From Cyanidium caldarium (taxonomy: Eukaryota; Rhodophyta; Bangiophyceae; Cyanidiales; Cyanidiaceae), in NCBI GenBank assembly GCA_026184775.1, contig JANCYW010000003.1, positions 434,001 to 498,000 on the forward strand: a DNA stretch of 64,000 nt. Reading direction: 5' to 3'. A program made the translations under genes and the position numbers. Of the stretch, positions 1 through 64,000 are shown piece after piece (positions within the stretch are counted from its first letter, which is position 1; every line of letters starts with the position of its first letter). The notes under the pieces are model-generated. The model had not been told where the DNA came from. It ran no database searches and saw only the letters and a list, made by a program, of their open reading frames with translations.

Positions 1-1231
1 ACTCGTCTTCGTACGGTTTGTATTTGTAGGTGGGCGCGAAATGCAGTGGCGCCTCGGTGAACGGCTCAAACGCGAAACCGGCCTGTCGACAGGTGTTCAG
101 CTGGTCGAACGAGGCGAGGTAGGCCCAGTCGGCGGCGGCGATGCCGCGCATCACCTCCTCCGGACGCAGGGCGATGCGGTAGTTGAGGTCACCGAAGAGG
201 AACACCACGTCGTGATCCAGCACCGACATGGAGGGCGGCAGCGCGTCGGGTGCGCTGTACGGCGATGCGGGCGCGGCGGCGGGCGGCAGCAGGGTGTTGC
301 TCTCGCCGGGCACATTCTCGAACAGCGCCTTGTCCAGGATGGCGCGATAGTCGGCGTTGCGCTTCTCCACGTTGTGCTCGTGCGCGGTCAAGTGACAGCA
401 CACACAGCATACGCTGGTGTCGTAGAGGCGGAAACGGGCGGCGATACCGCCCTTGTTGCCGCCTAGGCCGGCGATGCCGGTGCCCACGGTGAGCACCTGC
501 AGGTTGCGCACCGCGTTGGCGTGTTCGGCGCGCACAAACACCAGCAGCATAATGCCCACCAGTTGTTTGTGCATCACGCATACGTATTTGCCACTGGTGG
601 CCAGCAGCGACTCGATGAGGACGCGCCACGGTCGGCCCTGGTTCTCATCGGTGATGACGGCGGCGGTGCCCGACAGCCGCTGCACCTCCTGAAAGCCGAA
701 CACCGCCACATCCCCGGCGTCCATTGAGGCGCTGCTCACCGACTGCTGAATCGTCTGGGCGGCGGATTCCCTGGAAGTGGCCGGAGCGGCGGTAGCATCG
801 CGCCAGTCCAGCGGCGGCGACGGTCCGGGCGAGGCGTGGTCGCGCAGGAGCGGCGTCAGGTCCACCACCGGCGGCCGGGCGTTCACGTTGAAGGTGGCCA
901 CGTAAAACCTCAAATCGCGTACCTGAGTGTACTCCGCCGAACGCTTGGCCAGCTCCACGTTCACATAGTCGCGTTTGGCCAGCGTGGCGGCGTCCACTTC
1001 GGGCACCACGAACGGCACCTGGACGGGCGGCGGCGGCGGCGGCGGCAGGATGGTGCCGTAAGAGGCCGGCCGCCCGCGGGTAGCCACACCCGGCGACGCC
1101 AACGCCGCACTCGCCCCGGTACGCCACGTCGAACCGGTCTCGGCGGAGTTGGCCAGGCGAGACGCTTGCGACCGCGAGCGCAGCGTATCACCGTACGACG
1201 CCCGCCATGCGCCGGGCACCCGCTGATTCAT
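1..1231 (-). CDS. Inositol polyphosphate 5-phosphatase (5' part; cut by window edge)
   Basis: Removes the 5-phosphate from phosphoinositides or soluble inositol phosphates. Reading leftwards from ATG 1231, the frame stays open to the edge of the window. A proline-rich N-terminal stretch (about residues 60-75) precedes the IPPc catalytic domain, which begins near residue 110 with YVATFNVN. Family motifs then follow in order: FGFQEV, GNKGGIAARF, CCHLTAHEHNVEKRNADYR, the metal/substrate motif GDLNYRI (about nt 180-196) and FAPTYKY just before the edge. The remaining catalytic motifs and C-terminus lie outside the window. The family is eukaryotic and acts in membrane signalling. The substrate cannot be told from this part. 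The start is the first ATG in frame upstream of the domain. Confidence 0.9.
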   Translation of the reverse strand, partial: MNQRVPGAWRASYGDTLRSRSQASRLANSAETGSTWRTGASAALASPGVATRGRPASYGTILPPPPPPPVQVPFVVPEVDAATLAKRDYVNVELAKRSAEYTQVRDLRFYVATFNVNARPPVVDLTPLLRDHASPGPSPPLDWRDATAAPATSRESAAQTIQQSVSSASMDAGDVAVFGFQEVQRLSGTAAVITDENQGRPWRVLIESLLATSGKYVCVMHKQLVGIMLLVFVRAEHANAVRNLQVLTVGTGIAGLGGNKGGIAARFRLYDTSVCCVCCHLTAHEHNVEKRNADYRAILDKALFENVPGESNTLLPPAAAPASPYSAPDALPPSMSVLDHDVVFLFGDLNYRIALRPEEVMRGIAAADWAYLASFDQLNTCRQAGFAFEPFTEAPLHFAPTYKYKPYEDE

Positions 1232-1544
1232 CCGCCCCGCGGCGCTGGTCACTCGATGGAGAGGGAGATCAGCGATGAACACACCGGGGTGATGCTGTGA
1301 TGAATAGAATATTTAGGGGGAGAGGGGCGTGCGAGCGCGGGCGGGCTCGCATGCCGAGTCGATGGGCGCCCGCCACCCGACGACCACCCGGGGGAGTCGG
1401 TGCGCAGTCGCGAGCGTCGCGGCGCGCCACCGAAAATCCCGTCACAGCCTCCGGATCGGTGCCGTGTCGATGCCCGAGCGCGGGAACGGGAAGCACCACG
1501 AACCGATCACCGCAGGCGTGTTACTACACGGCATACTTTACGAA
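1232..1544. other. Intergenic stretch, no gene seen
   Basis: This is the space between the start of the phosphatase gene and the tail of the small coiled-coil gene, both on the minus strand. It should hold the phosphatase promoter and 5' leader. Short open frames cross it on both strands but none has recognisable protein character. Confidence 0.5.
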
Positions 1545-1766
1545 CTATTGCATTCTGCCACTTTCATCCCTTTCCGCGTTGCGCGACTCGTAGATGGCAG
1601 CGCGCAGTGTGGTGTCGACAGCCGTGGCGTGTCGCTCCAGGGAGCGCAGATTGTCGTTCAGACGACTGGAACACTGGTGCACTCGCTCCATGCGATCGTT
1701 GAATTCTCGCACGGCCTGCAGTAGACCCTCCAAGGCGGCAATCGAGGCGGTTTCGTCGTCGTCCAT
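1545..1766 (-). CDS. Small coiled-coil protein, unrecognised
   Basis: A 73-residue acidic protein that is almost entirely predicted helix. Hydrophobic residues are heptad-like from about residue 8 to 60 (for example LEGLLQAVREFNDRMERV), and there is no membrane segment. It starts at the only ATG in the frame, 95 bases from the divergent MED4-like gene, so the two probably share a promoter region. The size and single-helix character would suit a small scaffold subunit, such as a DASH, BLOC or Mediator type, but I see no diagnostic motif. Treat the function as unknown. Confidence 0.45.
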   Translation of the reverse strand: MDDDETASIAALEGLLQAVREFNDRMERVHQCSSRLNDNLRSLERHATAVDTTLRAAIYESRNAERDESGRMQ

Positions 1767-1861
1767 GAGGAACGCCCGGCACAACCGCAAGCAGTCGCCG
1801 TGGAGGCGTCTTCGCGCCCATTCGGCACCCGTTGCGGGTGGGCGCTGAGGTCGGCGGTGGC

Positions 1862-2371
1862 ATGGGCACACCCGTCGAGGCCCATTCCATCCACGGAAAC
1901 GGTGGGGTAGAGTATGGATTGTCCGCCAGAGATGCGGCGCGTGAGTGTCTGATAGAGTGTGCAGCGTTGGTAGGGAGGTTGGTGGAGTTGGCGGGGCGGT
2001 TGGTGCGCGAGCCGGCGCGACGGGCAGACACCGCGCCCGCTGACCAGACAGGGCAACAGCTGTTGGGCGTTGCGGAACAGTTGGCACAGCAGCAGGGGGT
2101 GCTGGAGGGGGCGGTGCAGCGGTTGGTGGCGCACTGGCGGACGGTGAGCCGCGTTGCAGCGCTGCGACGGGCCGTCGCCGCTGAGGACGCCCAGATCGCG
2201 CGCCTGCGGGAGGCGCTCTATCAGGTGGACGATGTATTGACGGAAAAGGGGGTGGATGAAATGGACTCGGCAGTACGAAGCGGCAGACAAGTCTCCGTGA
2301 GTGGTGCGCTGCGTCTGGCGGAGCGCTTTCCCCGCATCGGTGGGAACGAGCCGCCCTACCCGCCGTTCTGA
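1862..2371 (+). CDS. MED4: Mediator subunit 4-like protein
   Basis: A 169-residue protein. A helical coiled-coil core (about residues 60-125) is followed by a C-terminal segment with the MED4 pattern: a charged helix, then SVSGALRLAERFP, and a short tail ending in PPYPPF. In known MED4 proteins the same position holds a YAxRIS...SAP...W-type motif followed by prolines. MED4 belongs to the Mediator middle module, which links transcription factors to RNA polymerase II. The ATG at 1862 is the first in the frame; upstream frame extension has no ATG. Overall similarity is weak, so the call rests on helix layout and the C-terminal motif. A generic coiled-coil protein is the alternative. Confidence 0.5.
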   Translation: MGTPVEAHSIHGNGGVEYGLSARDAARECLIECAALVGRLVELAGRLVREPARRADTAPADQTGQQLLGVAEQLAQQQGVLEGAVQRLVAHWRTVSRVAALRRAVAAEDAQIARLREALYQVDDVLTEKGVDEMDSAVRSGRQVSVSGALRLAERFPRIGGNEPPYPPF

Positions 2372-2478
2372 ACAGAAGCGGGTGCGTGACCGGTAAACGC
2401 TGCTGCAGACCCGTCTGACCGCTATTTGTCGTAAAGAGGGCGGGGCAGCGCATGAAGGAGGGGCAACACTGAGGCCCC

Positions 2479-3462
2479 ATGGGCTATGGACGGCTCTGGC
2501 GCGCCATCGTGCGTGCTCGGCGTTCGTTGAGCACCGGCGCGCAACGTCGGCGCGCCCACGCGTCGCCGGATCGGACAGTCACGGCAACGACAACACCCCC
2601 TGAGACCGAGGACGCGCTCTTCGTCTCGGAGGTGTTCACCTCCATACAGGGCGAGGGGCCGTTCACCGGACGGCCGTCGGTGTTCCTGCGCCTCGGCCGG
2701 TGCAACCTGGAGTGCGCCTGGTGCGACACCAAGTACACCTGGCTGTTCGGCGAGCCGCAGCGAGAGCGCGTCCGACAGCGGGTGCAACAGAGCGCCGACG
2801 TATCGGCAACCGTGCAGCGGGATTGGGTCGGCGAGCGGGTACCGCCCGCCTATGCGAAAAACGAGCAACTGCAGCGGGTGCCGTTGTCGCGCCTGCAACA
2901 ACAGTTATCGCAGGCTATTCAGGGCGACGGCGGCGTACCGGCCCGAGCGTTGGTCATCACCGGCGGCGAGCCGCTGCTGCATGCCAAGCCGCTCTCCCGG
3001 CTGTTGCCGCGCCTGTTCGCCGAGCGGCTGACCGCCGTCGAGGTGGAGACCAACGGCACGCTGTGGCCGCACGGCCTGGAACGCTGGTGCGCACCGCCGC
3101 CGATGCAACAGCAGGCACCACCACAGCTCCACTTTAATGTATCGCCCAAGTTGGCCAACTCGGCGCAACCGGAGCACCGGCGCATACGCCTGGAGGTGCT
3201 GCGATACTTTGCCACGCAGTGCGCCCACGGCAGCATCTTCAAATTCGTGGTGGAGAGCGAGCGCGACCTGCACGAGGTGAATCGCCTCGTCGAGGCGGTG
3301 GGAGTGGATGCGTCACGCGTATGGCTCATGCCGCAAGGCACCCAGGCGGAGGAGCTGGCGCGAGCTGCCCGCGAGCGCATCATCCCGTGGTGTCTGCAAC
3401 ACGGCTACCGATACAGCCACCGGGTGCAGGTGGCCGTCTGGGGTGATTGTCGCGGCGTTTAA
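2479..3462 (+). CDS. queE: 7-carboxy-7-deazaguanine synthase-like radical SAM enzyme
   Basis: QueE makes 7-carboxy-7-deazaguanine from carboxytetrahydropterin, a step in the queuosine/7-deazaguanine pathway. The protein has the QueE opening SIQGEGPFTGRPSVFLRL, and then the 4Fe-4S radical SAM motif with Cys75, Cys79 and Cys82 (CNLECAWCDTKYTW). The SAM-binding GGEPLL follows near residue 161, then VETNGT, SPKL and FKFVV. An insertion of about 45 residues sits between the cluster motif and GGEP. The first ~45 residues are rich in Arg, Ser and Ala and poor in acids, which suggests an organelle targeting peptide. At 327 residues it is longer than bacterial QueE (about 210-230). It lies among eukaryotic genes, so it is not a contaminant. 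Bacterial or organelle ancestry is inferred. Confidence 0.88.
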   Translation: MGYGRLWRAIVRARRSLSTGAQRRRAHASPDRTVTATTTPPETEDALFVSEVFTSIQGEGPFTGRPSVFLRLGRCNLECAWCDTKYTWLFGEPQRERVRQRVQQSADVSATVQRDWVGERVPPAYAKNEQLQRVPLSRLQQQLSQAIQGDGGVPARALVITGGEPLLHAKPLSRLLPRLFAERLTAVEVETNGTLWPHGLERWCAPPPMQQQAPPQLHFNVSPKLANSAQPEHRRIRLEVLRYFATQCAHGSIFKFVVESERDLHEVNRLVEAVGVDASRVWLMPQGTQAEELARAARERIIPWCLQHGYRYSHRVQVAVWGDCRGV

Positions 3463-3478
3463 CGGTGCCCTGCGGAGG

Positions 3479-5227
3479 TCATCGCGATGGCGCTGCCGCT
3501 TGTCGCGCCCGCCGCAACGTGCACTCGCGTAGCATGTCCAACAGGGCATCGCGCGCCGCGTTGATGGCGATGCCGTCGAGCCACTTTTTGGGGATGTACA
3601 CCACCGGCTGAAAGTCGATAAACAAACTCAAATGGCAACCGGCCGCCGGATCATCCGCCGCCAAAGCGGTGATATCCCACTGGGCGGCGTACTTTTTGGC
3701 GCCGCTGCCGCTCACCATCGAGAAGCACACCTGCCCGGCCTTGGGCCGCTCCTCCGCCCGCAGCAGCATCTCCACGCGAATGCTGAAAATCCATAACGAG
3801 CGCGTCTGCACGGTGCGCATCAAGGTCACGCGTCCCTGCTCGCTGTCGTGGCACTCCACGATGCGACTGGCGGCCACACCGCGACAGAACCGCTCGTAAC
3901 CGGCATAGTCGGTGATGGCCTCGAACGCGCCGGCCGAGGAAATGTGCGGCGCAGTGGCGGTGGCGCGCACGTGTCGCCGCGTGCCCTGCCGCATCTCGAT
4001 GACGCAATCGACGTGCTCCGCATCGACCGCAGCGGGCGCCGCGTCCGCCGGCTTTTCGGCCGCGGCCCGCTCGGCGTCCGGTGCCCGCAGCAACGCCTCC
4101 CGCCACCAGGCATCGAGGGTGCCGCGAAAAAGGACCGGCACCAGGCGGAAACGTTCCCATGCCCGCGCGCGATGGCGATTGCTGCGCAGCGGAATCCAAG
4201 CGGAGCGGCCGCCGCCGCCGCCCTCGCCACCGCTGGCATCGGCGGTAACCCATCCCCAGCGCGTCTCGAGCGCCAGGCGGTTGCCGCCGTACGCGTGCAC
4301 CGTAAAGTGTTCCGCTGACGGGCGCCAGGTGGTGTGCGCTACCAGATGTGTGCCGCCGTCCTCGGTGGCGTGCACGTACCGCCCCAGCGGGTCGCGGACG
4401 ACCACGGTGCGGGTAACGTCATCATATTCGAAGAGGAACGGGCACGGCCGGGGCACGAGGTGGTCCGCGGGAACGCTCGCGGGCGTCGCCACCAGCCGGC
4501 CGGTGGGCGCTACCGCCCAGCCGAGGCAGCGCGGCGGATGCGGCCAGACCGACGGCACGTCGATACGGATAAACGCCCCAAACGCCAGGCGTAGCGGCAG
4601 CGGCCGCTCCAGCCGCTCGGTGGGCAGCAGCTCCAGCAGGAATCGCTCCCAGCGCTGGACTCGCAAGCGGGTCGGCTCTACGCGGCTGGTGCGGGGCGGG
4701 GCGGATACATAACGCGAGGCCACCCGCAGCGCCACATACGGTCGGCGCACCGCATCCACGGCGGCCTGTTCGAGCTCCAGTTGCAAGTGGGCGTCGTCGG
4801 CAGGCTCGGCGAGCACCACCAAGCGCGGCGGGGCAGCGCCGCCTGGCACCAGCAAGTGTAGCGGTCGCGACAGCCGGTCGCTCCACGCCCAGGACGGAGC
4901 GTCGTGATGTCCGGGAGGGGATTTTCGGAGGATGAAAATGGTCGAGGCGGCGTTGTGGCGGGCACGACGCCGACTCACCACTTCTAGCGGTGGTGTCGTG
5001 GCGGTGGCCTCGGCGCTGCTCGCCTGCACCGCCAGGTAGCGGCCGTCGTGCGTGCGCAGCCGCACCAGCAGCCGCTCCGACGCCCGCAAGGAGGTTTCCC
5101 CATCGTCCAGAGCGACCTCCTCGGTGCGTCCCTGCTCAGCGCCGTCGTCTCCCAACCACGTGCCCGACGGCCATGCACTGGTGCGCCACTTTTGCACCAC
5201 TTGCCGCCAAGAGCCATTCCATAGCAT
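3479..5227 (-). CDS. Beta-trefoil (fascin-like) plus SRPBCC/START-like protein
   Basis: A 582-residue protein with two kinds of domain. The N-terminal two thirds hold repeated fascin/actin-crosslinking-like beta-trefoil motifs: RLRTHDGRYLAVQ near residue 55, VRDPLGRYVHATEDGG near 285, and NRLALETRWGWVTAD near 325. The last ~150 residues read as a COQ10/polyketide-cyclase (SRPBCC) lipid-binding fold: an opening helix (AFEAITDYAGYERFC), a set of strands, and a long final helix after IPKKWLDGIAINAARDALLDML. Proteins joining these folds could tether a lipid-binding domain to actin or polysaccharide, but no activity can be assigned. The upstream in-frame GTG was ignored in favour of the first ATG. 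The tail is 16 bases from the convergent QueE gene. Confidence 0.65.
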   Translation of the reverse strand: MLWNGSWRQVVQKWRTSAWPSGTWLGDDGAEQGRTEEVALDDGETSLRASERLLVRLRTHDGRYLAVQASSAEATATTPPLEVVSRRRARHNAASTIFILRKSPPGHHDAPSWAWSDRLSRPLHLLVPGGAAPPRLVVLAEPADDAHLQLELEQAAVDAVRRPYVALRVASRYVSAPPRTSRVEPTRLRVQRWERFLLELLPTERLERPLPLRLAFGAFIRIDVPSVWPHPPRCLGWAVAPTGRLVATPASVPADHLVPRPCPFLFEYDDVTRTVVVRDPLGRYVHATEDGGTHLVAHTTWRPSAEHFTVHAYGGNRLALETRWGWVTADASGGEGGGGGRSAWIPLRSNRHRARAWERFRLVPVLFRGTLDAWWREALLRAPDAERAAAEKPADAAPAAVDAEHVDCVIEMRQGTRRHVRATATAPHISSAGAFEAITDYAGYERFCRGVAASRIVECHDSEQGRVTLMRTVQTRSLWIFSIRVEMLLRAEERPKAGQVCFSMVSGSGAKKYAAQWDITALAADDPAAGCHLSLFIDFQPVVYIPKKWLDGIAINAARDALLDMLRECTLRRARQAAAPSR

Positions 5228-5327
5228 GGGTCGCGTCACCACGGTGCACTGCGACGAGCGTTTACTCGGCGGAAACCGCTGCCGCGCCCCACATTCACCG
5301 CACTGTCACAACAAGGATCCCGGGTGT

Positions 5328-6254
5328 TTACGGGCGCGCGGTGAGGCGTCGTGCGCCCGTGGCCGCGACACGGCCGCACTCCAACACCAAAACGCGGTCC
5401 GCTAGGAAATGCACCTCCTCTACATCCTGCGAGGTGAACAGGATGCTGCGGCCGTCTCGGCGCATCTCCCGCAGCACTTTCTCGATGACCCGTCGGGTCT
5501 CCGCATCGACGCCTGCCATCGGCTCGTCCAGTAGCAGCACCGGTGGTTCGTGCAGAATTGCCAGCGCCATGTCCAGCCGGCGTCGGTGACCGTCAGAATA
5601 GCTGCCGGTCGGTCGGTCCACCGACGCCTGCATCTCTAGCAGCTCCACGGCACGCTCGATGGCGTGGCGGCGTTTGCGGGCGGGCAAGTCATGCAGGTTG
5701 CCGAGCAGTTCCAGGTGTTCGCGCCCGGTGAGCAGCTTGTCCACGCTCGCCTCTTGCAACACCGCTCCGATGTGCGTTCGTGCCCAGCGCGGCTCCTGGA
5801 GGGTGTCGCGGCCCATGATGAGGATATGACCGGCGTCGGGAGTGAGCGACCCGCACAGACACCGCGCCAGAGTGGTCTTGCCGGACGCCGCCGCGCCGAG
5901 CACCCCCAGCACCTCTCCGCGTTGCACCGTGAGGGAGACGTCTCGGAGCGCGTCGACGGCGGGTCCGTCCGCTGTGCGGAACGTCTTGCTCACGTCGCGA
6001 ACCGACACTGCCTCCGAATCATGCGGGACGGATGCATGTTCATCGCCATCCGTCGGTGCGGAGGCTGCTCCCATCGCGGCCGTCGCCCGAATATCGAGCC
6101 GGTGCGCGGCGCAGCGAGTTCGACAGGGAAGAGCGGAAGCGGGACGGGTGCAAACCCGTCGTGGACCACGTCGAAGGGCGCTGAACACCGGCCAACCTGC
6201 TGACCATGCCAAACCCGTGTGTGTGCTTGCACGTCGTCCCATCGTGCAGCCCAT
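5328..6254 (-). CDS. ABC transporter ATP-binding protein (single NBD)
   Basis: A 308-residue protein with one nucleotide-binding domain and no membrane helices, so it must pair with a separate permease. Walker A is GAAASGKTT (about 120-128) and Walker B is VLLLDEP. The signature loop is degenerate (SYSDGHRRRLDMAL in place of LSGGQ), and the usual H-loop histidine appears to be Gln (TSQDVEEV). The overall pattern is closest to DrrA/CcmA-type bacterial or plastid (ABCI) exporters. The first ~60 residues are Arg/Ala/Cys-rich and acid-poor, consistent with a plastid or mitochondrial transit peptide. A shorter start at 6074 is possible. The 5' end faces the divergent tRNA-binding-protein gene. Confidence 0.8.
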   Translation of the reverse strand: MGCTMGRRASTHTGLAWSAGWPVFSALRRGPRRVCTRPASALPCRTRCAAHRLDIRATAAMGAASAPTDGDEHASVPHDSEAVSVRDVSKTFRTADGPAVDALRDVSLTVQRGEVLGVLGAAASGKTTLARCLCGSLTPDAGHILIMGRDTLQEPRWARTHIGAVLQEASVDKLLTGREHLELLGNLHDLPARKRRHAIERAVELLEMQASVDRPTGSYSDGHRRRLDMALAILHEPPVLLLDEPMAGVDAETRRVIEKVLREMRRDGRSILFTSQDVEEVHFLADRVLVLECGRVAATGARRLTARP

Positions 6255-6400
6255 TGGAACGGGTGCAACGGTTGGTCACCTCCTTGGGAGCGCAGCAGCG
6301 GGAGCGCGCGAGGCGCCGCATCCGAGACCGGCGTCGACGGCGGCGGCGTCTTCAGCGCAGGCTGGAAGTGTCGGGTGGTGCACCGTGGACACCGCGCGGG

Positions 6401-7567
6401 ATGGCGTTGGTGCCGGCCGATGCATACACCGACTGGATAACGCTGTGTGAGGCAATCAGCGAGTGCGATGAAGAGACTGGCGGACAACGTTTGGTGGAGG
6501 TCGGGCGAGCAGCGGTGCCGTCGACGTCGGTGCTGTGGGGCGGGGCGGGCGGATCGGAGCGGCGCAAATTTGTGGAGTCGCTGGCCGGGAATCTGGTGGA
6601 GCATGCCGGGGACATGAATGGTTTCGTGGAGAGCGTACTGGTGCCAGTGTTGTCCAAGGGCGAGAGGACGTTTCTGTGCGGGGCGGCGGTGAGCGCGGTG
6701 GATGTGCTGCTGGCCCGGGCGATCACGGAGGTGATGCGAGGGCGGGCGGTGAGTGCCGATGAGCGCGAGCTGTGGCGATGGTTTGATCTGATGCAGAACT
6801 TGCTGGCGCGATATGGGAAGCGCGAGAATGTGCAGCTGGTGCCGGTGCCGGCGTCGTTCGAAGGGAGAGAGAACCTGATAGAGGCCGAGGAGCAGGCGGA
6901 GCGGCAGCGCCAGCAAAAGACCGACAAGGAGGCCGAGCAACTGGTAGAGGCCGAGGCGCAGACGGAGCGGCAGCGCCAGAAAAAGGCCGACAAGGAGGCC
7001 AAGAAATTGGCCCGCAAGCTGAACACAGCCGCAGATATCACGGCAGAGCGCAGTGATCTGTCGCGGGTGGACATACGCGTGGGCGAGATCGTGTCCGCTC
7101 GGCCGCATCCCGACGCGGACGCGTTGTACGTAGAGGAGATCGATCTCGGGCCGGAGCTGGGCAGGCGCACCGTGTGCAGCGGCCTGCGTCGCCACATTCC
7201 CGATGCACAACAACTGTTAGGGCCGTGTGTGGTGGTGGCCAACCTGAAGCCGGTGAACATGCGCGGCATTGCCTCGCAGGCGATGGTGTTGTGCGCCACC
7301 TCGAGCGACGGCGCCACCGTCGAACTCGTTCAACCGCCACCGAATGCAGCCCCCGGTGCCCGCGTCTACTTTCCCGGTACCGATGCCGACGAGCGCGCAG
7401 TGCCCGATGCGGTGTTGCCGCCCAAGAAGAAGATCTTCGAGCGCGTCGCCGAGCACTTGCACACCGCCGATGATGCGTCGTGCGAGGCGCGATACGATGA
7501 CAGGCCGTTCACCACCCGAGAAGGTACGTGTCGCGCGCCCACCGTGCGCAACGGCACCATTCGGTAA
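6401..7567 (+). CDS. Arc1p/AIMP1-like tRNA-binding cofactor
   Basis: A 388-residue protein ending in an EMAP-II/tRNA-binding OB-fold domain (about residues 219-325): LSRVDIRVGEIVSARPHPDADALYVEEIDLG, then SGLR, VVVANLKPVNMRG and SQAMVLCA. The N-terminal ~150 residues look like a GST-C-like helical domain, as in yeast Arc1p and the AIMP proteins. The linker holds a duplicated charged segment of about 23 residues (QAERQRQQKTDKEAE and QTERQRQKKADKEAK). It probably delivers tRNA to aminoacyl-tRNA synthetases in the cytosol. An in-frame ATG at 6206 would add 65 Arg-rich residues but overlap the divergent ABC gene, so ATG 6401 was preferred. Its stop is only 4 bases from the stop of the convergent guanylate kinase gene. 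Confidence 0.8.
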   Translation: MALVPADAYTDWITLCEAISECDEETGGQRLVEVGRAAVPSTSVLWGGAGGSERRKFVESLAGNLVEHAGDMNGFVESVLVPVLSKGERTFLCGAAVSAVDVLLARAITEVMRGRAVSADERELWRWFDLMQNLLARYGKRENVQLVPVPASFEGRENLIEAEEQAERQRQQKTDKEAEQLVEAEAQTERQRQKKADKEAKKLARKLNTAADITAERSDLSRVDIRVGEIVSARPHPDADALYVEEIDLGPELGRRTVCSGLRRHIPDAQQLLGPCVVVANLKPVNMRGIASQAMVLCATSSDGATVELVQPPPNAAPGARVYFPGTDADERAVPDAVLPPKKKIFERVAEHLHTADDASCEARYDDRPFTTREGTCRAPTVRNGTIR

Positions 7568-7571
7568 AGCG

Positions 7572-8165
7572 CTACGACAATCGTTGAGCGGCTTCGATAT
7601 CCTCTTGCAAGAGTCGTTGCACTTGGGTGACCGCCTCCTCCAAGTCCTCATTGATCACGACGGCATCGAACAGGTGCGGCTCGCTACGCAGCGCCTCCAT
7701 CTCGGCAGCTGCAGTCTGCAACCGCTTGCGGACAGCCGCTTCGTCCTCAGTGCCACGGCCGCGCAATCGTCGCTCCAACTCTTCCACACTGGGCGGGGCA
7801 ATAAACACCACGAGGGCGGGCAGATTGGCCGCGCGGACGCTGCGCGCGCCCTGCACGTCAATGTCCAGCACGCCGATGCGCCCCGATCGGCGCACCTGCT
7901 CCAGCGCCGCCAACGAAGTGCCGTACCAGTTGCCGTGCACGATGGCGTGCTCCACGAACTTGCCTGCGGCCACTTGGCGCTGCATCTCTTCCACGGTAGT
8001 GAAGTGGTAGTCGACGCCGTCGCGCTCACCCGCTCGCGGCGGGCGGGTGGTGTGCGAGACCGAGTGCGCAAAGAGATGGGGGAAGCGATGCACAAGCCGG
8101 GCTATGATGGTGCCCTTGCCCACCCCTGACGGACCACACACCACGAAAATGCGCGGGTGAGACAT
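7572..8165 (-). CDS. GUK1: Guanylate kinase
   Basis: Phosphorylates GMP to GDP with ATP. The 197-residue protein has the P-loop GPSGVGKGT (about residues 10-18) and the GMP-binding patch VSHTTRPPRAGERDGVDYHF. Other family motifs are GNWYGTS, VLDIDVQGA and the lid segment RLRGRGTEDEAAVRKRL. Length matches the family (about 200). There is no obvious targeting sequence if translation starts at 8165. A longer in-frame start at 8255 would overlap the start of the divergent gene at 8254, so the shorter one is used. Confidence 0.93.
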   Translation of the reverse strand: MSHPRIFVVCGPSGVGKGTIIARLVHRFPHLFAHSVSHTTRPPRAGERDGVDYHFTTVEEMQRQVAAGKFVEHAIVHGNWYGTSLAALEQVRRSGRIGVLDIDVQGARSVRAANLPALVVFIAPPSVEELERRLRGRGTEDEAAVRKRLQTAAAEMEALRSEPHLFDAVVINEDLEEAVTQVQRLLQEDIEAAQRLS

Positions 8166-8253
8166 TGGAAGAGCGGGTGCGGTGAGAACGAGAGGAGAAA
8201 GCGAGCCGCTGAGGACGGGGCGCCGTTGCCGTTGAACGGGTTGCGGTGGGGGC

Positions 8254-8820
8254 ATGCCGCGGGTGAGGACGGATCACCCCAGGGTACGGGAATGGATCGT
8301 GAAGGGCGTTGTCGATGAGAGGGAGCGACGGGAATGGGTAGAAGAGGGCGGTGGCGTGGCGCATGGGGCGTTGCGAGAGGCGGCGCACCGGCTCGGTTGT
8401 GGAGACCGCGAGGTGCGACGGGCCATTCAGGAGGCGGGTTGGAAAGGACGCGAGGTGGAGCGGGTGAACGATGAGAAGGGCAAAAGGCGCGCAGAGTGGG
8501 CAGAGCGGGTGGCCCAGACTGCGTATGCGAGAATGACCGAGGACGTGCGCGGCAGAAGGAGGCAGGAGACGGCAGGGGTGCGGGAGGCGTGGCGGTTTGC
8601 CTGGGCGCTGGCGGCGAACTACGTGTTGACGTGTGCCGTGCTGGCGTGGACGGGATGGATGGCGGGCGGGCTGCTGGGGAGAATGGGTGGTGTGGACGAG
8701 GCCGGAGAGGGAACTTACCGGTGGAGCGGCGTGGCGGTGGGGTTGACGGTGGGAGTGGCGGTGGAGGGCTGGTTGGCGGTGGTGAGAACGGGAAGCTGGT
8801 TGAAGGGGCGGAGGGAATAG
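8254..8820 (+). CDS. Small two-pass membrane protein, unrecognised
   Basis: A 188-residue protein. The N-terminal 110 residues are highly charged and probably helical (many Arg and Glu). Two hydrophobic segments follow at about residues 112-135 (FAWALAANYVLTCAVLAWTG) and 152-172 (WSGVAVGLTVGVAVEGWLAV), and then a short basic tail. No family motif was recognised. The start ATG sits in a GCATGC palindrome next to the guanylate kinase leader. Confidence 0.5.
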   Translation: MPRVRTDHPRVREWIVKGVVDERERREWVEEGGGVAHGALREAAHRLGCGDREVRRAIQEAGWKGREVERVNDEKGKRRAEWAERVAQTAYARMTEDVRGRRRQETAGVREAWRFAWALAANYVLTCAVLAWTGWMAGGLLGRMGGVDEAGEGTYRWSGVAVGLTVGVAVEGWLAVVRTGSWLKGRRE

Positions 8821-10042
8821 CAGGGGCGCGGTAGCACTGCAGCGATCGTCTCACCAAGTCGCGCGCGTGTCGTTGGACGAAATCGACGGCGCATCGACTG
8901 CAACGTCGAAACTGTGTCACGCACGTAGCGTACGTGTCCTCGTGCGGTGCACTGCGCCGCATCACGCCGTCGGAGTCGTGCGCGAGGTCACATGCAGAGG
9001 GGCGCCTGCGAATCCTGCTCGGGTGTGTTGGCATTGGAGGCTGCCTGACAAGACTCTGCCTTTTTCTCTCCTACTCGTGCGGTCGTGCACAACTTTGCCG
9101 GGTGACGACTTTTATCGACTCGCCACCAATGCGTGCTCTTTGCGTGACCAAGTTATTTTCGCTGCTCGCGGCACCCCTCACATTCTGGGATCATTCGTTG
9201 GTGCGCATCCGGTGCCCCTGCGCACGCTGCCAATCAGCACGCCGGTGCGGGCCTTGCCGACATCGGACTCTGGTCCGACTGACAGACATACTGGACCGCC
9301 CAATACCTTGTCTCCGCCACTTGTGCACACCTTGCGAGGTGGACCTGTGCCTGTGCGCGCGCCGATCGGCCCACCTGTGCGCGGCCCAACACCGACCGAT
9401 TTTCCCCCGCCGAGGAGGACTCCCATCGCTCACTGCGATGATTGCGTGTTTGTCTCCCATGATCCGCCTGTCATCGATTGTTGTGGCAGGATCTTCCCCT
9501 CTCCTCCTGGTGGGGTCGGGCACGTTCATTGTTTCGCCTGCCGGGTCATCCCGGACACCCTGTACATCGACTGCTGCGGCGTGATCCTTTCCAACGGCGG
9601 GGCGTGATAGCACAGGCCGCAACATACGTAGAGGAGCAACAGGGCCGTAGTAGAGTTTTCATATTCCAGTCTTCGGAAGGGGTAAATTCGGGGCGCATCC
9701 CAACGGACCCGCACCCGATGCCTCCGCATCGAGCCACCACGCGGCATCGGTGTGTTACCGATCGGCGCCATCGACGTTTGCGCGTGCGGGCCAGGGTTCA
9801 GAGGGCGCGGTGCAGCTGTCTCGCGCCTCGGCCACGCTCGCGGCGACACGGAGACAACTGCACGCGCACGCAACTCGGGAGGGCTGGTGAAGACGGCAGA
9901 CAGCGTCGACGCTTCAGCTACTTTGCGTTGACGTTCCCGCCAACCACGACCCTGTCGGCGCTCCGAGGATTCTCTACCGCGCGCTCCTCGTCCGGCGCGC
10001 GCCCCCGCTTCCCTCCACCTCCCTGCCCATCCTCCGCTCATC
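8821..10042. other. 1.2-kb stretch with no convincing gene
   Basis: Open frames of up to about 245 codons cross this region, but they are Cys-, Pro- and Arg-rich, overlap each other, and resemble no protein family. The base mix is more pyrimidine- and A/T-rich than the flanking genes. A direct repeat of about 22 bases (CATCGAYTGYTGYGGCNNGATC) occurs at about 9472-9493 and 9565-9586. The last ~150 bases before 10043 are pyrimidine-rich and probably hold the Rab11 promoter and leader. A noncoding RNA or regulatory region is possible; none was recognised. Confidence 0.4.
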
Positions 10043-10723
10043 ATGTCGGGGCGCCTCGAAGACGAGTACGATTACCTCTTCAAAATCGTCCTCATCGGCG
10101 ATAGCGGGGTGGGCAAGTCGAATCTGCTCTCTCGCTTCACCCGCAACGAGTTCAACCTCGAGTCCAAGTCCACCATCGGCGTGGAGTTTGCCACGCGCTC
10201 CGTGCAGACCAACGGCAAGACCATCAAGGCGCAGATATGGGACACGGCCGGGCAGGAACGGTACCGGGCGATCACCTCGGCGTACTACCGCGGCGCGGTG
10301 GGCGCGCTGCTCGTGTACGACATCGCCAAGCGCTCGTCGTTCGAAAACGTGGAGCGCTGGCTCAAGGAGCTGCGAGACCACGCAGACCAGAATATTGTGA
10401 TTATGCTGGTGGGCAACAAGTCGGACCTGAAGCACCTGCGCGCGGTGAGCACCGACGAGGGCACCAAGTACGCCGAGGCGCGGCATCTGTCGTTCATTGA
10501 GACCAGTGCACTGGACGCCACCCACGTAGAGGAGGCGTTTGTGAGCATTCTGAGCGAGATATACAAGCTGGTGCACAAGCGCGGTCTGGTCGGCGGGGAG
10601 GCAGGTGCAGCCGGCAGCAGCAAGGCGGGCGGCCCGATGTACCGAGCCGGCCAGGTGGAGACCATTTCGGTCACGGACGGCGCCGAGGACGGCCGGTCAT
10701 CGAGGAAAAGGTGTTGTGGGTGA
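10043..10723 (+). CDS. RAB11: Rab11/RabA-type small GTPase
   Basis: A 226-residue Rab of recycling endosomes and trans-Golgi traffic. Motifs in order: P-loop GDSGVGKS (about residues 19-26), effector loop [22 protein letters not shown] and ETSAL. The N-terminus [22 protein letters not shown] is typical of the Rab11 branch. The protein ends KRCCG, a double-cysteine prenylation site near the C-terminus. The hypervariable tail is Gly/Ser-rich. No intron is seen. Confidence 0.95.
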
Positions 10724-10798
10724 GAGCGGGGGAGAAGAAGTTAGGGCAGCACCTGGTCTGATGCTGTGTGTGCTGCATAAACGTGAGGCGCGTTGCCC

Positions 10799-11443
10799 AT
10801 GAATGGGAAGGTGGGGCTGAGCGAACCCGCGTCCAAAGCGCCCAGACGGGCGTTCCGCGTCTGTGCCTGCGGAAAGGACCACGTCTGTGTCGGTGTCCGT
10901 TCCATGGAATATGGCACCGCCGTGACCGCTCCGACGCCACCTCGGCAGCCCCGCCCCAACACGCTCAGCCGCGGCGTGTACCGCCTGGGCTCGGTGGTCG
11001 GCTACTACGTGGTCTGGTACCCGTTGCTGCTCATCCTCGTCGCTGCCGCCCTGGCCAGCGGCTTTCTCGGCGGCCTGTACCTGCAGTGGTACGCCCTCCG
11101 CCTGGCGCAAAACCTCTGGCTGGTGTGGCTCGTCGCGCCCTACTCGCTCGCCGGGTGGGCGTTGGTTCGCCTCCTGCGCCGCGCCTCCGCCCCCGCCTCG
11201 GCGCTCGGCCTCACCCGCCTCCTGCTATCCTTCGCGCTCATCATCTCGCTGGTCACTCCCGCGGCACTGTTCCTCTCACGCCGCATCAACGCCGAGCCGG
11301 CCGTCTTCAGTATGCTGGGCACCCTCTTCATCAGTTCATCGGCAGCGCTGTGGGCGTTTATTCTGGAGAGCGACTGGCTCGAGCCACAGAGCTGGCTCTC
11401 GAGCACCTCCAGCCGGGACCTCGAAGCCGGCGCCCCGCGATAA
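10799..11443 (+). CDS. Multi-pass membrane protein, unrecognised
   Basis: A 214-residue protein with about five hydrophobic segments starting near residue 68 (VVGYYVVWYPLLLILVAAAL, YALRLAQNLWLVWLVAPYSL, LLLSFALIISLVTPAALFL, MLGTLFISSSAALWAFIL). The N-terminal part is basic and the short C-tail acidic. No family motif is known to me. ATG 10799 is the first in frame; ATG 10904 is an equally good start and would leave a more usual gap after Rab11. The tail is 20 bases from the convergent prohibitin gene. Confidence 0.5.
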   Translation: MNGKVGLSEPASKAPRRAFRVCACGKDHVCVGVRSMEYGTAVTAPTPPRQPRPNTLSRGVYRLGSVVGYYVVWYPLLLILVAAALASGFLGGLYLQWYALRLAQNLWLVWLVAPYSLAGWALVRLLRRASAPASALGLTRLLLSFALIISLVTPAALFLSRRINAEPAVFSMLGTLFISSSAALWAFILESDWLEPQSWLSSTSSRDLEAGAPR

Positions 11444-11463
11444 CATCTACTCCCTGCTCCTCA

Positions 11464-12473
11464 TTACTTGCCGCCACTGGGCATGTGCAGAATCTCCTCC
11501 CCCACCCCTCGGGCGCCCATGTCCAGCTGCAGCGTGCCGGCATCCAGGAAGACACGGTTGTTGCTGCGGGCGATCTTCTGAGCAATGTCGCGTGCCGCCT
11601 CAATTCGCCGCAGCTCGATGAAGCCAGGGTTGTTCTTCATGGCGTCGCCGATGAGTTTGGCGCTGCGGGCCTCGCCCTGCGCGCGGATGATGGTGGACTT
11701 TTTGTCCTGCAGCGCCTTCTCCACCAGGAAGCGGCCGCGCTCAGCCTCCTGCTGCGCCACCTGCTTGGCCTCTACGGCCGCGGTGTACTCCTTGCCAAAC
11801 GCCAGGTGCGTGATGGAGATGTCGTCGAGGAGGATGTTGAAGTCTTTGGCGCGCTCGATGAGGTTGCGCTGGATCAGCCGCGACACCTGTTCGCGCTGCG
11901 TGATCAGCTGCGACGCATTAAACTGGGCCACCACCGCCTTGGTCACCTCGTTCACAATCGACGGCAGCACCCGCTCGTCATAGTCCAGCCCCAGCGTCTG
12001 ATAAATGGTCGGTAGCTGTCGCGGATCCGGCCGCGACAACACTCGGATGGTGATCTGCACCATTTGCAAGTCACGCGAGCCCGTCAGCGACGATATCGAC
12101 CGCGGCTTGGCCCGCACATCGTAGATGATCGGCATGTCAATCCACGGCACCCGAAAGTGGGTGCCCTCGGGGATCACGTTCGGCTTGACGCCCACGAGGC
12201 GATTGAATATCACTGCGCGATGGCCACCCTCGACTGAAGATGAGAGCAGTGCATGGAACGACACCCACCACTCCAGAGGTTAGTTTTGCTGATCGGATCC
12301 CACTTTCCAATACTCGCTGCTCGCTCGCTGCACTTACCGTTAAATAGGGCGTACTTGTAGAAGGCCACCGCCCCGATCGCCGTGGTCACCCCGACACTCA
12401 ACAGACGCACGCCACCCGGACCACCGGGCGGCCGCGGTATCTGCAACTTGGGAAATCCCTGCATGCCCTCCAC
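11464..12473 (-). CDS. PHB2: Prohibitin-2 (two exons)
   Basis: Forms the ring complex of the mitochondrial inner membrane with PHB1. Exon 1 (12473-12338) encodes an N-terminal proline/glycine stretch and one hydrophobic anchor ([22 protein letters not shown]). Exon 2 (12233-11464) continues with [12 protein letters not shown] and the whole SPFH domain, including [22 protein letters not shown], and the C-terminal coiled coil. Splicing at the sites given in the intron entry restores the invariant LFNVEGGHRA junction. The mature reading frame is 301 residues, the normal PHB2 length. Coordinates here span both exons and the 104-base intron. Confidence 0.95.
12234..12337 (-). other. Spliceosomal intron in prohibitin-2
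   Basis: A 104-base phase-1 intron on the minus strand. The donor is GTAAGT at 12337-12332, and the branch site ACTAAC lies at 12284-12279, about 45 bases from the acceptor CAG at 12236-12234. All three signals match strict consensus forms. It is the only intron I can support in the window. Confidence 0.93.
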
Positions 12474-12669
12474 GTCCTATCCGGTCCGATGCTCCACTGT
12501 TCCCAAATAACACCCACCCACTGGTCGGAGCAGCGAGAGTGCCGCGCCGTACGCTCACGCCGAAACGCGCAGCCGCGACCGACGCCGACGGGGCGCGTTC
12601 GGTGTTCCGCGCAACCGCTCTCGCTGCCCGACGGGAGACGTCCCGCGTGGCGCCCCATCTGCTCCGGTC

Positions 12670-12918
12670 ATGGGAGGTGGAGAGCCGCGTTTTCCGTACC
12701 CCAAGCAGGTGTGGTCACCGGCGGGTGGATGGTGGCCGTATCCGCGGGCTTGGAAGAGGAACACTGCCGTGGCCATGGGGGCGATTTTCCTCCTGTCGAT
12801 CCCGGTGTTCATAGTGACGGAGCGCTTGCAGGAGCGGCCGCGGCCTCATCCGCTCGGTCGAATACCGTGGCGGCCGTCGGTGCAACCGGCACCCGGTTAC
12901 GAGGGGAAGGATGAGTGA
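12670..12918 (+). CDS. Small single-pass membrane protein, probably mitochondrial
   Basis: An 82-residue protein. An N-terminal motif PRFPYPKQVWSPAGGWW comes before a basic PRAWKRN, then one membrane helix (TAVAMGAIFLLSIPVFIV, about residues 32-49) and a proline/arginine-rich tail. This layout (PYPxxVWSPxGGWW, Trp-Lys-x-Asn, one helix, Pro-rich tail) resembles small conserved mitochondrial inner-membrane proteins that occur as accessory subunits of complex I in fungi and plants. The family is recalled from pattern only, so the specific assignment is tentative. Confidence 0.6.
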   Translation: MGGGEPRFPYPKQVWSPAGGWWPYPRAWKRNTAVAMGAIFLLSIPVFIVTERLQERPRPHPLGRIPWRPSVQPAPGYEGKDE

Positions 12919-13147
12919 GAGGCGGAAGAGTGGGGATTCGTGAGGGCGACGGTGGAGTGGGTACAGCGAACTGCAGCTCTGCCGCTGTGCTTCCCGCGAT
13001 GTTGCTGCTCTTGTTAAACCTGGAATAGAATGTTCTCGCTCCCTCGTACTCTCCTCTTTCGTCCACACGTGCTATCCGTGGGACGCGCGCACGCGCGCGG
13101 CGACGCTGCGGCACTGGCTCTTCTTGCCGACGCTGCGTCCGACAAAC

Positions 13148-13759
13148 ATGGCCTTCCTCATCGCTGCGTCTTTCCGCGGAAGACAGCGGCGTCTGTGCCA
13201 TCCGCTCAGGCCAGCGACATCCGCGAGACGGACTCCCTGTCTGCGGCTCCACGCGCAGTCCACCTCGGTCCTCTCCCGGCGGCAGCTGTTGCAGTGGATC
13301 GGCGTCGCCTCCGCCGCGCTCGCCTCCACCGCCCTGCCGCGCTTTTCTCGCGCTGCCGACTCGGCCACCACTCCGCTCCCCTTCCCGGTGGAGCGGATAC
13401 GTGACGGCAGCGGGCCGACGCCCGAAATGGGTGATCTCGTCGGCATCCGCTTTCGCGGCGCCGTCGGCGACGTGGTGTTCGATGACATACTCAGCTCGCC
13501 GGAGCCCTACTTTATGCGGGTCGGCTCGGGCAACACCCTCCGCGGCGTCGAGGAGGCCGTCAAGCGTATGCGCGTGGGCGACCGCTGGCGCCTGACGCTG
13601 CCGCCCGAATACGCCTTTGGCAGCCGCGGCCGCCGCGCCTCCCCGGGCAAGCGCCCCATCCCGCCCAACGCCACCGTGACCGTCGAACTGGAGGTGAGCG
13701 AGATACCCGGACGGGAGACCGAATTGCTGGAAGTGACCGGCGGCGAGGGCATCGAATAG
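13148..13759 (+). CDS. Thylakoid-lumen FKBP-type peptidyl-prolyl isomerase
   Basis: A 203-residue precursor. A basic, acid-free transit region (residues 1-50) leads to a twin-arginine signal, SRRQLLQWIGVASAALASTA, ending near ...FSRAADS. The mature FKBP domain follows (about 80-190), with GDLVGIRFRG, VGSGNTLRGVEEAVKRMRVGDRWRLTLPPEYAFG and TVELEVSEI. This order is typical of plastid lumenal FKBPs imported by the Tat route. Several aromatic active-site positions of canonical FKBP12 differ, so enzymatic activity may be weak. The first ATG in the frame was used. Confidence 0.88.
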   Translation: MAFLIAASFRGRQRRLCHPLRPATSARRTPCLRLHAQSTSVLSRRQLLQWIGVASAALASTALPRFSRAADSATTPLPFPVERIRDGSGPTPEMGDLVGIRFRGAVGDVVFDDILSSPEPYFMRVGSGNTLRGVEEAVKRMRVGDRWRLTLPPEYAFGSRGRRASPGKRPIPPNATVTVELEVSEIPGRETELLEVTGGEGIE

Positions 13760-13776
13760 GATAGGAGCGCGTCCTG

Positions 13777-16700
13777 TCAGCCGTGCCGTTCGGCGCCGGC
13801 CTCGTGCACGGCCAGCCGCGACAGGCTCTCGGTGGCGCGCCGAAAGTGCGAGCCTCGCCAGTACAGCTGGCGACACTTGACACATTCGTAAAAGGTATCG
13901 TGGGTCTCCAGCGTGCGCGGCGGCAACAAGTGTGCCACCTGGTTGCGCGAGCGCTCCACCAGGCGCTCGCCGTTGCACTGGATGCAGCGCGCCAGAAAGC
14001 GGCTCCGATCCACCGGCAGTCGGAACGCCGCAATCACCTCTCGCGCCTGCTGGTTGGTCTCCTGCGTGCATACGTAATAGCACGGAGCGCCGCGCCGCCG
14101 CGCCTGCGCGGCCACGTCGGCGTCGCGGGTGAGGATGACACGCCACGACGGCTCGTCGCGCTCGGCATCATCATCGCCGAACGCCAGCTGCAACAGCTGC
14201 GGCACGTTCTTCTGCGGACTGTGCTCGGTGTCGAATCCCATGGCCCGCAACCGTCGCACAAGACTGCCCATAGTGGCGTCGATGGCGAAACGCGCCTTGT
14301 GCTTGTCAGTGAAGAAATGCTGCGTCCACGTATTGGTGCCAGAGGCGGTAGCCGTTGTGGAGGCGGGGATGCAGTCGGGCAAGGGTGGCGGAGGTGCATC
14401 GACCGCCGCCGCCGCTACCAAACCGCTCAATCGAATGCCGTTCACCAGTCCACACAACGATGCGATGCGCATGCGGAGCATCTGCCGGTCGCTGCCGTCT
14501 GACACGTACACCCAATGGCCGTGCGGGTGCGCGTCGTCGTCGGCGGCCGCACTGCCCCACAGCGCATCGTCTATAAGCACCAGAACGGGCCGGCGCGCCG
14601 CACCCTCCGCCATCGTGCACTGGACGCCCAATGGCGTGACCGCGCCCGGCGCGAATCCGATCACCTCGCGCAGTTCGCGATCGCTGGCCATCCGCAGATG
14701 GGCGCGCGGCACTCGCAACGCCGCTGCCAACGGCTGCAATGGCACCCGCCGCTCGCCGGCCATGCACACCAGCACCGGCAGCCACTCCGCCACCAACAAG
14801 GCCACACACTTGACGATGCGCACCGGGGATACGCCCAGCTGTTGGGCAATCGAATGAATGGGCAGTGGGCGCGGAGCCTCGGTAGGCTCCGCACCAGGTG
14901 GGTATCGCCGCGGCGGTGCGGGTATGCGGCAGACGCTCCAGTCCGCAAACGCTGCCCGCCGCAGGTGCGCCTGCACGCGCTCTGGCGCTGGCGACGCGTC
15001 CTCCGTACGGAACGCCGCTGCCCCATCCACGCCCTCCTCCCTCTGCTCTCGCGACGCCAGCGCCCTCATCCCCACCCAGGCGTGTACCGGGCACGCATAC
15101 GGCAGTAGCGGCTGCAGGCGCAGCAACACGTACGCATCCAACACCGCGTATTCCACCTGCTGGTCCGTCAGCGGCCGCTGCTGCCAATCACTGCATTGAT
15201 CCTGCTTGTCCAGCGACTCCCGCAGCAACGTCGCCGCCAGTCCCGCCAGACCTCCCACAACGCGGCCGCGCTTGTGCGGGTAGCCCACCGAAACTGCCTC
15301 CTCGGGCGACTCTGGCGCCTGCACTCGATCCAAATCCATGGCCGGCGCGGCCACCCAAAAGCACGACATCGACGGGCGACAGCGATGCAGACGTTGCAAG
15401 TCCGCCGCGAAACCGAACCCGAGTTTGAGCAAACGGTCCGAACGGAGCACGTGCTGTAGCGTCTCGTCGAGCGCCTCCCGGAAGGCGGCATCACGGTCAG
15501 CCGACAACAAATCCACCAGGAACACCTGCGTGTCCGTGGCCACCTGCAGCAACGAGCAGTGCGGCTCCCGGCCCGAATCCAGTACCGGCCGCCACTCCAC
15601 ATCCAGTCCGACGGGCAGGCGACGGCACGGCGATGGGTTCGGCGGTGGGCTTGCCGAGCGTCCTTGCTCTTCATAGGCGCGCATGTAGGCGGCCAACTCG
15701 TGCACCTGCGCCACTTGCTGCACCATCCGCACCTGCACATGCGGCGGCACTCGCAGGCGCGGCAGGGCCCTCGACCTCGAATCCGGCCATTCGACATAAC
15801 CCTTGGACGCCGTCGTGGCACCGTCATTCCGCCACGTCTGTTCCGCCACTTTCTTGGCGTGCAGCCGCGCCACCGCGTGGGCCCAGTCTGCTTCCGACCG
15901 CGCCGCCGGCGGCGATGGCGGTGCCCGCAGTGCCGCGTTGGCCTCCTCACGTTGTCGCTCCAGTGCAGCCGCCATGCGGGCATCGCCCCACAGCTGTACG
16001 CATTCGTCGGCCAGTTCAAACTTGCGCGTCCGCAGAATGGCCTCGAACAGCTCCTCGCGGCTGGTTCCGCCACCGGCGAAGAAGGTCTCGTGGGCGATGA
16101 CCGCTGCCCACAAGGCGCCGCGCCGTCGACACTCCTCCAAAAACGTCTGGGCATAGGGCAGGTCTGCCTCCGGCAGGCCGTGCACCTCCCACACCGCTGC
16201 TATCGCCGCCAGGGTGCGCGGATCCGCGAAGCGAAACACGCGATGCACCGACGGCGCGTCGACCGCCTCCGACAGGGCGACGCGCAAGCGCCAGGCCACC
16301 AGTTCGGTGGCCAACCGCGCGTACTGATCGTGCACGAATCGCTCGGCTTCATTACCGCTGGCAACGTTTCGCGCCAGCATTCGCACGAGCGGTGCTCGCG
16401 CCTCCCCGAGGACACTCCGCGCTGCCTCGGTCACCAGACGCCAACCGATATCCAGACACTGCAAGCGTTCGGCGCCCACATCTTTCGGTTCTACCGCCGC
16501 GGCCGAGTCGTAACTGGCTCGCAACGACTGTAGCACCCAAACGGACGTCAATAGTACTCGCTCCCGGTGCGGCGCCCACTTGAGCAGCACCTTGGTGAGT
16601 CGCCGTTGTACTTCCCGTAGCGGCACGTTGCCGCCGCGCAACAGCTGCTCCAAAGCGTCGCCTAGAACCGTGGCATCCACCCAGGCGCCCGCTCGCCAGT

Positions 16701-16959
16701 TGGCGGCCGCGTCCGTGTCGGTCGTCGTCGCCAACGCGTCCAGTCGTTGCAGCGCCACCTGGGCGTTGCCGTTGCCGTCCGCCCGGCGCCACCGCCTCGT
16801 GGACGCCTCGGTATTCCTCTTTTTCGTCGCCAACGCACTCTTCGGGGGCGGAAAGCACTTGCGGCAGCGCTCGCGATAGTGCTGTCGACATCGCTCCGGC
16901 CCTGTCGCCACGTGCGCTCTCGCCTCCTTCTCCTCCTCCTCTTCCTCCTCCCATTGCAT
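13777..16959 (-). CDS. DEDDy exonuclease + YbaK editing domain + Mut7-C RNase fusion (EXD3/mut-7-like)
   Basis: A 1060-residue protein. After an acidic start and a long helical region come three domains. (1) A 3'-5' exonuclease at about 445-620, with DVEWRP, KLGFGFAADLQRL and YAVLDAY as ExoI-III of the DEDDy type. (2) A YbaK/prolyl-tRNA-editing-like domain at about 700-835 (QLGVSPVRIVKCVALLV, PVLVCMAGERRV, GFAPGAVTPLG). (3) A Mut7-C PIN-like RNase at about 890-1035, with FAIDATMGSLVRRLRAMGFDT, VILTRDADV and a zinc ribbon of CIQC and CVKC pairs. It probably degrades or edits RNA; the substrate is unknown. An alternative ATG at 17082 would add 41 Arg-rich residues resembling a mitochondrial presequence. 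Its 3' end lies 17 bases from the FKBP gene. Confidence 0.85.
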   Translation of the reverse strand: MQWEEEEEEEKEARAHVATGPERCRQHYRERCRKCFPPPKSALATKKRNTEASTRRWRRADGNGNAQVALQRLDALATTTDTDAAANWRAGAWVDATVLGDALEQLLRGGNVPLREVQRRLTKVLLKWAPHRERVLLTSVWVLQSLRASYDSAAAVEPKDVGAERLQCLDIGWRLVTEAARSVLGEARAPLVRMLARNVASGNEAERFVHDQYARLATELVAWRLRVALSEAVDAPSVHRVFRFADPRTLAAIAAVWEVHGLPEADLPYAQTFLEECRRRGALWAAVIAHETFFAGGGTSREELFEAILRTRKFELADECVQLWGDARMAAALERQREEANAALRAPPSPPAARSEADWAHAVARLHAKKVAEQTWRNDGATTASKGYVEWPDSRSRALPRLRVPPHVQVRMVQQVAQVHELAAYMRAYEEQGRSASPPPNPSPCRRLPVGLDVEWRPVLDSGREPHCSLLQVATDTQVFLVDLLSADRDAAFREALDETLQHVLRSDRLLKLGFGFAADLQRLHRCRPSMSCFWVAAPAMDLDRVQAPESPEEAVSVGYPHKRGRVVGGLAGLAATLLRESLDKQDQCSDWQQRPLTDQQVEYAVLDAYVLLRLQPLLPYACPVHAWVGMRALASREQREEGVDGAAAFRTEDASPAPERVQAHLRRAAFADWSVCRIPAPPRRYPPGAEPTEAPRPLPIHSIAQQLGVSPVRIVKCVALLVAEWLPVLVCMAGERRVPLQPLAAALRVPRAHLRMASDRELREVIGFAPGAVTPLGVQCTMAEGAARRPVLVLIDDALWGSAAADDDAHPHGHWVYVSDGSDRQMLRMRIASLCGLVNGIRLSGLVAAAAVDAPPPPLPDCIPASTTATASGTNTWTQHFFTDKHKARFAIDATMGSLVRRLRAMGFDTEHSPQKNVPQLLQLAFGDDDAERDEPSWRVILTRDADVAAQARRRGAPCYYVCTQETNQQAREVIAAFRLPVDRSRFLARCIQCNGERLVERSRNQVAHLLPPRTLETHDTFYECVKCRQLYWRGSHFRRATESLSRLAVHEAGAERHG

Positions 16960-17250
16960 CCTGCACAACCGGTGCCCACTTGTGGAGGGAGCACCACCAC
17001 CCCGCACCCCACGCCACCGCAGTCGCTGCACCCACAACCTGCTCGCCCACGTGGCAAACCCCGCTGGCGCCTCCGGTGACATCGGCTCTCGCCCGATGCC
17101 CTCTCCCTGCCGCGACCTCCCCAGGACGGAGCACCGCGCCGCGACCGAGGCCAGTGCGCCCCGCGGAATCGATCGGCTGCCGAATTCGCCGTGAGATCGG
17201 GGCGCTGCGGTTTGGTGTGGGGTTTCGGGGCGTCCTCGAATGCTCGCACG

Positions 17251-18717
17251 ATGACCACCGGGTTCGTGTCGAGCTGGATTGGCGTCCCGCATCATGTTCG
17301 TAGTGTCAGGCGCCACGGGGATGCTTCCGCGAAGACGCCACTGTACATGGTCTGGGAGCGTTGTTCTCGGCGCGAGTGTCTGCGGTACTTGTCGACGGGG
17401 TTGTTGGCTGGCTGCCTGGCGCCCGCCGCAGCCCCGGCGTGGCCGCTGTTCAGCGGGTTGCGGCACACGCCCGCATTCGACCAGCTGTACCGCTTGCAGT
17501 GGGAAGCGCCCGATGGCCCGGAGTCGGTGCGGGTGAGCGCGGTGAACGAGGCCGAGTGTTACGACGATTTGGTGCAGCAGGCGGACGTGGTGCTGCTGGG
17601 CGAGCACCACAACAGTTCGCTGGACCACGACATCGAGTCGCGCGTCATAGCAGGCATGTCGCTGCATATACCGGGCGAGGGTATTCGGCGACAAGCCGCA
17701 GACGGCCGCGGACCGCTGCTGGTGGGGTTGGAGATGGTGGAGGAGGAGCATCAGCAGGTGTTGGACGACTTTGTGGCCGGCAAGATGAGTGAGGAGGAGT
17801 TGTACGAGCGCACCGACTGGGAGTCCAACTGGGTGTGGCCGTACGAGCGGTACCTGAACTTGTTGCGTACCTGCAAGAGCCTGGGCATTCGGATGATCGC
17901 GCTGAACATGGATGCGCGGCACACCCGCCAAGTGCTGTCGCGAGGCATGCAGGGCATTTTGGAGGACCGCACGCTGCGGCGACAATACTTCGGTGACGAC
18001 AAGCGACAGGCAGTGCGCTTTGCGCAGTACGCCATGTTGCCGGAGTTTCGGTTGTACACTTCGGAGGTGATCCACCAGCACTACCTCTTCCACAAGCGCA
18101 TGCAGTTGCTGGCGCCGGAGACGGATTTCGAAAAGTTTCTGGCGGCGCGCATGATGCGCGACCAGGTGCTGGCCGACCGCATCCGCCAGCACCTGCGGGA
18201 AGGCGCAGCGACCGGGCTGCAGCGCAAAATGGTGGTGTGTTGCGGTGCTGACCACGTCAAGTTTGCCATGGGCGTGCGCGCCCGACTCGAGTGGGACACG
18301 CCAACACCACAGCATCCGGCCGTGAGCGGAGAGGCATTGGCTGCGGCGGAATCAACGGCGGCACAGGTGGCCGCCACGTCCGAAACGGCCGTGCGCGTGC
18401 GCAGCATCATGCTCAACCCGACCACCTTCGACACCGGTGTGCGGTCGGCGGACGGCACCGTAGAACACCGACGGCGCGCCAAACCTCGTGAGCGGATGCG
18501 GTTGCGCCTGGCCATGCTGGATCGCGACGCGCCGTACGTGCCGCTGGAGACGCTGCACCGCGTGGTCGGTCCCGAAGTGCTGCCGGACGTCGCCCAGGTG
18601 GCGGGCACCGAGGGCGAGCCCGTCTCCATGGGGGATGCCGCCCAGCGTTCGCGACCGCTGTTGCTGAGCGATTACGTGTGGGTGGCGGCGTCCAAGGCGA
18701 GCACGATTTTTTTGTAA
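17251..18717 (+). CDS. ChaN/Tiki-like haem-binding-fold protein, probably lumenal
   Basis: A 488-residue precursor. The conserved ChaN-type (Cofac_haem_bdg) domain spans about residues 90-360: VVLLGEHHNSSLDH, LLVGLEMVEEEHQ, WPYERYLNLL, ALNMD, and the closing CCGADHVKFAMGVRARL. A twin-arginine-like signal (CSRRECLRYLSTGLLAGCLAPAAAPAWP) near residues 36-63 follows a basic N-terminus. This suggests plastid import and then the Tat route. The C-terminal ~130 residues are poorly conserved. Bacterial ChaN binds haem; plant relatives are lumenal proteins of uncertain role. ATG 17251 is the first in the frame. Confidence 0.75.
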   Translation: MTTGFVSSWIGVPHHVRSVRRHGDASAKTPLYMVWERCSRRECLRYLSTGLLAGCLAPAAAPAWPLFSGLRHTPAFDQLYRLQWEAPDGPESVRVSAVNEAECYDDLVQQADVVLLGEHHNSSLDHDIESRVIAGMSLHIPGEGIRRQAADGRGPLLVGLEMVEEEHQQVLDDFVAGKMSEEELYERTDWESNWVWPYERYLNLLRTCKSLGIRMIALNMDARHTRQVLSRGMQGILEDRTLRRQYFGDDKRQAVRFAQYAMLPEFRLYTSEVIHQHYLFHKRMQLLAPETDFEKFLAARMMRDQVLADRIRQHLREGAATGLQRKMVVCCGADHVKFAMGVRARLEWDTPTPQHPAVSGEALAAAESTAAQVAATSETAVRVRSIMLNPTTFDTGVRSADGTVEHRRRAKPRERMRLRLAMLDRDAPYVPLETLHRVVGPEVLPDVAQVAGTEGEPVSMGDAAQRSRPLLLSDYVWVAASKASTIFL

Positions 18718-18765
18718 GATAGCGACGACCAGAGGCGCGTCGAGGTTTATCGGCGAACACCCCCG

Positions 18766-19593
18766 CTACGTCGATGCCCAGAAGCGGATCACCTGACGCG
18801 CACCTAAACGTTCGCATTCTCGGGGCACCGACGGCAGATGCACGTTGCCGCGCCACACCAGCTCTCGCAGTTGTGGAAAAGCGTTGGCGCTGGCGTACTC
18901 GACCGGGAGCGGCAGGCGCAGATCGTTGTCATACAGCTGTAGCACTTGCAGCGCCGGCAGTTCGGCCAAGCGCCGCGGCAGCATCTGCAGTTGGTTGCGA
19001 CCGAGGTTGAGCACGCGCAGACGCCGCAGGTTGCCGATGGAGTCGGGCAGTCCCTCCAGGTGGTTGCCGTACACCTCCAGGTGTTCCAGGCTGGAGGCGC
19101 AGCCGCGATCCGCATCGAACAACGACGCGGGCAAGTGTTGCAACCGGTTGCAGCCGGCGCGCAGCTCGCGCAGCTGTTGCAGGCCCTCGAAGATGTCGTC
19201 GGGCAGGTGCGCCAGGTTCTCGCTGTACCCCACGTCCAGCAGCTGCAACCCCGCTGGCAGCGACGCCCGCGATAGGCGGCTCAGCGGGTTGCACCCCAGC
19301 AGCAACTGTTCCAGGGACGCGAACGCCGGCATCAACGTCTCCGGCACCGTGCTGAGGTTGTTGTAAAACAAATCCAGCACCCGAGTGTGTCTAGCCACGC
19401 CCAGCTGCACGGACTCCGCGATCAACGCCGTCAAGTCGGCGTCGCCCAGCCGGTACTGCGACCAGTCCAGTCGGCCGTCGTAGGTGGACTGGGCCACCGC
19501 CTCTGCTGCCCGTTTGAGGGACTCGCGCGCCGCTTGCGGAGTGGCAGTGGTGTCCAATTCGTGATGGACTCGTTCGTGTACCGACGTGGCCAT
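18766..19593 (-). CDS. Leucine-rich-repeat protein
   Basis: A 275-residue protein made of about eight LRR units of 22-25 residues from residue 68 onwards (for example LRVLNLGRNQLQMLPRRL and LEHLEVYGNHLEGLPDSI). These are of the LxxLxLxxNxLxxLP class found in small plant and algal intracellular LRR proteins and Ras-suppressor-like proteins. The N-terminal 65 residues form a helical cap. There is no signal peptide, kinase or membrane helix. It is probably a cytosolic binding scaffold with an unknown partner. Confidence 0.8.
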   Translation of the reverse strand: MATSVHERVHHELDTTATPQAARESLKRAAEAVAQSTYDGRLDWSQYRLGDADLTALIAESVQLGVARHTRVLDLFYNNLSTVPETLMPAFASLEQLLLGCNPLSRLSRASLPAGLQLLDVGYSENLAHLPDDIFEGLQQLRELRAGCNRLQHLPASLFDADRGCASSLEHLEVYGNHLEGLPDSIGNLRRLRVLNLGRNQLQMLPRRLAELPALQVLQLYDNDLRLPLPVEYASANAFPQLRELVWRGNVHLPSVPRECERLGARQVIRFWAST

Positions 19594-19802
19594 GGCCAGG
19601 AGAGTGGCACTGGGCAGGCTGATGAACGGGCGCAGTCAGACGGGAGGAGCCAGACACCCCGCCGGCGACGGATGCACGAATGGCGCTGGTGAGATGCTCG
19701 AGTGGGTCGCTGGCCAGCGATCATGCCATCGCATATTCCGTTTATGCGACGTGTACCATGCTATGTGCACCCGCTTCAACCACATCCCATCCCGGTGCAA
19801 GC

Positions 19803-20519
19803 CTATTCCCTCCGCGGCATCTCTCCCTCCCCGGGTCCACAATCCCATCGTCGCCGTCGAAGCTCGCGTCCGGAGGGCGGCTCTTCTTCCAGCTGTTGCA
19901 TGGCGTCGTCTAGTCGCGCCGACAGTCGCTGGAAGCGCAGCGCATGGCTGGTGTCTGCTAGCGCCGCGGTATCCGGCCTCGCCGCAGCCGCGCGCTCCTC
20001 CAACGACACCAGTCTGCGGCTCTTCGTCTTCCAATTGCTGACAACCGGAGGTATCTGCCACCGGCGCAGCTCTTTTGCGGAAGTGGCGCCGCCGCCCTCC
20101 GGGGCAGTGGACACCACCACCGAGGAGCGGCATGCGTCGTCGTCGTCGTCGGGCGCCTCTCGCGCTCGCTGCGAGAACCGCCGCGGCGCTCGCAGCGGGT
20201 CGGCCTCTCGCCAGGTCGATAATTGTGGCGGACCGGGTCGCGTCACCGGTTCAGACCGCTTTTCATGCACTTCTTGCCGTCGTCGGTACGCCTCCTGTTC
20301 TTGGCGGTACCGCGCCCACGCCGCCGTGGGAAACGGCCGCCGCTGCTCGTGCTTCGAGGTGGTGCGCGACCGGCGCCTCTTCTCCGCCAGCGCCTGCGCC
20401 AAGGCGTCCACGGTGCGGGCGGCTGTCTCGAACTCGACATTTTCCGTGGGACGGCGCCGCTCCGCATCCGTGTGTGCCGGCACCAGCCGAGTCTCCGGTT
20501 GCGGCGGATGCGTCACCAT
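19803..20519 (-). CDS. SNW/SKIP-like spliceosome factor, reduced
   Basis: A 238-residue protein carrying the hallmark of the SNW family (SNW1/SKIP, yeast Prp45): LRRWQIPPVVSNWKTK...LEER near residues 160-185, matching the family consensus WKIPPCISNWKN...LDKR. A DPLRAPRRF segment comes before it, as in SNW1 (DPMEPPRFK), and a helix follows. SNW proteins are short linear scaffolds of the activated spliceosome. Human SNW1 is 536 and yeast Prp45 379 residues, so this copy is very short. It lacks the N-terminal SNW repeats and most of the C-terminal coil. That fits an organism with few introns. ATG 20519 is the first ATG in frame. Confidence 0.65.
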   Translation of the reverse strand: MVTHPPQPETRLVPAHTDAERRRPTENVEFETAARTVDALAQALAEKRRRSRTTSKHEQRRPFPTAAWARYRQEQEAYRRRQEVHEKRSEPVTRPGPPQLSTWREADPLRAPRRFSQRAREAPDDDDDACRSSVVVSTAPEGGGATSAKELRRWQIPPVVSNWKTKSRRLVSLEERAAAARPDTAALADTSHALRFQRLSARLDDAMQQLEEEPPSGRELRRRRWDCGPGEGEMPRRE

Positions 20520-20945
20520 GACGGAGCAGGGTCTGACACCGGAGGAAGAGGCGACTGCAAGCACAAGCGATTGAGCAGCTGGAAAAGCAGCCAGCCCTCA
20601 CCAGCTCGTTTCACTCCGCCAGTCAAAGTGCAGATGTTCTTTCAGCCTGTAGTTTCAGACGCTTTGCTTCGGTGATGCCACCTCCCCGCGGACTCTGCGT
20701 CCCACTTGTTGCCAGTCGGAACCGCTGGCGTCCGCCCGAACCGCGTTTCGGCGTTCGGTGCTGGCGAGAGCGCCCCTCCGCGGGTGCCGCCTCGGACTCC
20801 CACCTCTCACGGTTCTTTCCGCTCGACTCAGCTGGATCATCCCAGCGGGGCCTCACACTGCCCAGAGGCAGGTAGCCGAATCGCTCGCGCACTGTCCAAG
20901 CGACGTTCGCGGTTCCGGAGTTTCCTCGTGCCTCGTGGTCTCCTC
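20520..20945. other. Divergent promoter stretch
   Basis: This lies between the starts of the SNW-like gene (minus) and the Bub2-like gene (plus). An 89-codon minus frame at 20623-20892 begins at an ATG, but it is Arg/Ser/Gly-rich with no motif and is not called. Nothing else is seen. Confidence 0.4.
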
Positions 20946-21980
20946 ATGGACGCCGCGCACCGGGGAACTGCGGAACCGGGCAACCACGCCGACCCGGGCG
21001 TTGAAACGAACGGCACGGCAGGTGTGGACACGCTCGTGGCGCTCGTGGCGACGCGCGATATCGAGTGTTTGCGGCGGTATATCGTTCAAACGCCGTTGCT
21101 GCCGCTGGGGGCCTCGAAACCGGGCCCGTGCACCCCCGTCGACTCCGCCGTTGAAAACACCACCTCCACGTTGCGCGGCGCCGTGTGGCACCTTCTGTGC
21201 AGACCATCCAAACGTGCCCGTACCGCCTCCTATGTCGCGGTGGTGGACACGCTCGCCCAGCGCTCCTTGTCCATGGTGGCGTGTCTGGAGAAAATCGCAG
21301 TGGACGTGCCCCGGACCTGGCCGGGCGTCACGCATTTCACCGCCCGCGTATCCCGATCGGCACTGTTACGGGTGTTGGCCGCCGTCGCGCTGGTCAACGA
21401 CGCGCGGTACGTGCAGGGCTTGAACGTCATCGCCGGCGCTTTTCTGTATGTGCTGCCCGAACCGCTGGCATACGATGCGCTCGTCTCCTTCACGCGCAGC
21501 TACGCACCCACCTACTTTCTGTGCAACGATCTGCGCGGCGTGCACCGCGGCTGCGCCCTCGCCGCCCACATTCTCCGCCTGGTGGACGCCGAGCTCGCCC
21601 AGGCACTCGAGGCCGCCGCCAACATCCCCCTGGAACAGGCGATGCTGGTGCATGCCTTCCCCGCGATCATGTCCATGTCATTATCGGTGCCGCCGCTGGA
21701 CGACGCCATCACCCTGTTCGACCTGGTGATCGCGTTCGGTGCACACCTCAGCGTGCTGTTGGTCGTGGCGCGGCTGGTGGCAGGGCGCGGGCCACTGCTG
21801 CAACGACAGCACAGCATGCAGCAGGTGTTGAATCCGCGACGGCCCGAGGATGCCATATGCATACCGGCCACGCAGATCGGTCGCGAGTGTATCCGCATTG
21901 CGGCGCTCCTGCCCGAGCCGCTGCGGGATGCATTGTGCACGCATACACTGATCGATAAGGCAGTGGTGCTGGATGCGTGA
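20946..21980 (+). CDS. BUB2: Bub2/Cdc16-type TBC GTPase-activating protein
   Basis: A 344-residue TBC protein closest in pattern to Bub2, the mitotic-exit and septation GAP. The catalytic arginine finger is IAVDVPRTWP (I-x-x-D-x-x-R) and the glutamine finger is YVQGLN. Bub2-like landmarks follow: SALLRVLAAVALV, SYAPTYF, GCALAAHILRLVDAELA, and VPPLDDAITLFDLVIAFGAHL. The end region with LLPEPLRDAL also matches Bub2. Length is near yeast Bub2 (306). Bub2 partners (Bfa1/Byr4 and a Tem1/Spg1 GTPase) are not in this window. An upstream extension of the frame has no ATG. Confidence 0.8.
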   Translation: MDAAHRGTAEPGNHADPGVETNGTAGVDTLVALVATRDIECLRRYIVQTPLLPLGASKPGPCTPVDSAVENTTSTLRGAVWHLLCRPSKRARTASYVAVVDTLAQRSLSMVACLEKIAVDVPRTWPGVTHFTARVSRSALLRVLAAVALVNDARYVQGLNVIAGAFLYVLPEPLAYDALVSFTRSYAPTYFLCNDLRGVHRGCALAAHILRLVDAELAQALEAAANIPLEQAMLVHAFPAIMSMSLSVPPLDDAITLFDLVIAFGAHLSVLLVVARLVAGRGPLLQRQHSMQQVLNPRRPEDAICIPATQIGRECIRIAALLPEPLRDALCTHTLIDKAVVLDA

Positions 21981-22480
21981 GCAGAGCTCTACCTCTCTGC
22001 ACCCCTTCACGCCGTGCTTCGTATGGGTGCCTAAACTGTTCACCACTTCCTCTCTGGGTCCATCTCCGCCCCGTCACCTTTTCCCATGTTTTCCGCTCCA
22101 CGAGCACAGCTCCCTCGCTTGTGCTCGCGCGCCGCTCTCGTCCATGACGCGCGCGAGCGGCGCGCCGCCAGCACATTTCGCCCGCGGACGCCCGCTCTGC
22201 AGGACCGCCTCTCGTCGTCGACCGCGCAGTCTCGCGACGGAAAGCGTCGAACGACCAGTGGGCGGCCACGACGGAGCTGGGTGCGGACGATTGATTGCAG
22301 TACCGCGGGGGTCATTGCCGGGGAGGGGCGCGCCGGCGGCATCGGCTCGCGTCCTCGAGAGGGACTACCGTCGAAGCGCCGCACTTGACCGCCTTCACGC
22401 CCGTCGCAGTGCGCCTGCTGGTGTGTGTGTGTGTGTGCTGCTGCTGCTGAGCACGCCGCGACCGGGCGCCGGTGCTGCTC
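21981..22480. other. Intergenic stretch with GT/CTG microsatellite
   Basis: The gap between two same-strand genes. A (GT)8 run at 22421-22437 passes directly into four CTG units ending near 22449, about 30 bases before the PP2A scaffold start. No gene is supported. Confidence 0.5.
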
Positions 22481-24442
22481 ATGTCCACAGCGTCGCCCAG
22501 TGGCCTGTCTCGGGAGGACGGCGAGCTGGGCGGGTCGCGGCGATCGGGCGCGACGACTGCCGCTGTACCCGACGCCATGGACACATCGCAGGACGAGCCG
22601 TTGGGCGGCCGTGGGGGCGGATCGGACGCCGCCTCCATCGCGACGCTCATCGATGCGTTGCGCGCGGAGGACGTGGCGCAGCGCCTCAACGCGGTGCAGC
22701 GCCTGCCGCTCATCGCGCAAGCCATCGGGGAGGAGCGCACGCGCACCGAACTGCTGCCGTTCGTGACCGAGTCCATCGACGACGAGGACGAGGTGCTGTT
22801 GGCACTGGCCGGGCAGCTGGATGCCGCTTTCCTGCCCTACGTGGGCGGTCACGCGCACATGACGGTGTTGCTGGAGCCGCTGGAGCATTTGGCACAAGTG
22901 GAGGAGACGGTGGTGCGCGAGCGCGCCGTCGAGTCGCTGGTGTCGCTGGTGCGCGCCTGCTCGGTGGGCGACGCGCTCATCGCCTCTTCGTTTTATCCAC
23001 TGGTGAAGCGGCTGGCCGAGGGTGACTGGTTCACTTCGCGCATATCCGCCACCGGGCTGTTCGCCGCCACCTACCAGCGGCTGCCGGCGGCGCAGGCCGA
23101 TGTCAAGGCGGAGCTATCGGCGCTGTTCGTCACCCTGGCCAAGGACGACACACCGATGGTGCGGCGGGCGGCGGCGTCGCACCTGGGCGAGTTTGCCCAG
23201 GCGCTGGAGCCGTCCAACGTCTCCGGCATGTTGTTGCGGTTGTTCGCCGAGCTGGCCGATGACGATCAGGATTCGGTGCGGCTGTTGGTGGTGGAGAACG
23301 GCCCGAGCGTGGCGGGGCTGATGGCGGCTCCGGCCGACAAGGAGGCGTTGTTTAACGTGTTGCGAAAACTGGCTGCGGACAAGTCCTGGCGGGTGCGGTA
23401 TTTGGTGTCGGATCGGTTGGTGAGTATGGCGCCGCCGGATATGCTACCGCTGTTCACGTGCCTGCTGCGCGATGGCGAGGCGGAGGTGCGCACGGCGGCC
23501 GCGTTCCAGATCGCCGAGGTGGCGCGGCGCGTCGGTGCCGAACGCACCACTCGCGAGCTGCTGCCGGAAGTGCGCGAGCTGGTGCACGACGCCAACCAGC
23601 ACGTGCGCACGGCGGTGGCCTCGTCGATGATGCCGCTGGCGCCGATCATCGGTCGCGCCGAGACCACCTCGTCGCTGCTGCCGATGGTGCTCACGCTGCT
23701 GAAAGACGACGCGCCCGATGTGCGCCTGGCGGTGATATCGCATCTGGATCCGGTGGCGGAGGTGATCGGGCTGGAGCGACTGGCCAAGGACCTGTTGCCG
23801 GCCATCGTGGAGCTGGCTGAAGACCGCAACTGGCGCGTGCGCCTGGCCACCATCGAGCATATGGTGTTGCTGGCCAAGCAGCTCGGACGGCCGTATTTCG
23901 ACGTGGATAAGCAGCTCGGCACGCTGTGCATCGCGTGGCTGTCGGATTCGGTGTATGCGGTGCGCGAGGCGGCCATCGCCAACCTGCGGCAGCTGGTGCA
24001 GCTGTTCGGATCGAGATGGGCGGCGGATCAGGCCATCCCGCCGGTGCTGGATATGTACGGACAGAGCAGCTCGTATCTGTACCGCATGACTGCGTTGCAT
24101 GCGGTGGGCGCGTTGGCCACGGTGACGGATGCGTCTACCGTGGAGTCGCTGTTGCTGCCGGTGTTGTTGGATCGGGCGTGTCGCGATCCGGTGGCCAACG
24201 TGCGCCTGGTGGCCGCCAAAATGTGTGTGCAGGTGGCGCCGCGGGTGTCGTCCAAGGCGCGCGAGCAGCGCCTGCGGCCGGCGCTGGTGTCGTTATCGTC
24301 GGCCGGCGGAGACGAGCACGACGTGGATGTGGTGCATCATGCGGATCAGGCGCTGGCGAGCATCTTCGGCGAGCGAGTAGGCAGCGGGACGGCGAACGCG
24401 TCGGGGGGTGAGACTGCGGCTGCCTCGCGAACATCTTCGTGA
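22481..24442 (+). CDS. PPP2R1A: Protein phosphatase 2A scaffold subunit A (PR65)
   Basis: The A subunit holds the catalytic C and regulatory B subunits of PP2A. The 653-residue protein is a chain of about 15 HEAT repeats from residue ~45 onwards. Typical repeats include [63 protein letters not shown] and [19 protein letters not shown]. The C-terminal extension after the last repeat is Gly/Ala/Ser-rich. An inner ATG at 22577, just before the sequence DTSQDEPL, may be the true start and gives a length nearer the usual 590. Confidence 0.95.
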
Positions 24443-24492
24443 GAGACGGGGAATCGTACTGTGCTGGAGAGCAGGAGAGCGTGTTGCGCCGC

Positions 24493-26085
24493 TCAGTCCA
24501 CTCCGATGTCGCGCAACGGTTCGCGTCTCTCCGCCGCTGCGCGCCGCTTGCGCGACAGCGTCCCGCGTTCATTGCCGCCGCCGCCGCTGCTGCTGCCGTC
24601 GTCCGATCCGACCGGCCATCGCCGCGGACGCACTTCGGGCTCACCGGGCGATGGCGGGCAGCGCAAGCGGTTCTTGGCGAGGCAGCGGCGAAACGCCTGG
24701 CGTACCGCGTTCACATAGGCGTCATCGCGCCGTCGCGAGTAAACCATTACGGTGCGCTCTTCGAAGTTTTTGGGGATCAGCGAACTCACCTGCTCGCGGC
24801 GCACCGCGACGGTGTGCAGCGAGTGCCACGACGAGAAGAAGCGCACCCGCTCCACGGGGTCGGCACCGCCCGCCTTACCGTAATTCACCACCTGATTGAG
24901 CACGATAATATCGTCGGGGCGGAGTTGCACGTGGCCGTCGTCTTGCCACGTGCTGATGTCCACGGCCTCGAGGCGGCGACTGCCGCCGGGCACCAAGGCC
25001 GCATCCACGAATCGGTACAGCTCGCGGCGACGCAACTGCTCCACGAGGCGACGCGCCGATGCCAGTTCCGGCTCGGTGGCAAACTCGATGCGTTTGAGGA
25101 TCCAGTCGCTCATCTGCAAAAAGCGCGACATGTCTTGAATGGACGACGAGAGGCCCAGGTGCTCGTCGGCCTGCACTAGCGCGTCGGTGACCATGCACTC
25201 GCACGCTTTCACCGCCCGATGGTTGTACACGGTCTTGTGCATGCGCATTCGGGTGCTGAACATGTCGTAGAGGGTGTTGGCCTCTTTGGCGTGAAAGCAC
25301 AGCTCGTCATCGATGACCCGGCTGAACTGTAGAAACCGCTCGTAGTCAAAGCCGGCCGAGCGCGGGATGGTGTGGCGGGCGTCGCGCGTCAAGTAATCGA
25401 ACTTGTCCACATCCACGCCCGACTCGCGGTTGTTCACGATGGCGTACAGAAAGCGCGGCCGCTCCCGCGAAGGCGACGCGGTATCGGGCGCGCGACCCAG
25501 TACCATATCGCCGATAGTGTCCAGCTCGGCCTTGTCCACCGACACTTCGTGCTCTTGCGCCAAGTGCCGCAACAGCATCACCGAGCGCTCCTCATGATGT
25601 CGTCCGGGCGCCGACTCGGGCACCCCGCGCTGCGGCAGCACCCGGTGGTCGAACACGTGGGAGAACGGGCCGTGGCCGAGGTCGTGGCACAGTCCAGCCA
25701 GTCGGATCAGCTTCAGATCCGCTTCCAGCTCAGCGCGGCCTTCGTATAACGTCGGCTCTTGCGGTAGCAGCCCCGATCGGCTGGACACGTTGGCCAGCAG
25801 TGCACCGGCCAAGTGCGCCGTGCCCACGCAGTGCTCAAAGCGGTTGTGGCTGGCGCCCGGAAACGTCCAGTACACGGTGCCCAGCTGTTTCAGATCCCGC
25901 AGTCGTTGGAAATGGGGCGTGTCGCACACCTCGACACAGTAAGCGGGCAACAGCACGTGTCCGTGCACCGCGTCATTGAACACTTTGGCACGGCGTCCTC
26001 CAGCGGCAGCCTCGTCGCTCCGTGCTCGTTGGGTGGCCAGTAGCACTCCGTCCTGGGAACTGCCCCAGCCCGCGTCACTGTCCAT
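24493..26085 (-). CDS. SAMHD1-type HD-domain dNTP triphosphohydrolase
   Basis: Hydrolyses dNTPs to nucleoside and triphosphate. The 530-residue protein has the HD metal site in order: RFEHCVGTAHLAG, LCHDLGHGPFSHVFD and the late Asp in VDVDKFDYLTRDA. It also has the SAMHD1-like segments FNDAVHGHVLLP, TPHFQRLRDLKQLGTVYWTFPGASHNRFEH and RMRMHKTVYNHRAVKA. The N-terminal SAM domain of vertebrate SAMHD1 is absent, as in many protist and bacterial relatives. The C-terminus is a basic low-complexity tail with GGGG and KRKRR-like motifs that may act as a nuclear signal. A TATTATAAAG run lies 6 bases upstream of the ATG. Confidence 0.92.
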   Translation of the reverse strand: MDSDAGWGSSQDGVLLATQRARSDEAAAGGRRAKVFNDAVHGHVLLPAYCVEVCDTPHFQRLRDLKQLGTVYWTFPGASHNRFEHCVGTAHLAGALLANVSSRSGLLPQEPTLYEGRAELEADLKLIRLAGLCHDLGHGPFSHVFDHRVLPQRGVPESAPGRHHEERSVMLLRHLAQEHEVSVDKAELDTIGDMVLGRAPDTASPSRERPRFLYAIVNNRESGVDVDKFDYLTRDARHTIPRSAGFDYERFLQFSRVIDDELCFHAKEANTLYDMFSTRMRMHKTVYNHRAVKACECMVTDALVQADEHLGLSSSIQDMSRFLQMSDWILKRIEFATEPELASARRLVEQLRRRELYRFVDAALVPGGSRRLEAVDISTWQDDGHVQLRPDDIIVLNQVVNYGKAGGADPVERVRFFSSWHSLHTVAVRREQVSSLIPKNFEERTVMVYSRRRDDAYVNAVRQAFRRCLAKNRLRCPPSPGEPEVRPRRWPVGSDDGSSSGGGGNERGTLSRKRRAAAERREPLRDIGVD

Positions 26086-26379
26086 CTACCTATTATAAAG
26101 AGTCAGTGGCGTTGTGGAGACGGCTTTAAGCGACGCGGTACAGAGTGGGCGCGACGAAACCGTCGACGAGAAGGGCGAGCGTTGCGCCGAGGCGCCGAGG
26201 CGACCGCCCGACCGTGCCGTTGCACAACACGCGTGAGCAGTGCAGCGTCGCCACAGAGGCCACCAGCGAGTCGGCAAGGCAACAGGGCAGTGCGCGCCAC
26301 TCGCCTCCGACGCCTCGTTGCCTGCATCTCACCCGATCTCCGCAGTTGCGCGCGCTCCCACCTCTCTACACCCCCTCCA

Positions 26380-26637
26380 TCACGCATCCCCTCCCTCCTC
26401 TTCGGCTGCAGCCAGCTCCGCTTTACGCGCCTCGATTTGCGGTTGCACGTGCTTCCACAGCTTGTTGCGGTTGGCCCGCTCCCACAACGTGTCGCTCAGC
26501 GCGTCCACCGCCTCGGTGGCCGCGTAGCCCGCCGCCACCAGTGTGAGCGCAAACATCGGCGTCCGTCGGATGAAGATGTTGTAGAACGCATTCCGCACTG
26601 CCGGCAGTCCTGTGTAGTGCACCCGCGAACTGGACAT
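26380..26637 (-). CDS. QCR9: Cytochrome bc1 complex subunit 9 (QCR9/UQCR10)
   Basis: An 85-residue single-pass subunit of mitochondrial complex III. The pattern FYNIFIRRTPMFALTLVAAGYAATEAVDALSDTLWERANRNKLWKHV matches QCR9 (YxxFFKRNxxF...F...W...NxGKLWKDV). One membrane helix (about residues 27-43) is flanked by basic residues, and the tail is acidic. The family is usually 55-75 residues. ATG 26637 is favoured; a longer frame upstream reaches 26841 but overlaps the region upstream of the divergent ORC3 gene. Confidence 0.85.
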   Translation of the reverse strand: MSSSRVHYTGLPAVRNAFYNIFIRRTPMFALTLVAAGYAATEAVDALSDTLWERANRNKLWKHVQPQIEARKAELAAAEEEGGDA

Positions 26638-26786
26638 GGTGCGGGCGGAACGATGCACTGCCAGGTGGGTGGCGGAGGCGAAAGCGCAGCACGCACCCGC
26701 GACGAGCACCGCAACCGACGAATCGGCAGCGGCGCGTCGGTTGGGCGGGGAGCGGTCAGTGCCCGACCCGCGAGTGCTGGAAAAGG

Positions 26787-28688
26787 ATGGGAGTGGTGTC
26801 GGAGCCGGTGAGAGTGTTTTGCAAGGCCGCACCCCTGCCACTTTCGGTGTCAGGCAACGAACGGAAGACCAGAGGGGCCGATCGAGGGCGAGGACGTGGT
26901 CAGCAGTCGAGGCGTAGAGCGACCGCGGAGTCTGGCGGGCAGTCCGCTACACGAGGGAGCCACGACGCCCTGGAGTATGCTCGTCACTTTATCGAACTGT
27001 GGCGGGAACGGGTGCGGGAGAGCCTGGAAAGTATGTGGGCTGAGTCGATAGCGGCGGTGGAGAGGGCGGTGCACCATGACCATCTCTCGGTGGTGGTCAC
27101 GGTGTGTGACTATTTTGCGGTGGAGGCGCTGCAACGGCGCGTGCCGGGAGTGACGTTGCCGTGCCATGCGTTGGGCGTCGCTCCGTTGCCGCAGGTGTTG
27201 CCGCCGCTGTTGAATGCCGCGGTGGTGTATATCGACGCGGTGGAGGCGTTGAGCTCGGCACGAGCCACGGCCGCCCTGCGGGATGCGGTGCATCTGTTGC
27301 GCGAGCCGGTGCTTCGCGCACAGCTGCGACAGGCGCTGTTAAGAGAGGATGCGGAGCACGACGATTCCGGGACGCCCTCCGCACCATCGGTACGCTTCGT
27401 CATCACCGTGCGTCGAGCGACGTCGTACGTCTGGAATGTCCATGCCCCGCCGAATGGCGACTTGTCGATGGAGGCGGGCACGTCGTCTCTTCTACCGGCG
27501 GTGTTGGACGAGCTGTTGACACCGCGAGAGCTGCGACTGCTGAAGTTCCGCAGCGTCGAGTTCCCCCGCAGCGGTCAGTGCGCCTTGCGGTTGTTAGAGG
27601 CCCAAGCGTTGCATCTGCCAGGCGGGTTGCTGCTGGGTCCGCAGGTGCTGCGCGATCTGGAGAGCAGTTTGCGCCATGACGGGGCGTCGCTTTCGCACCT
27701 TCTATCGCTCATCGATTACGCGTACTGCGTCGTGCAGACCAGGTTACTCGCCAACGCCTCTCCCGATGCCGTCGCCGCGTGGATACAGACGCTGGATGCG
27801 TGGCGCCGTGAAGCGGTTCCGGCGGCACAGGCAGCGCATTTCGTGTCCCAGTGGACCGAGGAGCCCGCCTCCCTGTTACAAGTTTATGCTCGTATGCTGC
27901 AGCAGCCGTTGCTGGCAGACACCGCTTTCAGTGATGCGCTGCGAGCGGCGGTCATGCGCGCCACCCGCGATCAACTGCAACGCCTATTCGAAATGTGGCA
28001 GGATCGCCCACTGCTGCAGTGGTTACAGAACCCGGACAGTATGCCCGCGGTCATCAGCAGCGACGTCGCCAAAGATGACGCGCACCATCCGGTCGTCGAG
28101 TGGCGTCAGCAGCAACAGGCGCGCGCCGCCTCCCTATCGCGCACCATGGCCGCACTCTCCACCTCGCAACGCCGTCGGCAACAGCTGGAGAGCGCCTTTC
28201 AGCAAGTGCATGCCGCGCCCACCGCCATGGATTCGTTGCGCGCGCATGCGGTGCAACGACTGTCCCGACAGTGTCTGGCGCCAGCACGTCCGCCGCCGGG
28301 CCTGCACGATGACCTCCCCTGCTACTGGAACCAATCGCCACCGTATGCCCATCTGCCGCCGGCCGACCTGCGTCTGACCATGGCGAACGCCCTCGAACGC
28401 CCCGAGCGCTACGGACAGAACGCCCACCACGACGCCTGCATTCTACACCATATCCTGTCCCGTCACGGCCTCCGGGTGCCGCTGTACGAGTGCCAACAAT
28501 CGTTCCAAGCGCAGGCCGCCGCAGTGCCCCTCGACGCCCTCGATGCCGACACGCGCACTCTATCCCTCGAATCGCGCTTCCAACGCGCCGCTTTGCAGTT
28601 GCGCCTGGTGGGTGCCTACTCCACCGCCCGCCGCCAACCGCATTGTATCCAACGTCAGGCGTTCTTCACCGCCGCCTCTGTCGAGTAG
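26787..28688 (+). CDS. ORC3: Origin recognition complex subunit 3-like protein
   Basis: A 633-residue protein matching the ORC3 layout. A degenerate ATPase-like N-terminal half opens with a helix and then VVVTVCDYFAVEALQRR and PPLLNAAVVYIDAVEAL. The central helical insert contains HDGASLSHLLSLIDYAYCVVQTRLLAN, the ORC3-type SFLRSLRYAxxxHFYxNPL position. The C-terminal winged helix reads PPADLRLTMANALERPERY through HDACILHHILSRHGLRVPLYECQQSF, and ends in FQRAALQLRLVGAY. This corresponds to ORC3's PDICIVYKLHLEC...INLYDW and F..A..EL...G. Similarity is at pattern level. The first ~50 residues are low complexity, so the start could lie downstream. Confidence 0.65.
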   Translation: MGVVSEPVRVFCKAAPLPLSVSGNERKTRGADRGRGRGQQSRRRATAESGGQSATRGSHDALEYARHFIELWRERVRESLESMWAESIAAVERAVHHDHLSVVVTVCDYFAVEALQRRVPGVTLPCHALGVAPLPQVLPPLLNAAVVYIDAVEALSSARATAALRDAVHLLREPVLRAQLRQALLREDAEHDDSGTPSAPSVRFVITVRRATSYVWNVHAPPNGDLSMEAGTSSLLPAVLDELLTPRELRLLKFRSVEFPRSGQCALRLLEAQALHLPGGLLLGPQVLRDLESSLRHDGASLSHLLSLIDYAYCVVQTRLLANASPDAVAAWIQTLDAWRREAVPAAQAAHFVSQWTEEPASLLQVYARMLQQPLLADTAFSDALRAAVMRATRDQLQRLFEMWQDRPLLQWLQNPDSMPAVISSDVAKDDAHHPVVEWRQQQQARAASLSRTMAALSTSQRRRQQLESAFQQVHAAPTAMDSLRAHAVQRLSRQCLAPARPPPGLHDDLPCYWNQSPPYAHLPPADLRLTMANALERPERYGQNAHHDACILHHILSRHGLRVPLYECQQSFQAQAAAVPLDALDADTRTLSLESRFQRAALQLRLVGAYSTARRQPHCIQRQAFFTAASVE

Positions 28689-28827
28689 GACCACCGACGC
28701 GGCGACGACCGGCATCGAGCGATCGATCGATCCCGTTCGCGCCGAAAAGGCGGATTCGCTGCGTTTCGCTTGTCGGCGCTCTCACGGCGGAGGGGCACGG
28801 CCGAGGACGCAGTCCGCTCTCCCTCTC

Positions 28828-29370
28828 ATGAAGCCGGACATTCTACAGCACTTGCCACACTATGCCTATTGGTGCACGTTGGCGCTGGCGGTGGTGTTCG
28901 AGCTGATGGGAACGACGTTCATCCGCGAGGCGAAAGGCTTCCTTCACCCGTTCGCGGCGGTGAAAGCGTGCGGGTGTTACATGGTGTGCACCGCGCTGTG
29001 CATCGTGGCGTTCGCGGCTCACATCGATCTGTCGGTGGGATACACGGTATGGTGCGTGCTGGGCATAGGCGCGACCGCGCTGATCGGCAAGTACCGATTT
29101 GGAGAGGCGTTCACGGCCATGAAAGTGGTGGCATTGTTGTTGTGTGCGGCGGGTTCGGTGATGTTGGTGGTGTACTCGGAACGACCGGAGCCGGTCCGCA
29201 CGATGAGCGCGACGAGCACGACAGCCGGCAATGTGGCCGTGGGAGACCACAAGACGAACGAGATGGGGCGACTGAATGGAGTGTTGGGAGGAGGCGCTGG
29301 CGAGTCGAGGTGGTCGATGTCGGCGGCGGAAGAGGGCCTGGCCAAGGCGCCGGGCGTGGCGTCCGTGTGA
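28828..29370 (+). CDS. SMR-family (EmrE/SugE-like) drug/metabolite transporter
   Basis: A 180-residue protein. The first 115 residues are a four-helix small multidrug resistance transporter: LALAVVFELMGTTFIREAKGF (helix 1 with the essential Glu, EmrE Glu14), then YTVWCVLGIGATALIG (EmrE YAIWSGVG) and a closing helix MKVVALLLCAAGSVMLVVY. The last ~65 residues are a Thr/Gly/Ser-rich tail not found in bacterial SMR proteins. SMR pumps exchange protons for quaternary cations or guanidinium. The family is bacterial and archaeal, and its presence between ORC3 and prefoldin suggests transfer from bacteria. It is intron-free, with codon use like its neighbours. Confidence 0.85.
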   Translation: MKPDILQHLPHYAYWCTLALAVVFELMGTTFIREAKGFLHPFAAVKACGCYMVCTALCIVAFAAHIDLSVGYTVWCVLGIGATALIGKYRFGEAFTAMKVVALLLCAAGSVMLVVYSERPEPVRTMSATSTTAGNVAVGDHKTNEMGRLNGVLGGGAGESRWSMSAAEEGLAKAPGVASV

Positions 29371-29551
29371 ACGTCGTCGGTAGCCTTGCACAATGAATGG
29401 GTGGCGGGCACGTCGCGTCGCGTCCGCGTATGGGCGGATTGCTTTATTTACCCGTAAAGGCCAGACGGCGACGATGCACCCCAGATCACTATCCCGGGAC
29501 GCTCGCGCGTGATACCCCGGCAACCCTTCCAGGCGCCTGGCACGGGGCGTC

Positions 29552-29923
29552 TCAGCTATCCGACGTTCGTTGCTGCAGTTGCCGGCTCAGCTGTTGCACG
29601 ACAGCCACCAACCGCTCTCGCTGGTCCTGCAATGAGTCCCGCAGCTCATCCAGACGTCGTTCCACCAACACGTCACCCACTTGCTGCCAACAGCGGCGCG
29701 GTCGTCGCGCCTCCTCACCGTTGTCACTCGCCGCCCACACCATATCCTCCTCCAGTTGTCGCAACGTGTCCAACACCAGTTCCAGTTCGGCGCGCTCGGC
29801 CTCCAACTCGTTGACCTGTCGCGTTACCGCCGCCGCGTGGGGCGCATCAGGACCACGAGCTGCGTCGCTGTTGCTCGGTATACCCAAAGCTGCGTCAGCA
29901 CTACTGGTGCCTTCAGCGGACAT
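29552..29923 (-). CDS. PFDN2: Prefoldin subunit 2
   Basis: A 123-residue beta-type prefoldin that delivers unfolded actin and tubulin to the CCT chaperonin. Two coiled-coil helices frame the short beta hairpin: ELEAERAELELVLDTLRQLEED, then CWQQVGDVLVERRLDELRDSLQDQRERL. The RxIGGVLVERTVKEVLPxL motif is diagnostic of PFDN2. The N-terminal ~30 residues are low complexity. The length is normal. Confidence 0.88.
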   Translation of the reverse strand: MSAEGTSSADAALGIPSNSDAARGPDAPHAAAVTRQVNELEAERAELELVLDTLRQLEEDMVWAASDNGEEARRPRRCWQQVGDVLVERRLDELRDSLQDQRERLVAVVQQLSRQLQQRTSDS

Positions 29924-30216
29924 GACGAAGAGTTTTCGTAGAGGTTGCGGTCGCTGCCAGCCGGCGGAGTGGACGAGGTCTCCCTCAGGCTGCCGCCGCT
30001 GACGGGAGACTCGACGCCGCGACCGCGAACGGCGTCGATTGCGCTGACGACGTTGGGAAACTGGGGCGACATGTGCGGGCGACGGGGCGGTGGATGTGGA
30101 GGGACGTCATGCCGACGTTCAAGGATTCCCCGTAACGTATCCGATCGAATAGACCTTCCACATCATAAGCGCTAACTTGCGTCGCCCCTCATCCCCGTCG
30201 TCTTCTTCTCCTCAAC

Positions 30217-31437
30217 ATGAATATTCACCGGGAGACAAACGCGGCGCGCGACCCGCTGGAACAGGTGCAGGCCACGTTTGGGGCGCCCGGCCGGGTGACT
30301 TTCTTCCGAGGCAACGGCGGACTGGAGATGGCGTTGCTGCAAACGGTGTACGGCTCGTGTGCGGAGGTGTGCTTCTTCGGGGCGCAGGTGTTATCGTGGC
30401 AGCCGGCGCACGCCAGCAAGCCGTTGCTGTTCGTGTCGCGCGAGGCCATACTCGACCGCAAGCGACCGATACGCGGGGGCGTGCCGGTGTGTTGGCCGCA
30501 GTTTAGCAAGTACGGCCCGTTGTCGCAGCAACACGGGTATGCGCGGAACGTGACCTGGGAGGTGATATACGCCGATGGCGAGAACGACGACGGGCCGCTG
30601 ATCGTGTTTCGCATGCCGCAACTGAGCGTGGCGAATTGGGCGGCGCTGATGGCCACGCAAACAGCGCCGCCGCCGGCGCCGCCGCCGTCCATGTCCTCCT
30701 CTCCCTCGACGGCGGTTGTGTCCGTATCGCCGTCTCCGCCGCCGGCATCTGCGCGCGACGGCGATGAGCGATACGCGGAACGCGACGGCCGCCGGTCGCC
30801 GAGCACGCTGCACCCGCCCACCACCGTTCACCAACTGCAAAACGCCGAAGTGCAGCTGTTGGTGCAGCTGGGCGCGTCCACCGGCGACCTCATGTTGCGG
30901 CTGCAAGTGGTGCATACCGGCGCCGGCGGTGCCGAACCGCTCGAGTTTACCGCCGCGTTGCACGCCTATCTGGCGGTGGCCGATGTCGACGCGGTGCGGG
31001 TCACCGGATTGTCCGGCTGCGAATATATCGACCAGGCGGACCGCGGCTCCTGCAAGACCGATGCCGAGCCGGCGGTGGTGTTTCGCGACCAGGTGGATCG
31101 GGTCTACTGTCGCCGTCTGCCCAGTGCGGGCGACACCGACGGCAGCCGTCCTCAGACCGAACAGACCGTCACCGTGGAGTGCGATGACCTGGTCAACTCG
31201 CGCATCCGCGTGCGCACCCGCCACCACGAGTTTCCCGACGTGGTGGTGTGGAATCCCGGTCCGCAAAAGGCGCACGAGATGATCGACCTCGGCGATACCG
31301 AGTGGCGCTCGATGGTGTGCATCGAGCCGGCCGTCATCCGCGAACCAGTGCGACTGCATCGCGGCGAGCGCTGGTGTGGTACGGCGGTATGGCAATATGA
31401 GTGTGATGAGCGCCGCCTTCTGGATGCCGACCGCTGA
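30217..31437 (+). CDS. Glucose-6-phosphate 1-epimerase (aldose-1-epimerase family)
   Basis: Interconverts the anomers of hexose 6-phosphates. The 406-residue protein follows the YeaD/Ymr099c pattern: EVCFFGAQVLSWQP, then KRPIRGGVPVCWPQFSKYGPL with Q-Q-H-GYARNVTWEV (catalytic His). Later come FTAALHAYLAVADVDAVRVTGLSG, VVVWNPGPQKAHEM and MVCIEPAVI. A Pro/Ser-rich insertion of about 45 residues (about 148-195) interrupts the domain, as often seen in algal proteins. No transit peptide is evident, so a cytosolic role in sugar-phosphate metabolism is likely. Confidence 0.92.
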   Translation: MNIHRETNAARDPLEQVQATFGAPGRVTFFRGNGGLEMALLQTVYGSCAEVCFFGAQVLSWQPAHASKPLLFVSREAILDRKRPIRGGVPVCWPQFSKYGPLSQQHGYARNVTWEVIYADGENDDGPLIVFRMPQLSVANWAALMATQTAPPPAPPPSMSSSPSTAVVSVSPSPPPASARDGDERYAERDGRRSPSTLHPPTTVHQLQNAEVQLLVQLGASTGDLMLRLQVVHTGAGGAEPLEFTAALHAYLAVADVDAVRVTGLSGCEYIDQADRGSCKTDAEPAVVFRDQVDRVYCRRLPSAGDTDGSRPQTEQTVTVECDDLVNSRIRVRTRHHEFPDVVVWNPGPQKAHEMIDLGDTEWRSMVCIEPAVIREPVRLHRGERWCGTAVWQYECDERRLLDADR

Positions 31438-31852
31438 CGTATGTGCAGGAAAACCGCGACAACCTGCGAGGCGCGGATAGGCTGTCCCGCCACCCAACCG
31501 CCTGCAGGCCGTCGCGGCCGGTCTCGTAGGGGGTTCGGTGCGTATCGCGGAGTGCTGGCATACTCATTCGTATACACAGTGTTATACTCCACGGTTGCCA
31601 CTGCTCTTCTGCGGGCGTGCATCGATCGACCGTCGGGACCGACCCGATCGGGCGTCGCGCGCCCAGCCGCGATGGCGGTCGTGGGGTCGGTCCGGTTCCC
31701 TCTCGTCCGCATCGGGCCGCCTCGAAGTGTAGGCCTCGTATCGTCGCTTCGGCCGAGCGAGGCTTCCATTATAGTGCGCTGGAACTCAACGCATCCGCGG
31801 TTGGGCGTTTGGGCCCCGGTTACTCCATCGAGCGGGAGAGTCCGTGCTCGAC
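31438..31852. other. Intergenic stretch
   Basis: A gap between two same-strand genes, somewhat A/T-richer around 31555-31600 (TACTCATTCGTATACACAG), which may be core promoter for the downstream gene. No tRNA or ORF of quality was found. Confidence 0.4.
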
Positions 31853-32605
31853 ATGGTGGTGGAGTCGTCGGTGGCCGGTGTGGCGGTGGCGTTTGCAGCG
31901 CTGGTGCTGGCGCTATGGCTGCTGCAGCCGCGAGAAGGAGAGCGCGGAGTGAATCGGAACGATGGAAATGACCGCTCGGTGGTGCGCGCTGGTCCGGGCA
32001 CCACCGCTGCCGGATCGAGCGGTGGAGCGTCGGGCACGCTGCCGACGGTGACGGTGGTGGATGATCTGCACGAGGAGCAGCCGCTGCTCTTTGAAGCCGG
32101 CGGCGGTTCGTTGTCTCCAAGCGGAAAGCAGTTTCTGCGACGACTCTCGGGTGGAGAGGTGGAGGGGCGGTCACCGCCACGGCGCCTTCAAGTGTGGGTG
32201 ATCGTGCGAGTGCGCAGCGACGCCGACGAGGCCGCCGTATCGTCGGCCTGGAGCGCCTGGCAGCAGGCTGAACCGTGCAGCAGTGGCACTGCGGCGCGAT
32301 ACGCCTCATTTTGCCTGCTCTGTTGTGATAAGCGGGCCGGCGCCGCCGCCATGGTGCGACATGTGGTGCCCGCGGTGCATGTGGAGGCGGCGGCGACCGC
32401 CGCGGAGTGCGCTCAGGTGCTGCATCGGTTCATTCCACGCATCGTCGTTGTGACCGGCGATGCCGAGCGCTGCCGGCGGCTTGGCGAGGCGTTGGCGCAA
32501 TGGGCCAGCGCCGCAACCAAGAGCGGCGACAGCCCGGCGCGCACGGAGTGGACTGTGGCGGAGTCGTTGGAGCAGGCCGCCGTGTACATAGAGACGTGGC
32601 TGTGA
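31853..32605 (+). CDS. N-terminally anchored membrane protein, possibly PEX22-like
   Basis: A 250-residue protein with one N-terminal membrane helix (SSVAGVAVAFAALVLALWLL, about residues 5-25), a low-complexity linker, and a C-terminal alpha/beta domain. That domain alternates strands and helices (LQVWVIVRV, ASFCLLCC, RIVVVTGDAERCRRLGEAL) and ends EQAAVYIETWL. This is the layout of PEX22, the peroxisomal anchor of the PEX4 ubiquitin-conjugating enzyme. The resemblance is structural and weak. A generic single-pass protein of unknown role is the safe reading. Confidence 0.5.
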   Translation: MVVESSVAGVAVAFAALVLALWLLQPREGERGVNRNDGNDRSVVRAGPGTTAAGSSGGASGTLPTVTVVDDLHEEQPLLFEAGGGSLSPSGKQFLRRLSGGEVEGRSPPRRLQVWVIVRVRSDADEAAVSSAWSAWQQAEPCSSGTAARYASFCLLCCDKRAGAAAMVRHVVPAVHVEAAATAAECAQVLHRFIPRIVVVTGDAERCRRLGEALAQWASAATKSGDSPARTEWTVAESLEQAAVYIETWL

Positions 32606-33586
32606 AACAGAAGGGAGGGTCAGAGGAAACGTGAGGGTTGCGTGAATGGAAGACGATATCGGCTGCTGTCTCGTACGGGTCGCTCACGCCGTCGTCGCGG
32701 TCGTGTTGCGGGCTCCGTGCTCGCCACAGAGCGCCAGCGACAAACGCTCCCTGCCACGCCACAGCGGGTATGGCCGTTCACCCGACCAGGCGGTGCGAAA
32801 CCCGTGCGCGCTCCAAAGCGGGCGAAAGCGTCGCAGACGCTCGCAGCGCGCCAAGTACCGACCCAGCTGTATCGCCTCTGGGCCTATCAGAAAGGTGGGC
32901 GACTATACGATGTGGTGGCGGTGGTGATGGTGGTGCGCGCGGCTCGTATCACCCATCTCTGTGTTGTTCGAGACGGCCAACTCCACCTACAGGTAATACT
33001 CGAGGACGCGCGCGCACGCAAGTGGTGTACTTGCAGCGTCCAGGGGCGGTTGACGAAGGGTGCTCGCGGCGGAATCTCGGTAAATGCGAACACGACATGC
33101 TGCTCAGCGGTGCGCAGACGATGCAAGTGCGCTATGGCGCGGACGAGGTCGGCTTCGCGGAAGGCGCCCAAGAATACAGCCGCTGATAAATGGTAGACGA
33201 AGACGGTCAGCCACAGCCAATGTCAGCGCCTTCCCCTTTGGTGGCGATTCCCGGCGGCACTCAGCCAGAGCATCAGCGGCACCACTGCATGCGGCACCTG
33301 GACAGGGAAGAGAGCCGATTTCCCTTCGTCCCTCAATTTAGGCACCCTCACAACACAAATCCCGTTCGGTCGGGCCAACACGTCTGTGCGCCCAAAACGT
33401 ATCGCCGCGCCTGAACGCCAACGCGCCCAGCGACGAGCGCTTATGTCGGGCGCGGGTGCGGGCGCAAGCGTGTCTCCGGCGGGCCGGTGTGCACGGGGTG
33501 CGGTGACCCGAGCCAGAGTCAGAACGGCGGTGGCGCGAGTTGCACGGGGACGCGAGGGGAGTCTGCAGTGACGAGATTGCGGGCAC
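32606..33586. other. Unresolved 980-base stretch
   Basis: Overlapping open frames of 180-185 codons start at ATG/GTG sites near 32638-32646 and run to about 33190 on the plus strand. A 94-codon frame at 32887-33171 on the minus strand and a 74-codon frame at 33190-33414 also start with ATG or similar. Each has composition compatible with coding in part, but none shows a family motif, and no consensus donor/branch/acceptor set joins them. A divergent or fast-evolving gene may be here. I do not choose between frames. Confidence 0.35.
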
Positions 33587-36500
33587 ATGGAGGTGGGTAG
33601 CGCGGGAGATGGGGCGGTCTCGGCGGCTCCCTCGGAGGGCGCGTCGCTCACTGCCGGCGGGTACGCCAAGCTGTTTCTCAAGGTGTTCGACACCGGTGAG
33701 CACTGTATAGCCGAGGCGGAGTACATCGTGCGGCGATCGGAGGTGGTGCTGGGGCGCAGCGCATCGGATGTTCCGGAGCGCTTCCTGGAGCCGGTGGGCG
33801 GCGGTGCGGACGTCGGGGTGGGTTTCTCGAACAAATTGTCGCGGCGGCACGCGATCATCGCCTGGAGTCGGGAACGGAGACGCTTCGAGCTGACGTGTCT
33901 GGGGAAGAATGGGGTTTTGGTGGCGCACGCCGGCGGCTACGAGGTGGTGCGGCCGGAGAGCGCGCCGGTGCCGCTCAGTTCGTTCACCCTGCTGTTACTG
34001 GGCGATTGCGTGGCGTGCTTTCTGCTGCCGTCCGTATCTGCCGACGGTGAGCATGCGGGCGGCATAGCGGTGGCGAATGGCGTTGCCGGCGCCGACGCCA
34101 TCACCACCTCGGGGAGCTTGTCGCACGCGTGGCCGCCGCCGCCGTCTTCCGCGGCCGCAACGGCCCCCGCAGCGCCGGGCATGGCGGAAATGGCTGGCGC
34201 CGGCTTGTATCCGGCCTCGGGGCTGCATGTGGCCCTGGAGGGTTATGGCGCCGAGGAATGGAGCAAAATCGATACGCTGATGCTGCAAAAGGGCATGACG
34301 CGGTTCGGCTTCGGCCGCTGGCACGACATCGCGGCGCAAGCTGAGGCCGGCCGGCTGGATCGCAAGACCGAAGCCGAGTTGGTGCTGATGGGGCGGCGCA
34401 TTGTGATTCAAGCTGCCCTGCATGTGACCGGCGCCGAGCGCGAGGCCATGCTGCAGCTGCTGCGACTGTATCGCGATCCGTCGGTGTCGCCCGAGCAGCT
34501 GCAACAGCAGATCGAGGCGGAGACGGCTGCCGTGGCCGCCGAGACGCCTGACACCGAGCACCGCAAGTACGTGCGCTGGGCTCGGCGGTTTCGTCTCATG
34601 CACCGCATCGGTTGCATCGCCCAGAGCGACGCGATCCTGCAGCGTCTAGAGCGCGGCGAGCTGACGGTGCCGTGCAAACCGCCGTGCGACGCGTGGACAG
34701 CGGCCGACGATGCCGATTTGGTGCGCGGACTGTATCGGCACGGTTATGGCGATCTGAGTAAGTTGTACGACGACCAAGAGCTCGGCTTTCACTTGCGTTT
34801 CGCGCCGCCCGCACCGGTGGCCGGACCGCCACCGGCAGCACGTGCTCGCCGCAGCGGCAGCGGCAGCGCGGCCGAAGCGGCCACCGACGAGGGCGAGGAT
34901 GCCGGCGACGACGCCGACGAAGACGAGGAGGAAGAGGAGCGCGGTGGCACCGAAGTGGCCAACGCTTCCGGCGTCGAGGGCAGCGCGGCATCGGCGGAGG
35001 TGGCGGTTGAGGCGCCGGACGCGGTAGAACCGCGGCACGAAGGAGCGCCAACGGCGACAGCGGGTACGGACGGCGGTCTGCCACCGTTTCCCTCGTCGCT
35101 AGATTTGGGCAAGCGCGTGCGCAGTATCGCCAAAGTGGGCGCGCGCTACTTTGAGACGCGCCGCGGCGGCGGGGATGCGGCCGCCCGACATCGGCAAGCG
35201 GGTGATGGCGCCGACGGCGACGGCGGTGGCAAGCCCGCTGGCACGCAGCGCCAGCCGAAAACCCCCGAACAGAAACAGGCCGAGGCGTTGGAGCGATTGA
35301 AACGCCTGCAGCCCTTCTCCAAGAAGGATGTACGCGACATGGAGCGGCTGGTGGTCAATTACGGCACCGATTTCTGTCCGGACGCCGAGCGGTCGCCGCA
35401 GCGCATGCTGCCGCTGCCGCTACACGACTGGTCGCGCTTCGTCACCCGCATTCAGGCCATGCAGTTCAAGTTCCCGGAGACGTTGGAGGATATGTTCATC
35501 GAGCTGATGCGGGAGTGTTATCGGGTGCTGGCTACGCCGCGCGGAGAAACGGGCGGTGCCGCCGCCGCCGCCGATATGCTGGAGATGGAGGCGTGTGCGG
35601 CGCCACCGGATGACGACGAGGACGGCAGCGATGACGACGACGAAGAGGACGCGATCGGGACGGTGGACGCGGAGGCCGCGACGACCACATCGTTTCCGAA
35701 TTCCTCCCCGGCGGACGTCGACCCGCCCGAAGCGGACGCGCTCTTCCGCACCGTCAAGGCGCGTTGCCGCCACTCGGGCATCCATGCGCACATCCTATCG
35801 CAGGCGGCCACGTTCCCGCCCTCCACCGTTTTCCTGGATGTCTCGCGCGAGTACGCCCGCAAGGCCATCTACCGCGTGCACTTTTTCACCATCTTGCGCG
35901 TGCACCTCCTGCCATGTGCATCGTTGGCTGAGCTGGTGCGCCTGGCGCCGCCGCCGCCGTCGAAAAACTTGCCCGCCTGGTGGCGGAGCGCCCACGACCG
36001 CGCCCTGCTGTACGGCATCGACCGACATGGCGTCGGGCTGGGCGCGTTTGAGCGCATGGCGCGTGACCGCGAGCTCGGCTTTCCGCAGTCGATCGAGAAC
36101 TACTGCGCGCGCAGTCGGGCCGGTATGAGCCCGTTGCCGCGACAGAAAGTGAACTTTCCCAAGGTGAAGGTGGCGTTGCGGCGCGCCAAGACGGTGATGG
36201 AGGCGGTGTGTGAGGCGTTGCACGCGGCGCCCTATCCCTACGATCCGGCCTGGGTGGACGAGACGGAGCGGACGCGACGGGTGGCCCACTTCCGGGCGCT
36301 CTCCGAGGCGCAACAGTTGTACGCGCGGCTGGCGACGCAGTTGCGGGAACAGTCGGCGGTGGCATCGGCATCCGCCGCTGCGGCCTCCGGCCATGCGGCA
36401 GAGGCGTCGGCGACGGATGACGCCTCGATCGGCCAGCCGGATGCGGGCAGCAGCGGCATCATCGCGGCGCCGGCGTCGGCGCTGACGGCGCGCGGCGGGG

Positions 36501-37285
36501 TGCGACCGCGACGCCGTGGCCGCCGCGCCATCTATGAAGAGCTCATCGCCAACGGCTGGCTGACCCGCGGCCCGCAGCTGACCGACGACGAGATGTCGCT
36601 GCGGCTGCCGTGCGAGCTGGCACCCGGGTTGGTGTTGTTGGCGCTGGGGGACATCGTCACCGACACCCGATTGGCGCCGGCTTTTCACGACGAGCAGCAC
36701 CTCCTGCCCATCGGGCTGCGCACTGCGCGCAAATCGCTGGCCACCGGCCGCTGGTACGAGACCACGGTGGAGTGCGCCGCCGACCGACCGGCGCCGCGGT
36801 TCCGGGTGCGCGAGGTGGAGTTTCAGCTGCCGCCAGTGGCCGTATCGGATGCTGTGGCCGCTTCCGGCACGGTTACGGTGGACGATATTGTGGTGCCGGT
36901 GTCCAAGGGCTTCCACATGCACGGCGACGACCTGGGCGACCTGTGGATGACGCTGGGCAACACCCCGATCGAGACCGGTTACGCGCCCGGTGAAGTGCCG
37001 TTCGTGCGCGTGGTGAGCGGTATGGAACGCGCCGGCCTGCATGACCCCAATTTAATCTACTGCCTGCAGCAGATGCCCCGCGTGCGCGAGTGTTGTCCGC
37101 GGTACCGCCTGCGCGATTTCACCGCCGAAGGCGGCGGCGGTGTCGTCAGCAGCCACTCCGGTCTGTACGACACCATGATGAAGATGATGCCGGGCGTGTG
37201 GGATGACAGCGCCGCGCCGCAGCCGTTTAGCTTTGAGTGGATGCCGCGCAGGGAGATGAAGGAGGCGACGGCGAGTGAAGGGTGA
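33587..37285 (+). CDS. FHA / SANT-like / FYR-domain chromatin-type protein
   Basis: A 1232-residue protein. An N-terminal FHA phospho-threonine-binding domain spans about 27-148, with VVLGR, LSRRHAIIAW and GKNGV. Two segments of the CHD C-terminal SANT-like type follow: WTAADDADLVRGLYRHGYGDLSKLYDDQELGF near 368-400, and WWRSAHDRALLYGIDRHGVGLGAFERM near 800-826. Acidic and Ala/Gly-rich linkers separate them. A FYRN motif lies at about 1005-1065 (LVLLALGDIVTD, FHDEQHLLPIGLRTAR) and a FYRC-like part at about 1100-1180 (DLWMTLG, IYCLQQMPRVREC). No helicase or SET domain is present. The set of domains suggests a nuclear scaffold that reads phosphorylation and histone state. The function is inferred only. 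Confidence 0.75.
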   Translation: MEVGSAGDGAVSAAPSEGASLTAGGYAKLFLKVFDTGEHCIAEAEYIVRRSEVVLGRSASDVPERFLEPVGGGADVGVGFSNKLSRRHAIIAWSRERRRFELTCLGKNGVLVAHAGGYEVVRPESAPVPLSSFTLLLLGDCVACFLLPSVSADGEHAGGIAVANGVAGADAITTSGSLSHAWPPPPSSAAATAPAAPGMAEMAGAGLYPASGLHVALEGYGAEEWSKIDTLMLQKGMTRFGFGRWHDIAAQAEAGRLDRKTEAELVLMGRRIVIQAALHVTGAEREAMLQLLRLYRDPSVSPEQLQQQIEAETAAVAAETPDTEHRKYVRWARRFRLMHRIGCIAQSDAILQRLERGELTVPCKPPCDAWTAADDADLVRGLYRHGYGDLSKLYDDQELGFHLRFAPPAPVAGPPPAARARRSGSGSAAEAATDEGEDAGDDADEDEEEEERGGTEVANASGVEGSAASAEVAVEAPDAVEPRHEGAPTATAGTDGGLPPFPSSLDLGKRVRSIAKVGARYFETRRGGGDAAARHRQAGDGADGDGGGKPAGTQRQPKTPEQKQAEALERLKRLQPFSKKDVRDMERLVVNYGTDFCPDAERSPQRMLPLPLHDWSRFVTRIQAMQFKFPETLEDMFIELMRECYRVLATPRGETGGAAAAADMLEMEACAAPPDDDEDGSDDDDEEDAIGTVDAEAATTTSFPNSSPADVDPPEADALFRTVKARCRHSGIHAHILSQAATFPPSTVFLDVSREYARKAIYRVHFFTILRVHLLPCASLAELVRLAPPPPSKNLPAWWRSAHDRALLYGIDRHGVGLGAFERMARDRELGFPQSIENYCARSRAGMSPLPRQKVNFPKVKVALRRAKTVMEAVCEALHAAPYPYDPAWVDETERTRRVAHFRALSEAQQLYARLATQLREQSAVASASAAAASGHAAEASATDDASIGQPDAGSSGIIAAPASALTARGGVRPRRRGRRAIYEELIANGWLTRGPQLTDDEMSLRLPCELAPGLVLLALGDIVTDTRLAPAFHDEQHLLPIGLRTARKSLATGRWYETTVECAADRPAPRFRVREVEFQLPPVAVSDAVAASGTVTVDDIVVPVSKGFHMHGDDLGDLWMTLGNTPIETGYAPGEVPFVRVVSGMERAGLHDPNLIYCLQQMPRVRECCPRYRLRDFTAEGGGGVVSSHSGLYDTMMKMMPGVWDDSAAPQPFSFEWMPRREMKEATASEG

Positions 37286-37342
37286 ACGTAAACGTCGGCA
37301 GCGCGCGTGTCCCATGTCCGCCGGAATGAACTCTCCCTCTCT

Positions 37343-38077
37343 CTATTGCCGCTCCAGAGGTAGGCGTCGGGCGGCTGCGCGCTCCAGGTTGCGCTCCCGC
37401 AGCGACTCCGGCAACAGCTGCACGAAGCGCTCCAGGTGCTCCCGCGCCTCTTGCAAGTAGATCAGCGCCTCGTTGGCGTACTTGCGCTGCCCGGTGGTGA
37501 TTTCATCATTGCTCGGCATGAATATCGGGGTGTACAGACTGGCATCCAACTGGGTGAAGATGTTGTCCAGCTCGTTGGCCAGCACCATGCCCTCGTCGGA
37601 CGCCGCCTGGCCTACCGACGGCGTCAACACCTCGCGGGTGACGGTGAGCATGGCGGTGTGCAGGCGCAGGTTGCGGGTGCAGTAGTTGACGTTGGAGCGC
37701 GCCTTGTCCCACGAAGCGCTCGACACGTAGCGCGGTATTGGTTCGAGCAGTTGACGGCAGAGTACGACCGCTTGCACGCTGGCGTCCACGTCGGGACGCG
37801 TGGATCGCGCCGAGAGCGAGGAGGGTGTTAGGGTGGCGAGGAAGATTAGCAGCGCCGAGGAGAGGATGCAACGGCGGCGAGAGAGAAGCGTGGAGAGAGG
37901 AGGAGGCGCGTAAGTGCGCGATGGGTTAGGCGACGAATGGAGCAGCGGTGGGGAGCGGCGCAACCTCGGAGCGCAGTTGATGCAGGCGCCGAGGCCCCAT
38001 CGGGCAACCCGGGAAGGGCGGTCTCGCAGCGAAGGATATAGTGAGGGTGCTGCACTGGTCACGAAGTGCAATCGCAT
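37343..38077 (-). CDS. Thylakoid-lumen helical protein, PsbQ-like
   Basis: A 244-residue precursor. The first ~65 residues are Ser/Pro/Arg-rich and acid-free (plastid transit). A twin-arginine-like signal then follows: LSRRRCILSSALLIFLATLTPSSLSA, with a likely AxA-type cleavage before RSTRP. The mature ~150 residues are all helical, with SASWDKARSNVNYCTRNLRLH, LANELDNIFTQLDASLY and YANEALIYLQEAREHLERFVQLLP. They form a four-helix bundle of the PsbQ/PsbQ' kind, which stabilises photosystem II oxygen evolution in red algae. The exact family is not certain. Localisation to the lumen is better supported than identity. Confidence 0.6.
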   Translation of the reverse strand: MRLHFVTSAAPSLYPSLRDRPSRVARWGLGACINCAPRLRRSPPLLHSSPNPSRTYAPPPLSTLLSRRRCILSSALLIFLATLTPSSLSARSTRPDVDASVQAVVLCRQLLEPIPRYVSSASWDKARSNVNYCTRNLRLHTAMLTVTREVLTPSVGQAASDEGMVLANELDNIFTQLDASLYTPIFMPSNDEITTGQRKYANEALIYLQEAREHLERFVQLLPESLRERNLERAAARRLPLERQ

Positions 38078-38856
38078 CGCTGACGACCGCCCTGGAGGAG
38101 TGGCCGCCCCGGCCCCACCACCGGGAGCGTCCGAGGCGCAACGATCCGGGCGTCACCGTCGAGAGCGCGTCCGCCGTTTTGTCACACGACCGAATCGCGT
38201 GACCGACGGGAGTGGGTCTCTGGGACGGGCGCACGTGCCCGCCCCTCCGTGGACGTTCATGCCCCGTGTGCGGTGGCGATGGCATGCCGGATAGGGTTCA
38301 GGAGGGTCTTGCGGACGACCAGACTGTGGTAAAGGCTACGAGTGGGGTGGCGAGCGCGTCCGAGCACGACGTGATCACGGCAGCGGCGTTCGGCAGATTC
38401 GGCGCCGACGATCCCGCTCCGGTCTCCACACCAACCGGGAGCGCCGGGTCATTCGACGTGTTGAGGCGCGCCTATAACGGTTCAGCGGTACCTCGCGCTC
38501 GCAATCGGAACAACGGCCGGGAGGCGGTGACGATACAGGTGCAAGTTGGGTGTGACGGGATCGCCAGCGTCCGTGACGGTGACGATAATATCTCGGCGTC
38601 GCGTACGACCTCGCGCGGGGCGCCGCGAGACGGCCACCGATATCAGCAACGGCGTTGGCGACGATTCACCCGATTCATCTTCATCGGACTAGAGATAGCG
38701 GCTGCAGTGTTGGCGGGCGAGCTCGGTCGTGCAGCCCGTCGAACCGCCCGCGCGCGACGCACCTCCCCTCTCGCAGTGCTGATCGGTTACTGGCGGGTGA
38801 TCGCGGCATCCCTGTTCACGCTGCTCATCGGCACGGCACTGACCCGCTTCATCGCC
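38078..38856. other. Divergent upstream region with long open frame
   Basis: This lies between the PsbQ-like start and the V-ATPase e start. A frame in phase with V-ATPase e stays open from ATG 38284. It would add about 190 Arg/Ala/Gly-rich residues and two hydrophobic segments (FIFIGLEIAAAVLAGEL and VIAASLFTLLIGTALTRF). Known e subunits lack any such extension. It could be coding or leader; the shorter start is reported. Confidence 0.4.
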
Positions 38857-39123
38857 ATGGGACTGGGCACGCTGCTCGGCGGCACGGCGGCTTTTATTGC
38901 GCTCACCCTGGTGGCGTACATTGTGGTGAGTGCGGTTTGGCGCAAGCAACCGCCGGAGATGGCCATCGCCCGACTGGTGGTGCTCATGTCCGGCTACTGC
39001 ATGTGGTTGATGTGGATGATGTGTTATATGGATCAGCTGCATCCGCTGATACGACCCGAGCGTATGCAAACCGGTGCGGCGGCGTCGGCCAAGGCAGCTC
39101 GCCTGGCCAGGGGAGCGCGTTGA
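38857..39123 (+). CDS. VMA9: V-type proton ATPase subunit e (V0)
   Basis: An 88-residue subunit of the membrane sector of the vacuolar proton pump. It has two membrane helices: GGTAAFIALTLVAYIVVSAVW, then LVVLMSGYCMWLMWMMCYMDQLHPLIRPE. The second carries the family signature (CCYxMWxxxYxAQLHPLIxP). The length is right for the family (60-100 residues). The open frame continues upstream (see the preceding entry), so a longer protein cannot be excluded. Confidence 0.8.
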   Translation: MGLGTLLGGTAAFIALTLVAYIVVSAVWRKQPPEMAIARLVVLMSGYCMWLMWMMCYMDQLHPLIRPERMQTGAAASAKAARLARGAR

Positions 39124-39157
39124 GGTGGCACCGCCGGAGATCCGCGAACGCACCCGT

Positions 39158-40099
39158 TTACGCGCTCTCGGATAGCATCGAATGTCGTCGCAAGTAGTCC
39201 AACGAGTACATCGCCAACAGCATATGCGGCATGGTGAGCAGCCCCTCCCGCATCCACTGGCGCAACTGCTCCAACGACACCGGCCCGATGCGCTGAATGG
39301 ATTCCTCGGCGTCCAGTGCGCCCGGCGACGGGTCCGCTTGCGGATCCAGCGCCATAAACATCTTGCACACGTTCTTGGAGTACTTGTCCGCTGGCAAACC
39401 GGATACCGCCATCGACGACGATGACGCTCCGTCGCCCGATGCAGAGCGGTCCTTCTCGGCGCGCCAGGCGTCGGCGTTCCAGGTGCGACACGCGGCGGTG
39501 AGCTCGATCCAGCGCTCGCTGATCAAGTGCGCCTCCTCGCTCAGCTCGGCGCGCGCCGCATCCAGAAACGAGCGGTGTTTCGCCTCGGTCATGCCCGCCG
39601 GAAAGCCGTACAGGTAGCTGTTCAATCCCGGACAGTACTCGCGGATGGCGTGACAGCGCTGCGTACGCGTGCAGAACGGAAACACCAGCACCGACGCGCA
39701 GCCGACCGCCGGCTGTCCGAGGATATCAAAGGTGACCTGACGATCGTCCGGGTAGCGCACCGTGCGCTGGTACACGGTGGCGAAATTGTGATAGGCGACG
39801 CGTTCGTCGATCACGTGGACACCGTCCGTGGCGGTATGTGTGGGTGAATCGGAGGTGGGAGGTGGCGGCGATGATGATGATGATGATGATGAGGAGGAGG
39901 AGGAGGAGGAGGAGGAGGAGGAGAGACAGGCACAGAAGGGCGGGCAACCACGCGCCGCTCCGTGCAGCAGGTGTCGCGGCACCAGACGCAAGACAGGGAT
40001 GGATCCCATGTCACGGAGAGGAAGAGGCCAGCGAGCGCGGGATTCGGTGTACGGTGGTGTCAGTCCGATAAACGCCCACCGCAGGCGACGGCGATCCAT
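39158..40099 (-). CDS. Nudix-hydrolase-like protein with poly-Ser tract
   Basis: A 313-residue protein. A basic N-terminal region is followed by a run of 18 serines and four prolines (about residues 60-82), and then the Nudix fold from about 90 to 240. The Nudix box is divergent: FPAGMTEAKHRSFLDAARAELSEEAHL keeps the Gly and the EExx core but lacks the exact Gx5Ex7RE spacing. It also contains RYPDDRQVTFDILG and YGFPAG, as in ADP-sugar pyrophosphatases. The substrate is unknown and activity is uncertain. ATG 40099 is the first ATG; ATG 40009, just downstream, would give a presequence-like start (GSIPVLRLVPRHLLHG). Confidence 0.65.
   Translation of the reverse strand: MDRRRLRWAFIGLTPPYTESRARWPLPLRDMGSIPVLRLVPRHLLHGAARGCPPFCACLSSSSSSSSSSSSSSSSSSPPPPTSDSPTHTATDGVHVIDERVAYHNFATVYQRTVRYPDDRQVTFDILGQPAVGCASVLVFPFCTRTQRCHAIREYCPGLNSYLYGFPAGMTEAKHRSFLDAARAELSEEAHLISERWIELTAACRTWNADAWRAEKDRSASGDGASSSSMAVSGLPADKYSKNVCKMFMALDPQADPSPGALDAEESIQRIGPVSLEQLRQWMREGLLTMPHMLLAMYSLDYLRRHSMLSESA
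39870..39924. repeat. Coding trinucleotide repeat (GAT)n(GAG)n
   Basis: About eight GAT units run into about eleven GAG units on the plus strand. Read on the minus strand they encode the serine run of the Nudix-like protein (TCC and TCA codons). Such tracts are prone to length change. Confidence 0.85.
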
Positions 40100-40484
40100 C
40101 GAGACTCCCTGACGAGCCTCTCGGTGTTCCCTCCCGGTCCGCTCCACCAATAACACCTCTCACGTGTAACCGATCAACACCGCGTTCACGATATATACAC
40201 ACACACACAGTGTCCTCGTCTCCTCCTTCTCAGAGATCGTTGCACCATTCACGCTGCACCCTCTCGTATTCCATACCTCACCGCCATCGTCGATTCCCCG
40301 CCCGCCCCCCCCTCCATCGTCCATGCGCGCGTCCCGTCGCGCATCGATCGACGCGGTCGGGCGACCACCACGCGGGCACGTTGCACCTCCTCGGCTGAAG
40401 ACGTCGCCATCATGTCACCTCTACCCAGATCTCCCAGCTGTTAGCGTCCGCAGGGGAGCTTTCGTTCCCCTCCCATCCCTAGCC
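40100..40484. other. Divergent promoter region
   Basis: This lies between the Nudix-like start and RPB7. An A/T-rich ATATATAC plus (AC)5 run lies at about 40191-40210. The stretch from 40215 to 40484 is strongly pyrimidine-rich, like the leaders of other genes here. No gene is seen. Confidence 0.5.
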
Positions 40485-41009
40485 ATGGGATTCTTCTTGG
40501 TGGATTTGAAGCGGACGGTGACGGTCGCGCCGCGCCACCTGCATGCCAAAATCCACGACCACGCCATCCACCGACTCGTCACCCTGGTCGAGGGCACCAC
40601 TTCGGGTCAGTACGGGTACATCATCTCTGTGGTGGAAGTGCGGCGTCCATTGCCGCCGGCGGTCATCCAACCGGGCACTGGCGCGGCGCTCTTTGCGCTG
40701 CGCTATCGAGCCCTGGTGTTCCGGCCGTTTGTGGGCGAGGTGCTGGACGGTGTGGTGAGCACGGTGACGCGGCACGGGGTGTTTGTGGCGGTGGGTCCGC
40801 TGCGGGTGTTTGTCAGCGCCAAGAACGTGCCTGGCGATATGGAGTATGACGAGTCGGAACAGTGTTATGTGTCGGCGGTGCAGGGCAGCGAGGACCGCCT
40901 GGAGGTGAACACCCCGGTGCGATTGCGTCTGGTGGGCATGCGACGCGACGCTACCGAGTTGGCCGCGGTGGGCACCATGCACACCGACTATCTGGGCAGT
41001 TTGGGGTAG
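40485..41009 (+). CDS. RPB7: RNA polymerase II subunit RPB7
   Basis: A 174-residue subunit of the RPB4/RPB7 stalk of RNA polymerase II. It opens with the tip-domain motif MGFFLVDLKRTVTVAPRHL and continues with EGTTSGQYGYIISV. The linker LRYRALVFRPFVGEVLDGVV leads into an S1-like OB fold (VTRHGVFVAVGPLRVFVSAKNVP, then a Tyr-Asp-containing loop). Length equals that of yeast and human RPB7 (171-172). Confidence 0.95.
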   Translation: MGFFLVDLKRTVTVAPRHLHAKIHDHAIHRLVTLVEGTTSGQYGYIISVVEVRRPLPPAVIQPGTGAALFALRYRALVFRPFVGEVLDGVVSTVTRHGVFVAVGPLRVFVSAKNVPGDMEYDESEQCYVSAVQGSEDRLEVNTPVRLRLVGMRRDATELAAVGTMHTDYLGSLG

Positions 41010-41036
41010 GTGGGCGATGGTCATGGCGCGGTCGTT

Positions 41037-44000
41037 TTAGAGCGTTTGGATGATGGCGTTGTGTTGGGCATCGAGGCGGAAGCGGCGAGCGGTGAACAGA
41101 TCGCTGCCGTAAAAAGCGGCCACCGACTCGATGCCCATCTGGGCGGCGCGATTCTCGAAATCGTCGCGGTCCACCACTGCTACGGTCGGCGCGGGGCGCT
41201 CGGACGGCGAGCCCGACGGCTGCGACGGCGTCCGCGTGGCCGTCGTCGGGGCGGCGGCAGCGGCGGCAGCGGCGGCATACTCCCGTACCATACCGTTCAG
41301 CAGGTGCAGAAGCAGTTCGTGATCGTTGCGCTGATACGCGAGGTATTTGTAAAAGGTGCGCTTCAGCCCGCGCATCACCGAGTACTTTTGCGACGAGAAG
41401 AACGACTCCAGCATCACGGCGATGGCGGCGTTCACGTCGGCGTCGCGCACGGTGTCGTGCAAATGCATACGGGCGTGCGCTTCGGCCAGGCGCACGATCG
41501 ACTCCAGATGACGCAGCGCAATGGGCATGCCGCCGCAAGCCAGCGACTCGCGGCGCAAGTCGATGTACAGCTGGGCGAGTTTGTGCTCATCGAGGTGCGT
41601 CAGGCGCGGGTGCACATGTCGCCGCGCATACAGCAGATACTTGCGCAGCAGCGGCTGCGGAATCGGGCGCACTGGGCCGCCGTCAGGAGCGAGAACGGCA
41701 TCACCGGAAGACTGCGCGGTGGTCGGCACCGGGTCCGATGCCGCCTCCGCACCCATCTCCTGCTCTTCCTCCTCCTGCTCCCCCTCGGTGCCATGGGGAT
41801 GCGACGCGATGTGTGAGCGCACCACAAACGCCGCCAGCGCCTCATCGGCGGCCACATCCACCACGTCGCGTATCACGCACAGCACGTCGAAGCGCGACAG
41901 GATCGGTTCGGTCAGGTCCACATTCTCCATGAAGGACACCGACGGGTCGTACCGACCGCGCAGCGGGTTGGCGGCGGCGATCACCGAGCACCGCGCCTGC
42001 AGCGTGGTCACGATGCCCGCCTTGCTGATCGAGATGCTCTGCTGCTCCATCGCCTCGTGAATGGAGGTGCGATCCTGGTCGTTCATCTTGTCGAATTCAT
42101 CGATGAGGCAGGTGCCGCGGTCGGCCAGCACCAGCGCGCCGCCCTCGAGCGTCCACTCGCGGGTGACCGGGTCGCGCTGCACGGCGGCCGTCAGGCCGAC
42201 CGCCGAGGCGCCCTTGCCGGTGGTGTACACCGCGCGATGCGCCGTCTTCTCCACGTACTTGAGGAATTGCGATTTGGCCATGCCCGGATCGCCCAGCAAC
42301 AGCACGTTGATATCGCCGCGGGTGCGGTGCTTCTCGCCTATCTCCTTGGCCTCGCCTCCAAACAGCGCCAGCGCCAGCGCCCGCTTGATGTTGGTGTGGC
42401 CGTAAATGGACGGCGCGATCGAGGCCACCAAACGTTCGCCGATGCGCGGCTCGGCCGCCAGGCGCCGGATGGCCTGCTCGTCGTCTTCGGTGAGTTCCAC
42501 ATCGGCTTGCGCATCCTCCAGCTTGCGCACGTAATTGGCCAGAATGCCGGTGGAGAAGATCGGGAAGCCGTTGCGCAAGTTGAGTGATGCGTCAAAATTG
42601 TGGCGGTAGATGCCGGTCACCTCCACCAGATCACCGGGGCGGGCCACGTCGACCAGGTCGGCGGTGCACACGACCTCTTTGTAGCGCGGCAACCGTCCGG
42701 GCGGCACGGTGCCCGGCGGCTCCTGGACGACCATCTTCTGGTAGTTGCCGTACATCGTCTGGGCGGAGTTGATGGTGAACGGGCCGCGCGAGTCGCACTG
42801 ACTGCAGTGGCGTACCGAGTGCTCCGGATGCGCCGCGTTGGTCACATTCGGCTCCAGCAGCGCGCCGCAGCGCTGGCAGTTGAGTTTCACCACGCGCAGC
42901 TGCGGCAGCACCGAGCCGCGCTTGGTCACCACGCCGCTCACTTTGATGAGACAGTTCAGATGCACTTGGCGGATGTCGCGCAACGCATCGCGAATGGGCA
43001 GGTCGGCGATGCGCACGTGCACCTCACGCTGGATGGACTTGTAGGCGGGGTAGAGGGCGAGCGTCACCAGCAGGGCGGTGTCATCGAAGATGCGCAGCAT
43101 TTCGGTGGGCGCATCGGTGACCCACACCGCCAGCAGCGGGTCGAATCTCATCATGTCCTGGTAGCTCACGATGAGGCTCTGTCCGTTGCGCGCACACATT
43201 TGCCTCATGCGCTCGACGTAAATGGCGCGGCCGGTGGTGTCATCCACCGCCTGTCGCAAAAAGTTGGCAAAGCGGCGTTGCAGGGCGCGCCGTGGGCGCT
43301 CTGCACGGATCCAGCTGCGCAGATCGCCCGAAAACTCCTCCAGATTGAAGGCGGCGTCGGCGGTGGCGTCGTCAAACAGCGTCCGTGCCGCGGCGGTGGG
43401 ATCGGCGGAGGAGTAGCCCTCCACGTTCAGGATGCCGGTGGAGATGGGCGACGAGGGCGTAGCGCCATAACTCTCCGCGCCGCTCGGGGAGAATGGCGGC
43501 GCCCGCTGCCGGGACACACCACCCGAGCTCATCCGCTGCGACGAAGCAACGGTGCCGTCGTCGGCATCACTCCACAGCATGCGAGCCATGCGCGACTGCC
43601 GCCGGTGCCGACGCAGCTCGCGGCGCCGACGGCGGTCCACCTCGCGGTCCGCTGCCCGCCGCGCCGCCGCATCCATCCGCTCGTCCGCATCCGGGTCCAA
43701 CTCCGCCTCGCTGTCGGTCTCGTAACGATCCAGCTCCGGGTTGGGCTGATAGTCGCGCTCCATATCCTCCAACAGATCCTCGCCTGACTCTTCACTGTCG
43801 TCGGCCGACGCCAACTCCAGACGCTCCAGCTCGCCGACCCCGCCGCCGTCGGACGCCATCCAAGCGTCCGATCCCGCCCCGACGGCGGACTGGTTGGTGC
43901 CGTGGGCCACATTCTCGTCGTTGCCGCCCACCGAGCTGCTACTCCCCGGCTCACTACCAGTCCCGCCCGCAAGCGCCGTAACCGACCGTCGCGATCGCGG

Positions 44001-44048
44001 CGAACGTCCTGCGCGACGCCCCGCGTTGGACGAAGGCGTGGTCACCAT
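41037..44048 (-). CDS. MCM2: DNA replication licensing helicase subunit MCM2
   Basis: A 1003-residue MCM with a long acidic and low-complexity N-terminal extension, as in MCM2 (residues 1-230). It then has the MCM2-specific NLEEFSGDLRSWI region and a zinc finger of two Cys pairs (CQRCGALL, CSQCDSRG). The AAA+ core includes Walker A GDPGMAKSQFLKY, Walker B LIDEFDKMND, sensor 1 AAANPLRGRYDP and the arginine finger LSRFDVL. A 50-residue acidic insertion lies before the C-terminal lid. The C-terminal ~100 residues are divergent, with an alanine run. The start is the ATG at the head of the acidic extension; the open frame continues upstream across a neighbouring gene and is not coding there. Confidence 0.96.
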   Translation of the reverse strand: MVTTPSSNAGRRAGRSPRSRRSVTALAGGTGSEPGSSSSVGGNDENVAHGTNQSAVGAGSDAWMASDGGGVGELERLELASADDSEESGEDLLEDMERDYQPNPELDRYETDSEAELDPDADERMDAAARRAADREVDRRRRRELRRHRRQSRMARMLWSDADDGTVASSQRMSSGGVSRQRAPPFSPSGAESYGATPSSPISTGILNVEGYSSADPTAAARTLFDDATADAAFNLEEFSGDLRSWIRAERPRRALQRRFANFLRQAVDDTTGRAIYVERMRQMCARNGQSLIVSYQDMMRFDPLLAVWVTDAPTEMLRIFDDTALLVTLALYPAYKSIQREVHVRIADLPIRDALRDIRQVHLNCLIKVSGVVTKRGSVLPQLRVVKLNCQRCGALLEPNVTNAAHPEHSVRHCSQCDSRGPFTINSAQTMYGNYQKMVVQEPPGTVPPGRLPRYKEVVCTADLVDVARPGDLVEVTGIYRHNFDASLNLRNGFPIFSTGILANYVRKLEDAQADVELTEDDEQAIRRLAAEPRIGERLVASIAPSIYGHTNIKRALALALFGGEAKEIGEKHRTRGDINVLLLGDPGMAKSQFLKYVEKTAHRAVYTTGKGASAVGLTAAVQRDPVTREWTLEGGALVLADRGTCLIDEFDKMNDQDRTSIHEAMEQQSISISKAGIVTTLQARCSVIAAANPLRGRYDPSVSFMENVDLTEPILSRFDVLCVIRDVVDVAADEALAAFVVRSHIASHPHGTEGEQEEEEQEMGAEAASDPVPTTAQSSGDAVLAPDGGPVRPIPQPLLRKYLLYARRHVHPRLTHLDEHKLAQLYIDLRRESLACGGMPIALRHLESIVRLAEAHARMHLHDTVRDADVNAAIAVMLESFFSSQKYSVMRGLKRTFYKYLAYQRNDHELLLHLLNGMVREYAAAAAAAAAPTTATRTPSQPSGSPSERPAPTVAVVDRDDFENRAAQMGIESVAAFYGSDLFTARRFRLDAQHNAIIQTL

Positions 44049-44369
44049 ACCGTCGTGCTGTTGCGAGTCGGTGTCGGAGGGGTTCACACACAGACAGACC
44101 ACCAACGGACCGTTACGGTATGGCGCAATTTCCCGCCAGCGCGCACGGTCGATGCGCATCGATGATGCGATGCGTGTGAGAGAATTTCCCGCGCTTTTTC
44201 CGTTCGCGGCAGACGGCGCTGTTTCGCTTCGGATTTCGGGTCGGGAGACGCGTTGCGCTACGCGACGTCGACGCCTATGTCTGCACACCGGTTGGCGGTC
44301 GTGAACGCAGGGTGGGGCGTGCTCTGGGCGCCAGGCATCGAGGGGCGATAGTCTGATGTCGGCGCCCCG
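44049..44369. other. Divergent promoter stretch
   Basis: The space between the starts of MCM2 and the pseudouridine synthase. The MCM2 frame stays open to the left but has no conserved content. No other gene is seen. Confidence 0.45.
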
Positions 44370-45347
44370 ATGTCTCTCCGGGCAGGGTTTCGGAGGTGGC
44401 GCTCGCATCGATTGCCGCGGCCCACGTTCTGCCGTTCCCACTCCCGGAACATGAGGCCGCGAGTACGAAACGACGATCCGTTGTGCACCGAAAGCAGCCC
44501 ACATCGACGACCCGATCCGCACCCGTTTCTGCCGGTGCTGCACGTGTCGGAGCATTTTTTGGTGGTGGACAAGCCGGCGGATATGCGCATCGACGGCGAC
44601 GCGTTTCCGGTTACGGTGGAGCGGCTGGCGCAACGCTGGCTGGACCGCGCACCCGCATCGCTGGCCGCCCAGTGGCAGCCGACGGGCATGCGGCGAGTGG
44701 GGCACGTGCTGCAACCACTGCCGCCGCCGCGGGTGCGTCTCGTCCATCAACTCGACTATGCCACCTCGGGCGTGATGTTGTTGGCGCTGCAGCGGGTGCC
44801 GGCCGCGCATGCTGTTGCGGCCTTTGCGCGACGCGCGATGCACAAGGAGTACCGCGCGTTGGTGCACGGATGGATGCTGGGCGGGCGCATCGGCACCACG
44901 ATCATGTTGACCTGGCCGATACAGGCCTGTGCGGATGATTTTAGAATGCAGGTGGGGAAGCGATCGGCGGCAGATACGGATGCCACTGCTCGCCCCGCAA
45001 TCACTCGGGTGCAGCTGTTGGCGGTGGGCACCTGCGCTGGCGTGCCCGTATCCGATGTGTTGGTGCAACCGGAGACGGGCCGACGGCACCAAATTCGGGT
45101 ACACCTGCAGGCGGCCGGCCACGGCATCGTCGGCGATGCCACGTATCCGACGCGCCCCGACGAGACACAGCGCTTTCCCCGCATGATGCTGCACGCGTGG
45201 CGGCTGCACCTGCCCGCGACGCTGGTGCACCAGTTTGGCTTGCCGCAGACATTGCAGGCGCCGCTGCCCGTCGAGTTTGCGGAAATGCAACGAGAGGTCG
45301 AAGATAGGCGAAGGGTAGAGAGCAAGTGCCGACACGTGCAGGAGTAG
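44370..45347 (+). CDS. RluA/RSU-type pseudouridine synthase
   Basis: A 325-residue enzyme that converts uridine to pseudouridine in RNA. The catalytic motif is RLVHQLDYATSGVMLLAL, with the conserved Asp in place of HRLDxxTSG. HKEYRALVHG and ETGRRHQIRVHLQAAGHGIVGDATYP follow, as in the RluA family. It lacks an S4 domain. The N-terminal ~50 residues are basic with no strong motif and could target an organelle. A short fast-evolving insert lies at about 190-210. The nearest named group is RPUSD1-like; the RNA substrate cannot be told. Confidence 0.88.
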   Translation: MSLRAGFRRWRSHRLPRPTFCRSHSRNMRPRVRNDDPLCTESSPHRRPDPHPFLPVLHVSEHFLVVDKPADMRIDGDAFPVTVERLAQRWLDRAPASLAAQWQPTGMRRVGHVLQPLPPPRVRLVHQLDYATSGVMLLALQRVPAAHAVAAFARRAMHKEYRALVHGWMLGGRIGTTIMLTWPIQACADDFRMQVGKRSAADTDATARPAITRVQLLAVGTCAGVPVSDVLVQPETGRRHQIRVHLQAAGHGIVGDATYPTRPDETQRFPRMMLHAWRLHLPATLVHQFGLPQTLQAPLPVEFAEMQREVEDRRRVESKCRHVQE

Positions 45348-45409
45348 TGGCAATGGAGCAGCGTCTGGTGCATGACGTTCGCTCCCGCTCTCCCGTCCTG
45401 GTCCCTCTT

Positions 45410-45955
45410 TCACTCTAACGGCAGAAATTCGTAGGCGTGCCACGAGCCCAGCGCACAAATATCCTCCGCTCGCTTGCAGTGCTGTTGCACTTCACGCTCA
45501 CTCCAGTCACCGATGCGTTGTGCCGGGTTGCCGCCGTACCGCCCGCCCGACTCCAGCAACGCACCGGGCGGTATCACGGTACGCGGTTCGGTGCACAGCT
45601 CGTCGGCCAGCTGCGCGCCCTCGCCCACCACCGTCCCGTCCCCAAGCGCCACCCGGTTGCCCACCTGAACCCCCGTGCCCAGGCCACAGCCAGCCCCAAC
45701 CACACACCAACTGCCCAGCTGCACCGCAGCCGACACCACCGTGTTCTCCCCGACGACAGTGTATCCGCCGAGTCGGATCAAGCGCTCCGGATCCAGGTGG
45801 TCGCCGCGCAACACCGCGTTGGGCATGATGAACACGTGGTCCGCCAGCGCCACGTTTCCTATCACCGTCGCTGACGGCGACACGTGCGCGTTCGGCATCA
45901 CGAACGGACGCACCCGGTCCCGAACCAGCGACACCAGCGTGCGCAGACCGGACAT
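45410..45955 (-). CDS. Left-handed beta-helix protein (gamma-CA/dynactin-p25-like)
   Basis: A 181-residue hexapeptide-repeat protein. The repeats begin with VSPSATVIGNVALADHVFIMPNAVLRGD and continue through GGYTVVGENTVVSAAVQLGSWCVVGAGCGL. The C-terminal part reads IPPGALLESGGRYGGNPAQRIGDWSEREVQQHC and ends WHAYEFLPLE. The GNPA...W closing is gamma-carbonic-anhydrase-like, while the FLPL end and NAVLRGD resemble dynactin p25. The three zinc-binding histidines of active gamma-CA are not seen, so catalysis is unlikely. It may be a structural partner, for example in complex I's CA domain. Confidence 0.6.
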   Translation of the reverse strand: MSGLRTLVSLVRDRVRPFVMPNAHVSPSATVIGNVALADHVFIMPNAVLRGDHLDPERLIRLGGYTVVGENTVVSAAVQLGSWCVVGAGCGLGTGVQVGNRVALGDGTVVGEGAQLADELCTEPRTVIPPGALLESGGRYGGNPAQRIGDWSEREVQQHCKRAEDICALGSWHAYEFLPLE

Positions 45956-46287
45956 GGCGGCAGGGACGGTGAGCGACAGCCGAGCCGCCTGACGACCTGT
46001 GTCCTTCGTGGCACGCCACCCAACTTGCTCCTCGTCACCTCTATCGCCTTTCTGTAACCAACGTATACAACCTGCCCTCGTCTCGAGTGGCCTCTCTGCG
46101 TGCAACCCTTGACCTTCCCCGCTGCTTCCCACCGCACCCGACTGTGCCACGGCCAGGCGGAGGCACGCACGCACACACGCACACACGCACGCCTGGGCGC
46201 GGGGGAATTCCGGCCGGTCGGGGCGTCGGGGCGTGTGGCATCCGCGGGGTGAGCACCAGAGTGCGCAAGTGTCCATCGGGCAGCGTG
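45956..46287. other. Divergent promoter with CA-rich tract
   Basis: This lies between the beta-helix protein and LepA. A short CACACG-type repeat (GCACGCACGCACACACGCACACACGCACGC) occupies about 46163-46193. No gene is called. Confidence 0.45.
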
Positions 46288-48432
46288 ATGGATAGGGACA
46301 GTATGGCTTTCGGAGTGTGCGTGTCGGTGAATGGCACGACGAAGGCTTCACCCTGGTGTAACGAGGCGCCTCTTTGTGTCGGGCAACGCTCGTCGACGCT
46401 GCAGGGCATCACCCGGCGAGAGCGCTGGCGAGCGGCACGTTGTCTGCGGGCCGCCGCACCGTTGTCGCCGTCGTCGTCACCGTCGCCGAAGACGACCAAT
46501 GCCGCGGCAACGACCCCCGTTGGATCCAATGGGGCGCCGCCTTCGAGACGTTCCGACGTCCCCGGCGGCCGCGCCCAGGAGGCCGAGGCGGCAGCGTCGA
46601 ACCGGTACGTGCAAGTGCCGCCGAGCCACATTCGCAACTTTTGTATCACCGCGCACGTGGACGCCGGAAAATCCACCCTGGCTGACCGACTGCTGGAGCG
46701 CACCGGGGCCGTCAGCGCGCGTGAGATGAAGGCGCAGTATCTGGACTCGCTGGACTTGGAACGGGAGCGCGGCATCACCGTCAAGTTGCAGGCGGCACGT
46801 ATGAATTATGTGGCCCAGGACGGACAGCAGTACGTGCTGAACTTGATCGACACGCCCGGTCACGTCGATTTTGCGTACGAGGTGTCCCGTTCGCTGCAGG
46901 CGTGCGAGGGCGCGCTGCTGTTGGTGGACGCCACCAAGGGCGTCGAGGCGCAGACGCTGGCCAACGCCTACCTGGCCATCGAGAACAACCTGGAGATTGT
47001 GCCGGTGCTGAACAAGATCGATCTGCCGGCGGCGAACCTCGATATGGCCGCCGAGGACGTGCAGAACGTGATCGGGCTGGACATGTCCAACGCCGTGCGC
47101 ACCTCCGCCAAAATGGGCATCGGCATCGAGGAGACGCTGGAGGCGGTGGTGCGCTACGTGCCGCCGCCGGATGCCTCTGGCGCCGCCAAGCCGTTGCGGG
47201 CGCTGATTTTCGACAGCGCCTACGACGAGTATCGCGGTGTGGTGGTGTTCTTCCGGGTGGTGGACGGGCGGGTGTGCCGCGGCGATCGCATCCGTTTCAT
47301 GGCCAACGGCAAGGAGTATGTGGTGGACGAGCTGGGCGTGCGCTCGCCCAAACCGCTGTCGGTCGACGAGTTGGGCGTGGGCGAGGTCGGCTACCTGCTG
47401 GCCAGCATCAAGACCGTGGCCGATGCGCGCGTGGGCGACACCATCACCATGGCGCGCACGCCGGCCACCACGCCGCTGCCGGGCTACAAGGAGGTGAAGC
47501 CGATGGTGTTCAGCGGGGTGTTTCCGGCCAACGCCGATCAGTACGCGCAGCTGAAAGACGCGCTGGAGAAACTCAAGTTGAACGACGCGGCGCTGCAGTA
47601 CGAGAGCGAGAGCTCGCCGGCGCTCGGCTTTGGGTTTCGCTGCGGTTTCCTGGGTCTGCTGCACCTGGATGTGGTGATCGAACGGTTGGAGAGCGAGTAC
47701 GGCCTGCAACTGATCACCACGGCGCCCTCGGTGTTGTATCGCGTGCACACCACCAAGGGCGAGGTGCGCCCCATCGACAACCCGACGCACCTGCCGCCGC
47801 TCACCCGCATCGAGCGCATCGAGGAGCCGTACACGCGCATCGAAATGGTGACGCCGGCGGAGTATGTCGGCCCGCTGATGGAGCTGGCGCAGCATCGGCG
47901 CGGCGAATTCCGCGACATGCGCTACCTGGCGGATCATCGGACGGTGTTGGTGTACGAGATGCCGCTGTCGGAGATGGTGAGCGACTTTTTCGACCAGCTC
48001 AAATCGCGCAGCAAGGGCTACGCCGGCCTCGACTACCGATTGGCGGACTATCGCACGAGCCAGCTGGTGAAATTGGACGTTGCCATTCACGGCGAGGTGG
48101 TCGACGCCATGAGCGTGATCTGTCACCGCGACTCGGCGCAGGCGATCGGTCGCAGTCTGTGTACGCGCCTGCTGGATATGATCCCGCGACAGCAGTTCAA
48201 GGTGGCGATTCAGGCGCGCATCGGCGCCAAGGTGATTGCCGCGGAGCATCTGAGCGCGTTACGGAAAGACGTGACCGCCAAGTTGTACGGCGGGGATGTC
48301 ACGCGGAAGAAGAAGCTGCTGGAGAAGCAGAAGCGCGGGAAGAAGTTGGCCGCGGAGCGAGCATTGAGCAGCGGGATACGGGTGCCGGCCGAGGCGTATC
48401 GGGCGATTCTGACCGCCAAGCGCGACGAGTGA
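46288..48432 (+). CDS. LEPA: Elongation factor 4 / LepA GTPase, plastid-type
   Basis: A 714-residue translational GTPase that back-translocates ribosomes. It has G1 [11 protein letters not shown]2 [10 protein letters not shown]3 [12 protein letters not shown] and G4 NKIDLP, then domains II and III, and the LepA-specific C-terminal domain with [20 protein letters not shown] and [44 protein letters not shown]. The first ~110 residues are Arg/Ser-rich with few acids. One possible start, at 46303, begins MAFGV; a phenylalanine near the N-terminus is a known feature of red-algal plastid transit peptides. That makes chloroplast LepA more likely than mitochondrial Guf1, though the difference is inferred. 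Confidence 0.95.
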
Positions 48433-48515
48433 GGGAGATGCGTGTGTGTTGGTCACTGGCGGTGGATGTTTAGCGCTGCTGCCCCGGTTGCCTCTCCCGC
48501 ACACCTGGACGCCGC

Positions 48516-50174
48516 CTAGAAGCTGCTGTTCAGCAGTCGGTCCAGCGCCGCGGACACGTTGCCCCCGGTGGCGCGCAACGCGGTGATACAAGCGTCTGTG
48601 TCGTAAAAGCCCATCTCGCGCAACTGTTGCAGCTGCGTTGCAAAGTGCTGTTCCAACTGTTCACGCGTCATCGAGACGGTCGGATCGGGTGGCGGTGGCG
48701 ATGCCGCGGCAGCACCGCCGGGGCGATCCCCCGGATTGGGGAACATGAACGGTGGCGGGGCGGCGTACGGCGCGCTGGCCGCACCCTCGTACCCGCCCTC
48801 TCGCAGCGCCGTCAGGATGAGGTGGTGGAAACGCAACTGCGCTTCCTGCAGCGCCAGGGCGGCGCGGAAGAAATCCGCTGAGAAGAGCCGCCGCCGAAAC
48901 TCCGGGTCCTGCAGCGCGCGCTGCATTTGCGGATTTTGCGCGGCCATCGCCGCCACCATCGGGTTGGACCACATGTACGCGTCCGACGAGACGATCTGCT
49001 CCTGCACCATGTGCAGCAGCTCGGGGTTGTCGACGATGGAGCGCATCGCCTGCAGCACCGCGTCCTGGGAGATGGCCCCGAACGGGCCGCGGGAGCCGTC
49101 GGCCGGGGTCTGTCCCGCGGCGGCGGCAGCGCCGAATATGTTGGAAGACGGCGGTTGCTGTTGTTGCGCGCTGTTGGTGCCGGTGCCCGGCGCGGCCGGA
49201 TTCGTTGCGCCCAACAGCGGCAGCTGCGTTTGCTGTTGATGCTGCTGCTGCTGCTGGGTGGCGGTGGCGACATTCTCCAGCGGCACCTGCAAGTCCGAAT
49301 ACATACGCCGCAGCGCATCGAAACCGCCGGGCATCGCCTCCAGGTTGGCCATCGCGCGGTCATTGTTGCGCATCATCTCCTGCATCAGGCGCGGATTGCG
49401 CATCATCTGCATCGTCTGTCGCAACACCGTCGGGTCGCTGAGCAGGTGCGCGATTTCCGGGTTCTGATTCACCAGATCACGCACCTGCGGGTTGGCCATC
49501 ATAAGCGAACGCATCAGCTCCGGGTTCTCCGCCATCGAATCCATCAGCGGACTGTTCAGCAGCTCCTGCATCGCCCCCGGATTGGCCAACAATTGCTGTT
49601 GCAGCTGCTGCTGGAAACTGGGCGCGGCGGCATCACCACCACCACCGCCACCACCAGCAGCAGCGCCAATGCCTCCCAGCATTCCCAGGCCCGCCGCGGC
49701 ACCGCCGCCTGTTCCTGGCGGCACGAACATATCGAAACTGGTGGCGCCCACTCCGGCCGGGGCGCCGCCGCCACTATCCGCCGCTCCCGATGCCGGGGTC
49801 GGCGGCGGCGGCGGCGGCGCCCCGGCGGGAGCCGTCGCTGCACCGGTGCTCGCTCCTGCTCCCGCTGCCGGCCGTGCCCCGCGCACCAGGTGCATCGTGT
49901 GCCCGCTCTCCAGTCCGTGCTTGTCGCACAGCTCCTGCATCCGCTCGTCATCCTTCAGTACGCGGCCTTTGTAGATCAGCCGCATGGTGTCCGCCGGAAA
50001 CCCGCTGGGCTTTTCCAGACGCTGCTTCAGCACTGATACATTCTCCTCCAGCGACTCCACCTCCACCGTGAACTTGCCGCCCGTGCTCGACTTGACGTTC
50101 AGCGTCAGCACCGCATCGCCGTCGCCGCCAGTCTTTCCGTCCGTCGTCGACGGATCAGGACCCGACGACTGCAT
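48516..50174 (-). CDS. Ubiquilin / Dsk2 proteasome shuttle
   Basis: A 552-residue shuttle that delivers ubiquitylated proteins to the proteasome. It opens with a ubiquitin-like domain (about 22-95: LNVKSSTGGKFTVEVE, RLIYKGRVLKDD). STI1-type Met/Asn/Pro-rich repeats follow (MRSLMMANPQVRDLVNQNPEIAHLLSDP, LMQEMMRNNDRAMANLE, MVAAMAAQNPQMQRALQDP). A UBA domain closes the protein (FATQLQQLREMGFYDTDACITALRATGGNVSAALDRLL). Gly/Ala/Gln-rich linkers are typical. An in-frame GTG upstream was not used. The order of domains and length match the family. Confidence 0.95.
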   Translation of the reverse strand: MQSSGPDPSTTDGKTGGDGDAVLTLNVKSSTGGKFTVEVESLEENVSVLKQRLEKPSGFPADTMRLIYKGRVLKDDERMQELCDKHGLESGHTMHLVRGARPAAGAGASTGAATAPAGAPPPPPPTPASGAADSGGGAPAGVGATSFDMFVPPGTGGGAAAGLGMLGGIGAAAGGGGGGGDAAAPSFQQQLQQQLLANPGAMQELLNSPLMDSMAENPELMRSLMMANPQVRDLVNQNPEIAHLLSDPTVLRQTMQMMRNPRLMQEMMRNNDRAMANLEAMPGGFDALRRMYSDLQVPLENVATATQQQQQHQQQTQLPLLGATNPAAPGTGTNSAQQQQPPSSNIFGAAAAAGQTPADGSRGPFGAISQDAVLQAMRSIVDNPELLHMVQEQIVSSDAYMWSNPMVAAMAAQNPQMQRALQDPEFRRRLFSADFFRAALALQEAQLRFHHLILTALREGGYEGAASAPYAAPPPFMFPNPGDRPGGAAAASPPPPDPTVSMTREQLEQHFATQLQQLREMGFYDTDACITALRATGGNVSAALDRLLNSSF

Positions 50175-50678
50175 ACTTGTCGTGAGAAAAAGGTGGAGCG
50201 TGCCCGATTCCGATTCGTTCCGGTCGGCGGCTGTGTCTGGGTCGATCACACCCACCGCTGGCGCTGAAACCTGTGGAGCGCCTCCCCAGCCACCTCGTTT
50301 GAGCGTTCCGATCCCCGACACGCTTCCCGACGAGCTTCAGAGTAAACACCACGTGTTACCACAAATACGCACTTCAGTGGGCGCCCTCGGCGGCGTCAAA
50401 CTCGTTGTCGATGGGTGTGTCCCACAGCAGCAACACGCTCGACCACCACGCTGCGCTTTCGGTTGTCGAATGCGGGGCGGTCTGTGGCCGTGGGCGGAAT
50501 GTCACGCGCGTGTGACGTCCCGAGTGAATCGGAATTCCGTCGAACATCATTGCGCGCAGCGGGGAACCGCGCTCATCGAGTCGCATGTCCGGTGGGTGTC
50601 ACGGGTGGGGAGCCGCCTGTGCACGGACAGCTGACCTTCCGCGGACCACTCTGCGCCCTACTTCATCTCACGGAAATT
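50175..50678. other. Divergent promoter with a doubtful small ORF
   Basis: This lies between ubiquilin and the TMBIM gene. A 70-codon minus frame at 50374-50586 starts with ATG and ends ...LLLWDTPIDNEF then DAAEGAH. The DTxDNEF-like bit faintly recalls protein phosphatase inhibitor 3 (WxxDTVDNEF), but the rest does not fit. It may be a small gene; support is weak. No RNA gene was recognised. Confidence 0.3.
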
Positions 50679-51494
50679 ATGGCGGACAAATTGGAGTATG
50701 CGTCGGTGGGGGAGTCGGCGGCGCGGTACGACAAGGAGGCGGGCGCGGCCTGGACGGTGAGCGGCAGCGGGTACGGTATCGAGGACTTCGAGGTGGGCAC
50801 CACAGTGGCTTCGTGCGTGGCGCGTATTCGGCTGGACTTTTTGCGGAAGGTGTACTCGGTGCTGACGTTGCAAATCGGCGGCACTGCGCTGCTGGCCGTG
50901 TTGTTCATGTTCGTAACGCCGCTGAACGCGTGGATACTGCAGGCGGGCGGCTGGGTGTTGTGGCCGTGCTTTGTCGGCGCCATCGCCACGCTCATCGCGC
51001 TACAGTGTTTGCGCAACGACGCCAAGGCCAGCTTGCGGTTACTGACCGCCTTTACCTTTTTCGAGGCCATGACCATCTCGCTGGTGTGCGCGGCGTTCGC
51101 GGCGTCCGGCTTGGGCTATGTGGTGTTTCAGGCGGCGCTGCTGACCGGCCTGGTGTTTGGCTCGCTCACCGTGTACTGCTGGAAGAGTCAGCGGGACTTT
51201 AGCTTCCTGGGTGGCTTTCTGTGGGCGACGCTGCTGGTGGTGCTGGGCGCGTCGCTGCTGAACGGGCTGCTGGGGTTGACCGGCGCCTTCTCGCCCGGCC
51301 TGGCGTTTGGCACCAGCGTGCTGTCGGCGCTGCTCTTTAGCGGATACATCCTGTTCGACACCAGTCTGTTGATTCACCACCTGAGTCCCGACGATTGGGT
51401 GGTCGCCTGCGTGTCACTCTACCTGGACGTGATCAATCTGTTTGTGAACCTGCTTCAAATTTTGGCGCGCCTTCAATCCAGCAGCGACAACTGA
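50679..51494 (+). CDS. Bax-inhibitor-1 family membrane protein (TMBIM4/LFG4-like)
   Basis: A 271-residue protein with seven membrane helices after a soluble N-terminus of about 45 residues. The family motifs IRLDFLRKVYSVLTLQI, LLTAFTFFEAMTISLVCA, FSGYILFDTSLLIHH and LYLDVINLFVNLLQIL are present. TMBIM proteins are calcium-leak channel-like proteins of ER, Golgi or other inner membranes that limit cell death. Its last 39 bases (51456-51494) are part of a direct repeat whose partner lies 4.0 kb downstream, beyond the Fanzor gene. The gene itself looks whole. Confidence 0.93.
   Translation: MADKLEYASVGESAARYDKEAGAAWTVSGSGYGIEDFEVGTTVASCVARIRLDFLRKVYSVLTLQIGGTALLAVLFMFVTPLNAWILQAGGWVLWPCFVGAIATLIALQCLRNDAKASLRLLTAFTFFEAMTISLVCAAFAASGLGYVVFQAALLTGLVFGSLTVYCWKSQRDFSFLGGFLWATLLVVLGASLLNGLLGLTGAFSPGLAFGTSVLSALLFSGYILFDTSLLIHHLSPDDWVVACVSLYLDVINLFVNLLQILARLQSSSDN
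51456..51494 (+). repeat. Direct repeat, copy 1 (end of the TMBIM gene)
   Basis: The final 39 bases of the TMBIM coding region, from CAAATTTTGGCGCGC through CCAGCAGCGACAACTGA with the stop codon. It aligns to copy 2 at 55457-55493 with two long matching blocks: CAAATTyTGGCGCGC, and CCAGCAGCGAyAACTGA. The middle 5-7 bases differ. The two copies are 4,001 bases apart and bracket the Fanzor region. Confidence 0.8.
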
Positions 51495-51540
51495 AGCTGC
51501 ACGGGAGGCATGTAGTAAAGCGGTGCTGCTTGCAGTGATT

Positions 51541-51651
51541 GGCCTCGCCCGCACAACACACCGAACACATCTTACTGGTGCACGCCTCGTTGATGAGGTA
51601 CACGTCGTAGCCACAACGCAGAAACAGCTCGCGCCACCTCTTGCCCTTCAT
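51541..51651 (-). pseudogene. Fanzor remnant, opposite orientation
   Basis: About 110 bases on the minus strand translate to a stretch containing RCGYDVYLINEACTSKMCSVCCAG. This aligns to GYDVRLINEAYTSERCSVCCCAG of the neighbouring Fanzor (about nt 54792-54900) at roughly 78% DNA identity. It includes the catalytic-glutamate and first zinc-ribbon region only. Homology stops just past the GEA/GET position on one side and near AAGGGC on the other. It therefore comes from a related but distinct Fanzor copy, and it is inverted relative to the intact gene. Confidence 0.8.
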
Positions 51652-51948
51652 CCTCGTGCTGCTGCGCGAGCGTTGTAAGCCCTAAGACATGTCGTTGTAG
51701 CCATCCCCTGCTTGTCATGCGCCCAAGATCGCTGTGTCATTCTTGCTCCCGCCCGGCCCCTGACCCTCCAATCGCTCATTCCATCACCGCCGATTCGCGC
51801 GACGCGTCCTCTCCGGCACCCTCACTATCTGTTTCTTCCGCGACTTGTCATCGCTCCCCGCGCCCCGTGGCGCACTCCCCGTGGCCCCTGGGGCACCCAC
51901 CCGGCAGCCGTGGCGGCCAGCGCCCCGAGGGCGTACGAGCCCCCGGAA

Positions 51949-52043
51949 ATGGGCAAGGCGACGCGTGAAATCATGGAGGAGAAGCACGAGGAGATGTTGA
52001 AGCGCTTGCTCCAGCTGCAGAAGGACCGACCCTGGGCACCCGG
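51949..52043 (+). other. Coding-like stretch just upstream of Fanzor start
   Basis: From ATG 51949 a frame reads MGKATREIMEEKHEEML then KRLLQLQKDRPWAP, a charged helix with clear coding character. It runs into a different phase from the Fanzor ATG at 52071. In the Fanzor phase, the codons before 52071 also look coding (RNLSFARLLMEEMKW). A one-base shift near 52035-52043 would explain both. No GT...AG intron is visible between them. The native Fanzor start may therefore lie at 51949, with a small frameshift or sequencing error in this copy. Confidence 0.45.
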
Positions 52044-52070
52044 CGCAACCTGTCCTTCGCGCGGCTGCTG

Positions 52071-55000
52071 ATGGAGGAAATGAAGTGGGAGGACAGGTTT
52101 CATCGCCTGAAGCAGCAGTTTGACGGGCTGCGGGTGAAGTTGCGGGGCCCGCATCATATGCTGAATGTGTCTATCGAGATCGTCGACTTGTCGGCGGCGG
52201 CCATGGGCAGGGTATTCACTGACGCGGAGCTGAAGAAGCTGTTCAGGAAGCACAAGATGTCGCACGGCAGGAAGCCGCACGTGTACACCTTGCTCACACG
52301 GACTCTGGAGAAGAGGCTCATCAAGCCGGCGGACGTGGCGGCCACCCTGGAAGCACGTTTTGGGGAAGCGACACAGATGGCGCCAGCAGCAACGGTAGTG
52401 TTGCTCGACATCGAGTCGCCACCAGGGACCGAGGATGGCAAGCAGGAACTGTCGGCGGTGCCGCGAATGCCCACCTACACCAAGTACGAGCTGTGGCGCA
52501 TGTTGCTGCTGGACGGCCACGATGCCTCTCCGGTATGGGGGTGCCGCAAGCTGCTGCTGCTGCTGCTGGCGTTCCGTAAACGCCTCATCAGCGAGGATGC
52601 GTTTCTGTTCAACCTTCTTGGTCGGGTGCTGGCGGTGATGAAGTCGCACAAGCTGGCACTGGAGACGTTGCTGTGCAGTGGGGACACCCTAACGATCATC
52701 GAGGACGCGGTGCAGCGGATGAACGTGCTGCGGGGGCACGCGATGCGCCTGGCGCACTACTTCGCGGTGCACTGTCTGGAGGCGGGGCGGGAGTTGCCGC
52801 CGCTGACCCGCGACTTTTACGTGGCGGCGCTGTATGCGGTGTCGCGGGAGGGTCTGCCGCACAATCCGTCGGGTCTGCAGCGCGGGGTGAAGGAGTTTTT
52901 CGATGCAGAGTACAAGCTCACGATGGGCGAGGATGGCGAACCGGAGCTGGTCTCGCGGGAGAGACGGGTAGAACCCATCCTATTTGAGGGTGCGCAGCTG
53001 GCGGTGAACGCGGAGAACAACATCCGAGAGCACTTGGTGCAGCACTTGTGCCGCCTGGTGAATGTGCACTTCCAGGTGCCGGAGCTGGTGAAGCAGGTGT
53101 GGAGCAACCCGCATCTGTCGCAGAAGCAGAAGCAGCAGCGGGTGGCGGCCACTCGGGCCGAGTTCCGCGACGTCAAGAACGACGTGCTGCAGGTGCCCAG
53201 CGGCAGCGAGCTGAAGTTCACCTGCCCGAAGAAGTATCACGCGTTTGTGCGGGAGCTGCGGGAGGCCATTCTACCCAAGGAGCACGTGTTCGCGGAGCAG
53301 GGCGTGGCCTACGACGTCAAGCGCTGCCCGCACATGTACGCGCGGGGCTTTTTGGAGCTGTGTCGTCGGCTGGAGCGGGCGGGCAGTCGTTTGCCGGCGG
53401 CGTTGCCGCTGCGGGGCTCACAGGTGCCGGGAAATATCACCATCGACACGAGGGCGTTGGTGCATTTGGTGTCGCTGGCGAGCGACGAGCCGTTGCTGGA
53501 GGCGATGGCGCGGGTGTGGAGTGCGCCGGTGTGTGATATGGTGGCGGCGGTTCCGACGGGACAGGGGGAGCAGCCGGTTGCTGCAGGATCGGCTGACCCG
53601 GCGGCAGATGATGGTGACGATGAGGGCGAGCTGGTGGACGATGACGACGCGGATGCGACGGAGACGACGATGGAGACGGAGGCCGAGCAGCCCGAGGCGC
53701 CAACGACAGGTGCGACACCCCCAAATTCCCCACGCGACCGCCTGGTGCAGGCGATATCCGCGCTGGTGCAGCAGCGCCTGTCAGCGCTGCAGGCGGGCGG
53801 CGACGATACCGCGATGGCCGTGGAGACGACTGCACGCCCAGCCAGACCCACCAGGGCGCACGGCAACGCCGAGTATTTCGCCGACCGGATGGTGGACTGG
53901 CTGGTGCGCCGCCTGCAGGAACGCCCGGGCGCCCTACCCGAGGGCGTCACCGCCACTCGTCTGCGCGACGCCCTGGCCGCACCGCTGCGCCACCTGATGG
54001 TGGGTGCGCTGCAGGACACCCTGCGGCAGTTGCGGCGGCAGGCCTATGACGGACCCTTCACCCGGGAGATCAAGGACATCGTGTGGTGGAGTCGCGGCTT
54101 CAACCTGGACCACCGCGACTTTCGGGCCGGTCCGGCAGCTGACCCGCGCTATCTGTTCCGCCACATGATCCGGACCAACCGGGTGGCGGTGTCGGTCAGT
54201 CTGGTGCGTTGCGACATGCAGGAGGCGACGCGGATGCAGCTGCGGCGGCGCGGCCCCAAACCGGTGCCGCCATGCTGCAAGTACTTGGCCGACTGCTCGG
54301 AGGAGGAGCTGGAGCGTTTTCGACGCATGCGCCTGGTGGTGATCGACCCGGGTATGGGCAAGCTGTTGCACGTGTTCGACGGCGTGGTGCAGATGCAGTA
54401 CTCGCGCTCGCAGCTGCGGGTGGAGAGCAGGCACTACAAGTTTGAGCGGAAGCTGGGGCAGCTAGCGCAGACGGCACTGAAACACGGCGGGCGGACGCAG
54501 ACGGTGGAGCAGTGGAACACCGAGCTGTCGGAGCAGTGTGCGCGGGCGATGACCACGGACGGTCAGCGGGAGTGGCTGGGCGTGGCCAACCCGCTGGACC
54601 ACGCGATGTGCGAGCACCCCTGCAACGAGGAGTATCGCCGGCTGCGGCACCAACACCGGTGCAACGAGCAACGCTCGTACGACTGGATGCTGAATCGCTT
54701 CGAAAAGTTGTATGGCAAGCCGGGCGAAGTGCTGGTGCTGTTCGGGGACTGGGATATGCGGAATCACCATCTGCGGGGCAGCCCGCCGACCAAGGGCGAG
54801 GGCATGCGCGAGTTGTCTGAGAAACGTGGTTACGATGTGCGCCTCATCAACGAGGCGTACACCAGCGAGAGGTGTTCGGTGTGTTGTTGTGCGGGTGAGA
54901 CGAAGACGTTGATGCAGCGCCCGGACAAGCGCCGCGGGAAGGAGGGCGAGATGCGCACTGTATGGCGTCTGGTGCAGTGTCAGAACACGGAGTGTGAATG

Positions 55001-55334
55001 GATCCACAACCGCGATACGAATGCCGCGTTCAACCTGCTGCGGGTCGCGTTGGCCGTTCTGCACGGCCTTCCACGCCCGGCCTATCTGTGTCATCCCCGG
55101 TCTCAGAACACTTCCTCTACATCATCGAGCCGCTCACAGCCCGAAAGCGCCGACCGCCAAAATCGGCGGGAGAATCGGGGGCGGCGAAACGGAACCGGCG
55201 CTGCGCGGAAGCGGCGGCGCGTGGCCGCGCCGCGTACGTCGTCATCATCGAGTGCTGCAGAGCGAGACAGGCCGGTCACAACGCGAACGCGGACTCGTCG
55301 ACAGAGTGCGGCGATTGTCACCAAGCTCGGTTAG
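52071..55334 (+). CDS. Fanzor (eukaryotic TnpB homologue, RNA-guided RuvC nuclease)
   Basis: A 1087-residue protein with a complete Fanzor C-terminal core. RuvC-I is LVVIDPGMGKLLHVFDG with Asp759. A FGDWDMRNHHLRGSPP segment follows, then the Fanzor-type relocated glutamate in VRLINEAYTSERC (Glu928). The zinc ribbon is CSVCC...CQNTEC, and RuvC-III is WIHNRDTNAAFNLL with Asp982. The N-terminal ~700 residues are helical and divergent, with an acidic linker near 510-560. The C-terminal ~80 residues are basic with an NLS-like AARKRRRVAA. Fanzors use a 3'-linked guide RNA to cut DNA. All expected catalytic residues are present, so the protein looks active; this is inferred, not shown. The upstream stretch (51949-52043) may belong to it. 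Confidence 0.9.
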   Translation: MEEMKWEDRFHRLKQQFDGLRVKLRGPHHMLNVSIEIVDLSAAAMGRVFTDAELKKLFRKHKMSHGRKPHVYTLLTRTLEKRLIKPADVAATLEARFGEATQMAPAATVVLLDIESPPGTEDGKQELSAVPRMPTYTKYELWRMLLLDGHDASPVWGCRKLLLLLLAFRKRLISEDAFLFNLLGRVLAVMKSHKLALETLLCSGDTLTIIEDAVQRMNVLRGHAMRLAHYFAVHCLEAGRELPPLTRDFYVAALYAVSREGLPHNPSGLQRGVKEFFDAEYKLTMGEDGEPELVSRERRVEPILFEGAQLAVNAENNIREHLVQHLCRLVNVHFQVPELVKQVWSNPHLSQKQKQQRVAATRAEFRDVKNDVLQVPSGSELKFTCPKKYHAFVRELREAILPKEHVFAEQGVAYDVKRCPHMYARGFLELCRRLERAGSRLPAALPLRGSQVPGNITIDTRALVHLVSLASDEPLLEAMARVWSAPVCDMVAAVPTGQGEQPVAAGSADPAADDGDDEGELVDDDDADATETTMETEAEQPEAPTTGATPPNSPRDRLVQAISALVQQRLSALQAGGDDTAMAVETTARPARPTRAHGNAEYFADRMVDWLVRRLQERPGALPEGVTATRLRDALAAPLRHLMVGALQDTLRQLRRQAYDGPFTREIKDIVWWSRGFNLDHRDFRAGPAADPRYLFRHMIRTNRVAVSVSLVRCDMQEATRMQLRRRGPKPVPPCCKYLADCSEEELERFRRMRLVVIDPGMGKLLHVFDGVVQMQYSRSQLRVESRHYKFERKLGQLAQTALKHGGRTQTVEQWNTELSEQCARAMTTDGQREWLGVANPLDHAMCEHPCNEEYRRLRHQHRCNEQRSYDWMLNRFEKLYGKPGEVLVLFGDWDMRNHHLRGSPPTKGEGMRELSEKRGYDVRLINEAYTSERCSVCCCAGETKTLMQRPDKRRGKEGEMRTVWRLVQCQNTECEWIHNRDTNAAFNLLRVALAVLHGLPRPAYLCHPRSQNTSSTSSSRSQPESADRQNRRENRGRRNGTGAARKRRRVAAPRTSSSSSAAERDRPVTTRTRTRRQSAAIVTKLG

Positions 55335-55456
55335 ACTACCGAGCAACCAGATCCTCCGAAAGTCTGGATTACTCCGGGCTGACGAGGACAGCTGGGTCGG
55401 GTCGCCAGTTCTTCCGACAGCTCGGAGGAGTGTGAGCTGACGGAGGGACAGAGTCG
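55320..55456 (+). ncRNA. Candidate Fanzor guide (omega) RNA region
   Basis: In known Fanzor and TnpB elements the guide scaffold RNA overlaps the 3' end of the gene and ends at the element boundary. Here a 7-bp hairpin, GCTCGGT/ACCGAGC (55325-55331 with 55338-55344), encloses the stop codon. A second, CTTCCGA/TCGGAGG (55411-55417 with 55422-55428, one G-T pair), follows. Guide boundaries cannot be fixed by eye. The region is an inference from element layout plus these hairpins. Confidence 0.35.
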
Positions 55457-55493
55457 CAAATTCTGGCGCGCGCAAGCCAGCAGCGATAACTGA
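55457..55493 (+). repeat. Direct repeat, copy 2 (duplicate of TMBIM gene end)
   Basis: Thirty-seven bases matching the last 39 bases of the TMBIM gene (51456-51494), ending at the same TGA. It lies between the Fanzor 3' region and the tail of TSR3. Sequence upstream of this copy does not match the TMBIM gene further, and sequence downstream does not match that after copy 1. Confidence 0.8.
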
Positions 55494-55508
55494 GAATACC
55501 GCAGAGGG

Positions 55509-55525
55509 GTGTGTGTGTGTGTGTG
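55509..55525. repeat. (GT)8 microsatellite
   Basis: A short dinucleotide run in the 3' gap between copy 2 of the repeat and the TSR3 tail. Confidence 0.9.
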
Positions 55526-55617
55526 GTACCGTGCTGTCGCGCAACCCGGCGACGGAAATGCACCGCAAGTCAACGGCAGGCCAGCGCCGCGAACCCCACG
55601 GAGCGCAGTCAACCCCT

Positions 55618-56226
55618 TCACGGGGCGTCTCCCTGGTCTCCGTCGGACGAGTCGAGCCCGGCGTACGGGTCCCAGGCGCGCCGTTGCTCGTCGCGCTCCT
55701 TCTCCAGCCGCTGCAGCAACTCGCCCTGCACGCGCACCACTTGAGCGCTGCTGTCGCAAGCGGCATACGCTTCTAGCAAGTCGCCGTTCAGCGCCCAGAA
55801 GCTGTCGCCCCAGGAGAAGCCGTCGAGCAGCTGGTGCGCCTCGTGCGTCCAGCCCAGGATAAACAGCGCCGCGGCCAGTGCCTCGGCACACGACAAGTGC
55901 TGCCCACGACCGTAATTGACCGGGTTCGCGGCCTGCAGGTACGGCAGTAGTCGTGTTTGCCCACCGGCCACGCATCGAATGCGGTGCAACGGCACGCTGT
56001 CGATCCGCTTCCACGAGCAATCCACCACAGCCACCCCGCCGGCAGCCGCCACCTCCCGGTCACCCGCTGACAGCGCTTGGGTACCCGATGGAGTCAACAA
56101 GACGCCCCGGCACGGTGCAGCCAGCGGCACGGAACGCAATCGACCCAGTCGTGCCAGTCGTCGTCCGGTGCACCGCCTCGGGTCGCACTGCTCAAAGTCG
56201 TACATGGAGAGCACCGGCGCGACCAT
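55618..56226 (-). CDS. TSR3: 18S rRNA aminocarboxypropyltransferase TSR3
   Basis: Completes the hypermodified pseudouridine (m1acp3-psi) of 18S rRNA by adding the aminocarboxypropyl group. The 202-residue protein opens with MYDFEQCDPRRCTGRRLARLG, the diagnostic TSR3 start (QCDPKxCTGxKL). It continues with VVDCSWKRID, RLLPYLQAANPVNYGRG, LSCAEALAAALFILGWTHEAHQLLDGFSWGDSFWALN and a charged tail. Length is near that of archaeal and small eukaryotic TSR3. Without the Fanzor region it would be convergent with TMBIM. Confidence 0.95.
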   Translation of the reverse strand: MVAPVLSMYDFEQCDPRRCTGRRLARLGRLRSVPLAAPCRGVLLTPSGTQALSAGDREVAAAGGVAVVDCSWKRIDSVPLHRIRCVAGGQTRLLPYLQAANPVNYGRGQHLSCAEALAAALFILGWTHEAHQLLDGFSWGDSFWALNGDLLEAYAACDSSAQVVRVQGELLQRLEKERDEQRRAWDPYAGLDSSDGDQGDAP

Positions 56227-56533
56227 CGGGGGGAGGAGAGCAGGTCAGGTGCGCAATCGAATTATCGGAGCACGGAGTGGAAGGCTGCTCTCGGCTCGGT
56301 GCGCGTCGCTGCGTATCGCTTCATCACGTGCCCTCCTGCGTGTTCTGCTCCTCTGCTCGTTGCCGGCAAAGCCGTCCAGTCGTGTTGCACGGCGCTCTCG
56401 CCGCACACACGCACGGCGCTCTCGCCGCGCGACTTTTTCCCTCTCGGTGCGGTGGGCGTTTCCGGCCGTTCATGCCCGCCTCAAGACAGAAGCGCAACGA
56501 CCTCGGTACCTTCTACGACCATAAAGCGGTAGG
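56227..56533. other. Divergent promoter stretch
   Basis: The gap between the TSR3 and histidinol dehydrogenase starts. A tandem CACACGCACGGCGCTCTCGCCG-like pair at about 56401-56430 is the only structure noted. No gene is seen. Confidence 0.4.
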
Positions 56534-58021
56534 ATGCCGGGGGAAGCGGACGATATTCTAGCGGATCACTCCTCGAAGAGTTGGGTGCCGGTGTACGGGG
56601 CTGACGAGGCGCAGCGCACCATCTTGCGACGTCGGCGGCTGCAAGACGCGACGGTGCCGCCGCCGGTGGCCGAACGCATCCGCGACACCTTCGGCGAGCC
56701 GCTGACACCGCAGCAGGCGGTGCAGCGGATATTGGCGTCGGTGGAGCGCGACGGCGACGCAGCGCTGTTGGAGTGGACGGCGCTGTTGGACGCGGTGCAA
56801 CTGCGCAGCGCTGCCGATCTGGCGGTGGGCGCCGAGGGTCTGCAAACGGCGCTGCAGCAGGTGGAGCCGGAATTGGCGGAAGCGCTGCGACAAGCCGCAT
56901 ACCGTATTGTGGCGTATCACCGCGCGCAGCCGGTGCACTCTTGGCTCACCACCGCGCTGGGCGGACAGCTGGGCCAGCTGGTACGTCCCATGGAGCGCGT
57001 GGGGTTTTACGTGCCGGGCGGGGCTGCACCGTTGCCCAGCACCGTGTTGATGAGCGTGTTGCCGGCGGTGGTGGCCGGCGTATCGGAGCTGGTGGTGGTA
57101 TCGCCGCCGACGCGCGACACCGGCGATGTGCATGTGGCGACGCTGGCGGCCTGTGCGATCTGCGCAGAGGTGCTGGCCGAGGAGGAGCGACGACGACGAC
57201 AACAACAACAACAACAACCGCATTTTGGCGGTTCATCCACACCACCCCACACCGCTCCTCCTTCCTCTCATTTGCGAGTGTTTCGGGCGGGCGGTGCGCA
57301 GGCCGTCGCCGCGCTGGCCTACGGCACCGACAGCGTGCCGCGCGTCGACAAGATCGTCGGCCCGGGCAATCTGTTTGTGACACTGGCCAAACGGGAGGTG
57401 TTCGGCCTGTGCGGCATCGACGGGGTGTACGGACCGACCGAGGCCGTGGTGGTGGCCGATGACACGGCGGATGCGGCGCGCGTCGCTGCCGACCTGTTGG
57501 CGCAGGCTGAGCACGATTACCTGGCGGTGCCCATTCTGCTCACGCCATCGTCGGCGTTGGCCGGACGAGTGGTGCACGAGCTGGAGCGACAGGTAGCGGC
57601 GCTGGAGGCGTCACGGGCCGAACGCGCGCGCCACTCCCTATCGCATCAGGGCGGGGTGGTGTTGTGCGCCTCGCTGGACGAGTGCCTGGCGCTGTGCAAC
57701 GCTTTCGCCACCGAGCACGTGTCGCTCAGCGTATCGCAACCGTGGCAGGCACTGGGTGGTATCCGCCACGCTGGCGGTGTGTTTCTGGGTGAGGCGTCGT
57801 GTGAGGTGCTGGGCGATTACGTGGCCGGTCCGAGCCACGTCATGCCCACCGGCGGTAGTGCGCGCTACAGCAGTCCGCTGAGCGTGCTGGATTTTGTGAA
57901 AGTGACCAGTGTGGTGGCGCTCGATGATGTTACCGTGCGGCAGTTGGCGCCGGCTGCCGAGCGCCTCGCCCGCGCTGAAGGGTTGACGGCGCATGCGCGC
58001 GCTGCGGCTTTACGAAAATGA
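56534..58021 (+). CDS. HISD: Histidinol dehydrogenase
   Basis: Carries out the last two steps of histidine synthesis, histidinol to histidine, with NAD and zinc. The 495-residue protein shows VRPMERVGFYVPGG, VDKIVGPGNLFVTLAKREV, DGVYGPTEAVVVADD, LAQAEHDYLAVPILLT, CNAFATEHVSLSV and the closing GPSHVMPTGGSARYSSPLSVLDFVK. A low-complexity insertion of about 25 residues (RRRRQQQQQQ then Ser/Pro/His) sits at about 215-245 and is encoded by CAA/CAG-rich DNA. No transit peptide is obvious, although the plant enzyme is plastidial. Start and length otherwise fit bacterial-type HisD. Confidence 0.95.
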   Translation: MPGEADDILADHSSKSWVPVYGADEAQRTILRRRRLQDATVPPPVAERIRDTFGEPLTPQQAVQRILASVERDGDAALLEWTALLDAVQLRSAADLAVGAEGLQTALQQVEPELAEALRQAAYRIVAYHRAQPVHSWLTTALGGQLGQLVRPMERVGFYVPGGAAPLPSTVLMSVLPAVVAGVSELVVVSPPTRDTGDVHVATLAACAICAEVLAEEERRRRQQQQQQPHFGGSSTPPHTAPPSSHLRVFRAGGAQAVAALAYGTDSVPRVDKIVGPGNLFVTLAKREVFGLCGIDGVYGPTEAVVVADDTADAARVAADLLAQAEHDYLAVPILLTPSSALAGRVVHELERQVAALEASRAERARHSLSHQGGVVLCASLDECLALCNAFATEHVSLSVSQPWQALGGIRHAGGVFLGEASCEVLGDYVAGPSHVMPTGGSARYSSPLSVLDFVKVTSVVALDDVTVRQLAPAAERLARAEGLTAHARAAALRK

Positions 58022-58077
58022 GTGCAAGCGACCGCATATGCGGCGACACGGGTATCTCGCATTGGCGAGCGCCGACG

Positions 58078-59706
58078 CTACTCGCCGCTCCTAGCGAGTG
58101 CTGCGGGGGTGAATTCGGGAGCGTGCGCGGCGGCCGCTTCGAGTCGGCGGCGCTCGCGTCGGCTGGCGCGCGCTTCGAATCCGCTGCGACGTTCGTGCGC
58201 TTCGCCCGGTGGCGGGCCTTGAGGTTGTCGCGGCGGCACGTACAGCGGCAACGAGGTGGCGTCGGTGGGATCCGGTCGGTGCACCGGTGCGGCAGATGGG
58301 GCGTTGCGCGGTCGTCGCCAGGCAATGCCGCTCAAGTCGACGTCGCGCCCCTCGGATGAGGCTACGGCAGCAACGCTGGCCGGCAGAATTCCATCTTTTG
58401 CGGTGCGCTTGGTCGGCCGGCAGTACTGCCACAGTATCGGTCGCTGCCCGATCTGCACATCGCGCATCGCCTCGCGGAATATGCGCAGCGCGGTGCGGGC
58501 CTCGTCGACCGTGGCGTATTGGATAAACATCAGACCTTGGAAGATGCCGTCGGGATCGGGTTCGACTCCAGCGCCAGCTGCGGCAGCCGCCGAGGACGGC
58601 ATGGGCATGGATGCCGCTGTTGCCGCGGCCGTCTCGCCTTTCGTGGAGATTGGCTCGCCTCGGACGCCCACCTTCTCCCACTTGCCGTCGCGCTTCTGGC
58701 GCAGCAGTGGCGAGACACGCACCGGTTGCGGCAACGACTGCGACTGCACCGACTCGATCAGCGCCCGCGCCTCCGACACCGGCATGCCGCGAGGCAAATT
58801 CTTCATCACCAGGGTGTGGTGCTCGACTTCAGCATCGGCCGCGGGTGCGGTCGACATCCATTCCGCGCGGCTGATGCGGGCTTGCGCAGGCGGCGGTGGG
58901 GCATCGCCACGGTCGCCAGCGGTGAAATGGTCGCTGATGAGGGCAGCGTCGGCCTCGGCCGATGGCCAAACGCTGCGCCGCCGACGTCCGCCCGGCGTTC
59001 TGCCCGCGTCGGCAGCCATGGCGGAAGCGTTTGGGCGGTCATGCCGCTCGCGACGGAATTCCGCATGGATGTGCCGACCGCAGACGCTCACGGAACGCAG
59101 TCGCTGCCGCCATTCCGCCAGAGCCGCCTTGGCCTCGTCGGCATCGGCATACTCCACAAACACAATACCGGCAAAGGCGAGTTCCGTCGCGCCAACTGCT
59201 GAGCGGTCCCCTTGAAGTGGTTCCGAGGCGTCCGGTGCTACGCTCGCCGGATCCCGGCGGCGATCCCCATCGCCTCCCGCAGACACTGGGAGTTGCTCTC
59301 CTCCGCGCCGCTGAATTCTCCGGCGCGTCCAGGCTCGGATGCGCTTCGGTGCCATCGACATACCGTCAGTCCACTGTTGCACCAGTTCCTCTGCCGCTGT
59401 GCCGGGCATGTCGCGCGGAAAGCTCTTCAACGCGACGACATTGGTGTAGGCCACCACCGCACCGTCGGAACGTACCCGTGATGCTGGGTTCAACGACGGA
59501 TCCACCGATTCAGTGGATGCACTCGCGTGTCGTGCAGTCCACGGAGCTCGGCGTGCGATCGCCGGCCGCGTTCCTCGGTCCGCAGCGGTCTCCGCCGCGG
59601 CGGCGGCGGCGGCGACCGTTCTGTCGTCCTTCGCGGCCGTCGATGTGCCCAGGCCTCCCACGTCAAACTGTTCAGCGTGCTCTCCGACATCGCCCGGACA
59701 CACCAT
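58078..59706 (-). CDS. Two-RRM RNA-binding protein
   Basis: A 542-residue protein with two divergent RNA recognition motifs. The first begins VVALKSFPRDM (about residue 88) and closes with the RNP1-like AGIVFVEYADADEAKAAL. The second begins HTLVMKNLPRGMP and closes with GLMFIQYATVDEARTALRIF. The first 85 residues are alanine/serine-rich. The C-terminal ~130 residues are Arg/Pro-rich and end with a charged segment (RSGFEARASRRERRRLE). No exact family was recognised. It is probably an mRNA or rRNA processing factor. Its 3' end is 56 bases from the convergent histidinol dehydrogenase gene. Confidence 0.7.
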   Translation of the reverse strand: MVCPGDVGEHAEQFDVGGLGTSTAAKDDRTVAAAAAAAETAADRGTRPAIARRAPWTARHASASTESVDPSLNPASRVRSDGAVVAYTNVVALKSFPRDMPGTAAEELVQQWTDGMSMAPKRIRAWTRRRIQRRGGEQLPVSAGGDGDRRRDPASVAPDASEPLQGDRSAVGATELAFAGIVFVEYADADEAKAALAEWRQRLRSVSVCGRHIHAEFRRERHDRPNASAMAADAGRTPGGRRRRSVWPSAEADAALISDHFTAGDRGDAPPPPAQARISRAEWMSTAPAADAEVEHHTLVMKNLPRGMPVSEARALIESVQSQSLPQPVRVSPLLRQKRDGKWEKVGVRGEPISTKGETAAATAASMPMPSSAAAAAGAGVEPDPDGIFQGLMFIQYATVDEARTALRIFREAMRDVQIGQRPILWQYCRPTKRTAKDGILPASVAAVASSEGRDVDLSGIAWRRPRNAPSAAPVHRPDPTDATSLPLYVPPRQPQGPPPGEAHERRSGFEARASRRERRRLEAAAAHAPEFTPAALARSGE

Positions 59707-60033
59707 TTATGTAGCGACTTGCTGGAATACCCTGTAGGCGTAGCGAATGAACTTCCAACGCAGACGATCACCCACCGGTCAACCGGCGCCCGATGCGTCG
59801 CCCGAGAGGCATCGCCCACTGCGGCCGATCGGCCGCCGAGCGATGTCCGTGGATGGCAAGGATTGTCTCATTTGAGGAAGAAGCATGGACCCTTCGACAC
59901 GGAGACCGTCGCGCAGCACGAGCGAGTGCCCCGTCATCGCGTGCATGCCCACCGGCGTGCACCTATCCATCACTGCCGCTCATGCACCTCCTATTCTTCG
60001 CGTCCAATGCACCCGCTTTCTCCTCCCCATGCT
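59707..60033. other. Intergenic stretch with two doubtful minus frames
   Basis: This lies between the RRM gene start and the CPSF2 tail, both on the minus strand. Two 64-codon minus frames at 59768-59962 and 59779-59973 begin at ATG and overlap, and neither has a motif. No RNA gene was recognised. Confidence 0.35.
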
Positions 60034-62532
60034 CTACACCGTCACGAATTGCGAGTAGATCAGATCGCGCACATCGAAGAACTCATCACACAGCCCGCCC
60101 TCCAGCACCACATTCTGTTGCTGCTTGCGCACCAGCACCACACTCTGGCATTTGGAGTTCTCGACGCAAAGCGCCCCGCCGGCAAACTCGGCCGGCATGA
60201 GCGATTTGGTCATGGTCTCTTTCAGGTCGGTGAGGCGCAAATCGCCGACGAATACGGTGCGATGGCCGGGGCTGGGGTGCGCATCGGGCAACGCGGCGGT
60301 CATTTCCACCGGCGCTTTGGCCGTTCGCATCGCCGCATCCACTTTGGATGCGGCGGCGCCGCCCGCTTGCTCTTGCTCCCGGGCCGCGACATAGGCCTCC
60401 ATCGTCTGCAGCACCGGCTCGTGGGTGTCGCCCGTCGCGGTTACGCCCTCCACCCAGGCCAGTTCGTAGTCGAGCACACGGCGCCAGCGACATCGTCGCA
60501 ACACCTCATGGCTCAGTTGGAGGCGATACACCGAAGTGTCCGAGGTGGCATCGGCCACCTCGCGGGCGCGCGGCGTGTACACCTTGCCGATCTGCTTTCG
60601 CTGCAGATACTCCGCCAGCGCGGCGGTCTCGCGTTCCGATCCATGCACGATCACCACCCGCTGCGGCGCCATGCCGATGATGAGCTGGCGCAGCGAGCGG
60701 CCATCGGCCAGCCCGGCCATGTCGTAGTTGCGCACCGCACACTGGATGGACAACTCGGGCAGCGTGTGTTGCACCAGCTTGGTGGGCATCAGCAGCGCCT
60801 CATCCGCAAAAGTCATTGCAGCTGCATCGTCCGCTTGCTCTGCATCGGTTACCGGCTGCGTACCGTTTGGCGCGCGATCATTCGACGGCAGCTCCGCATC
60901 CCCATCCATTCGCTCCGGCTGTACCTCCTCCATGCGCTCGTCCACCATCTTCACGCCGCCATTGTCCTGCTGCTGCCGCTGATGCGCCACAGCCTGGCGC
61001 ACCTCCCGCACATCGCCCGGGTCCTCGCCGATCATGTACGCGCACACGTCGATCACCTCGCCGTACGCGTCGCGAACCGGCACCGGCGCGTCCTCGTGCG
61101 GCAGCATCACGCCGCGCTGTACCAACTCTCGGTACCGATTCTCCAGTTCGGCTTCGTCCTCGGCTTCCTCGTCGCTGGATGCCCATTCTGCGCCGAGCAC
61201 GTGATGCGCCTCCAGCGGCATCTCACCGGTGGTGGCAGCGCCGACGGTCGCCGTCGCATTCCCAGTGGCTGCAGCAGTGGATGCGGCAGACTCCGCGACG
61301 GGCGGCACGGCGGCGCCCGCCTCCTGCCGCTCCCGTTCCCACCGTTCCCGCTCCTCGCCTTCCAGCGGCACGCGTTCGGCATACACCAGCGGCCCCCGAA
61401 GGTGCAGTTTCTCCTTCTCCACCGCCAAGCGAAAGCCGAGAGTGCCTGGCTCGCACCGGTCGCTCAGCACCACCAGCGACCGCGGCTCTGCGGCAAACTT
61501 GCGCAGCAACAGCAGCCGCGAAAAGCCATAATCGAGCGACACCAGTGGCGCCAGCATCACTTTCGGTCCGGGCACGGCGTCGGCTTGCTCCAAATCGTGC
61601 ACCACCTGCACGTGCCGCAGCGCAAACGGGTTCTCGCGTTTGCTATCGAACGCGTTCACCACGGCATCGCTCATCCACTCGATCAGTGAGCGGGCAAACT
61701 CGATGGTATCCTGCCCAACGTGTTGCACAAACACCACCGGATACAACGACGCCAGGTGGCGATGTTGCTCCCAGTAATCCTCGGCGGCCAGCACGAGCTC
61801 CAGACAGCGCCCGGCCGAATCCACCGGCATCAGCACGTCGCCACCCGCCTGCAGCGCCTCGGTGACGGCGCTCCACATGTCCGACTCTTTCTTCTGAGAC
61901 GGAGCGGTCAACACGCCGCTGGCACCGACAATGAGGTGGCTCGGCTTGCTGATCAGCTGCGGCAGCATGGCACAACCGTTCAGCAGTCGCTCGCGCCGGT
62001 GGTTCACATCCACGCAGTACACAATCTCCTCCGACTCTTTCTGCAACTTCCATACCGCACCGCCCAACAAGTGTCCCGCCGGGTACGGCGTCGCCTGCAC
62101 GCCCTGTCCCAGGTCGATCACCTGCTGATACTTGACCGGGTGCACGCGCTCGAACGCCTCGTCCACGTCGTCCAGGCTGAACACATCGAACTCCTCACCG
62201 GCGTTGCGCTGCTGGTGCGCATCGTAGAGGAACATTTGGCCCAGGCGGTGCACCGGAGTGGTGGCGTAGATCGGTGTGGCGGGCGGCAGGCCCAGTCGGC
62301 CCACCAGGTAGGGCAGGGCGCCCAGGTGGGCCACGTCCGGGTGCGACAACAGCACCGCGTCGATGCCACGCGACACGTACGGCCGCAAAGGCTCCAGCAG
62401 CGCCACATCAAAACGGTCACTCCAACCGCAATCGAGCAAAAAGGTGGCGTCGTCGATCTCCAGCACTGTGCACATCGCCGCCGCCGAGCTGCGCACCCCG
62501 TACAGGGGCGTCACCCGGACGATCGAGGCCAT
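60034..62532 (-). CDS. CPSF2: Cleavage and polyadenylation factor CPSF2 (CPSF100/Cft2)
   Basis: An 832-residue inactive metallo-beta-lactamase/beta-CASP subunit of the pre-mRNA 3'-end machinery. It starts MASIVRVTPLYGV and carries LLDCGWSDRFD, LLSHPDVAHLGALPYLV and the degenerate metal motif, where HxHxDH is replaced by HPDVAH as is usual in CPSF2. PYPAGHLLGGAVWKL, VDSAGRCLELVL and an acidic insertion near 435-560 follow. The C-terminal part reads RVVIVHGSERETAALAEYLQ, FVGDLRLTDLKETM and ENSKCQSVVLVRKQ. All match CPSF2 landmarks. Upstream codons in frame overlap eL6 in another phase and are not coding. Confidence 0.92.
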   Translation of the reverse strand: MASIVRVTPLYGVRSSAAAMCTVLEIDDATFLLDCGWSDRFDVALLEPLRPYVSRGIDAVLLSHPDVAHLGALPYLVGRLGLPPATPIYATTPVHRLGQMFLYDAHQQRNAGEEFDVFSLDDVDEAFERVHPVKYQQVIDLGQGVQATPYPAGHLLGGAVWKLQKESEEIVYCVDVNHRRERLLNGCAMLPQLISKPSHLIVGASGVLTAPSQKKESDMWSAVTEALQAGGDVLMPVDSAGRCLELVLAAEDYWEQHRHLASLYPVVFVQHVGQDTIEFARSLIEWMSDAVVNAFDSKRENPFALRHVQVVHDLEQADAVPGPKVMLAPLVSLDYGFSRLLLLRKFAAEPRSLVVLSDRCEPGTLGFRLAVEKEKLHLRGPLVYAERVPLEGEERERWERERQEAGAAVPPVAESAASTAAATGNATATVGAATTGEMPLEAHHVLGAEWASSDEEAEDEAELENRYRELVQRGVMLPHEDAPVPVRDAYGEVIDVCAYMIGEDPGDVREVRQAVAHQRQQQDNGGVKMVDERMEEVQPERMDGDAELPSNDRAPNGTQPVTDAEQADDAAAMTFADEALLMPTKLVQHTLPELSIQCAVRNYDMAGLADGRSLRQLIIGMAPQRVVIVHGSERETAALAEYLQRKQIGKVYTPRAREVADATSDTSVYRLQLSHEVLRRCRWRRVLDYELAWVEGVTATGDTHEPVLQTMEAYVAAREQEQAGGAAASKVDAAMRTAKAPVEMTAALPDAHPSPGHRTVFVGDLRLTDLKETMTKSLMPAEFAGGALCVENSKCQSVVLVRKQQQNVVLEGGLCDEFFDVRDLIYSQFVTV

Positions 62533-62759
62533 GAAGTGGGAATTACGTGCAGAGGAGAGGTGGTGCTGGTGATGGCGTGCAGCCCATCGGGTGCCTTCAC
62601 GCCTGTCTGGGTGAGAGTGCGCAACGGCAAGGTCGTCTCGCACTGTGGGCACTGAAGCGGCGCCGCGGTTGCCAAGGGAACCTGGGAGGTTGCGTGTCCG
62701 GGTGTCACACACCAGCGCTATGTCGACACTTCTACCGGGAGCCGTGTATGCGTACCGGT

Positions 62760-63380
62760 TTAAAACTTCATCTGATGCGGGTACTGCCCCTTGGTGAGGG
62801 AGAAGCGGCTCTGCAGGTACTCTTTCAGCAGCGTCTCCTTTTTGATCGAGACCAACAGCGCATTGTCCACCTGCTTTTGCAGAGCGATCTTCTCGGGCGG
62901 TCGCCCTTCCGACGGCTTGTCCACGTCCATCTCGCCGGCTTCCGCCTGACGCTTCTTTTGTTGGAGACGGCGGGCGGCTCGCTGTTTGGCGGCGCCAGCG
63001 GTGAACCAGGCATCGTCGATGGCGGTCACGTCCACCTCGGACACATCGACACGCGTGCTGGTGGCGATGACGTAGGCCTGATTCACTCGGCGCAACGGCA
63101 CGCCGTTGAGCACCAACGGCCCGCTCACCAGCAGCAAACCCGATTTCGGCAGCTGCTTCAGGAACACCACGCGACAGCCGCGAAAACGCCCTGCCAGCAG
63201 GATCACCACGGTGCCAGGCACCAACGATGGGCGCAACCGCGTCACTTGCCGCTGGGCGCGCCGTTTGGCGCCGGTGGGCAGCGGCCGACGCACGTACTCG
63301 GTGGGGTACTCGGGTCGGCGGCGCACGCCGGCCCGCGACGCCGCCTGTTTCTTGGCGTTGCGCGTATCGCGGCAAGTCAT
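62760..63380 (-). CDS. RPL6: Large ribosomal subunit protein eL6
   Basis: A 206-residue cytosolic ribosomal protein. The pattern LRPSLVPGTVVILLAGRFRGCRVVFLKQL, LLVSGPLVLNGVPLRRVNQAYVIATSTRVDVSEVDV is diagnostic of eL6. It ends LKEYLQSRFSLTKGQYPHQMKF (family: LKQYLxxxFSLxxGxxPHxLKF). Length is close to the yeast protein (176) and shorter than the human one (288). It is single-exon; no intron is needed to complete the N-terminus. Confidence 0.97.
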   Translation of the reverse strand: MTCRDTRNAKKQAASRAGVRRRPEYPTEYVRRPLPTGAKRRAQRQVTRLRPSLVPGTVVILLAGRFRGCRVVFLKQLPKSGLLLVSGPLVLNGVPLRRVNQAYVIATSTRVDVSEVDVTAIDDAWFTAGAAKQRAARRLQQKKRQAEAGEMDVDKPSEGRPPEKIALQKQVDNALLVSIKKETLLKEYLQSRFSLTKGQYPHQMKF

Positions 63381-63759
63381 AGCAGAGGAAGCGGGCGAAT
63401 CGAAGCGGGATAGGCGAGGCGCACCTGATGAAAGATGAGGGCGCGTAGGTCGACGGCTGTCCCGCTGATGAGGAGCCGAGTGTGAGAACACGCGCCCGAG
63501 ACGCGAAAGGGGGTCTGCGGGACGGCGCGCCGCCTCGCCCATCGCCGGAATCACAATGCGACAAAATTGGACACGAGCGTGGGCGCCGAAGCGGCAACTG
63601 GCGGGAGCGCTCCACCGACCCGTCGCTCGACGTGGCCCCGGCCGTCTCTCCAACAACCGCAGGCGGACGCAACCTGCCTTCATCCTCCGCCACGGCCGCC
63701 GCGGCTACCGCCCCCTCCTCTCGGCGCGCCACCTGATCACTCCGTTCTCCCAGGGAGGC
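63381..63759. other. Divergent promoter between eL6 and DWNN gene
   Basis: The only noncoding space separating two highly expressed-type genes. No ORF with a motif is seen. Confidence 0.45.
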
Positions 63760-64000
63760 ATGTCCTCGGCGCTGTACTACAAATTTCGGTCGGCGAAGCA
63801 GTATGGCGCGGTCAACTTCGAGGGCGATTTCATCCAGCTGGCGGAGCTCAAAGTGGCCATCGTGGAGCAGGAGAAGCTGCAGTTTGGGGAAGACTTTGAC
63901 CTGCACGTGGTGGACGCGCAGACGCAGGAAGAGTATCACGACGAGAATGCGCTCATCCCCAAGAACACGTCGGTTATCGTGAAGCGGGTACCGGCGGGCA
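63760..64000 (+). CDS. DWNN-domain protein, RBBP6/Mpe1-like (5' part; cut by window edge)
   Basis: The first 80 residues form a complete DWNN (ubiquitin-like) domain: MSSALYYKFRSAKQYGAVNFEGDFIQLAELKVAIVEQEKL, with the DFDLHVVDAQTQEEYHDENALIPKNTSVIVKRVP ending. The domain is found only in RBBP6/Mpe1/PACT proteins, usually followed by a zinc knuckle and RING, which would lie beyond the window. Mpe1 works with Cft2 (CPSF2), whose gene is 1.2 kb away, in pre-mRNA cleavage and polyadenylation. The frame is open to the edge. Confidence 0.93.
   Translation, partial: MSSALYYKFRSAKQYGAVNFEGDFIQLAELKVAIVEQEKLQFGEDFDLHVVDAQTQEEYHDENALIPKNTSVIVKRVPAG

Follow-up and report, generated by a model that had tools for sequence, protein, structure and literature searches.

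Does an alga with a compact genome carry a Fanzor nuclease that still works, and what does such a protein do for the element that encodes it? The question is raised by a locus of the hot-spring red alga Cyanidium caldarium lying within a 64,000-nucleotide stretch of DNA (hereafter, the window), and a sequence-only reading had proposed that it encodes a full-length, seemingly intact Fanzor. Fanzors are eukaryotic relatives of the ancestors of CRISPR nucleases and belong to the TnpB superfamily; what a Fanzor does for its own element is still debated as an open question in the field.

Identity of the encoded protein

The proposed ORF is real and open, being a single frame of 1087 codons on the plus strand. 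The window DNA is 66% GC and rich in long spurious ORFs, and therefore the length of the frame is in itself little proof, whereas homology provides it. Four adjoining genes were included in the homology tests of the neighbourhood. The frame and its putative catalytic codons are located as follows, the counts being taken from a 56-row alignment of the window protein with 55 other rows:

52071..55334, plus strand: Fanzor1-type ORF, 1087 aa, no internal stop; blocks in common with the metagenomic protein P0001 at residues 194–466 and 694–1019
54345..54347, plus strand: codon of Asp759 (RuvC-I, IDPG); Asp in 54 of 55 other rows
54852..54854, plus strand: codon of Glu928 (relocated RuvC-II Glu); Glu in 53 of 55 other rows
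55014..55016, plus strand: codon of Asp982 (RuvC-III, NRD); Asp in 53 of 55 other rows

The Fanzor identity of the product was confirmed by a match to the zinc ribbon/TNB domain PF07282 at residues 916–989 (E 4.2e-10, exceeding the Pfam cut-off) and by its closest solved proteins in a phmmer search of the PDB, the Fanzor1 of Parasitella parasitica (PpFz1; E 2.9e-11) and the Fanzor of Spizellomyces (SpuFz1; E 2.6e-9); Guillardia Fanzor1 (GtFz1) was matched weakly in the same single-sequence search (E 0.26). A profile of the Cyanidium family matched the solved Fanzor1 proteins with E values of 2.3e-69 and 2.7e-64, and GtFz1 with 7.8e-44. The regions aligned to PpFz1 and SpuFz1 comprise the RuvC/TNB part and the N-terminal core part. 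Both core blocks also align with P0001, a metagenomic Fanzor1 with 31% identity, which is the sole orthologue outside this genome in protein searches of limited reach.

The three predicted catalytic residues occur in the contexts IDPG (Asp759), NEAYTS (Glu928) and NRDTNAA (Asp982). At the first of them, DPG is formed by D759-P760-G761, where column 760 is Pro in all 55 other rows and column 761 is Gly in 13 and Asn in 42. Six residues separate Glu928 from Cys935, the spacing expected for a relocated Glu, which in Fanzors is reported to lie six residues ahead of the zinc finger (PMC10711439). The predicted zinc ribbon is upheld by four cysteines (C935, C938, C970 and C975) together with the PF07282 match, and is followed by NRD at residues 980–982. 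Using our own arithmetic for a fused-tag offset, we equate the Asp aligned with Asp982 to D606, the catalytic Asp of SpuFz1 (PMC11423790). The claim that all RuvC residues are in place holds as to their presence, but it is a weaker sign than it seemed, since 11 of 24 copies from the same genome carry Asn in place of the Asp982 of the window copy, and Asn is also the third catalytic residue of GtFz1, which is reported to be active (PMC11423790).

The TDG motif of the WED domain, which has been called characteristic of Fanzor1 although it stands outside the fingerprint (PMC10711439), is replaced by TNR (T702-N703-R704), whereas its Asp and Gly columns are conserved in 53 and 52 of the 55 other rows, respectively. 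The protein is therefore placed closest to Fanzor1, as a Fanzor whose WED motif has diverged. Homology and the DPG and relocated-Glu fingerprint mark the product of this compact algal genome as a Fanzor1-type protein, an assignment made by comparison with the solved Fanzor1 proteins. It shares the D-E-D residues, the relocated Glu and the zinc ribbon with PpFz1 and SpuFz1 and differs from them in its longer N-terminal part and in TNR for TDG (PMC11423790). RNA-guided DNA cutting by the window protein is plausible.

Fanzor1 elements in Cyanidiales were already known, and further open Fanzor-like ORFs are present elsewhere in the same genome. The known element, CMe-1A of Cyanidioschyzon merolae, is reported to have about 150 copies of ~3 kb, which share about 80% identity with their consensus (Bao and Jurka 2013, PMC3627910). 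Going by its published description, CMe-1A is, like the Cyanidium family, a multicopy Fanzor1 family of a Cyanidiales red alga with no settled target duplication; it is reported to have no terminal inverted repeats, whereas Cyanidium has short units whose inverted ends are formed of the Fanzor 3' element.

Related copies, gene conversion and lost coding sequence

The Fanzor family of C. caldarium is multicopy and often subtelomeric, and most of its copies are broken or partial. Its 51 C-terminal matches represent 41 loci (the two of the window included), with 19 lying no more than 15 kb from a chromosome end; two PF07282 matches on C7 (L003 and L007) belong to a second, more distant clade and were treated separately. 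Among the 51 C-terminal matches, only the window copy spans the whole protein without a stop. Traces of its history are found in and around the ORF:

51520..51667, minus strand: relic of Fanzor C-terminal coding sequence in inverted orientation, upstream of the ORF
51949..52071, plus strand: 40 codons (MGKATREIMEEKHEEMLKRLLQLQKD...) of a former N-terminal stretch, in a frame that differs from that of the ORF; like stretches in copies C12 and C14
52532..53228, plus strand: conversion tract, 697 nt identical to the C13 pseudogene; none of 20,000 permutations as long
52596..52640, plus strand: junction; ~1 kb of additional coding sequence here in the copies on C14, C1 and C2

The head-to-head layout of the relic and the ORF is repeated at C12 and C14. 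The C13 copy, a pseudogene on another chromosome, is 93.7% identical to the window copy, and the 697-nt tract, judged by its length under permutation, shows gene conversion between the two. Ahead of the window ORF, but out of frame with it, lies the stretch found before the Fanzor in C12 and C14. Near residue ~185, about 350 further codons are found in C14, C1, C2 and, at least partly, C12, where ~0.8 kb of the extra stretch at the junction was matched to C14; we infer that they were lost in frame from the window copy and C13. An intron was rejected as the cause of the 1-kb difference, given the coding character of this sequence in C12 (P0003) and, for the most part, in C14. The term "full-length" accordingly calls for qualification: the frame is open throughout and contains both core blocks, but ~40 N-terminal codons are out of frame and ~350 others are absent.

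These losses, together with TNR in place of the expected TDG and the lack of any other copy covering the protein stop-free, are what a decaying, non-functional relic would display, one that has so far escaped a stop codon and whose middle was recently overwritten by conversion. The Ka/Ks ratio against C13 is 0.33 for the RuvC/TNB part (residues 661–1015), which argues against decay, as do the 1087 codons without a stop and the alignment of both core blocks with the metagenomic Fanzor1, the lost part lying outside both blocks. The 12 synonymous and 13 nonsynonymous changes on the branch of the window copy (C3) yield p values from 0.013 to 0.086, varying with the assumed neutral fraction; the signal of selection on the ORF is weak, which counts in favour of the relic. 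We give the relic explanation not far short of an even chance.

The conserved 3' element

What is new at this locus is a conserved 3' element that overlaps the end of the Fanzor ORF and is reused as the inverted arms of short units:

55241..55399, plus strand: conserved 3' element, a candidate for both terminal repeat and guide-RNA scaffold; final letters ...CTGGGTCG
55405..55456, plus strand: second, partial 3' hairpin module; ends ...GAGTCG; nhmmer match 55405–55447 (E 0.0011), end set by eye
C2:183165-183591, C8:148432-148583 and C10:47058-47845: inverted-end units

The element of ~150 nt occurs at at least 24 places in the genome. An element end near 55100 was considered and dropped, since the drop in conservation after the zinc ribbon is followed by renewed conservation from 55241. 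A DNA search with 55400–55530 returned the self match alone. The overlap takes in the last ~30 codons (55241–55331) of the NLS-like basic tail noted earlier; this tail does exist, but constraint on the RNA or DNA may account for part of its composition, and the copies differ within the tail-end region by lengths not divisible by three. The end motif gave 24 matches versus 2 in a reversed control, whereas its inverted form had none in the window at up to three mismatches, so that the left end is either missing or unrecognised.

The covariation score of the element was 0.246 versus 0.209 ± 0.014 in shuffles (reached by 3 of 500), and cells with both sides changed numbered 18 versus 9.8 ± 3.2 (reached by 1 of 500), for a structure that was picked on the same alignment; slid control structures scored 0.052 to 0.089. 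The number of pairs with a double change was ordinary, being equalled by 124 of 500 shuffles. We regard the covariation as modest. The folding energy was only slightly below that of shuffles (z averaged -0.49 across 18 sequences, with six positive values, and ran from -1.28 to 1.01 in four coding control stretches), RNAalifold unaided gave weak consensus energies of -4.4, -0.2 and -1.4 kcal/mol, and no Rfam match was found for the element.

The element could be no more than a DNA terminus that a transposase recognises, and not a guide RNA at all. It does constitute both outward-facing arms of the three short units, two of which have no Fanzor match, and its folding z-scores are near zero, like those of coding controls; however, its covariation exceeds both shuffles and slid controls, and the terminal repeat of the SfAV Fanzor1 element is reportedly part of the guide-RNA scaffold (PMC10711439), so that the two roles may coexist. 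We consider a DNA end only to be rather unlikely, and the overall pattern suits a terminal repeat that would double as guide-RNA scaffold. The SfAV Fanzor1 likewise resides in an element with inverted ends; its RNA was sequenced (PMC10711439), whereas that of Cyanidium is predicted from conservation.

Flanks and a possible mode of spread

The flanks of the window copy contain a short direct repeat:

50679..51494, plus strand: upstream host gene of the Bax inhibitor family (PF01027), domain match
51456..51494, plus strand: left direct repeat, 39 nt, the 3' end of this host gene including its stop codon
55457..55493, plus strand: right direct repeat, 37 nt, directly after the second hairpin module

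The two repeats match each other with a BLAST E value of 4e-5. The right one is a possible target duplication and possibly also the first bases of a guide; the candidate guide starting at 55457 matches the end of the Bax-inhibitor gene in 14 of its first 15 bases. Flanking direct repeats were sought at C2u, C8u, the C10b unit, C3, C13, C14, C2 and C1 and found at C3 alone, the flank match at the other seven being at most 9 nt. The position between ordinary host genes and the only frame of its lineage seen open throughout could suggest a domesticated, immobile gene retained by its host for some cellular function, which is highly improbable given the C13 copy with its shared converted tracts, the weak selection signal and P0001 as the only orthologue beyond the genome within the reach of our searches.

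The most probable explanation is that a mobile DNA element carrying a Fanzor1-type gene multiplied in C. caldarium and is now represented mostly by relics, its 3' element being both terminal repeat and scaffold. This element would be transcribed, the bases just downstream of it would serve as the guide, and the protein with its RNA would cut guide-matching DNA beside a short motif. A sister locus would then provide the template from which host repair copies the element, and gene conversion would be accounted for as well. Whether the window copy itself still works we are inclined to doubt, with about one chance in three in its favour. That this heat- and acid-adapted alga keeps a working Fanzor with the 3' terminal repeat as its guide scaffold, and that the nuclease drives gene conversion among its copies through flanking-guide cuts mended from sister loci, is an improbable, speculative extension.

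C. caldarium lives in hot, acidic habitats (PMC9812998), and a Fanzor from such a habitat would rank as a candidate for a heat-stable RNA-guided nuclease of eukaryotic origin. Its tiny genome with nearly complete chromosomes and some 40 related loci offers a good setting for asking what Fanzors do for their elements, in which a third catalytic residue that varies between Asp and Asn, the clear conversion tracts and the common 3' element would also be useful.

Identity and completeness of the window protein

The open reading frame at 52071–55334 (+, 1087 amino acids) is real and uninterrupted, and the closest solved structures to its product are the Fanzor1 proteins of Parasitella and Spizellomyces. 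A TnpB-type zinc ribbon was detected by Pfam, and NCBIfam gave likeness to TnpB and Cas12f2 below threshold and nothing more. A protein search with residues 690–1010 found a single metagenomic relative, P0001 (31% identity), which retrieved 1282 matches when used as the query, 120 of them listed. An alignment of 56 rows set the window protein beside 55 others drawn from these matches and from a further protein search. The predicted catalytic residues Asp759, Glu928 and Asp982 are kept in 54, 53 and 53 of the 55 other rows, respectively. Two of these rows are incomplete Cyanidium proteins: P0003 covers an N-terminal part, and P0002 stops short of Asp982. The family profile matched three solved Fanzor1 proteins with E-values of 2.3e-69 to 7.8e-44 and TnpB-like chains with 0.0036 or worse, and this profile comparison, like the RuvC residues and the zinc ribbon, bears out the sequence-only reading of the gene as a Fanzor. 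Moreover, Asp759 sits in DPG and the spacing from Glu928 to the first zinc-ribbon Cys is six residues, two features that PMC10711439 describes as a Fanzor fingerprint. The TDG motif, present in all three solved Fanzor1 proteins, reads TNR in the window protein. We are nearly certain that the protein is a Fanzor, with Fanzor1 as its closest group.

The description of the gene as full-length holds in that the frame is open throughout, but an upstream stretch is out of frame and approximately 1 kb of coding sequence present in relatives is missing. A stretch resembling window 51949–52071 precedes the part homologous to Met52071 in the copies on chromosomes C12 and C14; it shares the reading frame of that part in C12 (with stop codons) but not in C14 or the window. 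Between residues ~180 and ~189 of the window protein, the C14, C1 and C2 copies carry an extra coding stretch of about 1 kb, which C12 matches over about 0.8 kb. Since C12 is 96% identical to C13 beside this junction, we infer that the stretch was lost in the form shared by the window (C3) and C13 copies. P0001 aligned with window residues 194–466 and 694–1019, and the missing part therefore lies outside these blocks. Residues about 380–534 of the window protein are absent from C14-type copies.

Genomic copies, gene conversion and selection

The searched genome, in 20 contigs, totals 8,787,356 bases; Table 1 of PMC9812998 reports 8.79 Mbp and 65.7% GC for Cyanidium caldarium 063 E5. The whole protein gave at least 42 matches and its C-terminal 228 residues at least 51, both lower bounds whose weakest members may belong to a second clade. 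Merging matches less than 1.5 kb apart left 41 loci, including the window gene and its upstream relic. Nineteen of them lie no more than 15 kb from a contig end, in zones that make up 6.8% of the genome; several subtelomeric copies are duplicates of each other, and statistics on end clustering therefore overstate independence. Short C-terminal fragments, many with the conserved 3' element (window 55241–55399), occur repeatedly in the outermost 15 kb of chromosomes, with more than one at a single end on C15 and C16. Two further C7 ORFs with Fanzor motifs (loci L003 and L007/L082) form a separate branch with support 100, away from both the window and the P0001 group, in an unrooted core-region tree of 19 sequences. 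This second, distant clade has 14 genome matches, one of which (C10:41202–42920) has a 928-aa open frame. The TDG motif, lost in the window copy, is retained by the C7 ORF listed here.

Features outside the window
C7:386518–389841 (L082:219–3542), +, second-clade open ORF, 1107 aa, with LTDG, GLDPG, VDEYRTT and DRDVNA
Chromosome-end fragments, example loci: L047, L049–L052, L054, L055, L057–L059, L061, L062, L064–L070, L072, L075

The C13 copy (P0002, CDCA_CDCA13G3694) is 93.7% identical to the C3 copy over 3648 columns and is broken by stops at residues 6, 387, 969 and 1072 plus frameshifts. The C1, C2 and C14 copies (L032, L031 and L030), every one broken, share 97–99% mutual identity over 3.9–4.2 kb, which means that duplication or conversion acted recently on copies that were already broken. 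Their edges are abrupt and differ from copy to copy. Identity between C3 and C13 is 83–87% up to about 52390, 96–100% at about 52390–54040, mostly 95–99% to 55090 and 73–86% past it. Their longest identical run, 697 nt, was equalled in none of 20000 permutations, likewise when only third codon positions were used; runs of 170 and 133 nt are shared by C3 with C12 and C14, respectively. These identical tracts show gene conversion between chromosomes.

For C3 versus C13, Ka is 0.033 and Ks 0.064 (ratio 0.52), with ratios of 0.33 for residues 661–1015 and 0.76 for residues 1–187. With C14 as the outgroup (867 codons), synonymous/nonsynonymous changes number 12/13 on the C3 branch and 20/36 on the C13 branch; the synonymous excess on the former has p of 0.013, 0.044 and 0.086 at neutral fractions of 0.256, 0.30 and 0.33, values on which gene conversion casts further doubt. 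At residue 982, 24 C-terminal places (window included) carry Asp (9), Asn (11, several of these copies being near-identical to each other), Glu (2) or His (1), with 1 unaligned; at residue 928 they carry Glu (9), Gly (4) or Ala (3), with 8 unaligned. The Asp/Asn variation echoes GtFz1, which naturally has Asn as its third catalytic residue; because of this, and because SpuFz1 D606N is more active than the wild type (both from PMC11423790), Asn982 alone does not mark a dead copy.

The 3' element and a candidate guide RNA

Conservation falls past the zinc ribbon, resumes at 55241 and lasts about 150 nt. A profile built on nine copies of this 3' element gave 27 matches of at least 65 bits (25 distinct sequences) in the loci searched, corresponding to 24 places when overlapping loci are counted once; this number includes the window and the two arms of the C10 unit. 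At least four more places exist, at C2:183 kb, C8:148 kb, C16:131 kb and C16:214 kb, where genome-wide searches found no Fanzor-clade or second-clade protein match. Many copies diverge after ...GGGTCG, a candidate outer end, but likeness extends past it in several copies. The extension is about 20–60 nt in C1, C2 and C6 and in the left arm of each of the C2 and C8 units, and 26–90 nt among C8, C10st, C16a, C14st, C15st and C20st.

A six-helix structure (83.8% of cells paired) has a covariation score of 0.246 versus 0.209 ± 0.014 in shuffles and 0.052–0.089 in slid versions, and a first, earlier structure 0.194 versus 0.158 ± 0.012, both structures being drawn on the very alignment that scored them. 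Pairs with double changes are ordinary in both, their counts being reached by 124 of 500 shuffles for the six-helix structure and by 137 for the earlier one. The folding energy is close to that of shuffles (mean z −0.49; window −1.66 or −1.61; four coding control stretches −0.23, −1.28, 1.01 and −0.73). A guide RNA encoded by the 3' end is a plausible proposal.

Element ends and probable mobile origin

Units at C2:183165–183591, C8:148432–148583 and C10:47058–47845 each carry two oppositely oriented copies of the 3' element, one at either end, whose 3' ends point outward. The outer 60 nt of the two C2 arms differ at four positions by our count, and the C10 unit additionally carries an inverted Fanzor C-terminal piece. 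Such pieces also precede the ORF in the window (51520–51667) and in C12 and C14. On the basis of these units and pieces, the elements seem to be bounded by inverted copies of their own 3' end, the left one probably damaged in the window copy. With up to three mismatches, the end motif had 24 matches versus 2 in the reversed control, and none in the window. The C2 unit (427 bp, L079:1501–1927) and the C8 unit (152 bp, L080:1452–1603) consist of inverted 3'-element copies without a Fanzor match; possibly these are non-autonomous elements, each of which could carry its own guide.

The end of the Bax1-I gene (51456–51494) is repeated at 55457–55493 (BLAST E 4e-5 within 9.5 kb). The repeat immediately follows a second, incomplete 3' module (E 0.0011); a DNA search with 55400–55530 returned only the self-match. 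The pair could represent a target duplication that is long and old, of little weight since it is the sole one found.

In C. merolae, CMe-1A has about 150 copies without terminal repeats, according to Bao and Jurka 2013 (PMC3627910). The terms red alga, Rhodophyt- and Cyanidi- gave no hit in Saito et al. 2023 (PMC10432273) or PMC10711439. In the literature searched, which covered few subscription journals, we found no description of C. caldarium Fanzors, and none of the titles listed for Fanzors and red algae dealt with them. The origin of the window gene as a mobile element is well supported, and its protein is a candidate for present activity.
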